Shown here piece after piece: positions 1 through 49,823 of a stretch of 49,823 nt of DNA (its first letter is position 1; each line of letters opens with the position of its first letter). Source of the DNA: Bacilli bacterium (GTDB lineage Bacteria; Bacillota_I; Bacilli_A; RFN20; CAG-826). A program made the position numbers and the translations under genes. The notes beneath the pieces were generated by a model. That model was not told the DNA's origin. It saw only the letters and a program-made list of their open reading frames with translations, and did not search any database. The stretch spans positions 1-49,823 of the forward strand of contig JAFUEZ010000012.1 in assembly GCA_017470115.1 (NCBI GenBank), written 5' to 3'.

Positions 1-149
1 ATAACCTTATTTCTATGCTTGTATACTTCTTTCGATATAGTGGTTGGATCTTTGCTAATTGCATAAGCAATCTCTTTTAAAGATACGCCTTCTCTTATTC
101 CTTTTTCAATGCGTTCTCTCATCTCTTTTGTCATATGCTTATGTTTCAT
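1..149 (-). CDS. IS30-family transposase, N-terminal part (cut by window edge)
   Basis: The minus-strand frame opens at an ATG (149-147) preceded by a strong ribosome binding site (AAAGGAGG on the minus strand, about 156-163). It runs 49 codons off the left edge. The visible protein begins MKHKHMTKEMRERIEKGI and contains a helix-turn-helix of the type LKEIAYAISKDPTTISKEV (residues about 24-42). This is the pattern of the DNA-binding head of IS30-family transposases, which use a DDE nuclease domain further along (not visible here). The catalytic part and both element ends lie outside or are not recognisable, so intactness cannot be judged. A regulator with a similar helix-turn-helix is the alternative. 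Confidence 0.7.
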   Translation of the reverse strand, partial: MKHKHMTKEMRERIEKGIREGVSLKEIAYAISKDPTTISKEVYKHRNKV

Positions 150-288
150 ATGTTGACCTCCTTTCGACGGAAGCATAGACATATAAAACATAACATTTGT
201 AAGAGAAAATGCCGAAAAACAAAGTTTAATTCTAAAAACGGAATTAAGTTTTTCAAGTTATAATTATAATAGAAGTTTTTATTTTTAA

Positions 289-317
289 TTGATTTATTGA
301 TTTAGTTGCTTTATTAT
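289..317 (+). promoter_or_regulatory. Promoter of tRNA-Arg
   Basis: A -35-like TTGATT (289-294) and a -10-like TATTAT (312-317) are separated by 17 bases. They place transcription start near 324, about 11 bases before the mature 5' end of the tRNA. Called by eye from consensus fit and position. Confidence 0.5.
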
Positions 318-334
318 TATATGGCTAAAAACGT

Positions 335-411
335 GTCCTAGTAGCTCAACTGGATAGAGTATCTGGCTACGAACCAGAAGGTTACGGGTTCGACTCCTGT
401 CTAGGACGCCA
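335..411 (+). tRNA. tRNA-Arg (anticodon ACG)
   Basis: A complete cloverleaf is visible. The acceptor stem GTCCTAG (335-341) pairs with CTAGGAC (401-407), followed by discriminator G408 and an encoded CCA (409-411). The anticodon stem TCTGG/CCAGA (362-366/374-378) encloses loop CTACGAA, giving anticodon ACG at 369-371. The T arm contains GGTTCGACTCC-type sequence. In bacteria the A of ACG is normally deaminated to inosine, so this tRNA reads CGU, CGC and CGA. It stands alone between the transposase fragment and the Rnf operon. Confidence 0.97.
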
Positions 412-423
412 ATGGTATAAATT

Positions 424-460
424 AAGACTTTGCTTTAAGCAAAGTCTTTTCTTTTTATTT
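424..460 (+). terminator. Rho-independent terminator after tRNA-Arg
   Basis: An 11-bp hairpin with arms AAGACTTTGCT (424-434) and AGCAAAGTCTT (438-448) and a three-base loop is followed directly by a T-rich run. It begins 12 bases after the tRNA CCA end. Confidence 0.85.
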
Positions 461-731
461 AAATAAAGCGCTAATTTTTGATAAGAAAAATGTGACATTT
501 TCAATGCTTAAATGACATTTGTAAAACTAAGTTCAAAGAAATAAATCAATATGAAAATGAATCAATAATAATTTTAAAAAAACAATTATAAATTTAAATA
601 TTCATTATCCTTTTATATATAAATAAGGAAATTTCTTTATTTCTTCTTTTACAGTGTAAAATGAATTATTTGCAAAAAGTCTTATTACATTTACATTTTT
701 TAACCAAATAGTATTTTATACTATTAATTGT
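461..731. other. Noncoding AT-rich spacer between tRNA-Arg terminator and rnfC promoter
   Basis: I find no convincing reading frame, tRNA or riboswitch fold here. The only clear structure is a short inverted repeat, ATAGTA/TACTAT around TTTTA (708-724), just upstream of the rnfC promoter, which could be a regulator site. Confidence 0.5.
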
Positions 732-760
732 TTGTTTTCGTAATTATAAAGGGCTAAAAT
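732..760 (+). promoter_or_regulatory. Predicted rnfC operon promoter (leaderless)
   Basis: TTGTTT (732-737) and TAAAAT (755-760) are 17 bases apart. The -10 box ends only six bases before the rnfC ATG at 767, and no Shine-Dalgarno sequence precedes that ATG. Transcription would therefore begin at or next to the start codon. This is inference from spacing; the AT-richness makes single boxes weak evidence. Confidence 0.5.
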
Positions 761-766
761 TATATC

Positions 767-2068
767 ATGATTACAAAAAATACAAAGATTCACGACACAA
801 AAAATCTTGTTGGTTCTTTACCAGCTGTAAGATATGTAAATCCAAAATATTTATATATCGCAACTGCCAATGCAAGATGTCCTAAAGCTGATATATATAT
901 TCAACCTGGTGATCACGTTGATTCTTGTCAGGTCATCGGCATGAGACATGCTGCATTTTTTGATCAACCAATTCACGCTACATGTTCTGGAACCTTTGTT
1001 GGATATGAAAAGCATTATCATAGAAATGGTAAACTCACTGATTTTATTAAAATTGAAAACGATTTTAAGGATACCTTAGATAAAAATTTGCACATAAGAA
1101 GTGATGAAGAAATAGCCGCTTTATCAAAAGAAGAAATGACTCAAATTATTAAAGACTGTGCAAATGTTGGCCTTGGTGGATCTAGTTTCCCAACTTATAT
1201 TAAATTTCAAACTGATAAACCTATAAATGTTATTTTGGTTAACGGCATTGAATGTGAACCTTATATTACAGCAGACCATAGGTTAATGCTCGAATATCCA
1301 TACAGAGTTATGGAAGGCATTAAATATACAATGCAAGCTTTTAACTGCAAAAAGGCATTAATATGCATTAAATCTAAATATAAGGATATAAAGGCTGTTT
1401 ATGATCAAGTTTTAAAAGAATATGCAGGTCAAGGAATTGAACTTTGTTGCGTTGGAAATTATTATCCTCAAGGCCGGGAAGTCGAAATGATAAAAAGCGC
1501 AACAGGCATTCAACTTAAACAGGGCGAACTTCCATCAAATAAAGGTATCATTAACTTTAATGTTTCTACAATGGTTGGAATATATAAAGCAATTAAATTT
1601 AATATGCCTGTTATTAAAAGATTTATTACCGTTACTGGCGATGGCATAATGTTCCCAAAAAACTTCAGAGTTAGAGTTGGCACATCGATAAAAGAATTAA
1701 TTCCTCTTTGTGGAGGATATAAAGATCCTGACGTAGATAAAGTTTTTATTCTTGGTGGACCAATGATGGGCGCAAGCGTTCCAAGTGATGATTGCATTAT
1801 TACAAAAACTGTTACATCAATTATTATCTTAAATAAAACAAACTATAAAGAAGAACCATGTGTAAGATGTGGTAGTTGTGTTCTTTCTTGCCCAGTAAAA
1901 TTAGAGCCAGTTCAAATTATGAATGCAGTAAAGGCAATGGATAAAGAAAGAATGAAAAAACTTAATCCAAGTAGATGTATTGAATGTGGGCTTTGCACAT
2001 ATTCATGCACATCAAAAATTCAAGTCACAGATTATATTAGAAGGGCAAAATTATTAACAAAGTTATGA
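767..2068 (+). CDS. rnfC: Rnf complex subunit RnfC (NADH-side, two 4Fe-4S clusters)
   Basis: RnfC is the peripheral NAD(H)-oxidoreductase subunit of the Rnf complex, which couples electron flow between ferredoxin and NAD to ion transport across the membrane. The 433-residue length is normal. Visible are the nucleotide/FMN-binding glycine motif GLGGSSFPT (about residues 135-143; the family usually has GLGGAGFPT), the conserved NGIECEPYITADHRLML segment, an SLBB-like region, and two ferredoxin-type clusters, Cys365/368/371/375 and Cys404/407/410/414. It is first in the operon. Its stop overlaps the rnfD start (ATGA). The start is an ATG without a ribosome binding site, six bases after a -10 box. 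Confidence 0.95.
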   Translation: MITKNTKIHDTKNLVGSLPAVRYVNPKYLYIATANARCPKADIYIQPGDHVDSCQVIGMRHAAFFDQPIHATCSGTFVGYEKHYHRNGKLTDFIKIENDFKDTLDKNLHIRSDEEIAALSKEEMTQIIKDCANVGLGGSSFPTYIKFQTDKPINVILVNGIECEPYITADHRLMLEYPYRVMEGIKYTMQAFNCKKALICIKSKYKDIKAVYDQVLKEYAGQGIELCCVGNYYPQGREVEMIKSATGIQLKQGELPSNKGIINFNVSTMVGIYKAIKFNMPVIKRFITVTGDGIMFPKNFRVRVGTSIKELIPLCGGYKDPDVDKVFILGGPMMGASVPSDDCIITKTVTSIIILNKTNYKEEPCVRCGSCVLSCPVKLEPVQIMNAVKAMDKERMKKLNPSRCIECGLCTYSCTSKIQVTDYIRRAKLLTKL

Positions 2069-3189
2069 ACATCGTAAAAGAAACTGCTCCACATATTAGG
2101 AAAAAATCATCAGTCACAAGAATGATGGTGGATGTACTTATAGCATTAGCTCCAACGTTAATTTTTGCTATTGTTGTTTATCCTTTACAAGCGATTTACA
2201 CCTTGCTTATTTCTTTATTTGTAATGAATGGTGCTGAATTTGTTGGTGTTGGATTAAGAAATTTAATGCCTCGAGATGATCAAAAACATTCATTTAAAGA
2301 AAGATTTGAATTCGCTTATAAAGGCAAATTTGGAATTAGCAATGTTTTAACAGCATCAATTAGCGCAGTAATTTATACTTTAATTCTTCCACCTGGAGTG
2401 CCAATTTATGCGATTATTATCGGTGCTTTAGTTGGTATCATATTTGGTAAATTAGTATTTGGTGGATTAGGAAGTAATATTTTTAATCCTGCAGCAGTTG
2501 GCATGGTTTTCACAAAACTCTGCTTTGGTAGTCAATATCAATCTGTTTCAACATGGTATTATACTGTTCCTGATGTTGCAGCTGGTGCAACTTCACTTGG
2601 CTTATTAAATGGTGGAATGCTTGATAACATTACTCAATATGGTTTGAAATCATTAATTCTTGGGCAGATACCTGGAACTCTTGGTGAAGTTTATAAAATA
2701 ACAATTATAATTGGTCTTGCATATTTATTAATTAGAAGAAGTGCAGATTATAGAATCGTTGTTTCGTATCTAGGAATTTGTACATTATTAAGTTTGATTG
2801 CTGGTTTAAGTGTTTATTCGTTAAATAATGCAGTCAACCCACTTAGATTTACTGCTTATTATATGTTAAGTGGTGGAATTTTATTTGGTGCGGCATTTAT
2901 GTTAACGGATCCAGTTACATCTCCAATTAATTCGCCATCTCGTTGGATTTATGGACTTGTCGCTGGTGTTTTAACTATATTTATTAGATTATTTGCTGCT
3001 TTACCAGAAGGCGTTGCTTTCTCAATTCTTATTTCAAATATGATTGCTGTTGCTCTTGATCACTATGAATGGAGCACATCAAAATATAACTGGAAGAATT
3101 TACTTACTATGGGTTTACTTGTAGTAATTCCAGTATTACTCGTTTGGATTATTATTTCTTTTGGAGGTGTTTATAATGGGCAACTCTAA
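2065..3189 (+). CDS. rnfD: Rnf complex subunit RnfD (membrane, covalent FMN)
   Basis: This 374-residue integral membrane protein belongs to the NqrB/RnfD family. It has about ten hydrophobic segments. The flavinylation motif is visible as GATSL, with Thr176 the predicted attachment point for covalent FMN, which the ApbE encoded downstream would install. The conserved membrane segment around GSNIFNPAAVGMVF is present, as is the DPVTSPIN segment. It overlaps rnfC by four bases, and rnfG starts within its last codons. In Rnf this subunit passes electrons within the membrane between RnfC and RnfG. Confidence 0.95.
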   Translation: MNIVKETAPHIRKKSSVTRMMVDVLIALAPTLIFAIVVYPLQAIYTLLISLFVMNGAEFVGVGLRNLMPRDDQKHSFKERFEFAYKGKFGISNVLTASISAVIYTLILPPGVPIYAIIIGALVGIIFGKLVFGGLGSNIFNPAAVGMVFTKLCFGSQYQSVSTWYYTVPDVAAGATSLGLLNGGMLDNITQYGLKSLILGQIPGTLGEVYKITIIIGLAYLLIRRSADYRIVVSYLGICTLLSLIAGLSVYSLNNAVNPLRFTAYYMLSGGILFGAAFMLTDPVTSPINSPSRWIYGLVAGVLTIFIRLFAALPEGVAFSILISNMIAVALDHYEWSTSKYNWKNLLTMGLLVVIPVLLVWIIISFGGVYNGQL

Positions 3190-3694
3190 AAAATATATAT
3201 TAACCGCAATCACATTAGGCGTTATTGGTGCAGTCAGTGCAGCACTTATTTCTCTTACAAATTTAGTCACTCGTGATGCTATTGAAAAGAACAAAATTGA
3301 TAAGATTAATAAAGGTTTAGCAATGATTTATGATGAAAATAGCCAGTTTAGTGAAGCTAATTCGATTAACGGTGAAACCAAATATTTAGATTCATATTAT
3401 GTTGCTAGCAAGAACGATGAAAAGATTGGTTATGTTTTCCAAACAACTGGTTCAAATATGTATGGAAAGATTTCAATGCTTGTTGGAATTGATTTAACAT
3501 ACAATATTGGAAATGTTTATCTTGTTGTAAATGAGCAAACATATGCTCAAACATTAATTGATAACTACGTTAATCCATTAAATGATGGCTCGAGAGCTCT
3601 TGAAGATGTAAGTTGTGGAGCAACTTATGGAGCAAAACTTGTCAGAACAATGGCTGAAGAAGCTCAAAGTTGGGCTAAAGAGAACTTGAAATAA
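3176..3694 (+). CDS. rnfG: Rnf complex subunit RnfG (covalent FMN)
   Basis: The 172-residue protein has one N-terminal membrane anchor (about residues 6-28) and an extracytoplasmic FMN-binding domain. Its flavinylation motif is SCGATYG with Thr150 as the predicted FMN attachment site. The frame is open from a TTG at 3161, but that TTG lies next to the Shine-Dalgarno sequence GGAGGTG (3163-3169); the ATG at 3176 is correctly spaced from it and is the better start. The start overlaps the end of rnfD. The family member NqrC has the same architecture. Confidence 0.93.
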   Translation: MGNSKKYILTAITLGVIGAVSAALISLTNLVTRDAIEKNKIDKINKGLAMIYDENSQFSEANSINGETKYLDSYYVASKNDEKIGYVFQTTGSNMYGKISMLVGIDLTYNIGNVYLVVNEQTYAQTLIDNYVNPLNDGSRALEDVSCGATYGAKLVRTMAEEAQSWAKENLK

Positions 3695-3705
3695 GAGGTA
3701 AAGGT

Positions 3706-4449
3706 ATGTCTAGAGAAAAAGGATACACTAAGCAAAACTTCTTAAAGGGATTATTTATTGAAAATCCTCTCTTTATCTCGGTTTTAGGTACATGTCCAGC
3801 ACTTGCTACTACAAAATCAATTGAAGCAGCAATTGGTATGGGTATTTTATTTACAATTGTTCTTATTTGTTCAAATACTTTAATTTCTCTTTTAAGAAAA
3901 CTTATTCCAGAAGAGATTAGAACTCCATCTTATATCGTGGTTATCGCAACTTTTGTTACTATTGTTAAGATGCTTACTAATGCTTTTTTACCTGAACTTT
4001 ATTCAACTTTAGGTGTCTTTATTTCACTTATTGTTGTTAATTGTATCGTCTTAGGAAGAGCTGAAGCGTTTGCTAGCAAAAATAATGTATTTGATTCATT
4101 TATCGATGGAATTGGAATGGGTGTCGGCTATACAATGGCACTTTGCATCATGGCATTCTTTAGAGAATTCTTAGGAACTGGTGGATTTGCTTTTGGCAAT
4201 ATTTTCACATTTATTCCTTACTTTAAATTACAAATTATTCCTAAGGGTTATGAAATATCACTTTTCACAACACCTGTTGGAGCATTTATCGTTTTTGGCT
4301 TAATTCTTGCAGTTATGGCTTTCTATAAAAATAGAAAAGCTGAATACCAAGCGTTTTTGCAACGTAAAGAAAGACAAAGAAAAGCTGAAGAAGCAAAGGC
4401 TAAAGCTGCAGCACTTGCTGCTCATAAACCAGTAGAGGAGGCAAAATAA
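3706..4449 (+). CDS. rnfE: Rnf complex subunit RnfE
   Basis: A six-helix membrane subunit of the NqrD/RnfE family, 247 residues. The conserved membrane cysteines are present in LGTCPALA (Cys30) and VVNCIVLGRAEAFAS (Cys113). In solved Nqr and Rnf complexes the equivalent cysteines of RnfA and RnfE share an intramembrane iron-sulfur cluster. Unusually, the protein carries a charged Lys/Arg/Glu/Ala-rich cytoplasmic tail of about 35 residues (from about residue 210, including RKERQRKAEEAKAKAAA). A good ribosome binding site, GAGGTAAAGG, precedes the ATG. Confidence 0.94.
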   Translation: MSREKGYTKQNFLKGLFIENPLFISVLGTCPALATTKSIEAAIGMGILFTIVLICSNTLISLLRKLIPEEIRTPSYIVVIATFVTIVKMLTNAFLPELYSTLGVFISLIVVNCIVLGRAEAFASKNNVFDSFIDGIGMGVGYTMALCIMAFFREFLGTGGFAFGNIFTFIPYFKLQIIPKGYEISLFTTPVGAFIVFGLILAVMAFYKNRKAEYQAFLQRKERQRKAEEAKAKAAALAAHKPVEEAK

Positions 4450-4450
4450 T

Positions 4451-5050
4451 ATGAATATATTAATCACATTTATTTTGGGCATTATTTCCTCAATGTTAAT
4501 TGATAACGTTGTTTTATCAAGATTCTATGGTATTTGTCCATTCTTAGGAGTTTCTAAAAAAGTTAAATCTGCTCTTGGCATGGGAATAGCAGTTGTCTTT
4601 GTTATTGTTTTAGCAACTCTCATTTGTTGGCCACTTTATAATTTCATTCTTGTTCCAGCAAAAATTCAATTCTTGGATACAGTTGCTTATATTTTAGTTA
4701 TCGCTTCACTTGTTCAACTTGTCGGCTTGTTCATCAAGAAATATTCGCCATCTTTATATAAAACTTTAGGTATTTATTTACCTTTAATTACTACAAACTG
4801 TGCTGTTTTAGGTGTTGCTCAAGGTAATACTGATCAAGCTTTAGATTTCTTAAGTTCACTTGCTAATGGAATCGGCACATCAGTTGGATTCCTCGTTATT
4901 ATCGTTGTTTTTAGCTGTATTAGAGTTAGACTTGAATCAGCAAATACCCCAAAAGCATTTAAAGGTTTACCAATTGCCTTAATCACAGCGGCTATTATGG
5001 CAATGGCATTTATGGGTCTACAAGGTTTATTCTCAGGAATTAATGTATGA
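4451..5050 (+). CDS. rnfA: Rnf complex subunit RnfA
   Basis: The 199-residue membrane protein of the NqrE/RnfA family is paralogous to RnfE and has six predicted helices. The cluster cysteines are in YGICPFLGVSKKV (Cys29) and TTNCAVLGVA (Cys117). The rnfE-rnfA gap is one base, with GGAGG just upstream. The stop codon overlaps the start of the next small gene (ATGA at 5047). RnfA and RnfE together form the half of the membrane core with inverted topology that carries electrons across the membrane. Confidence 0.95.
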   Translation: MNILITFILGIISSMLIDNVVLSRFYGICPFLGVSKKVKSALGMGIAVVFVIVLATLICWPLYNFILVPAKIQFLDTVAYILVIASLVQLVGLFIKKYSPSLYKTLGIYLPLITTNCAVLGVAQGNTDQALDFLSSLANGIGTSVGFLVIIVVFSCIRVRLESANTPKAFKGLPIALITAAIMAMAFMGLQGLFSGINV

Positions 5051-5247
5051 GTCAAACAGGTTATTTAATTTTGGGTATATCAATTTTAGTCGCTTTACTT
5101 ATCATCTTTGTTGTTTCGTTTGTTCTCTATAGAAGAACACCAGTTCCAAAAGGCTGTGAGAATATCAAAATTAGTGAGGAAAATTGCGCTGGTTGCACTC
5201 ATAGCGAATGTTCTTTCTATAAAAAGAAAGAAGAAAGCGAGGAATAA
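5047..5247 (+). CDS. Small Cys-rich single-pass membrane protein in the Rnf operon, unassigned
   Basis: This 66-residue protein has a strongly hydrophobic N-terminal helix (about residues 6-28), then YRR and a short cytoplasmic segment with four cysteines: Cys37, Cys47, Cys50 and Cys54, the last three in NCAGCTHSEC. It ends in a Lys/Glu tail. The gene overlaps rnfA by four bases and ends one base before the rnfB ATG, so it is translated as part of the operon. I do not recognise a named family. Helix plus four-Cys layout resembles the N-terminal part of RnfB, and an iron-sulfur cluster is plausible. It may be a duplicated or split-off RnfB-like electron carrier; that is inference. Confidence 0.8.
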   Translation: MSQTGYLILGISILVALLIIFVVSFVLYRRTPVPKGCENIKISEENCAGCTHSECSFYKKKEESEE

Positions 5248-5248
5248 T

Positions 5249-5566
5249 ATGGATATTTTATTATCAATTGTTGTTCTTTTAGGATTAGGTGTTATTTTAG
5301 GATTTGGATTAGCTGTTGCAGCTAAGATTTTATATGTAAAAGAAGATGAGAGAATTGCTGAAGTAGCAAAAAGACTTCCAAATTATAACTGTGGAAGTTG
5401 TGGATATGCTGGTTGTAACGCAATGGCTGAAGCAATTGTTACAGGAAAAGAACAGAGCTTAAAGAAGTGTAAACCTGGTAAAGAAGAAACAAACTTCAAT
5501 CCAATTATTCAGTATTTAAACGAGCATCCAAACGATGATGGATCAAAGGTAAATGTTCACTTATAG
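5249..5566 (+). CDS. rnfB: Truncated RnfB: membrane anchor plus single FeS domain only
   Basis: The 105-residue product has one N-terminal helix (about residues 3-27) and the RnfB-type FeS domain (Pfam 'FeS', the same module as in acetyl-CoA synthase accessory proteins), with NCGSCGYAGC and a following cysteine: Cys48, Cys51, Cys56, Cys74. Normal RnfB proteins are roughly 180-330 residues and carry at least two further ferredoxin-type 4Fe-4S clusters that take electrons from ferredoxin. Here the frame stops after NPIIQYLNEHPNDDGSK and apbE begins in another frame, with no ferredoxin motif in any frame. The ATG at 5249 has GAGG upstream; a longer in-frame extension from 5108 only shadows the preceding gene. 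Confidence 0.88.
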   Translation: MDILLSIVVLLGLGVILGFGLAVAAKILYVKEDERIAEVAKRLPNYNCGSCGYAGCNAMAEAIVTGKEQSLKKCKPGKEETNFNPIIQYLNEHPNDDGSKVNVHL

Positions 5567-6542
5567 ATTTAAATTTTCAAGAAAAACCCTGCTAATCTCA
5601 GGTGTTTTTTCTTTATTAATGAGTTCCTGCAGTTCAAATGCACCTATTGAAAGCAAGAATTATTTTTTTGATACGTATGTGAATTCTAGATTTTATAATG
5701 TTGAAAATAGTGTATTAGATGACGTCTATAAATTACTATCTGAGTATAACGGCTTAACTGATAATTATAAACAATCAGCTACACAAACTAGCGTTTTTGA
5801 AATCAATGAATCAAATGAAAAAATAGAAATAAGTAAGAACGCTTATAACATGTATTTAAAAGTTAAGGAACTCCAAATATCTTCTTTAAATTATTTTAAT
5901 CCGCTAATTGAAAATTTATCGAGATTATGGAAAGAGTCTTTAGATAATAAAGAAGTATTAAGTGAAACCATAATTTCATCCGAATTATTAAAAATGAATA
6001 ATTCTTCTTTTGAATTATTTAAAGAAAATTCCAAATATTATATTCAAAGAAATGGTGAAGCTAAATTAGATTTAGGAGCTTTTGCAAAAGGATATTCTTT
6101 AGATATTTTGAATGAATATTTCTTAAGCAACGAGATTAAAAATTACCTAATTGATGCGGGGAATTCATCTATCTTATTAGGAGAAAAACCTGATAACAAT
6201 GGCTATTTTACCGTTGGCCTAAAAGACATTAGCAATGCTTATTTAGAATTAAAAGATTGTTTTATTGGCGCATCTGGAGTTTCTACTCAAGGCGTTAAAA
6301 TTAATAATAAAATGTATTCGCACATAATAAATCCTTTTAATGGAAGCGCTATAAATAACTACGATTATGTTTTTGTAAAAGGCAATAATGGTGCTCTTTG
6401 CGATGTTTTATCAACATCATTTATGATAATGGACGTAGATACTGTCAAAGAATTTGAAAAAAACTATAATGTTGAAGCAATTTTATATAAAGATAGTAAA
6501 ATTATTTATAGCAATTCAAATTTGGAGATTAAATATCATTAA
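5553..6542 (+). CDS. apbE: FAD:protein FMN transferase (ApbE), lipoprotein
   Basis: ApbE transfers FMN from FAD to a Thr in RnfD and RnfG. The 329-residue protein has a lipoprotein-type signal ending in LLMSSC (predicted lipidated Cys26), placing it outside the membrane where RnfG is modified. Family motifs appear in order: KLDLGAFAKGYSLD, LIDAGNSSILLG, GASGVSTQG, YSHIINPFNG and ALCDVLSTSFMIM (equivalent to the metal-binding DALST segment). The start overlaps the end of rnfB by 14 bases and has AAAGG upstream. Its linkage to rnfD and rnfG is functionally expected. Confidence 0.93.
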   Translation: MFTYRFKFSRKTLLISGVFSLLMSSCSSNAPIESKNYFFDTYVNSRFYNVENSVLDDVYKLLSEYNGLTDNYKQSATQTSVFEINESNEKIEISKNAYNMYLKVKELQISSLNYFNPLIENLSRLWKESLDNKEVLSETIISSELLKMNNSSFELFKENSKYYIQRNGEAKLDLGAFAKGYSLDILNEYFLSNEIKNYLIDAGNSSILLGEKPDNNGYFTVGLKDISNAYLELKDCFIGASGVSTQGVKINNKMYSHIINPFNGSAINNYDYVFVKGNNGALCDVLSTSFMIMDVDTVKEFEKNYNVEAILYKDSKIIYSNSNLEIKYH

Positions 6543-6913
6543 TGAAAAGCAAAAAAATACGTAACGATTTGATATTAATAATTAGTTTGCTCGTAACTTT
6601 TGCAACTATTTTAGTAGTGCTTTATATTTCTAGAACAAGTGCGAATTTAATCGCAAATATTTATGTTCAAAATCACATCGTTAAACGTGTTTCACTAGAT
6701 GGAGAAGATCAAGAATTTAAAATTCAAGGAACAAATGGCGAATTGACAATAGCAGTTTTAAATAAAAAAATCGGTGTCAAAGAATCTAATTGCCCACATA
6801 AAGATTGTGTCAAGATGGGTTATATAGGAGAAACAAATAGGCCGATAATTTGCGCCTATAATCAAGTGTGCATTGAAATAGAAGGTGCACTTGTAAACGA
6901 TATAGAGATTTAA
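6542..6913 (+). CDS. NusG domain II-containing membrane-anchored protein
   Basis: The 123-residue protein has one N-terminal helix (about residues 10-30) and a small extracytoplasmic beta domain. It carries the NusG_II signature, here SNCPHKDCVKMGYI followed by PIICAYNQVCIEI. The two cysteines in CPHKDC and the later pair are conserved in many relatives. This is not the transcription factor NusG. Related proteins are frequently encoded beside Rnf/ApbE and Gx-transporter genes in Bacillota, as here, but their function is not established. It overlaps the apbE stop codon. Confidence 0.85.
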   Translation: MKSKKIRNDLILIISLLVTFATILVVLYISRTSANLIANIYVQNHIVKRVSLDGEDQEFKIQGTNGELTIAVLNKKIGVKESNCPHKDCVKMGYIGETNRPIICAYNQVCIEIEGALVNDIEI

Positions 6914-6914
6914 T

Positions 6915-7439
6915 ATGGTTACAACTCCAAAAATAGCATTGTTATCGATGTTAACTGCTTTAGCAGTTGTACTTTCTGTTGTCGAATCATTGTATATTAA
7001 TGTAGGAATTCCAGGCATCCGATTAGGCTTAGCCAACATCCTTATTTTATTAACTCTTTATGAACTAGGTCCAAAGGAAGCTTTAGAGGTTAATATATTT
7101 AGAATTTTTATTGCTAATATTTTTACAGGCTCTATTTTTGGAATGGGATTTTTGATGTCTATTGCAGGGGCTATTTTTTCATTTATTGCGATGTTAGTTT
7201 TCTATCTATTCTTTAAGAAATTTTCAATTATTGGTGTTAGTGTAATTGGATCAATGTTTCATTTATTTGGACAAATCCTTGTTGCGATGCTCTATATTGA
7301 GTCATTTTTAGGGGTATTAAACTACTTTGCACTTATTGGAATTTCTGGAGTTATAACTGGAATAATTGTTGGAACCATTGTTATTTTGATTCAAAAAACA
7401 AAAGTAATTGAAAAATATAAAAATAGATATAAATTGTAA
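6915..7439 (+). CDS. Gx transporter family protein (Hpre_diP_synt_I)
   Basis: A 174-residue, highly hydrophobic protein with about five helices and the signature GIPGIRLGLANILILLTLYELG near residue 30, typical of the family annotated as heptaprenyl diphosphate synthase component I or Gx transporter. The fold resembles ECF-transporter S components, so a small-molecule (possibly flavin or quinone precursor) transporter is more plausible than an enzyme. The substrate is unknown. It follows the NusG_II gene by one base and closes the operon. Only a weak ribosome binding site is visible. Confidence 0.82.
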   Translation: MVTTPKIALLSMLTALAVVLSVVESLYINVGIPGIRLGLANILILLTLYELGPKEALEVNIFRIFIANIFTGSIFGMGFLMSIAGAIFSFIAMLVFYLFFKKFSIIGVSVIGSMFHLFGQILVAMLYIESFLGVLNYFALIGISGVITGIIVGTIVILIQKTKVIEKYKNRYKL

Positions 7440-7508
7440 AAATAATTGAGTTCTGCATTGTTTTTAATAAAAATTCAATTATTTAATTATTTAAAACTTC
7501 TCAAATGT

Positions 7509-7536
7509 TTGATAATTATTATAAATGTATTACAAT
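7509..7536 (+). promoter_or_regulatory. Possible promoter for the zinc-ribbon protein gene
   Basis: TTGATA (7509-7514) and TACAAT (7531-7536) are 16 bases apart. Start of transcription would fall near 7543, immediately before the ribosome binding site GGAGG (7545-7549), giving a very short leader. Confidence 0.4.
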
Positions 7537-7557
7537 AAGTTATTGGAGGTTTTTGTT

Positions 7558-8649
7558 ATGAAAATTTGCCCAAATTGTCACACAGAATTTGATGACTCTA
7601 AAAACTTCTGCAATAATTGCGGAACAAATTTGGTTGAAAAAACTGAAGATAATATAGTTGAAGAAGTTAAGACAAAAGAATTAAAAACAAGTAGCTCAAA
7701 ATTCTCAGATAAAACTTTTGCATTGATTACAGGAATTTTTTCAATTGTAATTGGTGTCGTTCTTATTGCATCGATTTTTGGTAGTTGGATCGGATATAGT
7801 TTCCTTTATGGAATCGGTAACTCTGAAGGTGCTTTAAATTATGATGGTTTAGATTCTGGAAACATAATTAATATAATTAATTTACTTTTTAGCCCATCAA
7901 CAGGGTTGCTTTTAAGAGTAGCAACTATTTTTGAAATGGTTTTAATCTCTTCGCTTTTAGTGATGTCTATATTCATGATTTTCAATGGTATTTATGCAAT
8001 CACAAAAGGTGAGATTAAGAAAAAGCATAATATTTTACTATTTACGATGATAGTTTTGATTTTCTTATCAAATTCAGTTTTTAATACTCATGGTGCAATG
8101 CAAGTTCTTTTAGCTTTCCTGTCATTTGTTTATATAGTTTTCTTCATAGTTAAACGTTTATTTGGAGTTGAAGGCACAAAACAAAAATTATTATTTGCTT
8201 TTGCGCTTTTCTCATTGTTTATTGGCTTTTCATTTGGAACACATGTAATAGTTGAAATGAGAACAAATATACATATGAGCATCTATGATGATTATGGCAT
8301 TAGCACTTATAACTACGGATTGTTTGGCTATATTTACATGTTCATCATAATTTTTAATAACTTAGCTTCACCAGGTACAATTCCTGCAATTTATTATGTA
8401 GGTTGCGTTTTCTATATTTTAATTGCTATTTCTTATTTTGCAGCTTTCTTCTTACTAGCGAAAAAGAATTATAAATTATCAAGATATCTTTGTTTTGGAA
8501 TCTGTTTATTGTTAATTATCTATATGATTGAAGGTTCTTTGTTCAATCAAGAGTCGATAAGATTAGATAATCAAATTCCTGCGTTAATATTCACGTTAAT
8601 CGGATCAACACTCTTAACAACCTATACGATTGTTGATAAAAACGCATAA
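7558..8649 (+). CDS. Zinc-ribbon multi-pass membrane protein, function unknown
   Basis: The 363-residue protein begins with a rubredoxin-like zinc ribbon, CPNCHTEFDDSKNFCNNC (Cys4, Cys7, Cys18, Cys21). A charged linker follows, then about eight hydrophobic segments spread to the C terminus. The architecture is common in Bacillota proteins of unknown role, often annotated only as zinc-ribbon domain-containing membrane proteins. The frame extends up to an ATG at 7525, but TATTGGAGGTTTTTGTT directly precedes the ATG at 7558, which also starts exactly at the ribbon. It is transcribed alone and ends at a bidirectional terminator. Confidence 0.8.
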   Translation: MKICPNCHTEFDDSKNFCNNCGTNLVEKTEDNIVEEVKTKELKTSSSKFSDKTFALITGIFSIVIGVVLIASIFGSWIGYSFLYGIGNSEGALNYDGLDSGNIINIINLLFSPSTGLLLRVATIFEMVLISSLLVMSIFMIFNGIYAITKGEIKKKHNILLFTMIVLIFLSNSVFNTHGAMQVLLAFLSFVYIVFFIVKRLFGVEGTKQKLLFAFALFSLFIGFSFGTHVIVEMRTNIHMSIYDDYGISTYNYGLFGYIYMFIIIFNNLASPGTIPAIYYVGCVFYILIAISYFAAFFLLAKKNYKLSRYLCFGICLLLIIYMIEGSLFNQESIRLDNQIPALIFTLIGSTLLTTYTIVDKNA

Positions 8650-8653
8650 ATTA

Positions 8654-8692
8654 AAAATCTCACTTGTATCTAGCAAGTGAGATTTTATTTAT
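8654..8692. terminator. Bidirectional Rho-independent terminator
   Basis: A 13-bp perfect stem, AAAATCTCACTTG (8654-8666) with CAAGTGAGATTTT (8674-8686), encloses a seven-base loop and has A and T runs on its two sides. It serves the converging zinc-ribbon gene (plus) and DUF523 gene (minus), whose stop codon lies in the stem. Confidence 0.9.
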
Positions 8693-9125
8693 CATTGATT
8701 AATTCATCAATTGTATCGATTGTGTAAAGTTTTACACCTTTTTCTTTTAATAATTGAGCAGTGTAGCCCATTCCATCAATTAATGTGCCATTGAATCTGC
8801 CATTATAGATCTTTGTGACACCACAACTTGGTGATCTATCCATCAAGAGAGCCTTTTTAATGTGAAGGAAGTTAACTATATTTATAACTTTATGGGCACC
8901 ATCGTTAAATTGATGAGTAACATCCTTTCCTTCTTTATTAATAATTGAACCATTTTTAATTTCAGAAGGAACTCTTGGGATAGGTAATCCTCCAAAAACT
9001 TCAGGACAAATTGGTACGATATCATAGATTTCTTTTAAAGCTTCAACCTTTTCATCGTAATTATTTTTGCCATCGTATTTGACGTTATCACCTAGCAAAC
9101 ATGCACTAACAAGTATCGTTTCCAT
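8685..9125 (-). CDS. DUF523 / TudS-like iron-sulfur protein
   Basis: The 146-residue protein fits the DUF523 family throughout: SACLLGDNVKYDG at the start, ICPEVFGGLPIPRVPSE, and DRSPSCGV. The three family cysteines Cys9, Cys40 and Cys101 are present; in the characterised member TudS (2-thiouracil desulfurase) the equivalents hold a [4Fe-4S] cluster. Desulfuration of thiolated pyrimidines is therefore a reasonable guess, not shown here. The ATG at 9125 has only a weak upstream AGGTAG. It is divergent from the metallopeptidase gene, with 59 bases between the starts. Confidence 0.88.
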   Translation of the reverse strand: METILVSACLLGDNVKYDGKNNYDEKVEALKEIYDIVPICPEVFGGLPIPRVPSEIKNGSIINKEGKDVTHQFNDGAHKVINIVNFLHIKKALLMDRSPSCGVTKIYNGRFNGTLIDGMGYTAQLLKEKGVKLYTIDTIDELINDK

Positions 9126-9147
9126 AAAAATTAATCTACCTATAAAC

Positions 9148-9176
9148 TTTATAAATTATAAAGATTTCTTTATAAT
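9148..9176 (+). promoter_or_regulatory. Predicted leaderless promoter of the DUF45 gene
   Basis: A perfect -10 TATAAT (9171-9176) lies eight bases before the ATG at 9185, with a poor -35 (TTTATA, 9148-9153) 17 bases upstream. No ribosome binding site is present, so the mRNA should start at or within two bases of the start codon. Confidence 0.5.
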
Positions 9177-9184
9177 TATTCTAT

Positions 9185-9829
9185 ATGAAATATAAAGAAT
9201 TTGACTATATCATTGATGGTAAAAAATATCATGTAAATGTTAAATATAACGGATTAAGGCAAAAAAAGACTTATTATAGATTTCATGATGGGGAATTTCA
9301 TATTTCAGCAGGCGGTTTTTCCACTTTTGAATCAGTTAAGTCTGGTCTTGATCAATTCGCTAGAAGTTTAATAGCTAAAAGTGATGAAAACAAATATTTT
9401 CATGATGGTTTCATGTTTCTTCTTGGAGATGTGCAAGATATTTCAGGAGGACTCTTTATATATAATAAAAAGAAGTACAAGTTTGTAGATGAAGATCACT
9501 TTTATAATTCGATTAAAAAACTTGCTAAACCATATTTTGAAGAAAGAGTGAAATATTTTTCTAAATTAATGGGAGTAAATTCAACATATAGGATCGAATT
9601 ACACAAGGCAAGAACACGTTATGGTTCAAATAGCATTTCAACACTCACTCTATCATTTAACATAATATTAATTCATTATAGTTACGACATTATCGATTCA
9701 GTTATTGTTCATGAATTAGCACATCATTTTGTTAGAAATCATTCAAAAAAGTTCTACGATGTTGTTTATAAGTATTGTCCAAACTACGATTATCTTCATA
9801 CTAAATTAAGGAAAGGAATTATGTCATGA
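9185..9829 (+). CDS. YgjP-like (DUF45) zinc metallopeptidase
   Basis: The 214-residue protein ends with the metallopeptidase signature VIVHELAHHFVRNHSKKFY: His176, Glu177 and His180 form HExxH and His186 is the likely third ligand. The preceding segment ARTRYGSNSISTLTLSFNIIL corresponds to the RWGSCS...LNWRLI segment of the DUF45/YgjP family. Such proteins are cytosolic and sometimes adjoin restriction systems or, as here, housekeeping genes; substrates are not known. It overlaps the next gene by four bases (ATGA) and they are probably co-transcribed. Confidence 0.85.
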   Translation: MKYKEFDYIIDGKKYHVNVKYNGLRQKKTYYRFHDGEFHISAGGFSTFESVKSGLDQFARSLIAKSDENKYFHDGFMFLLGDVQDISGGLFIYNKKKYKFVDEDHFYNSIKKLAKPYFEERVKYFSKLMGVNSTYRIELHKARTRYGSNSISTLTLSFNIILIHYSYDIIDSVIVHELAHHFVRNHSKKFYDVVYKYCPNYDYLHTKLRKGIMS

Positions 9830-10560
9830 TTTTAGAAATTAAAAGCAGAGATAACGCATTGATAAAATACGTAAATAAACTAAAAGATAATTCTTTTTCA
9901 AAAGAAGAAAAGAAATTTATTATTGAAGGAATGCATCTTATTGAAATGGCAAAAGCACATCTTGAATATGTTTTAACACTTAGAAAACTTGATGAAAAAG
10001 AATATCCAAATCAATACGTTGTTACAAAAGAAATATTAGAAAAATTGTCTAGCAATAAATCTGCTTCTAGTGTTATTGGAGTAGCACATTTTATTGATGA
10101 AAATAACGATTATGATGGTAATATTTTATATTTAGAAGATGTGCAAGATCCAGGTAATGTTGGTACGCTTTTTAGAACGGCTTTAGCGTTTAATATTAAA
10201 AATGTTTTTGTATCTGAAAAAACAGCATTTAAATATAATCAAAAAGTCATTCAATCATCTCAAGGCTCTATATTTGATTTGAATATAAAAACAGTCTCAA
10301 TTAATGATTTAGTCTTTTTAAAGAAAAAAGGATATAGAATCGTTACAACTTCACTTTCAGAAGAAAGTATATATTTAAAAGATTTTAAGTTTGAAAAGAA
10401 TCAAAAATACATTTTAATTTTAGGAAATGAGGGACAAGGCGTCTCTAAAGAAGCATTAAAATGTGCCGATTCAATCGTAAAAATTAAAATGGAAAATATC
10501 GATTCTTTAAATGTAGCAATTGCTGGAGGAATTATTTTGAACTCCATTTATAACTCCTGA
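9826..10560 (+). CDS. TrmH-family (SpoU) RNA 2'-O-methyltransferase, YsgA-like
   Basis: A 244-residue SPOUT methyltransferase. The N-terminal substrate-binding part (residues 1-95) is followed by the knotted SAM-binding domain with the three family motifs: LEDVQDPGNVGTLFRTA (motif 1), ILGNEGQGVSKE (motif 2) and MENIDSLNVAIAGGIILN (motif 3). It would methylate a ribose in rRNA or tRNA. Its place just upstream of pheST matches ysgA of Bacillus, whose exact target I do not assume. The start overlaps the metallopeptidase stop. Confidence 0.9.
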   Translation: MILEIKSRDNALIKYVNKLKDNSFSKEEKKFIIEGMHLIEMAKAHLEYVLTLRKLDEKEYPNQYVVTKEILEKLSSNKSASSVIGVAHFIDENNDYDGNILYLEDVQDPGNVGTLFRTALAFNIKNVFVSEKTAFKYNQKVIQSSQGSIFDLNIKTVSINDLVFLKKKGYRIVTTSLSEESIYLKDFKFEKNQKYILILGNEGQGVSKEALKCADSIVKIKMENIDSLNVAIAGGIILNSIYNS

Positions 10561-10591
10561 TTTATCTATTTTCTTTTTCAAAGAAAAAAGA

Positions 10592-10597
10592 TATAAT
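10592..10597 (+). promoter_or_regulatory. -10 element of the pheST T-box transcript
   Basis: A perfect TATAAT (10592-10597) lies just upstream of the T-box leader. The expected -35 position (10569-10574) reads TTTTCT, a poor match, and falls inside a small AT hairpin of arms TTTTCTTT/AAGAAAA that may end the preceding gene. Transcription would start near 10604. Confidence 0.5.
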
Positions 10598-10603
10598 TTT
10601 GCT

Positions 10604-10812
10604 AAGCGTTGAGAAGAAGTAGTAATTAGCCAACTTTATTTCCAGGGAGAAATGATAAGTGAAAACATTTCAATAAAGCCTAATGAATTCATCTTTGAGC
10701 AGGTTTGATGAACCCGTTGAACTGACGATACAGTTAAAATTAAGAGCTAAATTGAATTAGGATGGTACCGCGGATTATTTCGTTCCTAGAGACTATCCTT
10801 TTTATTTTTTTT
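10604..10812 (+). ncRNA. T-box leader of pheST (phenylalanine)
   Basis: The leader carries the T-box core AGGATGGTACCGCGG (10759-10773) whose flanks pair as antiterminator (TAGGA with TCCTA around 10784-10789). Upstream is a structured stem I region (about 10605-10700). A TTC triplet at 10688-10690 followed by A is a plausible Phe specifier, consistent with the downstream PheRS genes. Uncharged tRNA-Phe would stabilise the antiterminator and allow readthrough. The stem beside the T run (10799-10812) is unusual: CTATCCT (10792-10798) can pair with AGGATGG of the T-box itself rather than with a local partner. Confidence 0.88.
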
Positions 10813-10825
10813 CGGAGGTGATTTG

Positions 10826-11869
10826 ATGCAAAATTACGAGAATATATTTTCTGAATTAGCTGAAAAAATCAAAAATTTGATTGCTGATTCGAAAACAATG
10901 GAAAACATTATTGAAATCAAGAACAAATATCTTTCTAAAAAAGGTGAATTTTCCTTATTGATGGGGAAGATTAAAGAAGCCGAAGACAAAAAAGCCTTTG
11001 GCGAAGCTTTTAATAATGCAAAAAATAAAATCGAAGAAGTTTTAAATGAAAAAGTTAAAGAATTTGAAGCAAAAAAATTAGAAGCTCAACTTAAAAAAGA
11101 AGAAATTGATATTACTTTACCAGGTAACAACATTAAAAGAGGAAGTGAAAACCCATTTTATAAAGTAAGAAAAGAAATTGAAGATATTTTTATTTCAATG
11201 GGATATACAGTCGCTACTGGTCCAGAAGTCGACTATGACAAATATGTTTTTGAACTTTTAAATATTCCTAAAGATCACCCAGCTCGTGATATGCAAGATA
11301 CGCTTTACATTGAAGATGATTTATTGCTTAGAAGTCATACATCAAGTATTCAAGCTCACGTAATGGAAGAAGCAAATGGTAAACCTATTAAAATTATTTG
11401 TCCAGGAAAGACTTATAGAAGAGATGATGATGACATGACCCATTCTCATCAATTTGCTCAAGTCGAAGGCCTTGTTATTGATAAAAATATTAATCTTGGA
11501 AATTTAAAAGCAACACTTGAATTATTTGCTCAAAAAATGTTCTCAAAAGATTCAAAAGTCCGCTTTAGATCGAGCTTTTTCCCATTCACAGAACCATCAG
11601 TAGAAGTTGATATTTCGTGCTTCAATTGTCATGGCAAAGGATGTAATGTCTGTAAAGGCACAGGTTGGATTGAAATCTTAGGAGCTGGTATGGTACATCC
11701 AAATGTTTTAAGAATGAGTGGATATGATCCAGAAGTTTATAGTGGATTTGCTTTTGGTATCGGAATTGAAAGGGTCGCAATGCTTAGATATGGCGTTGAT
11801 GATATTAGAAGATTCTATCAATCAGACATTAGATTTATTGAGGAATTCAATAAGAAAGTTGAGGACTAA
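10826..11869 (+). CDS. pheS: Phenylalanine-tRNA ligase alpha subunit
   Basis: The 347-residue catalytic subunit of the (alpha-beta)2 PheRS. An N-terminal coiled-coil arm (residues 1-90) precedes the class II core. Motif 2 is visible around ICPGKTYRRDDDDMTHSHQF and motif 3 around GFAFGIGIERVAMLRYGVDDIRRFY. HTSSIQAHVM and the Firmicutes-type insert CFNCHGKGCNVCKGTGWIE are also typical. The frame is open from a TTG at 10823, but GGAGGTG (10814-10820) is spaced for the ATG at 10826. It precedes pheT by two bases under T-box control. Confidence 0.96.
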   Translation: MQNYENIFSELAEKIKNLIADSKTMENIIEIKNKYLSKKGEFSLLMGKIKEAEDKKAFGEAFNNAKNKIEEVLNEKVKEFEAKKLEAQLKKEEIDITLPGNNIKRGSENPFYKVRKEIEDIFISMGYTVATGPEVDYDKYVFELLNIPKDHPARDMQDTLYIEDDLLLRSHTSSIQAHVMEEANGKPIKIICPGKTYRRDDDDMTHSHQFAQVEGLVIDKNINLGNLKATLELFAQKMFSKDSKVRFRSSFFPFTEPSVEVDISCFNCHGKGCNVCKGTGWIEILGAGMVHPNVLRMSGYDPEVYSGFAFGIGIERVAMLRYGVDDIRRFYQSDIRFIEEFNKKVED

Positions 11870-11871
11870 TT

Positions 11872-14262
11872 ATGTTGGTTAGTTTAAGAGAGATTGGAAA
11901 ATATGTAGATATTTCTGGACTTACTCCTGAAGAAATCGCAAATCGTTTAACTTTTTCAGGAATCGAAGTTGAAGAAATAAAATATAGCGCTCAAGCAACA
12001 AATCTTATCATTGGACAAGTTATTGAATGCGAAAATCACCCTGATAGTGATCACTTACATGTTACTAAAGTAAATATTGGTAGTGATATTCTTGATATTG
12101 TTTGTGGTGCTCCAAATTGTAGAAAAGGATTAAAAGTAATCGTTGCTCAAGTTGGAGCAATGCTTCCTGGTGGAGAAATTAAAAAAGGTGTCATTAGAGG
12201 TAAAGAATCTAATGGTATGCTCTGTTCTTTAAGAGAACTTGGTGTTGATAATAAGTACTTAACTGAAAGTCAAATTAACGGAATCGAAGAATTACCTGAA
12301 GATGCTCCAATTGGAGAGACAAATGTCTTAGCTTATTTAGGTCTTGATGATGTTATTTTAGATTTAAGTTTACTTGCAAATAGAAGTGACTGTTATTCCT
12401 TATATAATGTTGCCCGTGAAATTGGCGCATTATTCAATAGAAAAGTTAATATACCAAGTGAAAAAGAGCAAGGTACATATAAAGATGATATAGTTGTTTC
12501 TTCAGAAACAAAAAATTGTGAACAAATTTCAATTAAAGTCGTTAAAGGTGTAAAAATTAAAGAATCACCAAAATGGCTTAAAGATGTTCTTCAAAGCGAA
12601 GGCATAAGATCAATTGATAATATTGTTGATATTGGTAATTATGTAATGCTTTTAACTGGTCAACCAATTCATATGTATGACCTTGATAAATTAACAAAGC
12701 GCGAACTTATCGTAAAAGATAATTTCGATGAAGAAGTTGTAGCTTTAGATGATAAAACTTACAAGATTATTCCTGGTGATTTAGTTGTTACTTACGATAA
12801 CAAAGTTGGTTGTATCGCTGGAACAATGGGTACAAAGCAAGTTGAAGTAGATGCTAATACTAAAAATATAGCTATTGAGGCAGCTAATTTTAATCATGCA
12901 GCTATAAGACATACTTCATCTAGACTTGGACTTATTAGTGATTCAAGTCAAAGATTTGTTAAAGAAATCAATCCAAATCAATATGAATATGTCTTAAATT
13001 TAACTGCAAGACTTGTTAAAGAGTTAGCAGAAGGTAAAGAAGTATCATTAACTAATACTTACGATGTTTTAGACCACTCTAAAAAGATAGTTAATTGTTC
13101 TTATTCTTATATTAATAGAAGACTTGGAACTGATTTTTCTAAAGAAGTAATTAAAAATACTTTGACTTCACTTAATTTTGAAATTAAAGATGTTAATGAT
13201 GATGAATTTACTGCAACAGTCCCTGATTGGAGAATTGACATTTCTGATGGCAAAGCAGATTTGTCTGAAGAAATTGTTAGATATAATGGTTTTGATAGAG
13301 TCAAAGCAGAACTTCCTGTCATGGAAACAACAGTTGGTGGTTTGAAATTTACTTCATTAAGAGAAAGAGCGGTTGAAGAGTATTTATTAGAAAATGGATT
13401 TGATGAAACTCTTTCATATACGCTTTTAAATGAAAAAGATAATTCAATGTTTAATTATCTATTAAAAGATGATGGTTATGCTATTTCTAACCCATTAACA
13501 GAAGATAGAAAATTTGTTAGAAGAAATCTTTTAACATCACTTTTAAGAACATGTGAATATAACTTAAATAGAAAAAATAACAACTTTAAGATCTTTGAAA
13601 TTTCACAAATGCAAACAAAGAATCAACTTGAAGACCATCTTGCTTTAGCATTTGTTGGAAATAGCTATACTCAATCTAAATTGAAACCAGTTGCATATAA
13701 TTTCTTTGATGCGAAAGGAATTTTAGAATCTATCTTAAGAATGTTTAATATTCAAGAAGCGAGAATAAGACTTGAACGTTTATCTGAAGGAAACGAATTC
13801 CATCCAACAAGAAGTGCAAAAGTGTTTTTAGATGGAAAACTCTTAGCAGTTTTAGGTGAATTACATCCATTAATTAAAAATGAATTTTCAATTGGCAAAA
13901 CACCATTAGTTGTTATGGAACTTAATCTTTCATTACTTTTCAATACAAAGAGTTCAGCTAACAAGTTCCAAGAAATCTCTAAATTCCCAAGTGTTTCTAG
14001 AGATTACGCTTTTGTTGTAAGTGATCAAATCAAATATTCAGATATTAAGAAAGAAATCAAAAAATCTTCTGCACTTATTAAAGATATAAATGTATTTGAC
14101 ATTTATAAAGGTGAAAACATTAAGGAAGGCTATTTAAGCTTAGCTATTAATATCACCATTGAGCCAAAAGATCACACTTTAAAAGAAGATGAGATTAACT
14201 TAATTGATAAGAAAATCAGAGAAGTTATCACGTTAAAGCTTAAAGGAGAGATCAGGCAATGA
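11872..14262 (+). CDS. pheT: Phenylalanine-tRNA ligase beta subunit
   Basis: The 796-residue beta subunit has full family length. In order: an EMAP-type tRNA-binding domain near residues 40-150 (ATNLIIGQVIECENHPDSDHL), the B3/B4 editing region around 205-375, B5 (about 400-475), the catalytically inactive class II-like core, and a C-terminal anticodon-binding FDX-ACB domain (FPSVSRDYAFVVSDQI to the end). It clears mischarged Tyr-tRNA-Phe and holds the tRNA. Its stop overlaps the next gene's start (ATGA). Confidence 0.96.
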   Translation: MLVSLREIGKYVDISGLTPEEIANRLTFSGIEVEEIKYSAQATNLIIGQVIECENHPDSDHLHVTKVNIGSDILDIVCGAPNCRKGLKVIVAQVGAMLPGGEIKKGVIRGKESNGMLCSLRELGVDNKYLTESQINGIEELPEDAPIGETNVLAYLGLDDVILDLSLLANRSDCYSLYNVAREIGALFNRKVNIPSEKEQGTYKDDIVVSSETKNCEQISIKVVKGVKIKESPKWLKDVLQSEGIRSIDNIVDIGNYVMLLTGQPIHMYDLDKLTKRELIVKDNFDEEVVALDDKTYKIIPGDLVVTYDNKVGCIAGTMGTKQVEVDANTKNIAIEAANFNHAAIRHTSSRLGLISDSSQRFVKEINPNQYEYVLNLTARLVKELAEGKEVSLTNTYDVLDHSKKIVNCSYSYINRRLGTDFSKEVIKNTLTSLNFEIKDVNDDEFTATVPDWRIDISDGKADLSEEIVRYNGFDRVKAELPVMETTVGGLKFTSLRERAVEEYLLENGFDETLSYTLLNEKDNSMFNYLLKDDGYAISNPLTEDRKFVRRNLLTSLLRTCEYNLNRKNNNFKIFEISQMQTKNQLEDHLALAFVGNSYTQSKLKPVAYNFFDAKGILESILRMFNIQEARIRLERLSEGNEFHPTRSAKVFLDGKLLAVLGELHPLIKNEFSIGKTPLVVMELNLSLLFNTKSSANKFQEISKFPSVSRDYAFVVSDQIKYSDIKKEIKKSSALIKDINVFDIYKGENIKEGYLSLAINITIEPKDHTLKEDEINLIDKKIREVITLKLKGEIRQ

Positions 14263-14744
14263 GGCTTCAAATTTTTAACGTAAAAGATGAAAGAGTTTTT
14301 GATTACGAAGAAAACGCTAAAGTCTATAATGATTTAAATAACAGTAAAGTTATTAAAGAATTTAAAGAAGTTGGCGGGAAGGTAACAATCAAAAAAGTTG
14401 ATAAAGTTTTCTTTGCAAAATTTGACATAAAAGCAAAGTTAATTGTTTATAGTTCCTTAACTTATGAGCCATTTACTTATAGCCACAAACTTAGTGAAGA
14501 ATTGCAGTTTGTTAATGACGAAAAATATTGTGATGATGAATCAATTTTAGTCGATGGTGATGCTATAAATTTAGAAGAGATTATTTATAGTTTAATAATC
14601 ACAACATTGCCAATTAGACTTACGAAAAAAGGTGAAAAAGCTCCAGAAGGTGAGAACTTCAGAGTCCTCACTGAAGATGAATTTTATGAGGAAGAAAATT
14701 CATCTGGAAATGCCTTTGATAAGTTAAAAGATTTGGATTTATAA
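14259..14744 (+). CDS. DUF177 (YceD/YlbN-like) protein
   Basis: The 161-residue acidic protein matches the DUF177 pattern. It has a conserved central strand region, then a C-terminal segment LPIRLTKKGEKAPEGENFRVLTEDEFYEEE, whose LPI...EG..W.V.TE.EF order is typical of the Bacillus YlbN type. Family members affect 23S rRNA accumulation and normally sit directly before rpmF (ribosomal protein L32). Here the gene is joined to pheT (four-base overlap) and ends at a terminator with no rpmF after it. The Cys residues of some relatives are absent. Confidence 0.72.
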   Translation: MRLQIFNVKDERVFDYEENAKVYNDLNNSKVIKEFKEVGGKVTIKKVDKVFFAKFDIKAKLIVYSSLTYEPFTYSHKLSEELQFVNDEKYCDDESILVDGDAINLEEIIYSLIITTLPIRLTKKGEKAPEGENFRVLTEDEFYEEENSSGNAFDKLKDLDL

Positions 14745-14756
14745 ACATAAAATTTG

Positions 14757-14791
14757 AAAAGGGCTGATAACAAAAATCAGCTCTTTTTTTG
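14757..14791 (+). terminator. Rho-independent terminator of the pheST operon
   Basis: A stem of AAAGGGCTGAT against ATCAGCTCTTT (one G-T pair) with loop AACAAAA is followed by a run of T (14784-14790). It separates the pheST-DUF177 transcript from the division cluster. Confidence 0.88.
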
Positions 14792-14827
14792 TCTGAAAAA
14801 AATTTTTAAAAATTTTAAAGTTTGTTA

Positions 14828-14856
14828 TTGATTAAATAAATTATTTAAAGTATTAT
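14828..14856 (+). promoter_or_regulatory. Promoter of mraZ
   Basis: TTGATT (14828-14833) and TATTAT (14851-14856) are separated by exactly 17 bases. Start of transcription would be near 14863, immediately before the MraZ boxes. Confidence 0.6.
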
Positions 14857-14864
14857 TTTATTAC

Positions 14865-14890
14865 AAGTGGTAGAAAGTGGGTGAAAGTGG
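14865..14890 (+). promoter_or_regulatory. MraZ-box triad (three direct repeats, 10-base period)
   Basis: The hexamer AAGTGG occurs three times at exact 10-base spacing: 14865-14870, 14875-14880 and 14885-14890, the last two as AAAGTGG. The final copy ends three bases before the mraZ ATG. MraZ is known to bind such repeats upstream of its own gene, and AAAGTG-type repeats are the Mollicutes form. They lie at or just after the predicted transcription start and replace a normal Shine-Dalgarno sequence, so binding could block both transcription and translation. Confidence 0.85.
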
Positions 14891-14893
14891 TAA

Positions 14894-15331
14894 ATGTTCT
14901 TCGGAAAATACGAATCAAATCTCGATGAGAAAGGAAGAGTAGTAATTCCAAGTAAATACAGAGAAGAATTAGGCGACAAACTTTATTTAATTAAAGGTTT
15001 TGAAGGCTGTGTTTCTTTGTACAAAGAAGAAGATTTTATTAATTTCATCGATAATCTAAAACGCTTACAGTACGAAAAGTCAAAGGTTCGTCAATATCAA
15101 AGGTTATTATTAGAGTCTGTAGTCGAATTGACGATTGATAAGCATGGTAGAGTACTTATTCCAACTCGTACCCTAAAAGAGTATGAGATTTCAAGTAAAG
15201 TTACCATTGTTGGTGTGATCAATCATCTCGAACTTTGGGACTCTATCAAGTATGATAACTACAAAAAAGATAATGAGGGTAACTTTGAATTAGATGCTGA
15301 GAGTTTAATTGAAAGCAATGAAGAGCGATAG
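14894..15331 (+). CDS. mraZ: Transcriptional regulator MraZ
   Basis: The 145-residue protein has two SpoVT-AbrB-type DNA-binding repeats, with the signature loops NLDEKGRVVIPSKYR (near residues 9-23) and TIDKHGRVLIPTRTL (near 78-92). MraZ forms rings of subunits that contact repeated boxes and usually controls its own division cluster. The triad of boxes just upstream implies autoregulation. It overlaps rsmH by 14 bases. Length is normal. Confidence 0.96.
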   Translation: MFFGKYESNLDEKGRVVIPSKYREELGDKLYLIKGFEGCVSLYKEEDFINFIDNLKRLQYEKSKVRQYQRLLLESVVELTIDKHGRVLIPTRTLKEYEISSKVTIVGVINHLELWDSIKYDNYKKDNEGNFELDAESLIESNEER

Positions 15332-16262
15332 TCACATTCCTGTTCTACTTAACGAAGCTATTGAAGGATTAAATATTAAGCCAAATGGAACTTACGTTGA
15401 TGGAACATTAGGAAGAGCAGGGCATAGTTCTGAAATTCTTAAAAGATTAAACAATCAAGGTAAATTGATCTGCATAGATCAAGACCAAGAAGCTATCGAT
15501 TATTCAAACAATAAACTAAATAGCATTAGTCAAAATTACCAAATCTTTAAAAATAATTTCAGGAATCTTGATGAAGTACTAAAAGAAGTTGATGTTAATC
15601 AAGTTGATGGTTTCCTATTCGATCTAGGTGTTTCATCTCCGCAATTTGATGAAGATTATAGAGGATTCTCATATAACAAGGATGCAAAACTTGATATGAG
15701 AATGGATAGTGGAAATACATTAACTGCTGAAATTGTTGTTAACACATATTCACTTAACGAATTAACTAGGGTATTTAGAGAATATGGTGAAGACAAATTT
15801 TCTTATCAAATAGCTAAGAATATTGTTAAAGCAAGAAGCGAAAAGCCTATTGAATCAACATATGAATTGGTTGAGATAATTAAAAAGAGTAAATCAAAAT
15901 CAGAATTAGCAAAAGCTGGTCATCCAGCAAAACAAGTATTTCAAGCACTTCGTATAGAAGTTAATGATGAATTAAATGCATTAGAAGAAGCGCTTGAAAA
16001 ATCAGTTAAGTATCTAAAAGTTGGTGGAAGAATTGTTGTTATAACATTTCACAGCTTAGAAGATAGAATCGTTAAAAAGTTCTTTAAAAAAATGAGTGCT
16101 ATTGAAGGAAATAGATTGAATGATTATATCAATCCATCCGACATCAAAACTCCTGATTTTAAGGAAATTAATAGAAAAGTGATTGTTGCGAGCGAAGAAG
16201 AAATTGCAAACAATCGCAGAAGTAAAAGTGCAAAATTAAGGGTGTTAGAAAAAGTCAAATAA
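15318..16262 (+). CDS. rsmH: 16S rRNA (cytosine-1402-N4)-methyltransferase RsmH (MraW)
   Basis: The 314-residue methyltransferase begins HIPVLLNEAIEGL and has the SAM-binding loop YVDGTLGRAGHSSEIL. Further family segments are FDLGVSSPQFD, GFSYNKDAKLDMRMD, HPAKQVFQALRIEVNDEL and VVITFHSLEDRIVKKFF. It methylates C1402 of 16S rRNA near the P site. The frame is open from a TTG at 15309, but the ATG at 15318 fits the family N terminus better. It overlaps mraZ, the usual arrangement at the head of division clusters. Confidence 0.95.
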   Translation: MKSDSHIPVLLNEAIEGLNIKPNGTYVDGTLGRAGHSSEILKRLNNQGKLICIDQDQEAIDYSNNKLNSISQNYQIFKNNFRNLDEVLKEVDVNQVDGFLFDLGVSSPQFDEDYRGFSYNKDAKLDMRMDSGNTLTAEIVVNTYSLNELTRVFREYGEDKFSYQIAKNIVKARSEKPIESTYELVEIIKKSKSKSELAKAGHPAKQVFQALRIEVNDELNALEEALEKSVKYLKVGGRIVVITFHSLEDRIVKKFFKKMSAIEGNRLNDYINPSDIKTPDFKEINRKVIVASEEEIANNRRSKSAKLRVLEKVK

Positions 16263-16279
16263 CTAAGGGGGAAATTGTT

Positions 16280-16501
16280 ATGCAAGACAAATTAGTAAAA
16301 TATCATCACAGAGCTGTATTCTATTATTTTAAGAAAATTGGAATTAGTTTTTCTATTTTCCTAGGTGCTTTCGTAGCAGTAGCTATCCCTGTTTCAATTG
16401 CAGCAGCAGTAAATGCAACTGCAATTAATAATGATGAAGATTCATCAAAAGAGAACTCCGAAAAGGATTCTCAAACACTTTTAAGATTAGAAAACTTTTA
16501 A
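16280..16501 (+). CDS. Small single-pass membrane protein in the division cluster, unassigned
   Basis: This 73-residue protein has a basic N terminus with KYHHRAVFYYFKK, one hydrophobic helix (about residues 22-46, ending AAAVNATA), and an acidic/polar tail (NNDEDSSKENSEKDSQTLLRLENF). A good ribosome binding site, AGGGGGA, precedes the ATG. It holds the position where ftsL normally follows rsmH. FtsL is also small and single-pass, but I see no leucine-zipper heptads here, so the equivalence is only positional. A strong terminator follows directly. Confidence 0.75.
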   Translation: MQDKLVKYHHRAVFYYFKKIGISFSIFLGAFVAVAIPVSIAAAVNATAINNDEDSSKENSEKDSQTLLRLENF

Positions 16502-16524
16502 TTTTTAAATCTCCACGCAAAAGG

Positions 16525-16560
16525 AAATAGTACGACGCCCCTAATCGTACTATTTTTTTA
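16525..16560 (+). terminator. Rho-independent terminator after the mraZ-rsmH unit
   Basis: An 11-bp stem, AAATAGTACGA (16525-16535) with TCGTACTATTT (16545-16555), has loop CGCCCCTAA and continues into T residues. It shows that ftsA-ftsZ are transcribed separately from mraZ-rsmH. Confidence 0.9.
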
Positions 16561-16605
16561 CTAGAAAACTACTAAAAAACTACTAAAAATCTAATTTTTT
16601 TGTAA

Positions 16606-16634
16606 TTGTAGTTTTGTAAAAACTAGATTATAAT
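16606..16634 (+). promoter_or_regulatory. Promoter of ftsA (predicted leaderless)
   Basis: TTGTAG (16606-16611) and a perfect TATAAT (16629-16634) are 17 bases apart. The -10 box ends eight bases before the ftsA ATG at 16643 and there is no Shine-Dalgarno sequence, so the transcript should begin at 16641-16643. Confidence 0.65.
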
Positions 16635-16642
16635 TTTTATAT

Positions 16643-17914
16643 ATGAAACAAGTTGCAGCTTTAGAAATTTCAAATAGATGTTATAAATTGGTTATAGGAT
16701 ATGTTCTAGATAACAAAATTAACATAATTTATAAGACAAAAAAGCCTCTTAGTGTACCATTTAAAGATGGTGACATTTTTGATATTGGAAGTTTAAGTGA
16801 TGACTTAAGCAAAATTAATGCATTTGAAATCGATGGAGATTCCCATAAGCTTAAAGTTAAGATAAATGAAGTTGCTTTAATTTTGCCTTCATATGGCTTA
16901 GAAGTTTATAAATGTCAAAAGACCACAAACACAGTTTCGAATGTTTCTAAAATTGACAAAATTGATATTTCTAATGCTTTAGCGCTTGTTAAAAAAGAAA
17001 AATTACCTAACCCAAATAATGTTTTAGTTGATATTGTTCCTAACAAATTTATCATCGATGGAAATAGGGAATATATAGTTCCACCTTTAAATGAAATTTC
17101 GCAAACGATCACTATCGATACAAACGTATATACGCTTCCTTCAAAAATGATTTCAGATATGAAACATGCTTGTGAAAAATCTGGAATCAGAATTAAAAGA
17201 GAAGTTATAGCGCCAATTGGAGTTGCTCAACTTTTAGCAGGTTTAAAATTCAAATATCAAACTTATGTTTTAGTTGATATTTCTAGCAAAACTACAACAT
17301 TATCATTTGTTGGAAAGAACACAGTTTATTCTAGTAATTTCTTCTCATTAGGAATTGCTGATTTAACTGATAAATATATTACTGATTTCTCTATTACTCG
17401 TGAAAAAGCTGATGAGTTGAGAAATTTATATGGATTTGATCAAAGAAAATTAGATTATAATCCTCCAATTATCGAGAGCATGAATAGCAATGGTCAAATC
17501 AAAAAATATACTAAAGAAGATTTGAATAATTCAACTTCATCTTTCTTAAAAACATGGATAAGTTGGTTCTCTGGTTCGTTTAAGAGTTTGCTTGAACAAT
17601 ATCCAACATTAATGACAAACATTCCTCTTGTTTTGTTAGGAGAAGGCACAAAATTGAATGGGTTGAAGGAATATATGTTAAAAACATTTAATTCAAACCC
17701 ATTAGAAATTATCTCTTTACCAATAGTTGGTTGTAGAGATAATGAGTACGCAAATTGTTTAAGTGCTATCTATGTATCTTATTCCTATAGAGGCGCACTT
17801 GAAGATGATAATAAATTGCATGTTTCAGAACTCAATAGAATTACTGACTCAAATAGTACAAAAGAAAAGGTGAAAGAAAGAGACAAATATTCTGAACTTC
17901 ACGATGAATTATAA
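16643..17914 (+). CDS. ftsA: Cell division protein FtsA, divergent
   Basis: A 423-residue actin-fold ATPase upstream of ftsZ. Recognisable elements are the N-terminal phosphate-1 strand (QVAALEISNRCYKLVIGY), a 1C/SHS2-like insertion (about residues 85-165), phosphate 2 (VLVDISSKTTTLSF, near 212-225), and the adenosine motif (VLLGEGTKLNGLKEYM, near 332-347). The sequence is much diverged: LEISN for the usual LDIGT-type loop, and DISSKTT for DIGGGTT. The C terminus (KVKERDKYSELHDEL) is entirely charged and shows no amphipathic membrane-targeting helix, which normal FtsA needs to tether FtsZ. Function as FtsZ partner is inferred mainly from position. Confidence 0.8.
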   Translation: MKQVAALEISNRCYKLVIGYVLDNKINIIYKTKKPLSVPFKDGDIFDIGSLSDDLSKINAFEIDGDSHKLKVKINEVALILPSYGLEVYKCQKTTNTVSNVSKIDKIDISNALALVKKEKLPNPNNVLVDIVPNKFIIDGNREYIVPPLNEISQTITIDTNVYTLPSKMISDMKHACEKSGIRIKREVIAPIGVAQLLAGLKFKYQTYVLVDISSKTTTLSFVGKNTVYSSNFFSLGIADLTDKYITDFSITREKADELRNLYGFDQRKLDYNPPIIESMNSNGQIKKYTKEDLNNSTSSFLKTWISWFSGSFKSLLEQYPTLMTNIPLVLLGEGTKLNGLKEYMLKTFNSNPLEIISLPIVGCRDNEYANCLSAIYVSYSYRGALEDDNKLHVSELNRITDSNSTKEKVKERDKYSELHDEL

Positions 17915-17925
17915 GGAGATTGAAT

Positions 17926-19089
17926 ATGCCATACACAGATTTAGATTCCTTTGAACCAGTTGCAAGAATTGTTGTAATTGGTGTTGGCGGTGCAGGAAGC
18001 AATGCCGTTAATAGAATGATTGATGAAAACATTAGAAATGTTGAATTTTATGTCGCAAATACAGATAAACAAGCATTATCTCTTTCAAAAGCACCTAATA
18101 GAGTAATTTTAGGCGAATCCATTACTAATGGATTAGGTGCTGGTGGTGAACCAAGTGTTGGTAAAGCGGCTGCTGAAGCTAGTGAAAAAGAAATAAAGCA
18201 AATTGTTCAAGGTGCAAATATGGTATTTATCGCTGCTGGTATGGGCGGTGGAACAGGTACTGGAGCATCTCCAATTATTGCAAAATATGCTAAAGAAGAA
18301 GGCGCTTTAACTGTTGCCATTGTTACGCGTCCTTTCTCATTTGAAGGAACTAAGCACACAACTTACTCAATTGAAGGATTAAATGATTTAAAATCAAATG
18401 TCGATAGTTTAATCGTTGTTTCAAATGATAAATTGCTCATGAATTCAGGAAATTTACCAATTGGTGAAGCTTTTTCAGAAGCAGACAAAATTCTTGCACA
18501 ATCCGTTAAAACAATTACAGACTTAATTTTAATGCCAGCTGTTATCAATTTAGATTTTGCTGATGTTAACAATACACTTAAAGATAGCGGAATTGCTTTG
18601 ATTGGATTTGGTATGGGTCAAGGCGAAAATAGAAGTGAAGACGCTGCAATGACAGCTTTAAATTGCCCATTAATTGAACAATCTGTTCAAGGAGCAAGAA
18701 AAGCTATTTGTCATGTTACTTGTGGTCCTCAAGTTTCGCTTTATGAATGTCAAGAAACTGTTAATAGAATTATTGAAGCAAGCGGTGGACAACTTGATCT
18801 TAAATTTGGTATTTCCATTAACGATCAATTAAGTGACCAAATTATGCTCAGTATTATCGCAAGTTCTTTTACAAACGATGTTACTTTTGGAATTTCAAAA
18901 TCTCAATCATCAAATACGCAACAAAATAGCCAATTTTCATTATTTGATAACGATTCTTTTGCAAAGAATCCACAAACTAAAGGTGCTGAAGGTCAAGAAG
19001 TTTCTAATGAAAGCGGTGAAACTCCAAAACAAGATAATTACCTTGATGGAGATAGTATTATCCCAGATTTCTTGGAAGGTAAATTTTAA
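17926..19089 (+). CDS. ftsZ: Cell division protein FtsZ
   Basis: The tubulin-like GTPase that forms the division ring, 387 residues. Seen: GVGGAGSNAVNRM (GTP loop), the tubulin signature GGGTGTGA (107-114), the T7 loop in NLDFADV, and the C-terminal conserved peptide SIIPDFLEGKF joined by a Gln/Asn/Ser-rich linker. That peptide is the docking site for FtsA and other partners. The frame is open from a TTG at 17920; AAGGAG (17913-17918) is correctly spaced for the ATG at 17926. It is 11 bases after ftsA. Confidence 0.98.
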   Translation: MPYTDLDSFEPVARIVVIGVGGAGSNAVNRMIDENIRNVEFYVANTDKQALSLSKAPNRVILGESITNGLGAGGEPSVGKAAAEASEKEIKQIVQGANMVFIAAGMGGGTGTGASPIIAKYAKEEGALTVAIVTRPFSFEGTKHTTYSIEGLNDLKSNVDSLIVVSNDKLLMNSGNLPIGEAFSEADKILAQSVKTITDLILMPAVINLDFADVNNTLKDSGIALIGFGMGQGENRSEDAAMTALNCPLIEQSVQGARKAICHVTCGPQVSLYECQETVNRIIEASGGQLDLKFGISINDQLSDQIMLSIIASSFTNDVTFGISKSQSSNTQQNSQFSLFDNDSFAKNPQTKGAEGQEVSNESGETPKQDNYLDGDSIIPDFLEGKF

Positions 19090-19105
19090 TTTAGAATTAT
19101 AATTC

Positions 19106-19134
19106 TTGAAATATAGACGTTAATAATTTATTAT
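19106..19134 (+). promoter_or_regulatory. Promoter of the ileS T-box transcript
   Basis: TTGAAA (19106-19111) and TATTAT (19129-19134) are 17 bases apart, giving a start near 19141. A near-perfect inverted repeat GTTAATAA/TTATTAAC (19119-19138) covers the -10 box and could be an operator or simply an AT-rich terminator-like stem for ftsZ. Confidence 0.55.
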
Positions 19135-19140
19135 TAACGG

Positions 19141-19326
19141 CGAAAGACAAGTCTTATTGAAGTAGTCTTATTAGCGAGTTGCGATTGGTGAAAGGCAACA
19201 AGACGAAGCTCTAAGGTATCACTTTCTAGTAAATTACATAAATTTAAACGAGTGATTAGAAGATTTTTCTAATAACTAAGGTGGTACCACGTGAAAGCGT
19301 CCTTAGATTTCTAAGGATTTTTTTAT
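19141..19326 (+). ncRNA. T-box leader of ileS (isoleucine)
   Basis: The core AAGGTGGTACCACG (19278-19291) is an exact T-box motif. The antiterminator pairs CTAAGG (19276-19281) with CCTTAG (19301-19306). The competing terminator is TCCTTAG (19300-19306) with CTAAGGA (19311-19317) followed by seven T. In the stem I region an ATC triplet at 19218-19220 followed by A is the likely isoleucine specifier, matching the downstream gene. Low charged tRNA-Ile would allow readthrough into ileS. Confidence 0.93.
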
Positions 19327-19342
19327 TTAAAGGAGTAGGAAA

Positions 19343-22069
19343 ATGGAAGTTAAACAATCATTATTAATGCCAAAAACTGACTTTGAGATGAGGGGTAACC
19401 TTGCTCAAAAAGAACCAGTTTTAGTTCAAAAATGGAGCGAAGATAGAGTTTATCAAAAGATGAACGAATGCAAAGATTTAGAATTTGTTCTTCATGATGG
19501 ACCTCCATATGCAAACGGAGCAATGCATTGTGGCCATATGTTAAATAGAGTTTTAAAAGACTTTGTTATCAGATTTAAAAACATGTCTGGATTTAAAACT
19601 CCATTTGTTTTTGGATGGGATACACACGGATTGCCAATTGAAAACATGGTTACAAAAAGTGGTGTTAACAGAAAGACTACTCCAATTATTGAATTTAGAG
19701 AAAAATGTAGAGAATACGCTTTAACTCAAGTTGAAAGACAAAAACAAGATATTAAAAGACTTGGCTGTTTAGGTGATTATGATAATCCTTATATCACTTT
19801 AAAACCAGAATTTGAGGCAAGAGAAATTGAAGCTTTCTCAACAATGGCTTTAAAAGGATTAATTTATAAAGGATTAAAACCAGTTTATTGGTCACCAAGT
19901 AGTGAAAGTGCTCTTGCTGAAGCAGAAATTGAATATGCTGATGTTAAAGCATATACAATTTTTGTTAAAATGCACGTAAAAGATGGCAAAGGAATTGTCG
20001 ATAATGATGCTTCATTTGTCATTTGGACAACAACTCCATGGACACTTCCTGCAAACCTTGCTATTGCCGCTCACCCAGATTTTATTTATGGTGAATTTGA
20101 TACAGATAAAGGCAAATTAGTTTTCCTTGAAGATTTAAAAGAACAGCTAAGTGAAAAATTAGGTCTTTCAAAATGTGAACTTTTAAAGAGATTTAAAGGA
20201 AGAGAACTTGAATATATTGTTTGTAAACATCCATTCTATACAAGAGATTCTTTAGTTATCAATGCTGATTATGTCACAGGTGATAGTGGTACAGGTTTAG
20301 TTCATATTGCTCCAGGCCATGGTGCTGAAGACTATAATGCATGCTTAAAATATGGTTTCAAAGCATATTGTCCTGTTGATGAACATGGAAAAATGATGGA
20401 AGAATGCGGCGAACGTTTAGCTGGATTATTCTATAAAGATGCAAATTTAGAAGTTTTAAAGATTCTTGAAGAAGAAGGCGTTTTGCTTAAAGAAGAAGAT
20501 ATTGTCCATAGTTATCCACACGATTGGCGTACACATAAACCTGTTATTTTTAGAGCTACTCCACAATGGTTCTGCTCAATTGAACCTATTAGAGATGAAT
20601 TAATTAAAGCAATTCATGAAGTAAAATGGGCTCCTGCATGGGGTGAGCAACGTATGGTTAACATGATTAAAGATCGTGCAGATTGGTGTATTTCTCGTCA
20701 AAGAGTATGGGGCGTTCCAATTCCAATTATTTATTGTGAAGATGGCACTCCAATCATTGAAAAAGAAGTTTTTGATCATATTATTTCTTTAATTAGAGAA
20801 AATGGTTCATCTATTTGGTACAAATTAGATGAAAAAGAGCTTTTACCAGAAGGATATAAAAACGAACATTCTCCAAATGGAATCTTTAAAAAAGAAAAAG
20901 ATATTATGGATGTTTGGTTTGATAGCGGTTCAAGCTGGAATGGAGTCTTAAGAGAAAGAGGAATTAAATATCCATCTGATTTATATTTAGAAGGAAGCGA
21001 TCAATATAGAGGTTGGTTTAACTCAAGTTTAATCGTTTCTTTAGCAACAACTGGACATTCTCCATATAAACAAGTTGTTTCTCATGGTTTTGTCATGGAC
21101 GAAAAATGGGAAAAGATGTCAAAATCTAAAGGAAATGGTCTTGATCCATTAAAGATTATTAATGTTTATGGCGCAGATGTTTTAAGATTATGGGCAGCTT
21201 TAACTGATTATCAACAAGATGTTAGAATTAGCGAAAATATCGTTAAAACAATTTCAGAACAATATAGAAAAATCAGAAATACATTTAGATTCTTACTTGG
21301 TAATTTAGCTAATGGTTCCTTAGAAGATACATTCAAAGAAGAAGATAAACAATCTGAATTAGAAGAGATTGATTTATTCATTCTTGCTAGACTTGAAGAA
21401 GTCAAAAATAAAGTAATTGATGCAATGAATTCATATAATTTCATCAACGCTATTAGTGAAATTATGAAATTTATTTCTGATGATTTATCAAGTTTTTATC
21501 TTGATATCGCTAAAGATATTCTTTATTGTGAAGCAAAAACAAGCAAACGTAGATTACAAGTTCAAACCGTTTTAAATGAACTCGTTTCTACCTTAATGTG
21601 CTTATTAAATCCAATAATTCCATTTACTATGGATGAAGTTAATAAGAATTATCCTCTTAAAACACAAGAAAATGTTATGTATTATTCGTATCCAGAAAAA
21701 TCTAATGTATATGATGCAAAAGTTCTTGAAAATTATAAGCTCATGAAAGCTTTAAGAGATAAAGTTCTTTTACAACTTGAAAAAACAAGAAGTGAACAAA
21801 TTATTGGTAGTGCTCAAGAAGCAAAAGTTGAACTTAACATTAAAGATGAAGCAACTTTAGCTGAATTGAAGAAATTTGATGAAGCAGAACTTGCTAGATT
21901 CTTCATTGTTTCAGAAGTTGAACTCAAAAGCGAGGGCGAAGAAGTTAAAGTTTCAAAACATTTAGGCATTAAATGCGATAGATGCTGGAATTATTTTGAT
22001 AAATATAAGATTAAGGAAGTTGAAGGAACTCACTTATGCGAAAGATGCTTGAAGGCCTTAGAAAAATAA
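19343..22069 (+). CDS. ileS: Isoleucine-tRNA ligase
   Basis: A 908-residue class I synthetase. The HIGH motif is HCGH (62-65, in PPYANGAMHCGHMLN) and KMSKS is at 591-595. The editing domain lies near residues 185-390 (WTTTPWTLPANLAIA, TGTGLVHIAPGHG). The C-terminal zinc ribbon has Cys878, Cys881, Cys899 and Cys902. This zinc-bearing form is the bacterial mupirocin-sensitive type. RBS AAAGGAG lies 8 bases upstream. Regulated by the T-box leader. Its last 34 bases overlap lspA. Confidence 0.97.
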   Translation: MEVKQSLLMPKTDFEMRGNLAQKEPVLVQKWSEDRVYQKMNECKDLEFVLHDGPPYANGAMHCGHMLNRVLKDFVIRFKNMSGFKTPFVFGWDTHGLPIENMVTKSGVNRKTTPIIEFREKCREYALTQVERQKQDIKRLGCLGDYDNPYITLKPEFEAREIEAFSTMALKGLIYKGLKPVYWSPSSESALAEAEIEYADVKAYTIFVKMHVKDGKGIVDNDASFVIWTTTPWTLPANLAIAAHPDFIYGEFDTDKGKLVFLEDLKEQLSEKLGLSKCELLKRFKGRELEYIVCKHPFYTRDSLVINADYVTGDSGTGLVHIAPGHGAEDYNACLKYGFKAYCPVDEHGKMMEECGERLAGLFYKDANLEVLKILEEEGVLLKEEDIVHSYPHDWRTHKPVIFRATPQWFCSIEPIRDELIKAIHEVKWAPAWGEQRMVNMIKDRADWCISRQRVWGVPIPIIYCEDGTPIIEKEVFDHIISLIRENGSSIWYKLDEKELLPEGYKNEHSPNGIFKKEKDIMDVWFDSGSSWNGVLRERGIKYPSDLYLEGSDQYRGWFNSSLIVSLATTGHSPYKQVVSHGFVMDEKWEKMSKSKGNGLDPLKIINVYGADVLRLWAALTDYQQDVRISENIVKTISEQYRKIRNTFRFLLGNLANGSLEDTFKEEDKQSELEEIDLFILARLEEVKNKVIDAMNSYNFINAISEIMKFISDDLSSFYLDIAKDILYCEAKTSKRRLQVQTVLNELVSTLMCLLNPIIPFTMDEVNKNYPLKTQENVMYYSYPEKSNVYDAKVLENYKLMKALRDKVLLQLEKTRSEQIIGSAQEAKVELNIKDEATLAELKKFDEAELARFFIVSEVELKSEGEEVKVSKHLGIKCDRCWNYFDKYKIKEVEGTHLCERCLKALEK

Positions 22070-22665
22070 AAATTAAAGATTATCTTATTTTTATAATCTA
22101 TTTTAGTTTGATAGCTGTCGCTTGCATTGCATTAGATCAAGCGAGTAAATACATTGCTGTAGCTAATTTAGAAGAAGGAACAGTTTCTAGTTTTATTCCT
22201 AATTTTATTGATTGGTTTTTAACTTATAATAAAGGTGCTGCTTGGGGATTAGGTGGAAATCAGATTTTCTCACGTATCCTTTTAGTAAGTATATCTTGGA
22301 TTGTTGCTCTTTTTATCCCTGGTTATGTTATTTTTCAAATGTCAAAAGGTACGAAATTTAAGGTATTATTTGGTGTTTGCTTAGCTTTAATTTGGGGTGG
22401 AGATATAGGAAATTTAGTTGATAGAACATTCTTTTTTGAAAGAGGTGTTATCGATTTCATTTCGATTCAATCTTGGTGGCCTGGATTTGGAATATTTAAT
22501 TTAGCTGATTCTTTCTTGGTTGTTGGCATTTTTGCTCTTGTAATCTATTTGATTATCGAAGAAATTCAACATCAAATCGCTGAGAAAAAGAAAAATGAAG
22601 AAGCTTTAAAGCAAGAAAAAGAAGAAAAAAATAAAGAAAAAGAAGCAGAAAATAATGAAGAATAA
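22036..22665 (+). CDS. lspA: Lipoprotein signal peptidase (signal peptidase II)
   Basis: LspA cleaves signal peptides of lipidated prolipoproteins in the membrane. Four hydrophobic helices and the family motifs are present: LDQASKYIA, TYNKGAAWG, GGDIGNLVDR and FNLADSF. The catalytic aspartates are Asp129 and Asp158. At 209 residues it is longer than usual (about 150-170) because of a Lys/Glu-rich, probably coiled-coil tail (residues about 175-209). The start at 22036 lies inside ileS and has AAGGA eight bases upstream; an ATG three codons later is possible. The lipoprotein ApbE in this window is one likely client. Confidence 0.94.
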   Translation: MRKMLEGLRKIKIKDYLIFIIYFSLIAVACIALDQASKYIAVANLEEGTVSSFIPNFIDWFLTYNKGAAWGLGGNQIFSRILLVSISWIVALFIPGYVIFQMSKGTKFKVLFGVCLALIWGGDIGNLVDRTFFFERGVIDFISIQSWWPGFGIFNLADSFLVVGIFALVIYLIIEEIQHQIAEKKKNEEALKQEKEEKNKEKEAENNEE

Positions 22666-23563
22666 ATCTTATATAATTGAGAAAAAAGATGAGACATTAC
22701 GTTTAGATAAAGTTTTATCTCTTTTTGAAAATGATTATTCTAGAGCTTATATTTCTAATTTAATAAAGCAAAATAATGTGACCGTTAACGGAGAATTTGA
22801 ATCACCATCATATAAGGTAAAGGTGGGAGATTTAATTGAAGTAAATTTTGAAGAGAAAGAATCTAACATGGATTTAGAACCTTTGAACTTAAAATTAGAC
22901 ATTATTTATGAAGATGATGATTTAATAGTCATTAATAAGCCTGCAGGATTAGTCGTCCATCCTGGAAGCGGACATCAAAATGATACACTTGTTAATGCTT
23001 TAATCTATAATAAAAAGCAACTTTCGACAATAAACGGATTAAATAGAATAGGAATTGTTCATAGAATAGATAAAGATACAAGTGGATTATTATTAATTTG
23101 TAAAAACGATTATATTCATAATCAAATAGCAGAACAGCTCAAAGATCACTCTATGCATAGAGAATATATTGCCTTAGTTGATGGAGTGATTCCTGATAAT
23201 GAAGGCAAAATTATTGGAAAAATTGGTCGAGATAAGCAAAATCGACTTAAAATGGCAATTGATAATCAAAATGGAAAAGATGCTGTTACTAGATTTACGG
23301 TTGAAAAGAGATTTAATAAATATACTCTTGTTAGATTAAAACTTGAAACAGGAAGAACACACCAAATTAGAGTTCATATGTCTTCGATTGGATTCCCTGT
23401 TACAGGAGATAAATTATATGGTGGTTCGACTTATTTATATAAAAATGGTCAGCTCTTACATGCATATCAATTAACTTTCTATCATCCAATATTAAAAAAA
23501 GAAATGTCATTTAAATGCGACATTCCTCAATATTTTAAAGAAATTATTGATAAATTAGATTAA
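22655..23563 (+). CDS. rluD: RluD-family 23S rRNA pseudouridine synthase
   Basis: The 302-residue protein has an N-terminal S4 RNA-binding domain (RLDKVLSLFENDYSRAYISNLI, residues about 13-34). The pseudouridine synthase domain follows, with the catalytic aspartate in HRIDKDTSG (Asp139) and the later GRTHQIRVHMSSIG segment. It follows lspA with a small overlap, as in most Bacillota (ylyB of Bacillus). The exact uridine targets of the Bacillota homologue are not assumed. Its 3' end overlaps the converging rnhC gene by nine bases. Confidence 0.93.
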   Translation: MKNKSYIIEKKDETLRLDKVLSLFENDYSRAYISNLIKQNNVTVNGEFESPSYKVKVGDLIEVNFEEKESNMDLEPLNLKLDIIYEDDDLIVINKPAGLVVHPGSGHQNDTLVNALIYNKKQLSTINGLNRIGIVHRIDKDTSGLLLICKNDYIHNQIAEQLKDHSMHREYIALVDGVIPDNEGKIIGKIGRDKQNRLKMAIDNQNGKDAVTRFTVEKRFNKYTLVRLKLETGRTHQIRVHMSSIGFPVTGDKLYGGSTYLYKNGQLLHAYQLTFYHPILKKEMSFKCDIPQYFKEIIDKLD

Positions 23564-24481
23564 ACTAGGTGATTCATTGAGAACTTCAAGGTAATTCTTG
23601 AAGTTTTTCTTTACTATTTTGTTAAATTCTTCAATTCCAAATTTATCAACGAAAGCTTTTGCAAAGGTATTCACGTTTTCACCTGCTCCAAGAGGTATTG
23701 CAATACCATATTTTTCACTTAAATTTTTAATTTGTTCTAAGAAAATATATCTTGCTATGCAGCTTGCAAGAGCAACAGATGGAAATGCAGACTCACCTTT
23801 TTCTCTGAATACGATTTCTTTTTGAATTCTTTGACAGCCAAAAAGATATTCGTAATACTTTTCTTCATCAACAAATTGATCTACATATATATTTTTGACA
23901 TATGGGCATCTATCATGGAGGTTAACTAAAACATGATTGTGACCAATTGCTTTAATTCTATTCATGTTCATTCCACGACTAATTGCTTCATTATAACGCT
24001 CGTTAGAGATAACTTTGCACATATAATGAACTTTTTTAAGGATTAATGGGACAATTTTGCAGATTTTTTCATCATTTAATTTTTTAGAATCGGTAATTCC
24101 ATATTCATTGATTACTTTCATTGTGTCATGGTCAACATAAGCTGAACAAATAACAATAGGGCCAAAGAAATCTCCTGTTCCAACTTCATCACTACCGATT
24201 TGTTGATCGACATCGATATATTCCAATGCCTCTTTTTCGTTTTTTACCTTCTTTGGAAGAAGAGAAGGGGCATTTGAATAAGCTTTAGCAATTTCCATTG
24301 CGTTTTCACCTTGGATTGTGACGTTATAAAAATTTCTTTTCTTATTATCGTATGCTGTAATGATATTTGTTTCTGTTCTTGCAGCAAACAAAATATAACC
24401 AATATTTCTTGCGGTTATATTATCACTATATTCAGCTTCAAGTTTTTTTAAAGCTTCTGCAGTAACCTTAATCGTAATCAT
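23555..24481 (-). CDS. rnhC: Ribonuclease HIII
   Basis: A 308-residue type 2 RNase H with the N-terminal TBP-like DUF3378 domain (residues about 1-85) that distinguishes HIII from HII. The catalytic domain shows IGSDEVGTGDFFGP, ITDSKKLND and YVDQFVD, carrying the acidic active-site residues. It removes RNA from RNA-DNA hybrids. It diverges from mutS2, with which rnhC is often linked in Bacilli. A -10-like TGCTAAAAT on the minus strand ends about seven bases before the ATG, so this mRNA too may be leaderless. Confidence 0.94.
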   Translation of the reverse strand: MITIKVTAEALKKLEAEYSDNITARNIGYILFAARTETNIITAYDNKKRNFYNVTIQGENAMEIAKAYSNAPSLLPKKVKNEKEALEYIDVDQQIGSDEVGTGDFFGPIVICSAYVDHDTMKVINEYGITDSKKLNDEKICKIVPLILKKVHYMCKVISNERYNEAISRGMNMNRIKAIGHNHVLVNLHDRCPYVKNIYVDQFVDEEKYYEYLFGCQRIQKEIVFREKGESAFPSVALASCIARYIFLEQIKNLSEKYGIAIPLGAGENVNTFAKAFVDKFGIEEFNKIVKKNFKNYLEVLNESPSLI

Positions 24482-24529
24482 TTACATAATTTTAGCATAT
24501 TTTACGTAAAAAATGATAAAATTATTTCT
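24482..24529. promoter_or_regulatory. Divergent rnhC/mutS2 promoter region with 12-bp palindrome
   Basis: Only 48 bases separate the two start codons. On the plus strand TGATAAAAT (extended -10; TAAAAT at 24517-24522) ends seven bases before the mutS2 ATG. On the minus strand TGCTAAAAT does the same for rnhC. The perfect palindrome TTTTACGTAAAA (24500-24511) sits between them. No Shine-Dalgarno sequence is visible for either gene, so both mRNAs are predicted leaderless. Confidence 0.5.
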
Positions 24530-26818
24530 ATGAATAAAGTCGAACAAGTTTTAGAAATTGATAAAATTAAGAATGAAATAGTCAAATATTCCAGGACTTT
24601 AATAGGAAAAAATAAGATTATTTCATTAAAACCTTCATCTGATATTAATTATATTCAATCAAAATATAATGATTTGAAAGAGATGATTGATGTATTAAGA
24701 GAATTTGGTGAAATTCCTCTTAGATCAGAAATCAATATTTATGATCTAATTTCTGATGCAAAAAAAGGTTCGATTTTTGATGAAATTACACTAAATTTGA
24801 TTAAAAGCGAGATTCAATCAACTGTAGATGTCATTAAATATAGTATGTTTAATGAGTGTGATTACAAGTTCTTAAATAATTATTTTTTGAATTTGAAAGC
24901 TGATGAACTTGTGTATTCAAAAATAAATGCGACTATTACGCCAGAAAACACTGTTAAAGACTCCGCTTCAAAAGAGCTTTCTCAAATAAGAAATAAGATA
25001 TATTCATTAAATAAAGATATTCATAATTCTCTAGGTAGAATGCTTAATAAATATAAAGATAAGCTTTCAGGTGATAATTTTGTTATTAAAAACGGCAGAT
25101 TCGCCATACCAATTAATACAAATTATAAAGCTAGTGTTGATGGCATTATTCAAGATGTTTCTGATTCTGGGCAAACTACATTTATTGAGCCAAGAGAAGT
25201 ATTAGAACTTGAGAATGAAATGTATGTATGGCAACTTAAAGAAAAAGAAGAGGTTACTAGAATCCTTACCGAAATAACAAGACTAATCGTTTCTCATGAA
25301 TCTTTATTAATTAACAATTCAGATATCATTTCTGAGTTAGATTTCATATATTCGAAAGCTAAATACGCAAATGAAATATATGGAAATATTCCATATTTGA
25401 ATAAAGGTTACTCTTTTAAACTTTATAATGCAAAACATCCTTTAATTGATAAGAGTGTTTGTGTGGGTAACGACTATATGCTTGGAAACGGAAAGACTTT
25501 AATGTTGATTTCTGGTCCAAATGCAGGTGGAAAAACGATCGCATTGAAAACTATCTCAATTATTAGTTATATGGTAAAGCTTGGTTTAGCTATTCCTGCA
25601 GGAGTAGATAGTGAAATGTGCGTATTCGACCATATATATCTAGATATCGGTGATTCGCAATCTATCGAAAATAATTTATCTACCTTTTCAGGACATATTA
25701 GTAATATTTCAGTAATTTTAAAGTCGATAACTAGTAGAGATTTAGTAGTTTTAGATGAATTATGCTCTGGTACGGATCCTAAGGAAGGCGAAGCTTTGGC
25801 TGTTTCGATTGTCAAATATTTGCTAGATAAGAAAGTTTTAAGTTTAATTACGAGCCATTATGAACTCTTAAAGAAATACGGTTTCACAAATGATCAGATT
25901 TTAAATGCATCATTCTTATTTAATGAAAAAACAATTGAACCAACATTTAAAATTCTTTTGGGTGTTAGTGGAAAAAGTTACGGATTCTTAATAAGTAAAA
26001 AATTTGGTCTAGATCAAGACATTATTAATTATGCAAAAATTACATATGAAAATAGCTTCGAAAATGAGCAAGATAAAAAAATTGCTAAGTTAGATGAAAA
26101 AGAAAGATACTTGTTAACAAAAGACGAGAAACTTAAGAACAGGCAAGAAGCATTATCTAATTTAAGAGAAGAATTGAATAAAAAAGAAAAAGAATTGATT
26201 GAACGTGAAAATAAACTCAAATCACAAAAAATCGATAAGTTTGATGTATTTTTAAACGACAAATACAACGAGATAAATAATATTTATAATGAGTTTTTAA
26301 AAACAAAAGATGTTAGAAAAGCTGAAGAAAAACTCGATAAAATCAATGTTAACAAGAAAAAGAATGAAAACATTGAACTTGGCGATTATGTAGAAATTAA
26401 ATCACTTGGCGCAAGAGGAAAAATAGTAAAAGTAGATGGAAATAAAATAACTATTTTGTCTTCAGACGGTCTTAGTTTTAAAACAACAAAAGATGTTTGT
26501 GAGAAAATTGAACCACCTAAAGAAACTAGAAAAAGTACGATTAATATCGACAATTTTGTATATAATTCAAAACACGTTAGCACTACATTGAATCTTGTTG
26601 GATATCACCTTGATGAGGGGATTGAAGCACTAGATAAATATCTTGATGATTGTGTTTTAAAAGGTTTTAAAACAGTAAAAGTTATTCACGGATATGGAAC
26701 AGGGCAGTTAAGAAAAGCAATACATGCTCATTTAAAGGCAAAGAAAAATGTTAAGAGCTTCAAACTTGGCGATAATTTAGATGGCGGAACCGGATCAACA
26801 ATAATTGAACTAAAATGA
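24530..26818 (+). CDS. mutS2: Endonuclease MutS2
   Basis: The 762-residue MutS paralogue acts in recombination control and ribosome rescue in Bacillota. A clamp/coiled-coil core leads to the ABC-type ATPase with Walker A GPNAGGKT (329-336) and Walker B VVLDELCSGTDPKEGEAL. A KOW-like linker follows (YVEIKSLGARGKIVKVDG). The C-terminal Smr nuclease domain is near residues 690-762, with the LNLVGYHLDEG and HGYGTGQLRKAI motifs. The mismatch-recognition domain of MutS is absent, as expected. It overlaps uvrC by four bases. Confidence 0.96.
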   Translation: MNKVEQVLEIDKIKNEIVKYSRTLIGKNKIISLKPSSDINYIQSKYNDLKEMIDVLREFGEIPLRSEINIYDLISDAKKGSIFDEITLNLIKSEIQSTVDVIKYSMFNECDYKFLNNYFLNLKADELVYSKINATITPENTVKDSASKELSQIRNKIYSLNKDIHNSLGRMLNKYKDKLSGDNFVIKNGRFAIPINTNYKASVDGIIQDVSDSGQTTFIEPREVLELENEMYVWQLKEKEEVTRILTEITRLIVSHESLLINNSDIISELDFIYSKAKYANEIYGNIPYLNKGYSFKLYNAKHPLIDKSVCVGNDYMLGNGKTLMLISGPNAGGKTIALKTISIISYMVKLGLAIPAGVDSEMCVFDHIYLDIGDSQSIENNLSTFSGHISNISVILKSITSRDLVVLDELCSGTDPKEGEALAVSIVKYLLDKKVLSLITSHYELLKKYGFTNDQILNASFLFNEKTIEPTFKILLGVSGKSYGFLISKKFGLDQDIINYAKITYENSFENEQDKKIAKLDEKERYLLTKDEKLKNRQEALSNLREELNKKEKELIERENKLKSQKIDKFDVFLNDKYNEINNIYNEFLKTKDVRKAEEKLDKINVNKKKNENIELGDYVEIKSLGARGKIVKVDGNKITILSSDGLSFKTTKDVCEKIEPPKETRKSTINIDNFVYNSKHVSTTLNLVGYHLDEGIEALDKYLDDCVLKGFKTVKVIHGYGTGQLRKAIHAHLKAKKNVKSFKLGDNLDGGTGSTIIELK

Positions 26819-28578
26819 ACGAATATATTGAAAAAGGCATAGCATTATTACCAGATAAGCCAGGTTGTTATTTAATGCATAATGAAGATGATGAAATCAT
26901 CTACATTGGAAAGGCTAAAAATCTTAAAAAAAGAGTTAGCCAATATTTTTTACGACCACAATCAGGAAAAACTTTTGCTATGGTTTCTCATGTTCATCAT
27001 TTTGAGACTATTATTACAGCCAGTGAAAAAGAAGCACTGATTCTTGAGATGAATTTAATTCAAAAGAATCATCCTAGATACAATATTATGTTAATGGATG
27101 ATAAGCATTATCCATATATCGCAGTACATAAAAAAGTGAAAGATCCTTACGTTTCACTAGCTAGAAATACAAAAGATAAAAAATGTGATTATTATGGACC
27201 TTATCCAAATAGCAGTGCCGCTTATGAAGTAATTGATGTGATTAACAAATTATTTCCATTGAGAAAATGCAAAACTGTTCCGAATTCGCCATGTCTTTAC
27301 TATCATTTAGGGCAATGTATTGCTCCTTGTATTAATAAAGTTACTTCAGAAGATTATCAAAAAATACTTGATGATATTCGTGAATTTTTAAAGGGTGAGA
27401 ATCAGGATTTAATCAATGATTTAAAAAGTAAAATAAAAAAAGCTAGTGACGAGTTAGATTTTGAAACTGCTCAAAAATATAAAGAAACTCTAGTTTCGAT
27501 TGAACATATCAATGAAAAACAAAATGTTGAGTTTAAAGATAAGATAAATAGAGACGTTTTTGCTTTTTATACACGTGATTTTTATATAAGTGTCACATGT
27601 TTTTGTTATAGAAAAGGTTTATTGCTCTCTAAACGAAATTTAACATATGAATTAGTTGGAGATATTAATGAATTTGTGAGTGAAATAATCTATCAATATT
27701 ATCTAGCAAATCCAACACCTAGTGAGGTAATTGTTAGTAACGAAGATATAAAGAATTATCTAGTTGATGCACTTGAAACGAATGTTATCGCACCTACAAA
27801 AGGAAAACTACATGATGTAATTTCTACTGTTGAAATTAACGCTAAAGAAAGCTTAGATGCTCACTTTTTAACGAGTAAAATTGGAGATAATATGATAGAA
27901 TTGCTAGAAAAACTAGGAACTATTTTAAAGATTAAAACTCCAATTAGAATCGAACTTTTTGATAATTCTCACCTTCAAGGAACGAACGCAATTGGTGCGA
28001 TGGTTGTCTATATTAATGGTGAGCCAGTGAAGAAGATGTATAGAAAATTCAATATCGAAAGTTACAATAAAAAGGATGATCTTTCAAGCATGAGAGAATG
28101 TTTAACAAGACGTTATGGTAGATTAAAAGATGAGGGTGAATCTTTTCCTGATTTAATAATTGTTGATGGCGGTAAAACTCAACTTGAAGTAGCTAAAGAA
28201 GTTATGGAAAAGTTAGAACTTGATATTCCTCTTGCTGGACTTGTGAAAAGTGATAAACATAGAACCAATGGGCTCATAGATAAGAACTTTAATGAATATT
28301 ATTTAGATGATGAAAAAGATTTGTTCTTCCTGCTTACACGTATGCAGGATGAAGTTCACAGATATGCGATAACCACGCATATAAAAAAGAGAAATAAATC
28401 TATGTTTAAGAGTGTCTTTGATGATATAAAAGGCATTGGAGAATCCCGAAAAGAGAAGCTTATAAAAACATATCCATCGATTAGCGAATTAAAGAATGCT
28501 AAAATTGAGGAACTGATGCAAATACTTCCTAAAGAAGTTGCTGAAATTTTGTATAATAGATTACACGCAGATGAATGA
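26815..28578 (+). CDS. uvrC: UvrABC system protein C
   Basis: The 587-residue excision nuclease subunit. The N-terminal GIY-YIG-type domain (PGCYLMHNEDDEIIYIGKAKNLKKRV, residues about 15-40) makes the 3' cut. A UVR motif (near 195-230) binds UvrB. The RNase H-like domain (ELFDNSHLQGTNAIGAMV, then LIIVDGGKTQL) makes the 5' cut. The C-terminal helix-hairpin-helix region includes GIGESRKEKLIKTYPS. Length is normal. Placed directly after mutS2, giving a DNA-maintenance operon. Confidence 0.96.
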   Translation: MNEYIEKGIALLPDKPGCYLMHNEDDEIIYIGKAKNLKKRVSQYFLRPQSGKTFAMVSHVHHFETIITASEKEALILEMNLIQKNHPRYNIMLMDDKHYPYIAVHKKVKDPYVSLARNTKDKKCDYYGPYPNSSAAYEVIDVINKLFPLRKCKTVPNSPCLYYHLGQCIAPCINKVTSEDYQKILDDIREFLKGENQDLINDLKSKIKKASDELDFETAQKYKETLVSIEHINEKQNVEFKDKINRDVFAFYTRDFYISVTCFCYRKGLLLSKRNLTYELVGDINEFVSEIIYQYYLANPTPSEVIVSNEDIKNYLVDALETNVIAPTKGKLHDVISTVEINAKESLDAHFLTSKIGDNMIELLEKLGTILKIKTPIRIELFDNSHLQGTNAIGAMVVYINGEPVKKMYRKFNIESYNKKDDLSSMRECLTRRYGRLKDEGESFPDLIIVDGGKTQLEVAKEVMEKLELDIPLAGLVKSDKHRTNGLIDKNFNEYYLDDEKDLFFLLTRMQDEVHRYAITTHIKKRNKSMFKSVFDDIKGIGESRKEKLIKTYPSISELKNAKIEELMQILPKEVAEILYNRLHADE

Positions 28579-29527
28579 AGAATATTTAGATAAAATAACT
28601 AAACTTTTTGCTAATGGAAAGTATAAAGAAGTAATTGATAACACTCAAAATGATTTCAATCCAGAAATCGTCTTTTTGAGGATGAAATCTTATATCGCTT
28701 TAAACGAATATGAAAATGCATACAATCTATATTTATTATCACGTGAGCAATTAGAAGACTATGACCTAATTAAAGCAGGTAAATTATACATTTATTTGCT
28801 TATAGAACTCAAAAAACCATTAAGTCTTTTAATTAATGAAATTGAGCATTTCAAATGCAGACCATATGTAAATCAAGAAACTGAAGAGTTTTTAATTACC
28901 CTTGATCAATTTATTTTAGAACTTAAGGATTCTTTAGATTATAACAGCGAAAATTTTATTGATTATCCAGTAGAAGAAATACTTGAAATGTTTAAAAGTA
29001 AATCTGCTGAAATTGTCTTGCAGGCTACAAATTATGCTTTTACAAACGAAAGATTTAAGCAGATTGATTTGACTCAAAATGTCATTGAAATCTTAAATGA
29101 AAAGAACGATTATGATCTAACTTATTGGATTCTTTTTGAATTTTTGATTTGGAATCAAGTAGATCAAAATTTCTTAGTGAAAATAGGTGAGAATTACTTC
29201 ACATTAAATCCATCAAAATTGCTCTATAAAAAGAATGTTCAAGCTCAATTAATTAACGAAAAAGTTGAATTTATTCAAAACCACGAAAAAGATATGACAA
29301 TTATGGGCTATGTTGTTCCAATTATTGATCAAGGTTCCTACTTTTTAGCGCCTGATTATCTTTCAAATGAAGATGAAGCAAATTCTTATATTTTCGCTGT
29401 TTATCGCTATGTTTTTAAACTATTTAATATTACTGAAAATGAAGATACTTTATTCGAATATTTTAAAATCCATTCAAACAAAAATAAATCAGACAAATAT
29501 TATAAAATCTTACTTTTAGTAAGATAA
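28571..29527 (+). CDS. Unassigned helical (TPR-like) cytosolic protein
   Basis: The 318-residue protein has no signal or membrane segment. The N-terminal half looks like tetratricopeptide-type helices (KITKLFANGKYKEVIDNTQ, then LRMKSYIALNEYENAYNLYLL). The C-terminal half contains aromatic-rich helices (YWILFEFLIWNQ) ending in KYYKILLLVR. I do not recognise it with certainty; DUF3196-like proteins of Mollicutes and Erysipelotrichia are a possible match by overall look. The frame is open from a TTG at 28538, but the ATG at 28571, overlapping the uvrC stop, is preferred. It ends at a terminator. Confidence 0.75.
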   Translation: MNEEYLDKITKLFANGKYKEVIDNTQNDFNPEIVFLRMKSYIALNEYENAYNLYLLSREQLEDYDLIKAGKLYIYLLIELKKPLSLLINEIEHFKCRPYVNQETEEFLITLDQFILELKDSLDYNSENFIDYPVEEILEMFKSKSAEIVLQATNYAFTNERFKQIDLTQNVIEILNEKNDYDLTYWILFEFLIWNQVDQNFLVKIGENYFTLNPSKLLYKKNVQAQLINEKVEFIQNHEKDMTIMGYVVPIIDQGSYFLAPDYLSNEDEANSYIFAVYRYVFKLFNITENEDTLFEYFKIHSNKNKSDKYYKILLLVR

Positions 29528-29549
29528 CACATAAAAAAAGTACATAAAT

Positions 29550-29590
29550 AAGCAAAAATAGAGGTTTTTCAATCTCTTTTTGCTTTTTGC
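29550..29590 (+). terminator. Rho-independent terminator after the mutS2-uvrC unit
   Basis: AGCAAAAA-T-AGAG pairs with CTCT-TTTTGCT across the loop GTTTTTCAAT with small bulges, and T-rich sequence follows. It ends the transcript upstream of tig. Confidence 0.65.
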
Positions 29591-29619
29591 TTTACTGAAT
29601 TATACATTTTAATGTATAA
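29591..29619 (+). promoter_or_regulatory. Promoter of tig with palindrome over the -10 box
   Basis: A perfect TATAAT (29614-29619) has a poor -35 (TTACTG, 29591-29596) 17 bases upstream. The -10 box is the right end of a perfect inverted repeat whose arms are ATTATACATT and AATGTATAAT (29598-29619, two-base centre). A repressor bound here would cover the -10 region. Confidence 0.6.
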
Positions 29620-29650
29620 TACAACTCGTACGAAATCGGAGGTATAATTT

Positions 29651-31111
29651 ATGGCTACAAAAGTTGTAGAAAAAGGAAATGGTGTTGTTGAACTTAGCAC
29701 ATCACTTAAAGGTGAATCATGGAAAGCTGCAAACAACAAAGCAATCAAAAAATTAGCTGAAAAAATTACAATTAAAGGATTCAGAAAAGGTAAAGCCCCA
29801 ATGAACTTGGTTAAAGAAAGAATTAACCCAAGTGACCAATTAAATGAAGCAATTAATGCATCATTAAATGAGGCATATAACAATGCTTTAAAAGAAGCAA
29901 ATGTCCGTCCTTACAATAATCCACAAGTTAATATTACTTCAGTTGATGCAGATGGATATGAAGTTACATTTATAGTTACAAAAGTTCCTGAAGTTAAATT
30001 AGGGCAATATAAAGGTATTGAAGTTGCTCGTGAAGTTGTTAAAGTTAGTGCAAAAGAAGTTCAAGAATCAATTGATAAATTATTAGCAGATAATGCTGAA
30101 TTAGTTTTAAAAGATGGTCCAGCAGCTATGGGTGATACTGTGGTTTTCGATTTCAAAGGTTATGTAAACGGAAAAGAATTTGAAGGTGGCAGTGCTGATA
30201 ACTACTCACTTGTCTTAGGCAGCAATCAATTCATCCCAGGATTTGAAGATCAATTAGTTGGTGCAAAAGAGGGCGAAAAACGTGATGTTTTAGTTACTTT
30301 CCCTGAACAATACGTTAAAGATTTAGCTGGTAAGGATGCTAAATTTGTCTGTATGGTTCACGAAATTAAAGAAAAATCAAATCCAGTTTTAGATGATGAT
30401 TTTGTGGCAGGATTAAATTATAAAGATGTCAAAACTGTAGAAGATTTGAAGAAATATCAAAAAGCTAAATTGGAAGATGAGAAGAATCGTGAAGCAGATC
30501 GTAAACACTTTGATGAAATTCTTGAAAAGATTGTTGCTGGTGCAACAGTTGTCATTCCAGATGCAGTTCTTGCTGATGAAGCACAAAATTCCCTCAAGAA
30601 TTTAATTAATCAAATCGAACAAAACGGTTTATCCTTTGAACAATATCAACAAATCACAGGTCAAAACGAAGCAGCAATTATTGAACAATTCAAAAAAGAT
30701 GCTTTGCCAAGACTTACAAGATATTTCGTTCTTAACCAAGTAGGAAGAGATGAAAACCTTGTCATCACAAAGCAAGATGTTGATAACTACTATGCAAACG
30801 TTGCAAAACAATACAACATGGATGTTGAAAAGGTTAGAAATATCTTAAAACAAAATGAACAAAACATTGTTGAAGAATTATTCCAAAACAAAGTTACTAG
30901 ATTCGTTTTAGCTAATAATGGTGAACTTGCTAAAGAAGAAGCAAAAGAAGAAGCACCAAAAGCTAAGAAAGCACCTGCAAAAAAAGCTGCCCCAAAAGCT
31001 AAAAAAGAAGCTCCAGTAGCAGAAGAAAAACCAGCTGAAGCTCCTAAAGCAAAGAAAGCTCCTGCTAAAAAAGCCGCTCCAAAAGCAAAAAAGGAAGAAA
31101 AAGCTGAATAA
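29651..31111 (+). CDS. tig: Trigger factor with H1-like Lys/Ala/Pro tail
   Basis: Ribosome-bound chaperone and prolyl isomerase. The N-terminal ribosome-binding domain includes GFRKGKAPMNLVKERI (near residues 43-58, the GFRxGKxP signature). The FKBP domain spans about 150-245 (GDTVVFDFKGYVNGKEFEGG), then the helical substrate-binding domain. At 486 residues it exceeds the usual 430 or so because of residues 427-486. These hold two near-identical repeats of APKAKKAPAKKAAPKAKK separated by an acidic linker, much like histone H1 tails. RBS GGAGG lies before the ATG. It leads the tig-lon pair. Confidence 0.95.
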   Translation: MATKVVEKGNGVVELSTSLKGESWKAANNKAIKKLAEKITIKGFRKGKAPMNLVKERINPSDQLNEAINASLNEAYNNALKEANVRPYNNPQVNITSVDADGYEVTFIVTKVPEVKLGQYKGIEVAREVVKVSAKEVQESIDKLLADNAELVLKDGPAAMGDTVVFDFKGYVNGKEFEGGSADNYSLVLGSNQFIPGFEDQLVGAKEGEKRDVLVTFPEQYVKDLAGKDAKFVCMVHEIKEKSNPVLDDDFVAGLNYKDVKTVEDLKKYQKAKLEDEKNREADRKHFDEILEKIVAGATVVIPDAVLADEAQNSLKNLINQIEQNGLSFEQYQQITGQNEAAIIEQFKKDALPRLTRYFVLNQVGRDENLVITKQDVDNYYANVAKQYNMDVEKVRNILKQNEQNIVEELFQNKVTRFVLANNGELAKEEAKEEAPKAKKAPAKKAAPKAKKEAPVAEEKPAEAPKAKKAPAKKAAPKAKKEEKAE

Positions 31112-31144
31112 AAATTTAATTAACAAAAAAGGAGGTATTCAAAC

Positions 31145-33481
31145 ATGAATTTTATTAATAACGAACCCTTTGAATTACCTTTAGTCATTACCCGTGGTTT
31201 TGTTGCTTTCCCAAAACAAGCATCACAATTATCGGTGCAAAGATTATTTTCTGTTAATGCTGTTAAAGACTCAAAGGAAAACTTTGAGTCTTATTGCATT
31301 TTAGTCTCACAAAAAGACTTAGAAGTTGATTATATTAATGACTATAATGACATTTACAGTGTCGGAACTTTAATAAGAATTACTGAATTAAGCAAATCAA
31401 AAAACGAAAACAGAGTTCGTTTCATTGCTGAAAAGAGAATCAAAATTAATTCGATTAGAATCGAAAATAATGAATATTATGCTAATGCAGTTTTATTAGA
31501 AGATGTTTATGGTGATCCTAATGAAGAAATGAGCATAATTAGAAACATTATTGGAATGATTGAAAATAATCGTATTGATGTATTTTTCAGTGGTTCAGGA
31601 ACTTATAATCAAGATTTGAGAGAAAATTTAGGTCGTGGAATGAATCCACTTGATTTAAGTAATTCTTTAGCTTCTAGATTAAACGTTCCAACTGAAAAGA
31701 AACAAGAGATGCTTGAAGCAAGTACCATTAATGAAAGATTAATGAAGATTCTTTTAAATATGAAAGATCTTGCTGAACTTCAAGAAATCGATAAAAAAAT
31801 CATGAAAACTGTCCAAGATAGTGCTGAAAAACAACAAAAAGACTACTATCTTAGAGAGAAAATGAGAGCTATTAAGAAGGAACTTGGAGAAGATTCATCT
31901 CAAGATGAACAAACAATCCAAGATAAGCTCAATAAATATCCTTATCCTGAAGATGTCAAAGCTAAAGTTAGAGATGAATTGCATCGTAAGGAAATGATGC
32001 CACAAGGTTCGCTTGAAGCATCATTAATTCAAGATTACATTGATTCTGTTTTAGCAGTCCCTTGGTTTGAACAAACTACTGACAACGATGATATTAATCA
32101 CGCTAAAGAAATCTTAGATGAAGATCATTATGGACTTGAAAAACCAAAACAAAGAATCATTGAATATTTAGCAGTTAAAAAGGTTAAAGGAAATTTAAAA
32201 GCTCCAATTATTTGTTTTTATGGTCCACCTGGATGTGGAAAAACTTCACTTTCAAGATCTATTGCCCGTGCTTTAGATAGAAAATTCATCAAATGCTCAC
32301 TTGGTGGAGTTTATGATGAATCAGAAATTAGAGGTCATAGAAGAACATATGTTGGCTCACGCCCTGGAAGAATTATAAATTCACTTAAAAAAGTCGGAGT
32401 TACAAATCCTGTATTTTTACTCGATGAAATCGATAAATTAGGTCATGATTCATTTAAAGGCGATCCTTCAAGTGCTTTACTAGAAGTTCTTGATCCAGAG
32501 CAAAATGTCGAATTTAACGATAATTATCTCGAATTATCGTATGATTTGAGCAATGTTTTATTTGTTTGCACTGCAAATAATATTGAAAATATTCCTGGAC
32601 CATTACTTGATAGACTCGAACTTATTCCTGTTCCATCATACACTTCAATAGATAAATTACATATTGCAAAAGGCTATTTAATTCCAAAAGAAATGGAAAA
32701 TAATGGTATTGCAAAAGAGAATATTGAATTTACTGATGAGGCAATTTATTACGTCATTGATAGATATACAAGAGAATCAGGTGTTAGAAGTTTGCAAAGA
32801 GCTTTAGCTTCAATTTTACGTAAGGTTATCGTTGAAAATCTATCAACAAACAATAAAGAAAAAGTCATCATAACTCCTAAAGAAGTAGTTAAGTATTTAG
32901 GTGCAGAAATATTTGAATCCACTAAGAAAGAAAAAGGTGAGCAAGTTGGCGTTGTCACTGGGCTTGCTTATACAGATTATGGCGGTGAGATTTTACCAAT
33001 TGAAGTTAACTATTTCCCAGGTAAAGGCGGATTAGTTTTGACTGGTAAACTTGGTGAAGTCATGAAAGAAAGCTGCCAAATCGCCTTAGATTATGTTAAA
33101 TCAAATGCTCAAAAATATGAGATAGATTCCGCGATTTTTGAGAAAAATGATATCCATGTTCACGTTCCAGAAGGTGCTATTCCTAAAGATGGCCCAAGTG
33201 CTGGTGTTGCAATAACTATTGCTATTATTTCTGCATTAAGCAAGAAACCAGTTTCAGGAAATATTGCTATGACTGGTGAAGTAACTTTACGTGGAAATGC
33301 ACTTCCTATCGGTGGTTTAAGAGAAAAATCTCTTGCTGCAATGAGAAGTGGCGTTAAAAAGATCATTATTCCTGAAGGCAATAAACGTAATGCAAACGAA
33401 TTACCTAAAGAAATCAAAGATCATTTGAAGATTATTTACATGAAAAATGTAGATGACGCATATAAAGAAATTTTTAATTAA
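31145..33481 (+). CDS. lon: ATP-dependent protease Lon
   Basis: The 778-residue LonA protease degrades misfolded and regulatory proteins. The N-terminal substrate-binding domain (residues about 8-200) and helical region precede the AAA+ module with Walker A GPPGCGKT (360-367) and DEIDKLGHD. The protease domain carries catalytic Ser685 in PKDGPSAGV and Lys728 in LREKSLAA, 43 residues apart as in E. coli Lon. RBS AAAGGAGG precedes the ATG. Its stop overlaps the engB start by one base. No CIRCE or CtsR box is evident upstream. Confidence 0.97.
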   Translation: MNFINNEPFELPLVITRGFVAFPKQASQLSVQRLFSVNAVKDSKENFESYCILVSQKDLEVDYINDYNDIYSVGTLIRITELSKSKNENRVRFIAEKRIKINSIRIENNEYYANAVLLEDVYGDPNEEMSIIRNIIGMIENNRIDVFFSGSGTYNQDLRENLGRGMNPLDLSNSLASRLNVPTEKKQEMLEASTINERLMKILLNMKDLAELQEIDKKIMKTVQDSAEKQQKDYYLREKMRAIKKELGEDSSQDEQTIQDKLNKYPYPEDVKAKVRDELHRKEMMPQGSLEASLIQDYIDSVLAVPWFEQTTDNDDINHAKEILDEDHYGLEKPKQRIIEYLAVKKVKGNLKAPIICFYGPPGCGKTSLSRSIARALDRKFIKCSLGGVYDESEIRGHRRTYVGSRPGRIINSLKKVGVTNPVFLLDEIDKLGHDSFKGDPSSALLEVLDPEQNVEFNDNYLELSYDLSNVLFVCTANNIENIPGPLLDRLELIPVPSYTSIDKLHIAKGYLIPKEMENNGIAKENIEFTDEAIYYVIDRYTRESGVRSLQRALASILRKVIVENLSTNNKEKVIITPKEVVKYLGAEIFESTKKEKGEQVGVVTGLAYTDYGGEILPIEVNYFPGKGGLVLTGKLGEVMKESCQIALDYVKSNAQKYEIDSAIFEKNDIHVHVPEGAIPKDGPSAGVAITIAIISALSKKPVSGNIAMTGEVTLRGNALPIGGLREKSLAAMRSGVKKIIIPEGNKRNANELPKEIKDHLKIIYMKNVDDAYKEIFN

Positions 33482-34077
33482 TGGAAAATTACTTTAAGAA
33501 AGCTAGTTTTATAAAGACTGTTGTCGCAAAAAAAGAAATTCCTTCTGATCGTAAGAAGGAAATTCTTTTTGTCGGCAAATCAAATGTTGGCAAATCAACT
33601 TTGATTAATTCTCTTGTTAACAATAAAAGATTAGCAAAAACTAGTTCTCATCCTGGACATACAAAATATTTAAATTATTATCTTGTTGAGGATAGATTTT
33701 ATTTAGTTGATTGTCCAGGATACGGATTTTCCGAAAGAAGAGGTAAAGACTACAAAATATATGCAGATTTAGTTGAAGATTATTTTGATAACAATGAATA
33801 TCTACAACTTGTTGTGTTTTTACTTGATTCAAGACATCTTCCAACAGATGATGACTACGATTTTTACCAATTTTTACTATCAACAAATTATAGTTTTATA
33901 ATTTGTATGACTAAATGCGATAAATTAAACATGTCCATGAAAGCAAAAATTAGTAAGAATCTTAAAGAAAAATTAGATATTAATAAAGATGAAGTAAAAG
34001 TCTTTTTAACATCTAAAGATGATATTAGATCAATAAGTTCCTTAAAAAACTATATTGAAACAGTATTGGAGGGATAA
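33481..34077 (+). CDS. engB: Ribosome biogenesis GTPase EngB (YsxC/YihA)
   Basis: The 198-residue GTPase of 50S assembly. Nucleotide motifs are visible in order: G1 VGKSNVGKST (near residues 31-40), G2 region SSHPGHTKYLNYY, G3 VDCPGYGFSERR, G4 MTKCDKL and G5 LTSKDD. The lon-ysxC order is the same as in Bacillus. It begins inside the lon stop codon, so the two are probably translationally coupled. Confidence 0.96.
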   Translation: MENYFKKASFIKTVVAKKEIPSDRKKEILFVGKSNVGKSTLINSLVNNKRLAKTSSHPGHTKYLNYYLVEDRFYLVDCPGYGFSERRGKDYKIYADLVEDYFDNNEYLQLVVFLLDSRHLPTDDDYDFYQFLLSTNYSFIICMTKCDKLNMSMKAKISKNLKEKLDINKDEVKVFLTSKDDIRSISSLKNYIETVLEG

Positions 34078-34080
34078 ATT

Positions 34081-36675
34081 ATGGCGCTTGATAAAAAATA
34101 TGATTTTAAAGCTGTAGAAGAAGGCAGATATAGCAAATGGAAAGCTGCCGGATATTTTACTGCTGGAGACAAGAGCAAACAAAAATTCTCGATGGTAATA
34201 CCTCCTCCTAATGTTACTGGAAAATTACATATTGGACACTCAATTGATAATACTATTCAAGACATTACTTGTAGATATAAAAAAGCGAAAGGATTCGATG
34301 TTTTATATCTTCCTGGTGTTGATCACGCAGGTATTGCAACACAAGCAAAAGTGGATGCTAAATTAGCTAGTGAAGGTAAGTCTAGATTTTCTATTGGTAG
34401 AGAAGCTTTCATGAAAGAAGCTTTTGATTGGAAAAATAAACATACTGACATTATTCATTCACAATGGGAAAAAATGGGCATAATGGTCGATTATTCTAGA
34501 GAAAGATTTACTCTTGATGAAGGATGTTCAAAAGCCGTTAATGAAGTATTTGTACGTCTTTATAACGAAGGTTTAATTTATCAAGGCGAAAGAATTGTTA
34601 ATTATGATCCAGTGATGAAAACAGCTTTAAGCAACATTGAAGTTGTATATAAAGAAGATGATGGCAAATTTTTCTATTTTAAATATCCTTATGCTGATGA
34701 TTCATCAAAGTTTTTAACCGTTGCAACAACTAGACCTGAAACCATGTTTGGTGATACTTGTGTTGTTGTTAACCCGAACGATGATAGATATAAAGATGTT
34801 GTTGGCAAATTTGTAATCAATCCAGCTAACCACGAAAAGATTCCAGTAATTGCTGATGAATATGTAGATATTACTTTTGGAACTGGAGCTATGAAATGTA
34901 CTCCAGCACATGATCCAAATGATTTCATTATCGGTAAAAAGTATAATCAAAAATTTATTGTTATCATGAATGTTGATGGAACAATGAAAGAAAATTGCGG
35001 CATATATGCTGGAATGGATAGAATTGAATGTAGAAATTTGCTTGTTTCTAACATTGAAAAAGAAGGAAACTTAATTAAAATTGAAGACTATAAACATCAA
35101 GTTGGTCATTCAGAAAGAAGTGATGCAGTTGTAGAACCAATACTTTCTAAACAATGGTTTATAAAGATGAAACCACTTGCTGAAAGAGTATTAGAGAACC
35201 AAAAGAATCCAGATACAAAAGTTAATTTTTATCCAGCTAGATTTGAGAATGTATTAATTCAATGGATGTCAAATTGTGATGATTGGTGTATTTCTAGACA
35301 ACTTTGGTGGGGTCACAGAATACCAGTTTACTACCATAAAACTACTAAAAAACTACTAGTAAGCGCCGAAAAACCAAAAGATATTGAAAATTGGACTCAA
35401 GATGAAGATGTTTTAGATACATGGTTCTCATCAGCACTTTGGCCATTTGAAACAATGGGCTGGCCTGATGAAAGCAGCGATGATTTTAAGAGATATTATC
35501 CAAATGATGTTATGGTTACTGGTTATGACATTATTTTCTTCTGGGTTGCACGTATGGTTTTCCAAGGTTTGCATTTCACAAATAAAGCCCCATTTAAGGA
35601 TGTTGTGATTCACGGAATTGTTAGAGATTCGCAAGGAAGAAAAATGTCCAAATCATTAGGAAATGGTATCGATCCAATTGACGTTATCAATACTTATGGT
35701 GTTGATAGCTTGAGATATTTCTTAGCGACAACAGCTTCACCTGGTCAAGATATGAGATATAGTGAAGAAAAAGTTAAATCAAGTAATAATTACTTAAATA
35801 AAATTTGGAATAGCGCACGTTTTATTTTGATGAATATTCCTGAAAATTATGAGTTTAAGAGTGTCGATTTAAATAAATTAGAAGCTGTTGATAAAAACAT
35901 TCTCACAAAGCTTGAAAGGACCATCGAAAAAGTAACTAAGGCAATGGATGCATATGATTATGGAGTTGCAAGTAGTGTTTTATACAACTTTGTTTATGAT
36001 GATTTCTGTTCAAATTATCTTGAGATGACAAAAGTGACCTTAAAAAATGAAAACGCATATAAAGAAGGTACTTATTTCACATTAATTAAGACATTGAAAG
36101 CAGTTTTAATGATGATTTATCCTTTCTCACCATTTATTGCTGAAGAAATCTATCTTAATTTGCCACAACATTTAGATTCAATTATGCTTGAAAGTTATCC
36201 TGAATATGAAAATAATCTTCTTTTTGAGGATGATGAGTCTAGAGTAAATACAATTTACGAGTTAATTGAAGGAATTAGACAATATAAGGTTCAAAATGAT
36301 TTAGCGCCTAACGCAGCTTTAGATTTGGCAATAAATTCAGATCTTAAATTAGATGATTTATATCAATATTTATCACGTTTTGCATTTGCAAAATCATTAA
36401 CCGAAACAAAAGAGGAAGTAAAAGGAGCAACAGCTATTATACTTCCAAAAGTATCTTTGTATATCGTTGATGGTATTGATAAAGAAGAACTCAAAAATAA
36501 AATTTTAAAAGAAATTGAAGTACTCAAAAACGAGATAAAACGTAGTGAAGGTATGCTTAATAACAAGAATTTCTTAGAGAAAGCACCTGAAGCTAAAATT
36601 AATGTTGAGAAAGAAAAATATCAAAATTTTAAACTAAAATTGCAACAATTGGACGAAAAATTGAAAAATTTGTAA
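34081..36675 (+). CDS. valS: Valine-tRNA ligase
   Basis: An 864-residue class I synthetase. HIGH is exact (50-53, in PPPNVTGKLHIGHS) and KMSKS is at 521-525. The editing domain lies around residues 185-300 (TTRPETMFGDTCVVV). The C-terminal coiled-coil arm is typical of ValRS (DKEELKNKILKEIEVLKNEI to the end). A ribosome binding site GGAGGG lies before the ATG, three bases after engB. No T-box precedes it here, unlike ileS and pheST. Confidence 0.97.
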   Translation: MALDKKYDFKAVEEGRYSKWKAAGYFTAGDKSKQKFSMVIPPPNVTGKLHIGHSIDNTIQDITCRYKKAKGFDVLYLPGVDHAGIATQAKVDAKLASEGKSRFSIGREAFMKEAFDWKNKHTDIIHSQWEKMGIMVDYSRERFTLDEGCSKAVNEVFVRLYNEGLIYQGERIVNYDPVMKTALSNIEVVYKEDDGKFFYFKYPYADDSSKFLTVATTRPETMFGDTCVVVNPNDDRYKDVVGKFVINPANHEKIPVIADEYVDITFGTGAMKCTPAHDPNDFIIGKKYNQKFIVIMNVDGTMKENCGIYAGMDRIECRNLLVSNIEKEGNLIKIEDYKHQVGHSERSDAVVEPILSKQWFIKMKPLAERVLENQKNPDTKVNFYPARFENVLIQWMSNCDDWCISRQLWWGHRIPVYYHKTTKKLLVSAEKPKDIENWTQDEDVLDTWFSSALWPFETMGWPDESSDDFKRYYPNDVMVTGYDIIFFWVARMVFQGLHFTNKAPFKDVVIHGIVRDSQGRKMSKSLGNGIDPIDVINTYGVDSLRYFLATTASPGQDMRYSEEKVKSSNNYLNKIWNSARFILMNIPENYEFKSVDLNKLEAVDKNILTKLERTIEKVTKAMDAYDYGVASSVLYNFVYDDFCSNYLEMTKVTLKNENAYKEGTYFTLIKTLKAVLMMIYPFSPFIAEEIYLNLPQHLDSIMLESYPEYENNLLFEDDESRVNTIYELIEGIRQYKVQNDLAPNAALDLAINSDLKLDDLYQYLSRFAFAKSLTETKEEVKGATAIILPKVSLYIVDGIDKEELKNKILKEIEVLKNEIKRSEGMLNNKNFLEKAPEAKINVEKEKYQNFKLKLQQLDEKLKNL

Positions 36676-36731
36676 AAAGTTCGGAAAAAAACCACTTTCA
36701 AATACATTGTATTAGTGAAGGGAGGTTTTTT

Positions 36732-36914
36732 ATGGATAAAGTTCCTTTAACAGAATATGAGTTAGAAAATACTCGACCTGGTGAAGCTATCACTTTAGCT
36801 GGTGTAATGGCAATTTTAGTAACTGCCATTGTAGTAGTTGTTGTTTGGAAACTATATTCCACAAGTGATGGATCCGTAACTTTACCGGGTGGTTATAAGT
36901 TCGTTCGGAGTTAA
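36732..36914 (+). CDS. 60-residue single-pass membrane peptide, unassigned
   Basis: The product has an acidic N terminus (MDKVPLTEYELENTRPGEA), one very hydrophobic Val/Ile/Ala helix (about residues 20-40) and a short C-terminal segment ending LPGGYKFVRS. A strong ribosome binding site, GGGAGG, precedes the ATG. The predicted promoter (TTCGGA 36680, TACATT 36703-36708) is weak. I recognise no family. The charged head, helix and glycine-containing tail could fit a small regulatory membrane peptide or a secreted peptide; no partner transporter or modifying gene is nearby. Confidence 0.75.
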   Translation: MDKVPLTEYELENTRPGEAITLAGVMAILVTAIVVVVVWKLYSTSDGSVTLPGGYKFVRS

Positions 36915-36938
36915 TTTTGTGATTAAATGAACTTCATA

Positions 36939-36967
36939 TTGACGCTGTATCATTTTAATGATAAAAT
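36939..36967 (+). promoter_or_regulatory. Promoter of the rplU-prp-rpmA operon
   Basis: TTGACG (36939-36944) and TAAAAT (36962-36967) have a 17-base spacer, and TGA directly before the -10 makes it an extended -10. This is one of the best consensus promoters in the window. Start would be near 36974. Confidence 0.75.
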
Positions 36968-36973
36968 CATTCA

Positions 36974-37074
36974 CGTTGTAACCTCATTTTGTTACAACCG
37001 CATTAAAAAGGCCCCTAAATTTCTTTATTGAAATGCCTTAAAAGCGAGTACTTGATAAAAATAGGAGGGCATAT
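36974..37074 (+). ncRNA. Structured 5' leader of rplU (candidate L21 leader)
   Basis: About 100 bases of leader begin with a perfect 8-bp hairpin, GTTGTAAC (36975-36982) with GTTACAAC (36991-36998). A second possible stem pairs AAGGC (37008-37012) with GCCTT (37035-37039). Bacilli commonly carry an autoregulatory L21 leader before rplU, so ribosomal protein feedback is the expected role. I cannot confirm a match to the known consensus by eye. Confidence 0.5.
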
Positions 37075-37383
37075 ATGTACGCTATAATTTTAACTGGCGG
37101 TAAACAACTTAGAGTCGAAGTTGGTCAAAAGATATTTGTTGAAAAATTAGATGTCGAAGCAGGCCAAGAATACACTTTTACCGATGTACTTTTAATCGGC
37201 GATAAGAAAGTTACTACAGGCAAACCAACAATTGCTGGTGCTACTGTCGTTGCTAAGGTTGAAAAGCAAGGCTTAGGTAAGAAAATTCATGGTTTCAAAT
37301 ACAAAGCCAAGAATAACTACCGTAGAAGATATGGTCACAGACAACCATATACATGCTTAACAGTCACAAGCATTAACGCATAA
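37075..37383 (+). CDS. rplU: 50S ribosomal protein L21
   Basis: The 102-residue protein matches L21 throughout. It starts [26 protein letters not shown], has VLLIGD, and ends in the basic rRNA-binding segment [21 protein letters not shown] (near residues 73-93) before [21 protein letters not shown] is well placed. It heads the conserved rplU-prp-rpmA gene trio and is preceded by a structured leader. Confidence 0.98.
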
Positions 37384-37385
37384 GA

Positions 37386-37691
37386 ATGATTGAAATTAAT
37401 TATTCAAAAAAAGATGATCAAATTTGCATGATTGAATCGAAAGGTCACGCAAATTATGATGAACAAGGAAAAGATATAGTTTGCAGCGCTGTTTCTGCGA
37501 TTATAGTCGGAGGTTTTAATGCTTTACTTGATGAAGAAGCTCTTGACTTAACTGTTGAAAAAGGTTATGCAAAATGTGTTGTTAAAGATGAAATCTCAGA
37601 ACATGATCAAAATGTTCTCGATACAATCTTAATTCAACTTATGACTATTGAAAGATCTTATCCTGAATTCGTCAAAATCTTAGAAAAATAA
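37386..37691 (+). CDS. prp: Ribosomal-processing cysteine protease Prp
   Basis: The 101-residue YsxB-family protease trims the N-terminal extension of ribosomal protein L27. The catalytic pair is His21 ([13 protein letters not shown]) and Cys33 (VCSAVSA), with the family's 12-residue spacing. It lies between rplU and rpmA, two bases after rplU. The L27 encoded next carries the matching cleavage sequence. Confidence 0.95.
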
Positions 37692-37707
37692 GAAAGGATA
37701 CGGAAAT

Positions 37708-38001
37708 ATGGAATTCAAATTTATACTTGATTTACAACTCTTCGCTTCCCATAAAGGTGTCGGTAGTACTAAGAACGGCCGTGATAGTGCTGGACGTAGA
37801 TTAGGTGCCAAGAGAAGTGATGGCCAATTCTGTAAAGCAGGTGCAATTATTTATAGACAACGTGGAACAAGAATCTATCCTGGTGTTAACACCAAAAAGG
37901 GTGGAGACGATACAATTTTTGCTACAGTCGCTGGTATTGTTAAATACGAGAGAGTTGGCAGAAATAGAAAACGTGTAAGCGTTTATCCTGTTGCTGAATA
38001 A
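37708..38001 (+). CDS. rpmA: 50S ribosomal protein L27 with Prp-cleaved N-terminal extension
   Basis: The 97-residue precursor starts [19 protein letters not shown]. In Bacillota the sequence LQ-F-F before Ala-Ser/His is cut by Prp, here predicted between Phe12 and Ala13, exposing the N terminus that reaches the peptidyl transferase centre. The rest is standard L27 ([34 protein letters not shown]). RBS AAAGGAT precedes the ATG, and a strong terminator follows. Confidence 0.97.
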
Positions 38002-38008
38002 ATTATTT

Positions 38009-38042
38009 AACCATCTGCTTTACGTAGATGGTTTTCTTTTAA
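38009..38042 (+). terminator. Rho-independent terminator after rpmA
   Basis: A 10-bp stem, AACCATCTGC (38009-38018) with GTAGATGGTT (38024-38033, one G-T pair), encloses TTTAC and is followed by CTTTT. It lies between rpmA and obgE, which usually are co-transcribed or adjacent; it may attenuate rather than fully end transcription. Confidence 0.85.
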
Positions 38043-38052
38043 GAAAATAATT

Positions 38053-39321
38053 ATGTTTATTGATCGTACTATTATTGAAGTTAGAAGTGGAAAAGGTGGA
38101 GATGGCTCTATCGCTTTTAGGCATGAAAAAAATGTTCCTAAGGGCGGTCCAAGTGGTGGAAATGGAGGTAGAGGTGGCTCTATCTATTTAAGAGCATCTA
38201 AAAGCACAACAACACTTGTAAATTACCGTCATTCTCGTGTTTTTATCGCTGATGATGGTGAAAAAGGTGATATCAAATTAATGTATGGTAGAGGGGCAAA
38301 AGATGTCTATATCGATTTGCCAATTGGAACTGTTGTTTTCTTAGAAGAAAACCATCAATTTCTTTGTGATTTAACAGAAGAAGGCCAAACATTTTTAGTT
38401 GCCAAAGGTGGAAGAGGCGGAAGAGGAAATGCTGCTTTTAAAAACGCTAGAATAAAAGCTCCTAAAATCGCTGAAAATGGTCTTCCAGGTGAAAGAAAAA
38501 GATTAATTTTAGAGTTAAAATTACTTGCTGATGTCGGAATCATTGGTCTTCCAAGTGTAGGGAAATCAACTTTTATAAGTTGCGTTACAAATTGTGATGC
38601 AGAAATTGGAGATTATGATTTTACGACAATAGTGCCAAATTTAGGTGTTGCTAAAATTGAAGATGAATCATTTGTTTTAGCTGATATGCCTGGATTAATT
38701 GAAGGAGCACATTTAGGAAAAGGTTTAGGGTTGATGTTTTTACGTCATATTGAAAGATGTAGGGTTTTAATTCATATGATTGATATGAGCGGAGAACGTG
38801 ATCCTTATGAAGATTATTTAACCATTAGAAAAGAACTTGATGCCTATGGCATGCATCTTTCTGATAGACCTGAAATTATTGTTGCATCCAAGATGGATGA
38901 AGAAGGTGCTGAGGAACGTTTAGCAGAATTCAAAGCTAAAATTGGCGATGATAAAGATATAATTCCTATTTCATCAATAGCTGAACAAAACTTAAACCAA
39001 GTTCTTTACAGATGTGTAGATTTACTCAAAACTGCACCAACATTTAGTGTTTTTGAAGAAAAAGATCAAGAAAAAGTCTATGACCTTAATGAAGAAGCTG
39101 AAATCTTTGAAATTGTTAAAGTCAAAGACCATATTTATGAGATTAAAGGTGACAGAGTCGAAAGAACTTATAACCTTATTAATATTTCAACAGATGAAGG
39201 AATGATGAGGTTAATTACTTACCTTAACAAGATAGGTGTCGACAAAAAATTGCACGAGATTGGAGCCAAAGATGGCGATACAGTTAGATTGTGTGATTTT
39301 GAGTTCGATTATTTTGAATAA
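38053..39321 (+). CDS. obgE: GTPase ObgE/CgtA
   Basis: The 422-residue GTPase is involved in 50S assembly and the stringent response. The glycine-rich Obg fold (residues 1-157) includes PKGGPSGGNGGRGG and AKGGRGGRGNA. The G domain follows with G1 GLPSVGKST, G2 TTIVPNLG, G3 DMPGLIEGAHLGKGLG and G4 SKMD. The C-terminal OCT domain spans about 345-422. The ATG at 38053 has no clear ribosome binding site beyond AAGAAAA. Adjacent to the rplU-rpmA operon as in most bacteria. Confidence 0.96.
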   Translation: MFIDRTIIEVRSGKGGDGSIAFRHEKNVPKGGPSGGNGGRGGSIYLRASKSTTTLVNYRHSRVFIADDGEKGDIKLMYGRGAKDVYIDLPIGTVVFLEENHQFLCDLTEEGQTFLVAKGGRGGRGNAAFKNARIKAPKIAENGLPGERKRLILELKLLADVGIIGLPSVGKSTFISCVTNCDAEIGDYDFTTIVPNLGVAKIEDESFVLADMPGLIEGAHLGKGLGLMFLRHIERCRVLIHMIDMSGERDPYEDYLTIRKELDAYGMHLSDRPEIIVASKMDEEGAEERLAEFKAKIGDDKDIIPISSIAEQNLNQVLYRCVDLLKTAPTFSVFEEKDQEKVYDLNEEAEIFEIVKVKDHIYEIKGDRVERTYNLINISTDEGMMRLITYLNKIGVDKKLHEIGAKDGDTVRLCDFEFDYFE

Positions 39322-39338
39322 TTTATCCAAAAATAAGG

Positions 39339-39890
39339 TTGATTAAATATATAGTTGGAAAAATCGTAGAAATTGTTCATAATACGATAATTTTAGAAAC
39401 ACAAAGCGGAATTGCTTTTGAAATAAATATTTTAAATAAAGAAAAATACATTAAAAATGAGACGATGAAAGTCTATTGTTTTCTTTATACTTTTGAAGAA
39501 AAAAATACATTATTTGGTTTTGCAGATAAAAATGAATGCGAAATATTTTCTCTATTAAATAGTGTTAGTGGAATTGGGCCTAAAACCGCTTTACAAATAA
39601 TGAAAAATGTCGATATTAATCTACTTATTTCATATATTTCAAATAATAGAATTGATGATTTAGCAAAAATAAATGGTATAGGAAATAAAGCTGAAAAAAT
39701 CTGTATTGAATTAAAAAATAGAGTTAAAAAATACACTATTTCCAAGATTAAATATGAAGAAGTTTATCAGATTTTAGTTGGCTTAAATTATAAGTCATCT
39801 TTAATTTTTGAAACGCTAAAAAAATTGCCTGATGGCTTAGATGATGAAGAAGCACTAAAAATTTCAATTAGGGAGCTTGCAAATGGGTAA
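39339..39890 (+). CDS. ruvA: Holliday junction DNA helicase subunit RuvA
   Basis: The 183-residue junction-binding protein has an N-terminal OB domain (IKYIVGKIVEIVHNTIILET) and paired helix-hairpin-helix motifs (LLNSVSGIGPKTALQIM and LAKINGIGNKAEKICIELK). A small C-terminal domain III contacts RuvB. There is no ATG at the 5' end: family N termini begin at this point with M-I-x-Y-I, here encoded TTG-ATT-AAA. AAGG directly abuts the TTG, so the start is a TTG or possibly the following ATT. It overlaps ruvB. Confidence 0.93.
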   Translation: MIKYIVGKIVEIVHNTIILETQSGIAFEINILNKEKYIKNETMKVYCFLYTFEEKNTLFGFADKNECEIFSLLNSVSGIGPKTALQIMKNVDINLLISYISNNRIDDLAKINGIGNKAEKICIELKNRVKKYTISKIKYEEVYQILVGLNYKSSLIFETLKKLPDGLDDEEALKISIRELANG

Positions 39891-40842
39891 TTCAGTTAAT
39901 TTAAGACCATCAACATTTGATGAGTTTTTTGGTCAAGAGCAAATTGTAAAAGAATTAAAAGTTTATATTTATAGTGCAATCAAAAGAGAAGATGTTCTCG
40001 ATCATATGCTATTTTTTGGTCCTTCTGGCACCGGAAAGACAACACTAGCGATGATTTTAGCCAATGAACTTCATCGAAGAATAAGAACTATAAATGCACC
40101 AATGATAGAGTCGATTCAAGATTTAGTAGAAATACTTGCAACACTTCAAGAAGGAGATATTTTATTTATCGATGAAATTCATCGTCTAGACAAAAAGATT
40201 GAAGAAGTTCTTTATTCGGCGATGGAAGATTTTAAACTTGCTTTGCCTTATAAAAGCGGAGAAAAAGTAAAAATTGTAATGGTTAGTTTGCCTAAATTTA
40301 CTTTAATTGGTGCAACTACACTTGATGGATTATTAGCGACTCCATTAAGAGAAAGATTCGGGATTAAATTTCATTTTTCAAATTATTCTTTAGATGAAAT
40401 TTCTCTCATTGTTAAGCAAAATATGCAAAAAATAGGACTAGAATTTTCTAATGAAATTTTATACAGAGAATTAGGCTCGAGAACTAAATTAAATCCACGC
40501 ATTACAAATAATTTAGTAAAGAGACTTTATGATTATGCAATATTTAATGATCTAGAAATCATCGATTCAAAAACCCTTCAAAATTTCTTTGAATTTATGA
40601 AAATTGATGTTTATGGGATTAATGAATTAGATAAAAAAATAATTAAAACAATGTATGAAAAATTCGGAGAGTCACCTGTTAGTTTGGAATCTTTAGCGAC
40701 AATAATGAATGAAAGTATTTCAAATTTAAAAGAAGTTAGCGAACCTTTTTTGGTATCAATTGGCTTCATTAGTAGAACACGAAGAGGAAGAACCTTAACA
40801 AAATTAGGCAAAACATTCTACTGGAGCAACATAAATAAGTAG
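39883..40842 (+). CDS. ruvB: Holliday junction branch-migration ATPase RuvB
   Basis: A 319-residue AAA+ motor. It begins near the conserved LRPSTFDEFFGQE segment, then Walker A FFGPSGTGKTTLA, Walker B ILFIDEIHRL, sensor segment LIGATTLDGLLATPLRERFGI, and ends in a winged helix (FISRTRRGRTLTKLGKTFYW). The frame is open from a TTG at 39877; GGAG (39872-39875) fits the ATG at 39883. It is slightly short at the N terminus compared with the usual 330-340 residues. It overlaps ruvA by eight bases. Confidence 0.96.
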   Translation: MGNSVNLRPSTFDEFFGQEQIVKELKVYIYSAIKREDVLDHMLFFGPSGTGKTTLAMILANELHRRIRTINAPMIESIQDLVEILATLQEGDILFIDEIHRLDKKIEEVLYSAMEDFKLALPYKSGEKVKIVMVSLPKFTLIGATTLDGLLATPLRERFGIKFHFSNYSLDEISLIVKQNMQKIGLEFSNEILYRELGSRTKLNPRITNNLVKRLYDYAIFNDLEIIDSKTLQNFFEFMKIDVYGINELDKKIIKTMYEKFGESPVSLESLATIMNESISNLKEVSEPFLVSIGFISRTRRGRTLTKLGKTFYWSNINK

Positions 40843-40870
40843 TAAACTTATTTACACTTTAAAATTAAAA

Positions 40871-40899
40871 TTGTTTTTTATGCGTGTATGTAGTATCAT
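40871..40899 (+). promoter_or_regulatory. Promoter of secDF
   Basis: TTGTTT (40871-40876) and TATCAT (40894-40899) are separated by 17 bases, with transcription starting near 40906. Confidence 0.5.
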
Positions 40900-40909
40900 T
40901 TTATGGATA

Positions 40910-40929
40910 TTTATAAATTAATTTATAAA
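40910..40929 (+). repeat. Perfect 20-bp palindrome in the secDF leader
   Basis: The two halves TTTATAAATT and AATTTATAAA are exact reverse complements with no spacer. The palindrome lies just after the predicted start of transcription and two bases before the ribosome binding site GAGGT (40932-40936). It could be an operator, or in RNA only a weak AU hairpin. Confidence 0.6.
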
Positions 40930-40946
40930 CTGAGGTAAATATAGAT

Positions 40947-43805
40947 ATGAAACGTTTAATTGGCTACATCTCACTTGCTATATCATTCGTCGCAGCAGTT
41001 GCTGTTGGCGTTGTACCTACAATTTTAGGCATTAATGGCGGTGCAGATTATTCTTCTAGTAAAAATTTTGTCTTTAAAATTTCAACAAAACAAACTGAAA
41101 ATGATTTTTCAAATGGTACTCAAAGAGAGTTACCACGTGTAGCAGATGATGAAGAACAACCTATCGAAACAATTGTTAATGAATTCGAATACAGATTAGA
41201 TGCTGCAAATTTTAATGACTATAAATTACAAGTTATTGGCGATGATATTCTCAGTTTAACATTCAAAGATAACAATGGTGCATATAGTGATGTTGTGAAA
41301 TATTTAACTTTTTCTAACTCATTGATGATTAAAGACTATGCTGAAAACTACACAAAAGGTTACACAGCTTTAGAACTTGCAAGTGGTTCATCTTTAAAAG
41401 ACAACAATTTCTATGTTCCAGGTAGCGCATATGTTGAATACAAAGACAATATGCCTTATGTAGTTGTTAAATTAAGTAGTCCAGATGAATTTAAGACCAT
41501 GGTTAACGGTTTAAATGATACAGAGACAACCGATGTTACCAATGGCAAAAAGATGAAAAACATCACTAAAAAAGCTGAAGAACTCGGTGAAGAAGGTGAA
41601 GAAGAACATACTGTAGAAAAAATTGATAAACATAAAGCATTATTTGTTTTAAACAATTGGTTATCAGGTTTTAATCTTTCCGATATTTTAGATGGAAACA
41701 ACGGAAATATTAACGATAAGAATTTCTCAAAATATTTTATTTCGTATTTTGATGCATCTAAACCAGAAACTTTTTATTGGGACTATGATAATTCATTAGA
41801 TGAAGCTGAGCAAAAAGCAAAAGCTTATGAATATATTTATTTTAAATATTTCAAAGATGGATCAATCAATAGTTCAGAAGTTAATCCTGTTGATGTTGGA
41901 GTTGCTTATCATTTAAATAACGAAATTGAAGAGAATCCACGTTTAGCTTATGAAAAAGCTCAAATGTTTGCAGCTCAATTAAACGGAATTACTTATCCTT
42001 ATGAAGTTACATTGATTAATCAATCATCAGTTGATGCTGGTACTAATAATGTCGCTCCATTTGTTGAATATATTAAACTTGCAGGAATTGTCGAATTTTC
42101 ATACTTACTTATTGCTGCAGGTATTGCTCTTGTAATTGTTGCTTTATTCTTATTCTTAAGATATGGATTATCAGCAATAATGCCTATAATTTCAGGCTTA
42201 GGAACTGTTTTAGGTGCTCTTGCTTTATTTAACCTTTTAGGAAATACTTTCCAACTTGGAACTATTTTAGGTGCTATAGCAGTTTTAGCTCTTTCAATTT
42301 TTACCAATACTGCATGGCTTGATAAAGCCAAAAAGGAGATTTATGAAGGTAAAACTCTTAAAAAAGCTTATCAAGAAGCTGATAAAAAGAGTGCAATGTT
42401 CTTCTTAGATTTCAATGTTGTCGCTTTAATTCTTGGTTTAGTTTGTTACCTTGTTCCACATTCTGCAACCATCTCATTTGGTGCGATTTTAATGATGGGT
42501 GCCGCTATTAATTTAGTATTAAGTGGTATCGTTGTACGTGGTACAAATTGGTTCTTATTTAATTCTAATTTTGCACAAAACCATCTTAAATTCTTTGCTG
42601 TTGACAATAAATTAACAGCCGATCCAAGCCGCGATATTAAATCAAAATTCCTTGAATCATATAGAAACGACACAGATAAGACTCATAAGAGATTTAAAAT
42701 TATTGGTATCTTTGCTTCTGTTTTATTTGTTGCAAGTTTAGTTGGTTTAATTACTTTTAAGGCTGTCACTGGAAATGTTTATAATTCTGGTTCAAATCAA
42801 GGAAATACTCAACTCGTTGTATATGATTACATCAGTTCACCAACTGATACATTTAATTATGATAAAGAAAGCTTAAAAATTGAGAATACTTTAAAGCAAG
42901 TCTTTACTGATTCCGAAATGAAGAAGAAAGCGTTTAATAAATACTCAATTGATAGTTTCAGTTACACATATAAGTATGGTGAAACTTCATCATCATCACT
43001 TACAAGTGAAGAAGTATATTTTGTTGTTGATTTAGGCAAAATATATGATTTAGATTCAACAACTAATACATATTACTATTTAGATGCGACATCAACAGTT
43101 CAAAGTGGTGCATTAGAAGAAGCTTTAAGTAGTGTTTTCGAATTGAATTTAACAAATTATGAGATTAAACTTTCCAATTCATACGACGCAACAAATAATT
43201 CAACAACACTTTATTCAATTATTGCTGCAAGCATTGCTCTTGGTGTCTCATTCTTATATTTCACATTAAGATTTGGCCCATCAAAATCATTAACAAGTTT
43301 AATTGTTTTAGCACTTGGATTAGTATCTTCAATGGGTGTTTTCTCACTTATTAGAGTTCCTGCTTCAAGCGAAATTACAATTGGTTTATTACTTGTTTTA
43401 CTTGTTGGTGCTTTATCATTCATCTCATTCTTTGTTGGCGAAAGAAATGCTTATAAAGAGAGAAAACGTGATTTTGAAGATTTAGAATTAAGAAGATCTG
43501 AATATGTATATCAAAACAATTTGACATTCGCATTTGTAACGAATACAAGTTTGTTTGTTACATTTATCGTAATTTCAATGTTCTTCTCTAAATCGTTCTC
43601 ACCATACACATTGTTCTTATGTGTATTTGGAATCTTATTAACAACCGTTTATGAAGGTTCATTATCGCTCAATTTAGAAATGTTCTTTACAAAGAAATTT
43701 GCAAATATTAGACCTAAATTATCTAGACCTAATAAAAAGAACGCTTCTCAAGATAAAACTGATGAAGGACCACAAGAAGCAATTTTTGCCGGTATTAACG
43801 ATTAA
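40947..43805 (+). CDS. secDF: SecDF-like protein translocase subunit, divergent
   Basis: A 952-residue RND-fold protein with the SecD-SecF fusion layout: helix 1 (residues 5-25), a large extracytoplasmic domain (about 30-380), a five-helix block (about 385-545), another helix and domain (about 585-750), and a second five-helix block (about 755-915) ending in a polar tail. It should help pull exported proteins out of the Sec channel. The proton-relay motifs are degenerate: where SecD has G-M-A-V-D-A-N it reads LSIFTNT (Phe452 for Asp), and the SecF counterpart near residues 820-830 lacks Asp. The gene sits before recJ-rel as in many Bacillota. Confidence 0.85.
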   Translation: MKRLIGYISLAISFVAAVAVGVVPTILGINGGADYSSSKNFVFKISTKQTENDFSNGTQRELPRVADDEEQPIETIVNEFEYRLDAANFNDYKLQVIGDDILSLTFKDNNGAYSDVVKYLTFSNSLMIKDYAENYTKGYTALELASGSSLKDNNFYVPGSAYVEYKDNMPYVVVKLSSPDEFKTMVNGLNDTETTDVTNGKKMKNITKKAEELGEEGEEEHTVEKIDKHKALFVLNNWLSGFNLSDILDGNNGNINDKNFSKYFISYFDASKPETFYWDYDNSLDEAEQKAKAYEYIYFKYFKDGSINSSEVNPVDVGVAYHLNNEIEENPRLAYEKAQMFAAQLNGITYPYEVTLINQSSVDAGTNNVAPFVEYIKLAGIVEFSYLLIAAGIALVIVALFLFLRYGLSAIMPIISGLGTVLGALALFNLLGNTFQLGTILGAIAVLALSIFTNTAWLDKAKKEIYEGKTLKKAYQEADKKSAMFFLDFNVVALILGLVCYLVPHSATISFGAILMMGAAINLVLSGIVVRGTNWFLFNSNFAQNHLKFFAVDNKLTADPSRDIKSKFLESYRNDTDKTHKRFKIIGIFASVLFVASLVGLITFKAVTGNVYNSGSNQGNTQLVVYDYISSPTDTFNYDKESLKIENTLKQVFTDSEMKKKAFNKYSIDSFSYTYKYGETSSSSLTSEEVYFVVDLGKIYDLDSTTNTYYYLDATSTVQSGALEEALSSVFELNLTNYEIKLSNSYDATNNSTTLYSIIAASIALGVSFLYFTLRFGPSKSLTSLIVLALGLVSSMGVFSLIRVPASSEITIGLLLVLLVGALSFISFFVGERNAYKERKRDFEDLELRRSEYVYQNNLTFAFVTNTSLFVTFIVISMFFSKSFSPYTLFLCVFGILLTTVYEGSLSLNLEMFFTKKFANIRPKLSRPNKKNASQDKTDEGPQEAIFAGIND

Positions 43806-43833
43806 AAGAGGTCTAGAAACCTCTTTTATTTTA
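43804..43833 (+). terminator. Rho-independent terminator after secDF
   Basis: A 9-bp stem, AAAAGAGGT (43804-43812) with ACCTCTTTT (43819-43827), has loop CTAGAA and an A/T-rich 3' side ending ATTTT. It begins at the secDF stop codon. Confidence 0.85.
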
Positions 43834-43838
43834 AGAGT

Positions 43839-45389
43839 ATGAAATCATTCTTTGATAGATTATTAGAATATTTCCAAATTAGTGAAGAGGAGTATAACAA
43901 ATGGCAAACATTAAACGAGTCTGATTTGCCAAGTTTTAATGTGTTTCCTCATATTGATGAAATAGTCGAATACTTTAAAAAAGCTATTAAAGAAAAAAAG
44001 AAAATTTTGGTTTATGGTGATTATGATTGTGATGGAATTATGTCTATTTCAATCATAGTAAACTTATTTAAAACACAAAATTATAATGTTGGTTATTATG
44101 TTCCTAATCGTGAATTTGATGGATATGGTCTTACAAAGGCTAATATTGATAAATTTAAAGAACTAAATTATGACATTATTCTTTGTGTTGATAATGGGAT
44201 TACTTTATTTGACGAAATTGAATATGCAAATAAATTAGGAATTGAAGTCGTTGTTTTTGATCATCATAAACTTCAAGAAGGTAAACTTCCTAATGCTAAA
44301 TATTTCTTGCACCCAGATTTATCAGAAATAGGGAAATATAATATTTGTGCTGGACAAGTTTGCTTTTATTTTTCATGGGCTTTTTTAGGGGAAATTGACA
44401 AATACTTATTAACATTATCGATGCTATCTACAATAAGTGACATGATGCCATTACGTGACTATAATCGAACATTTGTCAAAGTTGGATTGAAATATTTAAA
44501 CGAATATAAATACGAAAATATAATGAATCTAATCGATAAGAAATTTGAGATTATAAATGAAGATAATATTGGATCTGAAGTTGCTCCAAAAATTAATGCG
44601 ATTTGCAGAATGCTTAATGACAATACTAGATTTAGTATCGTTAAATATTTTATACGTGATGAAGAAAATCAAGAGCAACGCTTAAAATGGATAAATGCAA
44701 CAAATGCTAAAAGAAAAGAGCTTGTTCAATCTTATTCAACTGAAGTAAAAGTTGAGGACGATAAGAACTCAATTGTACTAGTTATTGATAAAGGCGAAGG
44801 TATCGCTGGTTTAATTGCTAATAATTTGCTTCAAAAATATAATAAACCAGTAGTTGTTTTTTCAACAAATGAACATAATTCCATTTTAAAAGGTAGTGCA
44901 AGAAGCAAAACTGGTTTTGATATTGTTGAATCATTCAATTATTGCAAAGATTTGCTTGTTACTTATGGTGGACATGAATGTGCAGGTGGATTGTCTTTAG
45001 ATAAATCTAATCTTGATGAGTTTATAAATAAATTCGATGAATTTGCAAAAAATCATCCTTTTATTAGTGAAAAAAGAAATAATTTTAAAATTTCATTAGG
45101 CGAAATTAATATTACGAATTACAATTTACTTAGGAATTTTGCTCCATTTGGAGAAGATTTTCCTAAACCAATCTTTTTATTAAAAGATTTAAATCTTGCT
45201 ACGTGCTATACGTCTCTTGATGGAAAACATCTTTTCATGGATATTAGCAGTTATGCAAAATTAGTCTATTTTAATTTTGATAAAAATGTTGTTGCAAAAA
45301 GAAGCGCAAATTTACTTGGCACACTTTCTAGAAATAGTTTTAGAGGTATCGACCAAATACAATTTGTTGTTTCTGGAGAGGAGGAATGA
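43839..45389 (+). CDS. recJ: RecJ-like single-strand-specific exonuclease (DHH family)
   Basis: The 516-residue protein has the DHH phosphoesterase motifs: VYGDYDCDGI (Asp61, Asp63, Asp65), VDNG, DHHKL (Asp141-His142-His143) and the DHHA1 signature YGGHECAGGLSLD (near residues 377-389). An OB-like segment ends the protein. RecJ degrades single-stranded DNA 5' to 3' in repair. It is shorter than Bacillus RecJ (over 700), lacking the extra C-terminal domain, and has a short N terminus. The start is an ATG shortly after the secDF terminator, with only TAAGAG upstream. Confidence 0.88.
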   Translation: MKSFFDRLLEYFQISEEEYNKWQTLNESDLPSFNVFPHIDEIVEYFKKAIKEKKKILVYGDYDCDGIMSISIIVNLFKTQNYNVGYYVPNREFDGYGLTKANIDKFKELNYDIILCVDNGITLFDEIEYANKLGIEVVVFDHHKLQEGKLPNAKYFLHPDLSEIGKYNICAGQVCFYFSWAFLGEIDKYLLTLSMLSTISDMMPLRDYNRTFVKVGLKYLNEYKYENIMNLIDKKFEIINEDNIGSEVAPKINAICRMLNDNTRFSIVKYFIRDEENQEQRLKWINATNAKRKELVQSYSTEVKVEDDKNSIVLVIDKGEGIAGLIANNLLQKYNKPVVVFSTNEHNSILKGSARSKTGFDIVESFNYCKDLLVTYGGHECAGGLSLDKSNLDEFINKFDEFAKNHPFISEKRNNFKISLGEINITNYNLLRNFAPFGEDFPKPIFLLKDLNLATCYTSLDGKHLFMDISSYAKLVYFNFDKNVVAKRSANLLGTLSRNSFRGIDQIQFVVSGEEE

Positions 45390-45391
45390 TT

Positions 45392-47656
45392 ATGGAAGAA
45401 ATGAAACGTGATGGTTCATATGAATCCAAAGTTGTTGCTGCTCAAGATAACGTAATTCTTCAAAATGGTGGCTATCCAATGCATACTTTTGATGATGTAA
45501 GAGAGATATATTCCATTTATATTCATGATGAGAATGACTTAAAACTTATTAGAAAAGCATACGAATTTGTTTGCGAAAAGCATAGTGGAATTTTTAGAAA
45601 AAGTGGTGAACCTTATGTTCAACATTTAATTGAAGTAGCTTATATTTGCGCATCATTACAAGCTGGACCTGTTACGATTTGTGCAGGATTTTTGCATGAT
45701 GTTGTAGAAGATACAGAAACAACTATAGAAGATATCAGGAAACTATTTGGTGCCGATTGCGCAAGAATCGTAGATTCTTTAACAAAAATTCAACGTTTAA
45801 AATTATCAAAACGTACAGAACAAGAGTTTGAAGCTGAAGATCATCGTAAGATTTTTTTAGGAATGGCTAAAGACGTTCGTGTCATCATTATCAAACTTGC
45901 TGATCGTTTGCATAATATGAGAACAATTGAAGCTTTGAAAGAAGAAAGACAACAAGCACTAGCGAAAGAAACTTTAGAAGTTTTTGCCCCAATTGCACAT
46001 CGTCTAGGTATTTATAAAGTCGAAAGTGAATTAGAAGATCTTTCTTTAAAGGTTTTAAAGCCAGATGAATACAAACGTATTTCTGCGTTATTGAATGAAA
46101 AAATTGAAAATAGATCAAAGGCTTTGAATCTTCTTAAAAAGAAGATTGCAGATATATTACTTCAAAACAAAATCGAATTTGAAATTGAATCTCGTGTAAA
46201 ATCAATTTATTCAATCTATAAGAAGATGTTCGTTAAAGGCCATTCTTTTAATGAAATCTATGATTTCTTAGCTTTAAGAATTATAACTAAGAGCGAACTC
46301 AATTGTTACGAAGCACTAGGATTAATTCATGCTCAATTTAAACCTTTGCCAGGAAGATTTAAAGATTATATAGCTAATCCAAAATCAAATATGTATCAAT
46401 CTTTGCATACAACAATTATTGCTGGTGATGGAAATATTTTTGAAGTCCAGATTCGTACTCACGAAATGGATGAAGTTGCTGAAACTGGTGTTGCCGCACA
46501 CTGGAGATATAAAGAAGGGCAAAATTATAACGCAAAGCAAGAACAAAAAGAGATTGAAGAAAAACTCCATTGGTTCCGTGATTTTATTTCAATTAGTAAC
46601 GATAATAAAGATAAAAACGCACAAGAATACATGGATAGCTTAAGTAAGGATATTTTTGAAGCTAATGTCTTTATTTTTACACCAAAAGGGAAAGTTATCG
46701 ATTTACCTAATGGTTCAACACCTTTAGATTTTGCTTATAGAATACATACAAAGGTTGGAGATACAGCGGTTGGAGCAATGGTCAATGGAAATCTTGTTCC
46801 TTTAAGCACCGTGCTCAAAACTGGCGATGTAGTAGAGATAAAAACTTCAAAATCTGCACCTGGACCAAATGAAAGTTGGCTAAACTTTGTTAAAACAAGT
46901 AGTGCTAAATCTCATATCAAAAAATTTATCGCTAAGAAGAATGAAGATATTATTAGAGTAGAAAAGATTAACAGAGGAAAGACCATTTTATTCGATTTCT
47001 TTAGGGAAAGAGGATATGACGATAATCAAACAATCAACTTAATATCTACTGAAAATCTACTAAAAAACTACCAATTTTCTACTTTAGATGATTTATACGT
47101 TGGTGTTTCTGCTCATAGACCTACTCCAGGACAAATTGCGGATTTTTTGAAGATTAAGAGAACTGATATCAAAGAAGTTAAGCTTTTTAAGAAAGAAAAT
47201 CTAGAAGATGACAACTGTCCTGTTACAGTTGACAACCAAACAGGATTTAAAATAAACCTAGGAAATTGCTGCACACCAATTCCAGGTGATCCAATTGTTG
47301 GATATGTTACTAAAGGCATGGGAATTACTGTCCATAGACTTACATGTCCAAATATAGCTAATGCAAAAGGAAGACTCATTGATGTTCATCGGAAGAATGA
47401 TTTAGGAGTTAAATCATATCCGGTTGATTTAGTTGTCGAATGCAATGACCGACTTAATTTATTGTCGGATATTTTGAATGTTTTTAATTCAAATAAAATT
47501 AAATGCACTGAAATTTCAGCTAAATTACATCCTGAAAATATGACGACAAGCATTTTTGCTCAAATATATGTGTCTGATTCAAATGTTTTACAAAATATTT
47601 TTGCCATATTAAAGGGCATGAAAGACATTTACGATATAAAACGTGTAATACACTAA
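45392..47656 (+). CDS. rel: Bifunctional (p)ppGpp synthetase/hydrolase Rel
   Basis: The 754-residue stringent-response enzyme. The HD hydrolase domain includes FLHDVVEDTET with His102-Asp103, and Glu-Asp follow, so hydrolase activity should be intact. The synthetase domain includes YQSLHTTIIAGDG and EVQIRTHEMDEVAETGVAAHWRYKEG. TGS (VFIFTPKGKVIDLPNGSTPLDFAY), a zinc-finger-like region (NLGNCCTPIPGDPIVGYVT) and a C-terminal ACT domain complete the Bacillota Rel plan. An ATG at 45386 is too close to the GGAGAGGAGG site; the ATG at 45392 is preferred. It overlaps or abuts recJ. apt and dtd, frequent neighbours elsewhere, are absent. Confidence 0.95.
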   Translation: MEEMKRDGSYESKVVAAQDNVILQNGGYPMHTFDDVREIYSIYIHDENDLKLIRKAYEFVCEKHSGIFRKSGEPYVQHLIEVAYICASLQAGPVTICAGFLHDVVEDTETTIEDIRKLFGADCARIVDSLTKIQRLKLSKRTEQEFEAEDHRKIFLGMAKDVRVIIIKLADRLHNMRTIEALKEERQQALAKETLEVFAPIAHRLGIYKVESELEDLSLKVLKPDEYKRISALLNEKIENRSKALNLLKKKIADILLQNKIEFEIESRVKSIYSIYKKMFVKGHSFNEIYDFLALRIITKSELNCYEALGLIHAQFKPLPGRFKDYIANPKSNMYQSLHTTIIAGDGNIFEVQIRTHEMDEVAETGVAAHWRYKEGQNYNAKQEQKEIEEKLHWFRDFISISNDNKDKNAQEYMDSLSKDIFEANVFIFTPKGKVIDLPNGSTPLDFAYRIHTKVGDTAVGAMVNGNLVPLSTVLKTGDVVEIKTSKSAPGPNESWLNFVKTSSAKSHIKKFIAKKNEDIIRVEKINRGKTILFDFFRERGYDDNQTINLISTENLLKNYQFSTLDDLYVGVSAHRPTPGQIADFLKIKRTDIKEVKLFKKENLEDDNCPVTVDNQTGFKINLGNCCTPIPGDPIVGYVTKGMGITVHRLTCPNIANAKGRLIDVHRKNDLGVKSYPVDLVVECNDRLNLLSDILNVFNSNKIKCTEISAKLHPENMTTSIFAQIYVSDSNVLQNIFAILKGMKDIYDIKRVIH

Positions 47657-47707
47657 AAATAAGAATATTTTCTAATCTATTTCGTGGAAGTTCATTAGAT
47701 AATTAGA

Positions 47708-47713
47708 TATAAT
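47708..47713 (+). promoter_or_regulatory. -10 element of hisS-aspS
   Basis: TATAAT (47708-47713) lies 24 bases before the hisS start, with ATGAGG as ribosome binding site in between. No good -35 is seen at the expected spacing. There is no T-box in the 81-base gap. Confidence 0.45.
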
Positions 47714-47737
47714 TATTAATGAAATGAGGTTTTTTGT

Positions 47738-49117
47738 ATGTTTAATTTAGTAAAAGGAACACACGATGTTATTCTAGATGAAGCTCAAAAATATACTTAT
47801 ATTGAAAATGTTTTGCAAAATACTGCTCAACTTTTTGGCTATAAAGAATTTAGAACTCCAATTATTGAGACAAGCGAATTATTTTTAAGAAGTGTTGGCG
47901 ATAGCAGTGACATTGTTAGAAAAGAAATGTACACCTTTGAAGATAAAGGTGGCAGAAGTATTACTTTAAGACCTGAAATAACGGCAGGTATTGTTAGATC
48001 GATGGTAAATGCTAAGCTTTTTGCTATGCAAGATTATCCAGTTAAAGGGTATTATACAGGTCCTTGTTTTAGATATGAGAGACCTCAACAAGGTAGATAT
48101 AGACAATTTAATCAATTCGGAATTGAATGCATTGGAATTACAAGTCCACATAGAGATGCAGAAGTTATTTCAATGGGTTTTGACTCGCTGGTTTTCCTTG
48201 GATTTGAGAATGTAACACTTAAGATTAATACTCTTGGTGATGATGAATCTAGAGAGAATTATAAGAAAGCTTTACGTGATTATTTTGGTTCACATATTGA
48301 AAATATGTGTAATGATTGTAAAGAAAGATATCAACTCAATGTTTTACGTATTCTCGATTGTAAAGATCCTGATGACCAAGAAATCGTTAAAAATGCTCCA
48401 AAAATTAGTGATTTTTTAAGCGAAAACGCTAAACAATCATTTGAAACAATCAAAAAAGATCTTGATTTCTTAAATATCCCTTATGAAGTTGATGAATCTT
48501 TAGTTAGAGGACTTGATTATTATAGTGGTGTAGTTTTTGAATTCCATTACACATCTTCAAAAGGTAAAAATTATGGTGCAATCGGAGCTGGTGGTCACTA
48601 TGGAAAGCTTGTTTCCGAAATTGGTGGTCCAGAAGTTGAAGGTTGTGGCTATGCAATGGGAATTGAAAGACTTGCAAGTGTCATGAGTGATGACAATTTG
48701 TTTGAAGATTTAACCGATACAACAGATATTTATGTGATGCCTTTAGGTGAAAGAGCAACAGCTGCATCTTTAGGAATTGCGAATTATTTAAGAGTTTCTG
48801 GATATAATTGTGAAGTTTGCCTTGAAGGAAAAGGTATGAGTCAAATGTTCAAAAAGGCTGAAAGAAGAAATGCATTATATGCGATTATTGTCGGCGATAA
48901 TGAACTTGATAATGATGAATTTGTTATTAAAAATTTAGCTTCACAAGAGCAATTTAAAGTTAGCAGTGATGATTTACTTAAAAAGCTTGATGAATTATTA
49001 AATTTTGAAGGTAGAAAGCATTTTGAATGCTGCGATGGTGATTGCGATTGCGATGGTGATTGCGATTGTGCTGAATCAGAAGAAAATAAAGGCTGCTGTT
49101 GCAGTCATAAAGAGTAA
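47738..49117 (+). CDS. hisS: Histidine-tRNA ligase with Cys-rich C-terminal tail
   Basis: A class II synthetase: motif 1 near residues 30-80, motif 2 CFRYERPQQGRYRQFNQFGIE, His-specific RGLDYYSGVVFEF and motif 3 GCGYAMGIERL, then the anticodon-binding domain (IYVMPLGERATAASLGIANYL onward). Family members end near residue 420-430. This one (459) adds about 31 residues of Cys/Asp/Glu: FECCDGDCDCDGDCDCAESE then NKGCCCSHKE, with nine cysteines (431, 432, 436, 438, 442, 444, 453, 454, 455) and one His. The tail is encoded in frame by near-repeats of GATTGCGATGGT. It looks like a metal-binding tail; role unknown. aspS follows, a conserved pairing. Confidence 0.96.
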   Translation: MFNLVKGTHDVILDEAQKYTYIENVLQNTAQLFGYKEFRTPIIETSELFLRSVGDSSDIVRKEMYTFEDKGGRSITLRPEITAGIVRSMVNAKLFAMQDYPVKGYYTGPCFRYERPQQGRYRQFNQFGIECIGITSPHRDAEVISMGFDSLVFLGFENVTLKINTLGDDESRENYKKALRDYFGSHIENMCNDCKERYQLNVLRILDCKDPDDQEIVKNAPKISDFLSENAKQSFETIKKDLDFLNIPYEVDESLVRGLDYYSGVVFEFHYTSSKGKNYGAIGAGGHYGKLVSEIGGPEVEGCGYAMGIERLASVMSDDNLFEDLTDTTDIYVMPLGERATAASLGIANYLRVSGYNCEVCLEGKGMSQMFKKAERRNALYAIIVGDNELDNDEFVIKNLASQEQFKVSSDDLLKKLDELLNFEGRKHFECCDGDCDCDGDCDCAESEENKGCCCSHKE

Positions 49118-49137
49118 TACGTTAGAGGTAAAAAAAT

Positions 49138-49823
49138 ATGAAAATGGAATCTATTGAAGAAAGATTTATTAGAACTCATGGATGTGGAACCTTAAGAGCT
49201 TCAAATGTTGGAGAAAAGGTTTCAATTTTAGGTTGGGTTTCTAAGAAAAGAAATCTTGGAAGTTTATTATTTTTAGATATTAGGGATAGAACAGGATATG
49301 TTCAAGTCTGCGCAGAAACAGATTCTATAGAAATTCCTGAATTAAGAAATGAATATGTAGTTGAAATTAGCGGTACTGTCGTTAAAAAAGACGTTCCAAA
49401 TAAGAATTTAGCTACCGGAGAAATTGAAATTGTTGCAGATAAAATCAAAGTTATAAATACTGCAAATCAACCTCCAATTTCTACTCAAGAAGTAACTGAT
49501 GCTAACGAAGATATAAGACTTAAATATAGATATTTAGATTTAAGAAGAAACGTAATGCAAAATAGATTCTTTGTAAGATCTAATATTGTTAAAGCTACCC
49601 ATGAATTCTTGGATAACAATGGATTTATTGAAATCGAAACTCCATATTTGGCTCCATCAACACCTGAAGGTGCTCGTGATTATTTAGTTCCAAGTAGAGT
49701 TCACCCAGGTCAATTCTATGCTTTACCTCAATCACCACAATTATTTAAGCAAATGTTGATGGTTGCTGGTTTTGAAAGATGTTATCAAGTTGCTCGTTGC
49801 TTTAGAGATGAAGATTTAAGAGC
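49138..49823 (+). CDS. aspS: Aspartate-tRNA ligase, 5' part (cut by window edge)
   Basis: The frame opens at the ATG at 49138 after AGAGG (49124-49128) and runs 228 codons off the right edge. The N-terminal OB anticodon-binding domain ([36 protein letters not shown]) is followed by class II motif 1 ([26 protein letters not shown]) and the start of motif 2 ([11 protein letters not shown]). [20 protein letters not shown] is the bacterial AspRS flipping-loop/amino-acid-binding segment. The GAD insertion and motif 3 lie beyond the window. It is 20 bases after hisS. Confidence 0.96.

Follow-up and report, generated by a model that had tools for sequence, protein, structure and literature searches.

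The window, that is, the whole stretch of 49,823 nucleotides analyzed, contains an Rnf operon whose genes all run in one direction on the forward (+) strand, in the order rnfC-rnfD-rnfG-rnfE-rnfA-66-aa open reading frame (ORF)-rnfB-apbE, followed by genes for a NusG domain II-like protein and a heptaprenyl-synthase-I/ECF-like protein. The first gene (767 to 2068) encodes an RnfC of 433 aa (TIGR01945, 1.5e-100) with an FMN/NADH domain and two 4Fe-4S motifs, CX2CX2CX3C, at residues 365 to 375 and 404 to 414. RnfD (2065 to 3189; 374 aa; PF03116, 2e-74) carries the flavinylation-type motif DVAAGATS. RnfG (3176 to 3694; 172 aa) was recognized by TIGR01947 (3.2e-9), and the Pfam scan gave no FMN-binding match for it; in its flavinylation-type motif, DVSCGATYGA, a Cys replaces the usual Ser/Thr before GAT, and the RnfG of a related locus (L102) likewise shows the Cys form, CGATFGA. 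RnfE (3706 to 4449; 247 aa; PF02508, 2.1e-62) and RnfA (4451 to 5050; 199 aa; PF02508, 3.2e-57, and TIGR01943, 3.5e-72) contain candidate [2Fe-2S] cysteines at C30 and C113 and at C29 and C117, respectively. The 66-aa ORF (5047 to 5247), whose ATG overlaps the rnfA stop codon, encodes a small cysteine membrane protein belonging to a conserved family and lies directly before the short rnfB gene (5249 to 5566). The end of rnfB is in turn overlapped by apbE (5553 to 6542), encoding a lipoprotein-like flavin transferase (PF02424, 1.8e-37). The last two genes encode the NusG domain II-like protein (6542 to 6913; PF07009, 4.2e-22) and the Hpre_diP_synt_I/ECF-like membrane protein (6915 to 7439; PF07456, 9.9e-32), a pair that recurs beside rnf genes elsewhere (for example, at loci L009, L012, L018, L021, L102, and L119). 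The initial annotation had described the complex apart from RnfB, together with ApbE, as intact, and the family matches, the core cysteines of RnfA and RnfE, and the motifs of RnfC bear this out.

The RnfB encoded at this locus has 105 aa. It matched the PF04060 FeS family (E value of 2.1e-12, Pfam) and, among the NCBIfam models, NF005503 (1.2e-21), while its score with the TIGR01944 rnfB model was 63.3 bits, under the cut-off of 68.7. A single N-terminal transmembrane helix and a four-cysteine FeS domain are both present, and the gene stands in the company of those for RnfA, RnfC, RnfD, RnfE, and RnfG. In the AlphaFold model (pLDDT of 92.9), a helix spanning residues 2 to 27 is followed by a compact domain, and residues 33 to 93, which include C48, C51, C56, and C74, can be superposed on the N-terminal [4Fe-4S] domain of the corrinoid iron-sulfur protein with Z scores of 8.2 to 8.5. 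Alignment with solved RnfB chains was limited to their residues 5 to 77 (9eri_B), 4 to 67 (7zc6_B), and 6 to 75 (8ahx_B), so that only the helix and the first FeS domain are represented. No C-terminal ferredoxin or polyferredoxin module was found, the protein ending at residue 105 with no Fer4 match. Thus, this RnfB consists of one helix plus one whole domain and ends where other RnfBs start their polyferredoxin module.

The missing module is not encoded in another frame nearby. A scan of the six frames of the window for CX2CX2CX3C ferredoxin motifs gave only two plausible matches, at 1859 and 1976, both belonging to RnfC; two further matches, at 17973 and 30532, appear to be coincidental. Because the apbE start (5553) falls within the 3' end of rnfB, a lost ferredoxin module could not be accommodated, and no frame downstream could be restored by correcting a sequencing error. 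The proposal that RnfB is reduced to a helix and one FeS domain, with no ferredoxin modules encoded before apbE, was therefore confirmed by the family match, the structural alignments, and the six-frame scan.

A short RnfB proved to be the norm among relatives, as the initial annotation had suggested should be checked. An RnfB-type FeS match was found in 22 of the 59 genomes of the order examined, in short frames in all 22 cases. Across the class, FeS matches were obtained in 166 of 296 genomes, and the RnfB-type frames among the matches listed were almost all 93 to 130 aa long, these figures resting on the best-scoring places of each genome; the longer frames that were read belonged to different proteins, hydrogenase-like ones for example. 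The complex is patchy in the genus of the window, only two of 26 genomes (G000 and G005, of G000 to G025) having Rnf. All of 148 distinct short RnfBs kept the four cluster cysteines (100%), and I86, Y89, and L90, in the helix that follows the fourth of these, were retained in 92 to 94%. For its part, the dN/dS ratio of rnfB, calculated by the NG86 method against the two nearest genomes, was far below 1, with dS near saturation. The operon also occurs in named isolates of Holdemania, Holdemanella, Allobaculum, Longibaculum, and Anaerorhabdus. A literature search for short or truncated RnfB, to which subscription papers were mostly out of reach, returned nothing relevant. The short-RnfB form of Rnf, a ferredoxin-driven ion pump central to energy conservation, spans an extensive set of Bacilli, both gut and environmental.

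These data bear on whether the gene has simply decayed or been mis-sequenced, leaving the complex inactive. Such a reading could appeal to a length below that of every textbook RnfB and to the missed TIGR01944 cut-off, yet it is hardly credible for a protein that keeps the same length throughout the class and in named isolates, with invariant cysteines, a conserved C-terminal helix, purifying selection, and an intact operon around it. It has already been refuted by the comparative data, and truncation or sequencing error is ruled out by the short lengths throughout the relatives.

Two departures from the short form were encountered in the class. In family f14 (L103/G097, L104/G106, and L105/G115), RnfB measures 184 to 194 aa and has two tandem PF04060 FeS domains after the helix, an intermediate architecture. 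The relatives of the order all being short, full-length RnfB, which would have counted against a lineage-wide form, was restricted in the class to a single genus of family f12 (L119, L120, L219, L220, and L221; five genomes), at about 267 to 277 aa, one of the five proteins being truncated where its contig stops. An end-to-end alignment with the RnfB of Clostridium tetanomorphum was obtained for the one tested, and sister genera within the same family have the short protein. The RnfE tree does not separate transfer from ancestral origin for this genus.

The initial annotation had passed over the small protein encoded between rnfA and rnfB. Its model shows a helix at residues 3 to 30, followed by a positively charged stretch, C37, and a cytoplasmic tail with the motif CX2CX4C (C47, C50, and C55). 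In 28 relatives the positions of C47, C50, and C55 were invariant and that of the first cysteine, C37, was not; family members are 55 to 100 residues long, and the protein was claimed by no Pfam or NCBIfam family. An apparent fusion to RnfA at L018 was an artifact of a 44-N gap. The profile of the small protein matched that of the short RnfB at 94% in hhalign, but controls with column-shuffled tails equaled this score, the similarity stemming mostly from the helix. Common descent with RnfB is therefore not claimed, and the idea of a degenerate RnfB copy was discarded. One genome has an extra copy (L103:3148-3348), separate from that of its rnf operon, about 800 bases past the rnfB end and adjoining a gene for a CsoR-like regulator.

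The small protein closely follows Rnf. In the order, it was found in all 22 Rnf genomes versus one of 37 without Rnf, the latter a marginal match (E value of 6e-4), and in the window's genus the gene was clear only in the two Rnf-bearing genomes of 26. In the class, 157 genomes gave RnfA/E-type as well as FeS matches, and 142 of these had the small protein, several of the 15 misses being diverged copies or incomplete genomes; conversely, Rnf-Nqr core genes occur in 142 of its 149 carriers (Fisher p of 8e-48, a value that ignores shared descent, the genomes being phylogenetically non-independent). In a collection of named organisms, scanned for the motif TP[KV]PEGCE and thus covering the copies that bear it, 79 of 80 loci had an rnfB of 92 to 119 aa directly downstream of the small gene; these loci belonged to Erysipelotrichia isolates and metagenome-assembled genomes (MAGs), one Acholeplasmatales MAG, and two Leptotrichiaceae MAGs. 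In the latter (L137 and L147), labelled Leptotrichiaceae (Fusobacteriota), the cassette of rnfA, small gene, and short rnfB is present; their RnfE falls among Bacilli sequences in a quick tree, which points either to transfer of the complete cassette or to wrongly labelled bins. Several families have the small gene at an unlinked site, where it adjoins genes for a deaminase, a uracil-DNA glycosylase, or other proteins and still accompanies Rnf.

Two groups of genomes allowed the association to be narrowed. Families f16 and f19 contain second operons of the RnfA/E type (L226/G159, L227/G221, L228/G089, and L229/G254) that are Na+-NQR-like; NqrF is encoded in the three for which this region was covered, and neither a linked small gene nor a linked NqrM-like gene was found in these operons. 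G221, the one genome inspected that had appeared to carry Rnf without RnfB, owed its RnfA/E-type genes to such an NQR-type operon. The absence of a linked small gene from these operons indicates that the small protein is not a general maturation factor for RnfA/E-type proteins. In the genus with full-length RnfB, rnfA and rnfB have no small gene between them, and none of the five genomes gave a profile match; each of the five RnfE proteins has a C-terminal cysteine tail, KKEF-C-X2-C-X5-C-X4-C, a feature not seen in the RnfE proteins read from short-RnfB relatives. Should this tail be equivalent to the motif of the small protein, the latter protein would act on the RnfA/E side of the complex rather than stand in for the missing RnfB module. 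This control rests on a single genus and thus represents one evolutionary event at most.

Regarding the electron donor, Fer4 matches in the genome comprised RnfC, pyruvate:ferredoxin oxidoreductase (PFOR; 1,215 aa), HydA- and HydB-type subunits, a second hydrogenase-like protein, a large flavoprotein, and a 58-aa one-cluster soluble ferredoxin, and the genome encodes [FeFe]-hydrogenases. Of the 22 Rnf genomes in the order, 20 had PFOR. It had been proposed that either a separate ferredoxin-like protein docks on the short RnfB or another donor is used. The first proposal, under which the module lost from the rnfB gene would be permanently docked as a separate protein, draws on the fact that solved RnfBs carry such a module and that the present one is cut at a domain boundary. 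It is nevertheless improbable, given that the Fer4 matches are accounted for by the proteins named above, and no orphan RnfB-type ferredoxin domain appeared among the matches listed, at the sensitivity of a search with one family HMM in a genome about 96% complete; neither was a ferredoxin gene seen beside rnfB in the loci read. The second proposal, a donor such as flavodoxin or a dehydrogenase, takes its appeal from the missing classical ferredoxin-acceptor domain and appears very improbable, since PFOR, hydrogenases, and a soluble ferredoxin are all encoded, PFOR is nearly universal in the Rnf genomes of the order, and nothing positive spoke for another donor. Hence, of the original interpretation, the missing input module stood, the separate RnfB-type ferredoxin did not, and the alternative donor gained no positive evidence. 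Ferredoxin is retained as the default donor, and its direct docking on the short RnfB is the simplest reading of a genome that encodes the 58-aa ferredoxin, PFOR, and [FeFe]-hydrogenases.

Taken from sequence and models, the reading that we favor, with a probability of about 60%, is that of a complete, functional, lineage-specific minimal Rnf in which ferredoxin docks directly on the FeS domain of RnfB and the 66-aa protein is an obligate accessory. The almost constant presence of a small cysteine partner points to a stable, distinct version of Rnf rather than a broken gene. RnfB would keep the shuttle part of the subunit, a membrane helix tethering a mobile [4Fe-4S] domain beside the [2Fe-2S] cluster of RnfA and RnfE. 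Pyruvate:ferredoxin oxidoreductase would reduce the soluble 58-aa one-cluster ferredoxin, which would then dock directly on this FeS domain, and electrons would proceed through RnfA/E, RnfG, RnfD, and RnfC to NAD+, coupled to ion export. The 66-aa protein may be a membrane-bound iron or FeS assembly factor for RnfA/E or RnfB, as NqrM is for NQR. For the broader proposition, that Rnf throughout the class dispenses with the RnfB input module, is fed by ferredoxin, and includes a new obligate small cysteine protein, either inserting the RnfA/E or RnfB cluster or holding an extra one, we consider the odds to be even.

The small protein could instead be a redox subunit, its CX2CX4C motif and upstream cysteine binding a cluster, so that together with the short RnfB it would form a two-protein replacement for the input module. 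Several observations are consistent with this: the CX2CX4C spacing is identical to that of the RnfB FeS domain, the gene lies directly before rnfB in most loci and accompanies short RnfB, with no separate gene in the five genomes with full-length RnfB, and it tracks Rnf while being unlinked to NQR operons. Against it, several families do not conserve the fourth cysteine, several have the gene away from the rnf operon, the 94% profile match is no higher than that of the column-shuffle controls and is due mainly to the helix, and the genus with full-length RnfB, one event at most, retains a cysteine motif on RnfE. A redox role is thus rather doubtful, and the assembly role was ranked slightly above it, on account of the unlinked gene, the variable fourth cysteine, and the RnfE cysteine tail where the gene is missing.

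A large natural group lacking the polyferredoxin module reveals the portion of RnfB that is indispensable, and the short-RnfB complex is a minimal one suited to testing ferredoxin docking, made experimentally accessible by the cultured named isolates. The 66-aa family is a candidate builder of the intramembrane [2Fe-2S] cluster of Rnf, a counterpart to the role proposed for NqrM in NQR.

Among known proteins, NqrM (DUF539, PF04400), for which a role in supplying NqrD/E with iron has been predicted (PMC6209661; PMC12174285), resembles the small protein in its size (about 70 to 80 aa), in its single N-terminal helix followed by a short cysteine motif, and in being encoded by an accessory gene that belongs to a homologous pump and has ApbE nearby; the cysteine spacing differs. 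No PF04400 match was obtained among the 28 small-protein members scanned or in 295 genomes of the phylum, although the control genomes gave no match either, and comparison by hhalign with NqrM database records gave a weak similarity (17%, P of 0.0014; 45% in a second set-up). Identity with NqrM was not supported. The FeoB-associated Cys-rich membrane protein (PF12669) also combines one helix with cysteines, and weak matches to it were found in 11 of the 28 members (best E value of 0.0018). The member shown scored 16.2 bits, under the family cut-off of 27, and, unlike the FeoB-associated protein, the small protein has Rnf genes as neighbors, FeoB not being present in the loci read; this assignment was rejected as well.

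As for RnfB, in known Rnf complexes its mobile FeS domain passes electrons to the [2Fe-2S] cluster of RnfA/E, while acceptance of electrons from ferredoxin is assigned to its C-terminal domain, which holds two to seven clusters past the mobile domain in every solved complex (PMC12174285). This assignment counts against direct docking of ferredoxin on the flexible domain. The N-terminal FeS domain of the corrinoid iron-sulfur protein (2ycl and 4c1n) shares its fold and cysteine pattern with residues 33 to 93 of the short RnfB, but it belongs to a soluble protein and another protein context. The RnfBs of Acetobacterium woodii and C. tetanomorphum (9eri and 7zc6) have the same N-terminal helix and flexible FeS domain, CX2CX4C...C, and continue into a C-terminal module of several [4Fe-4S] clusters, whereas the protein described here ends after the first domain. 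The RnfB of Azotobacter vinelandii (8ahx) likewise shares the helix and FeS domain; it is the smallest in the review and still carries a two-cluster C-terminal domain (PMC12174285), of which the short RnfB has no equivalent.
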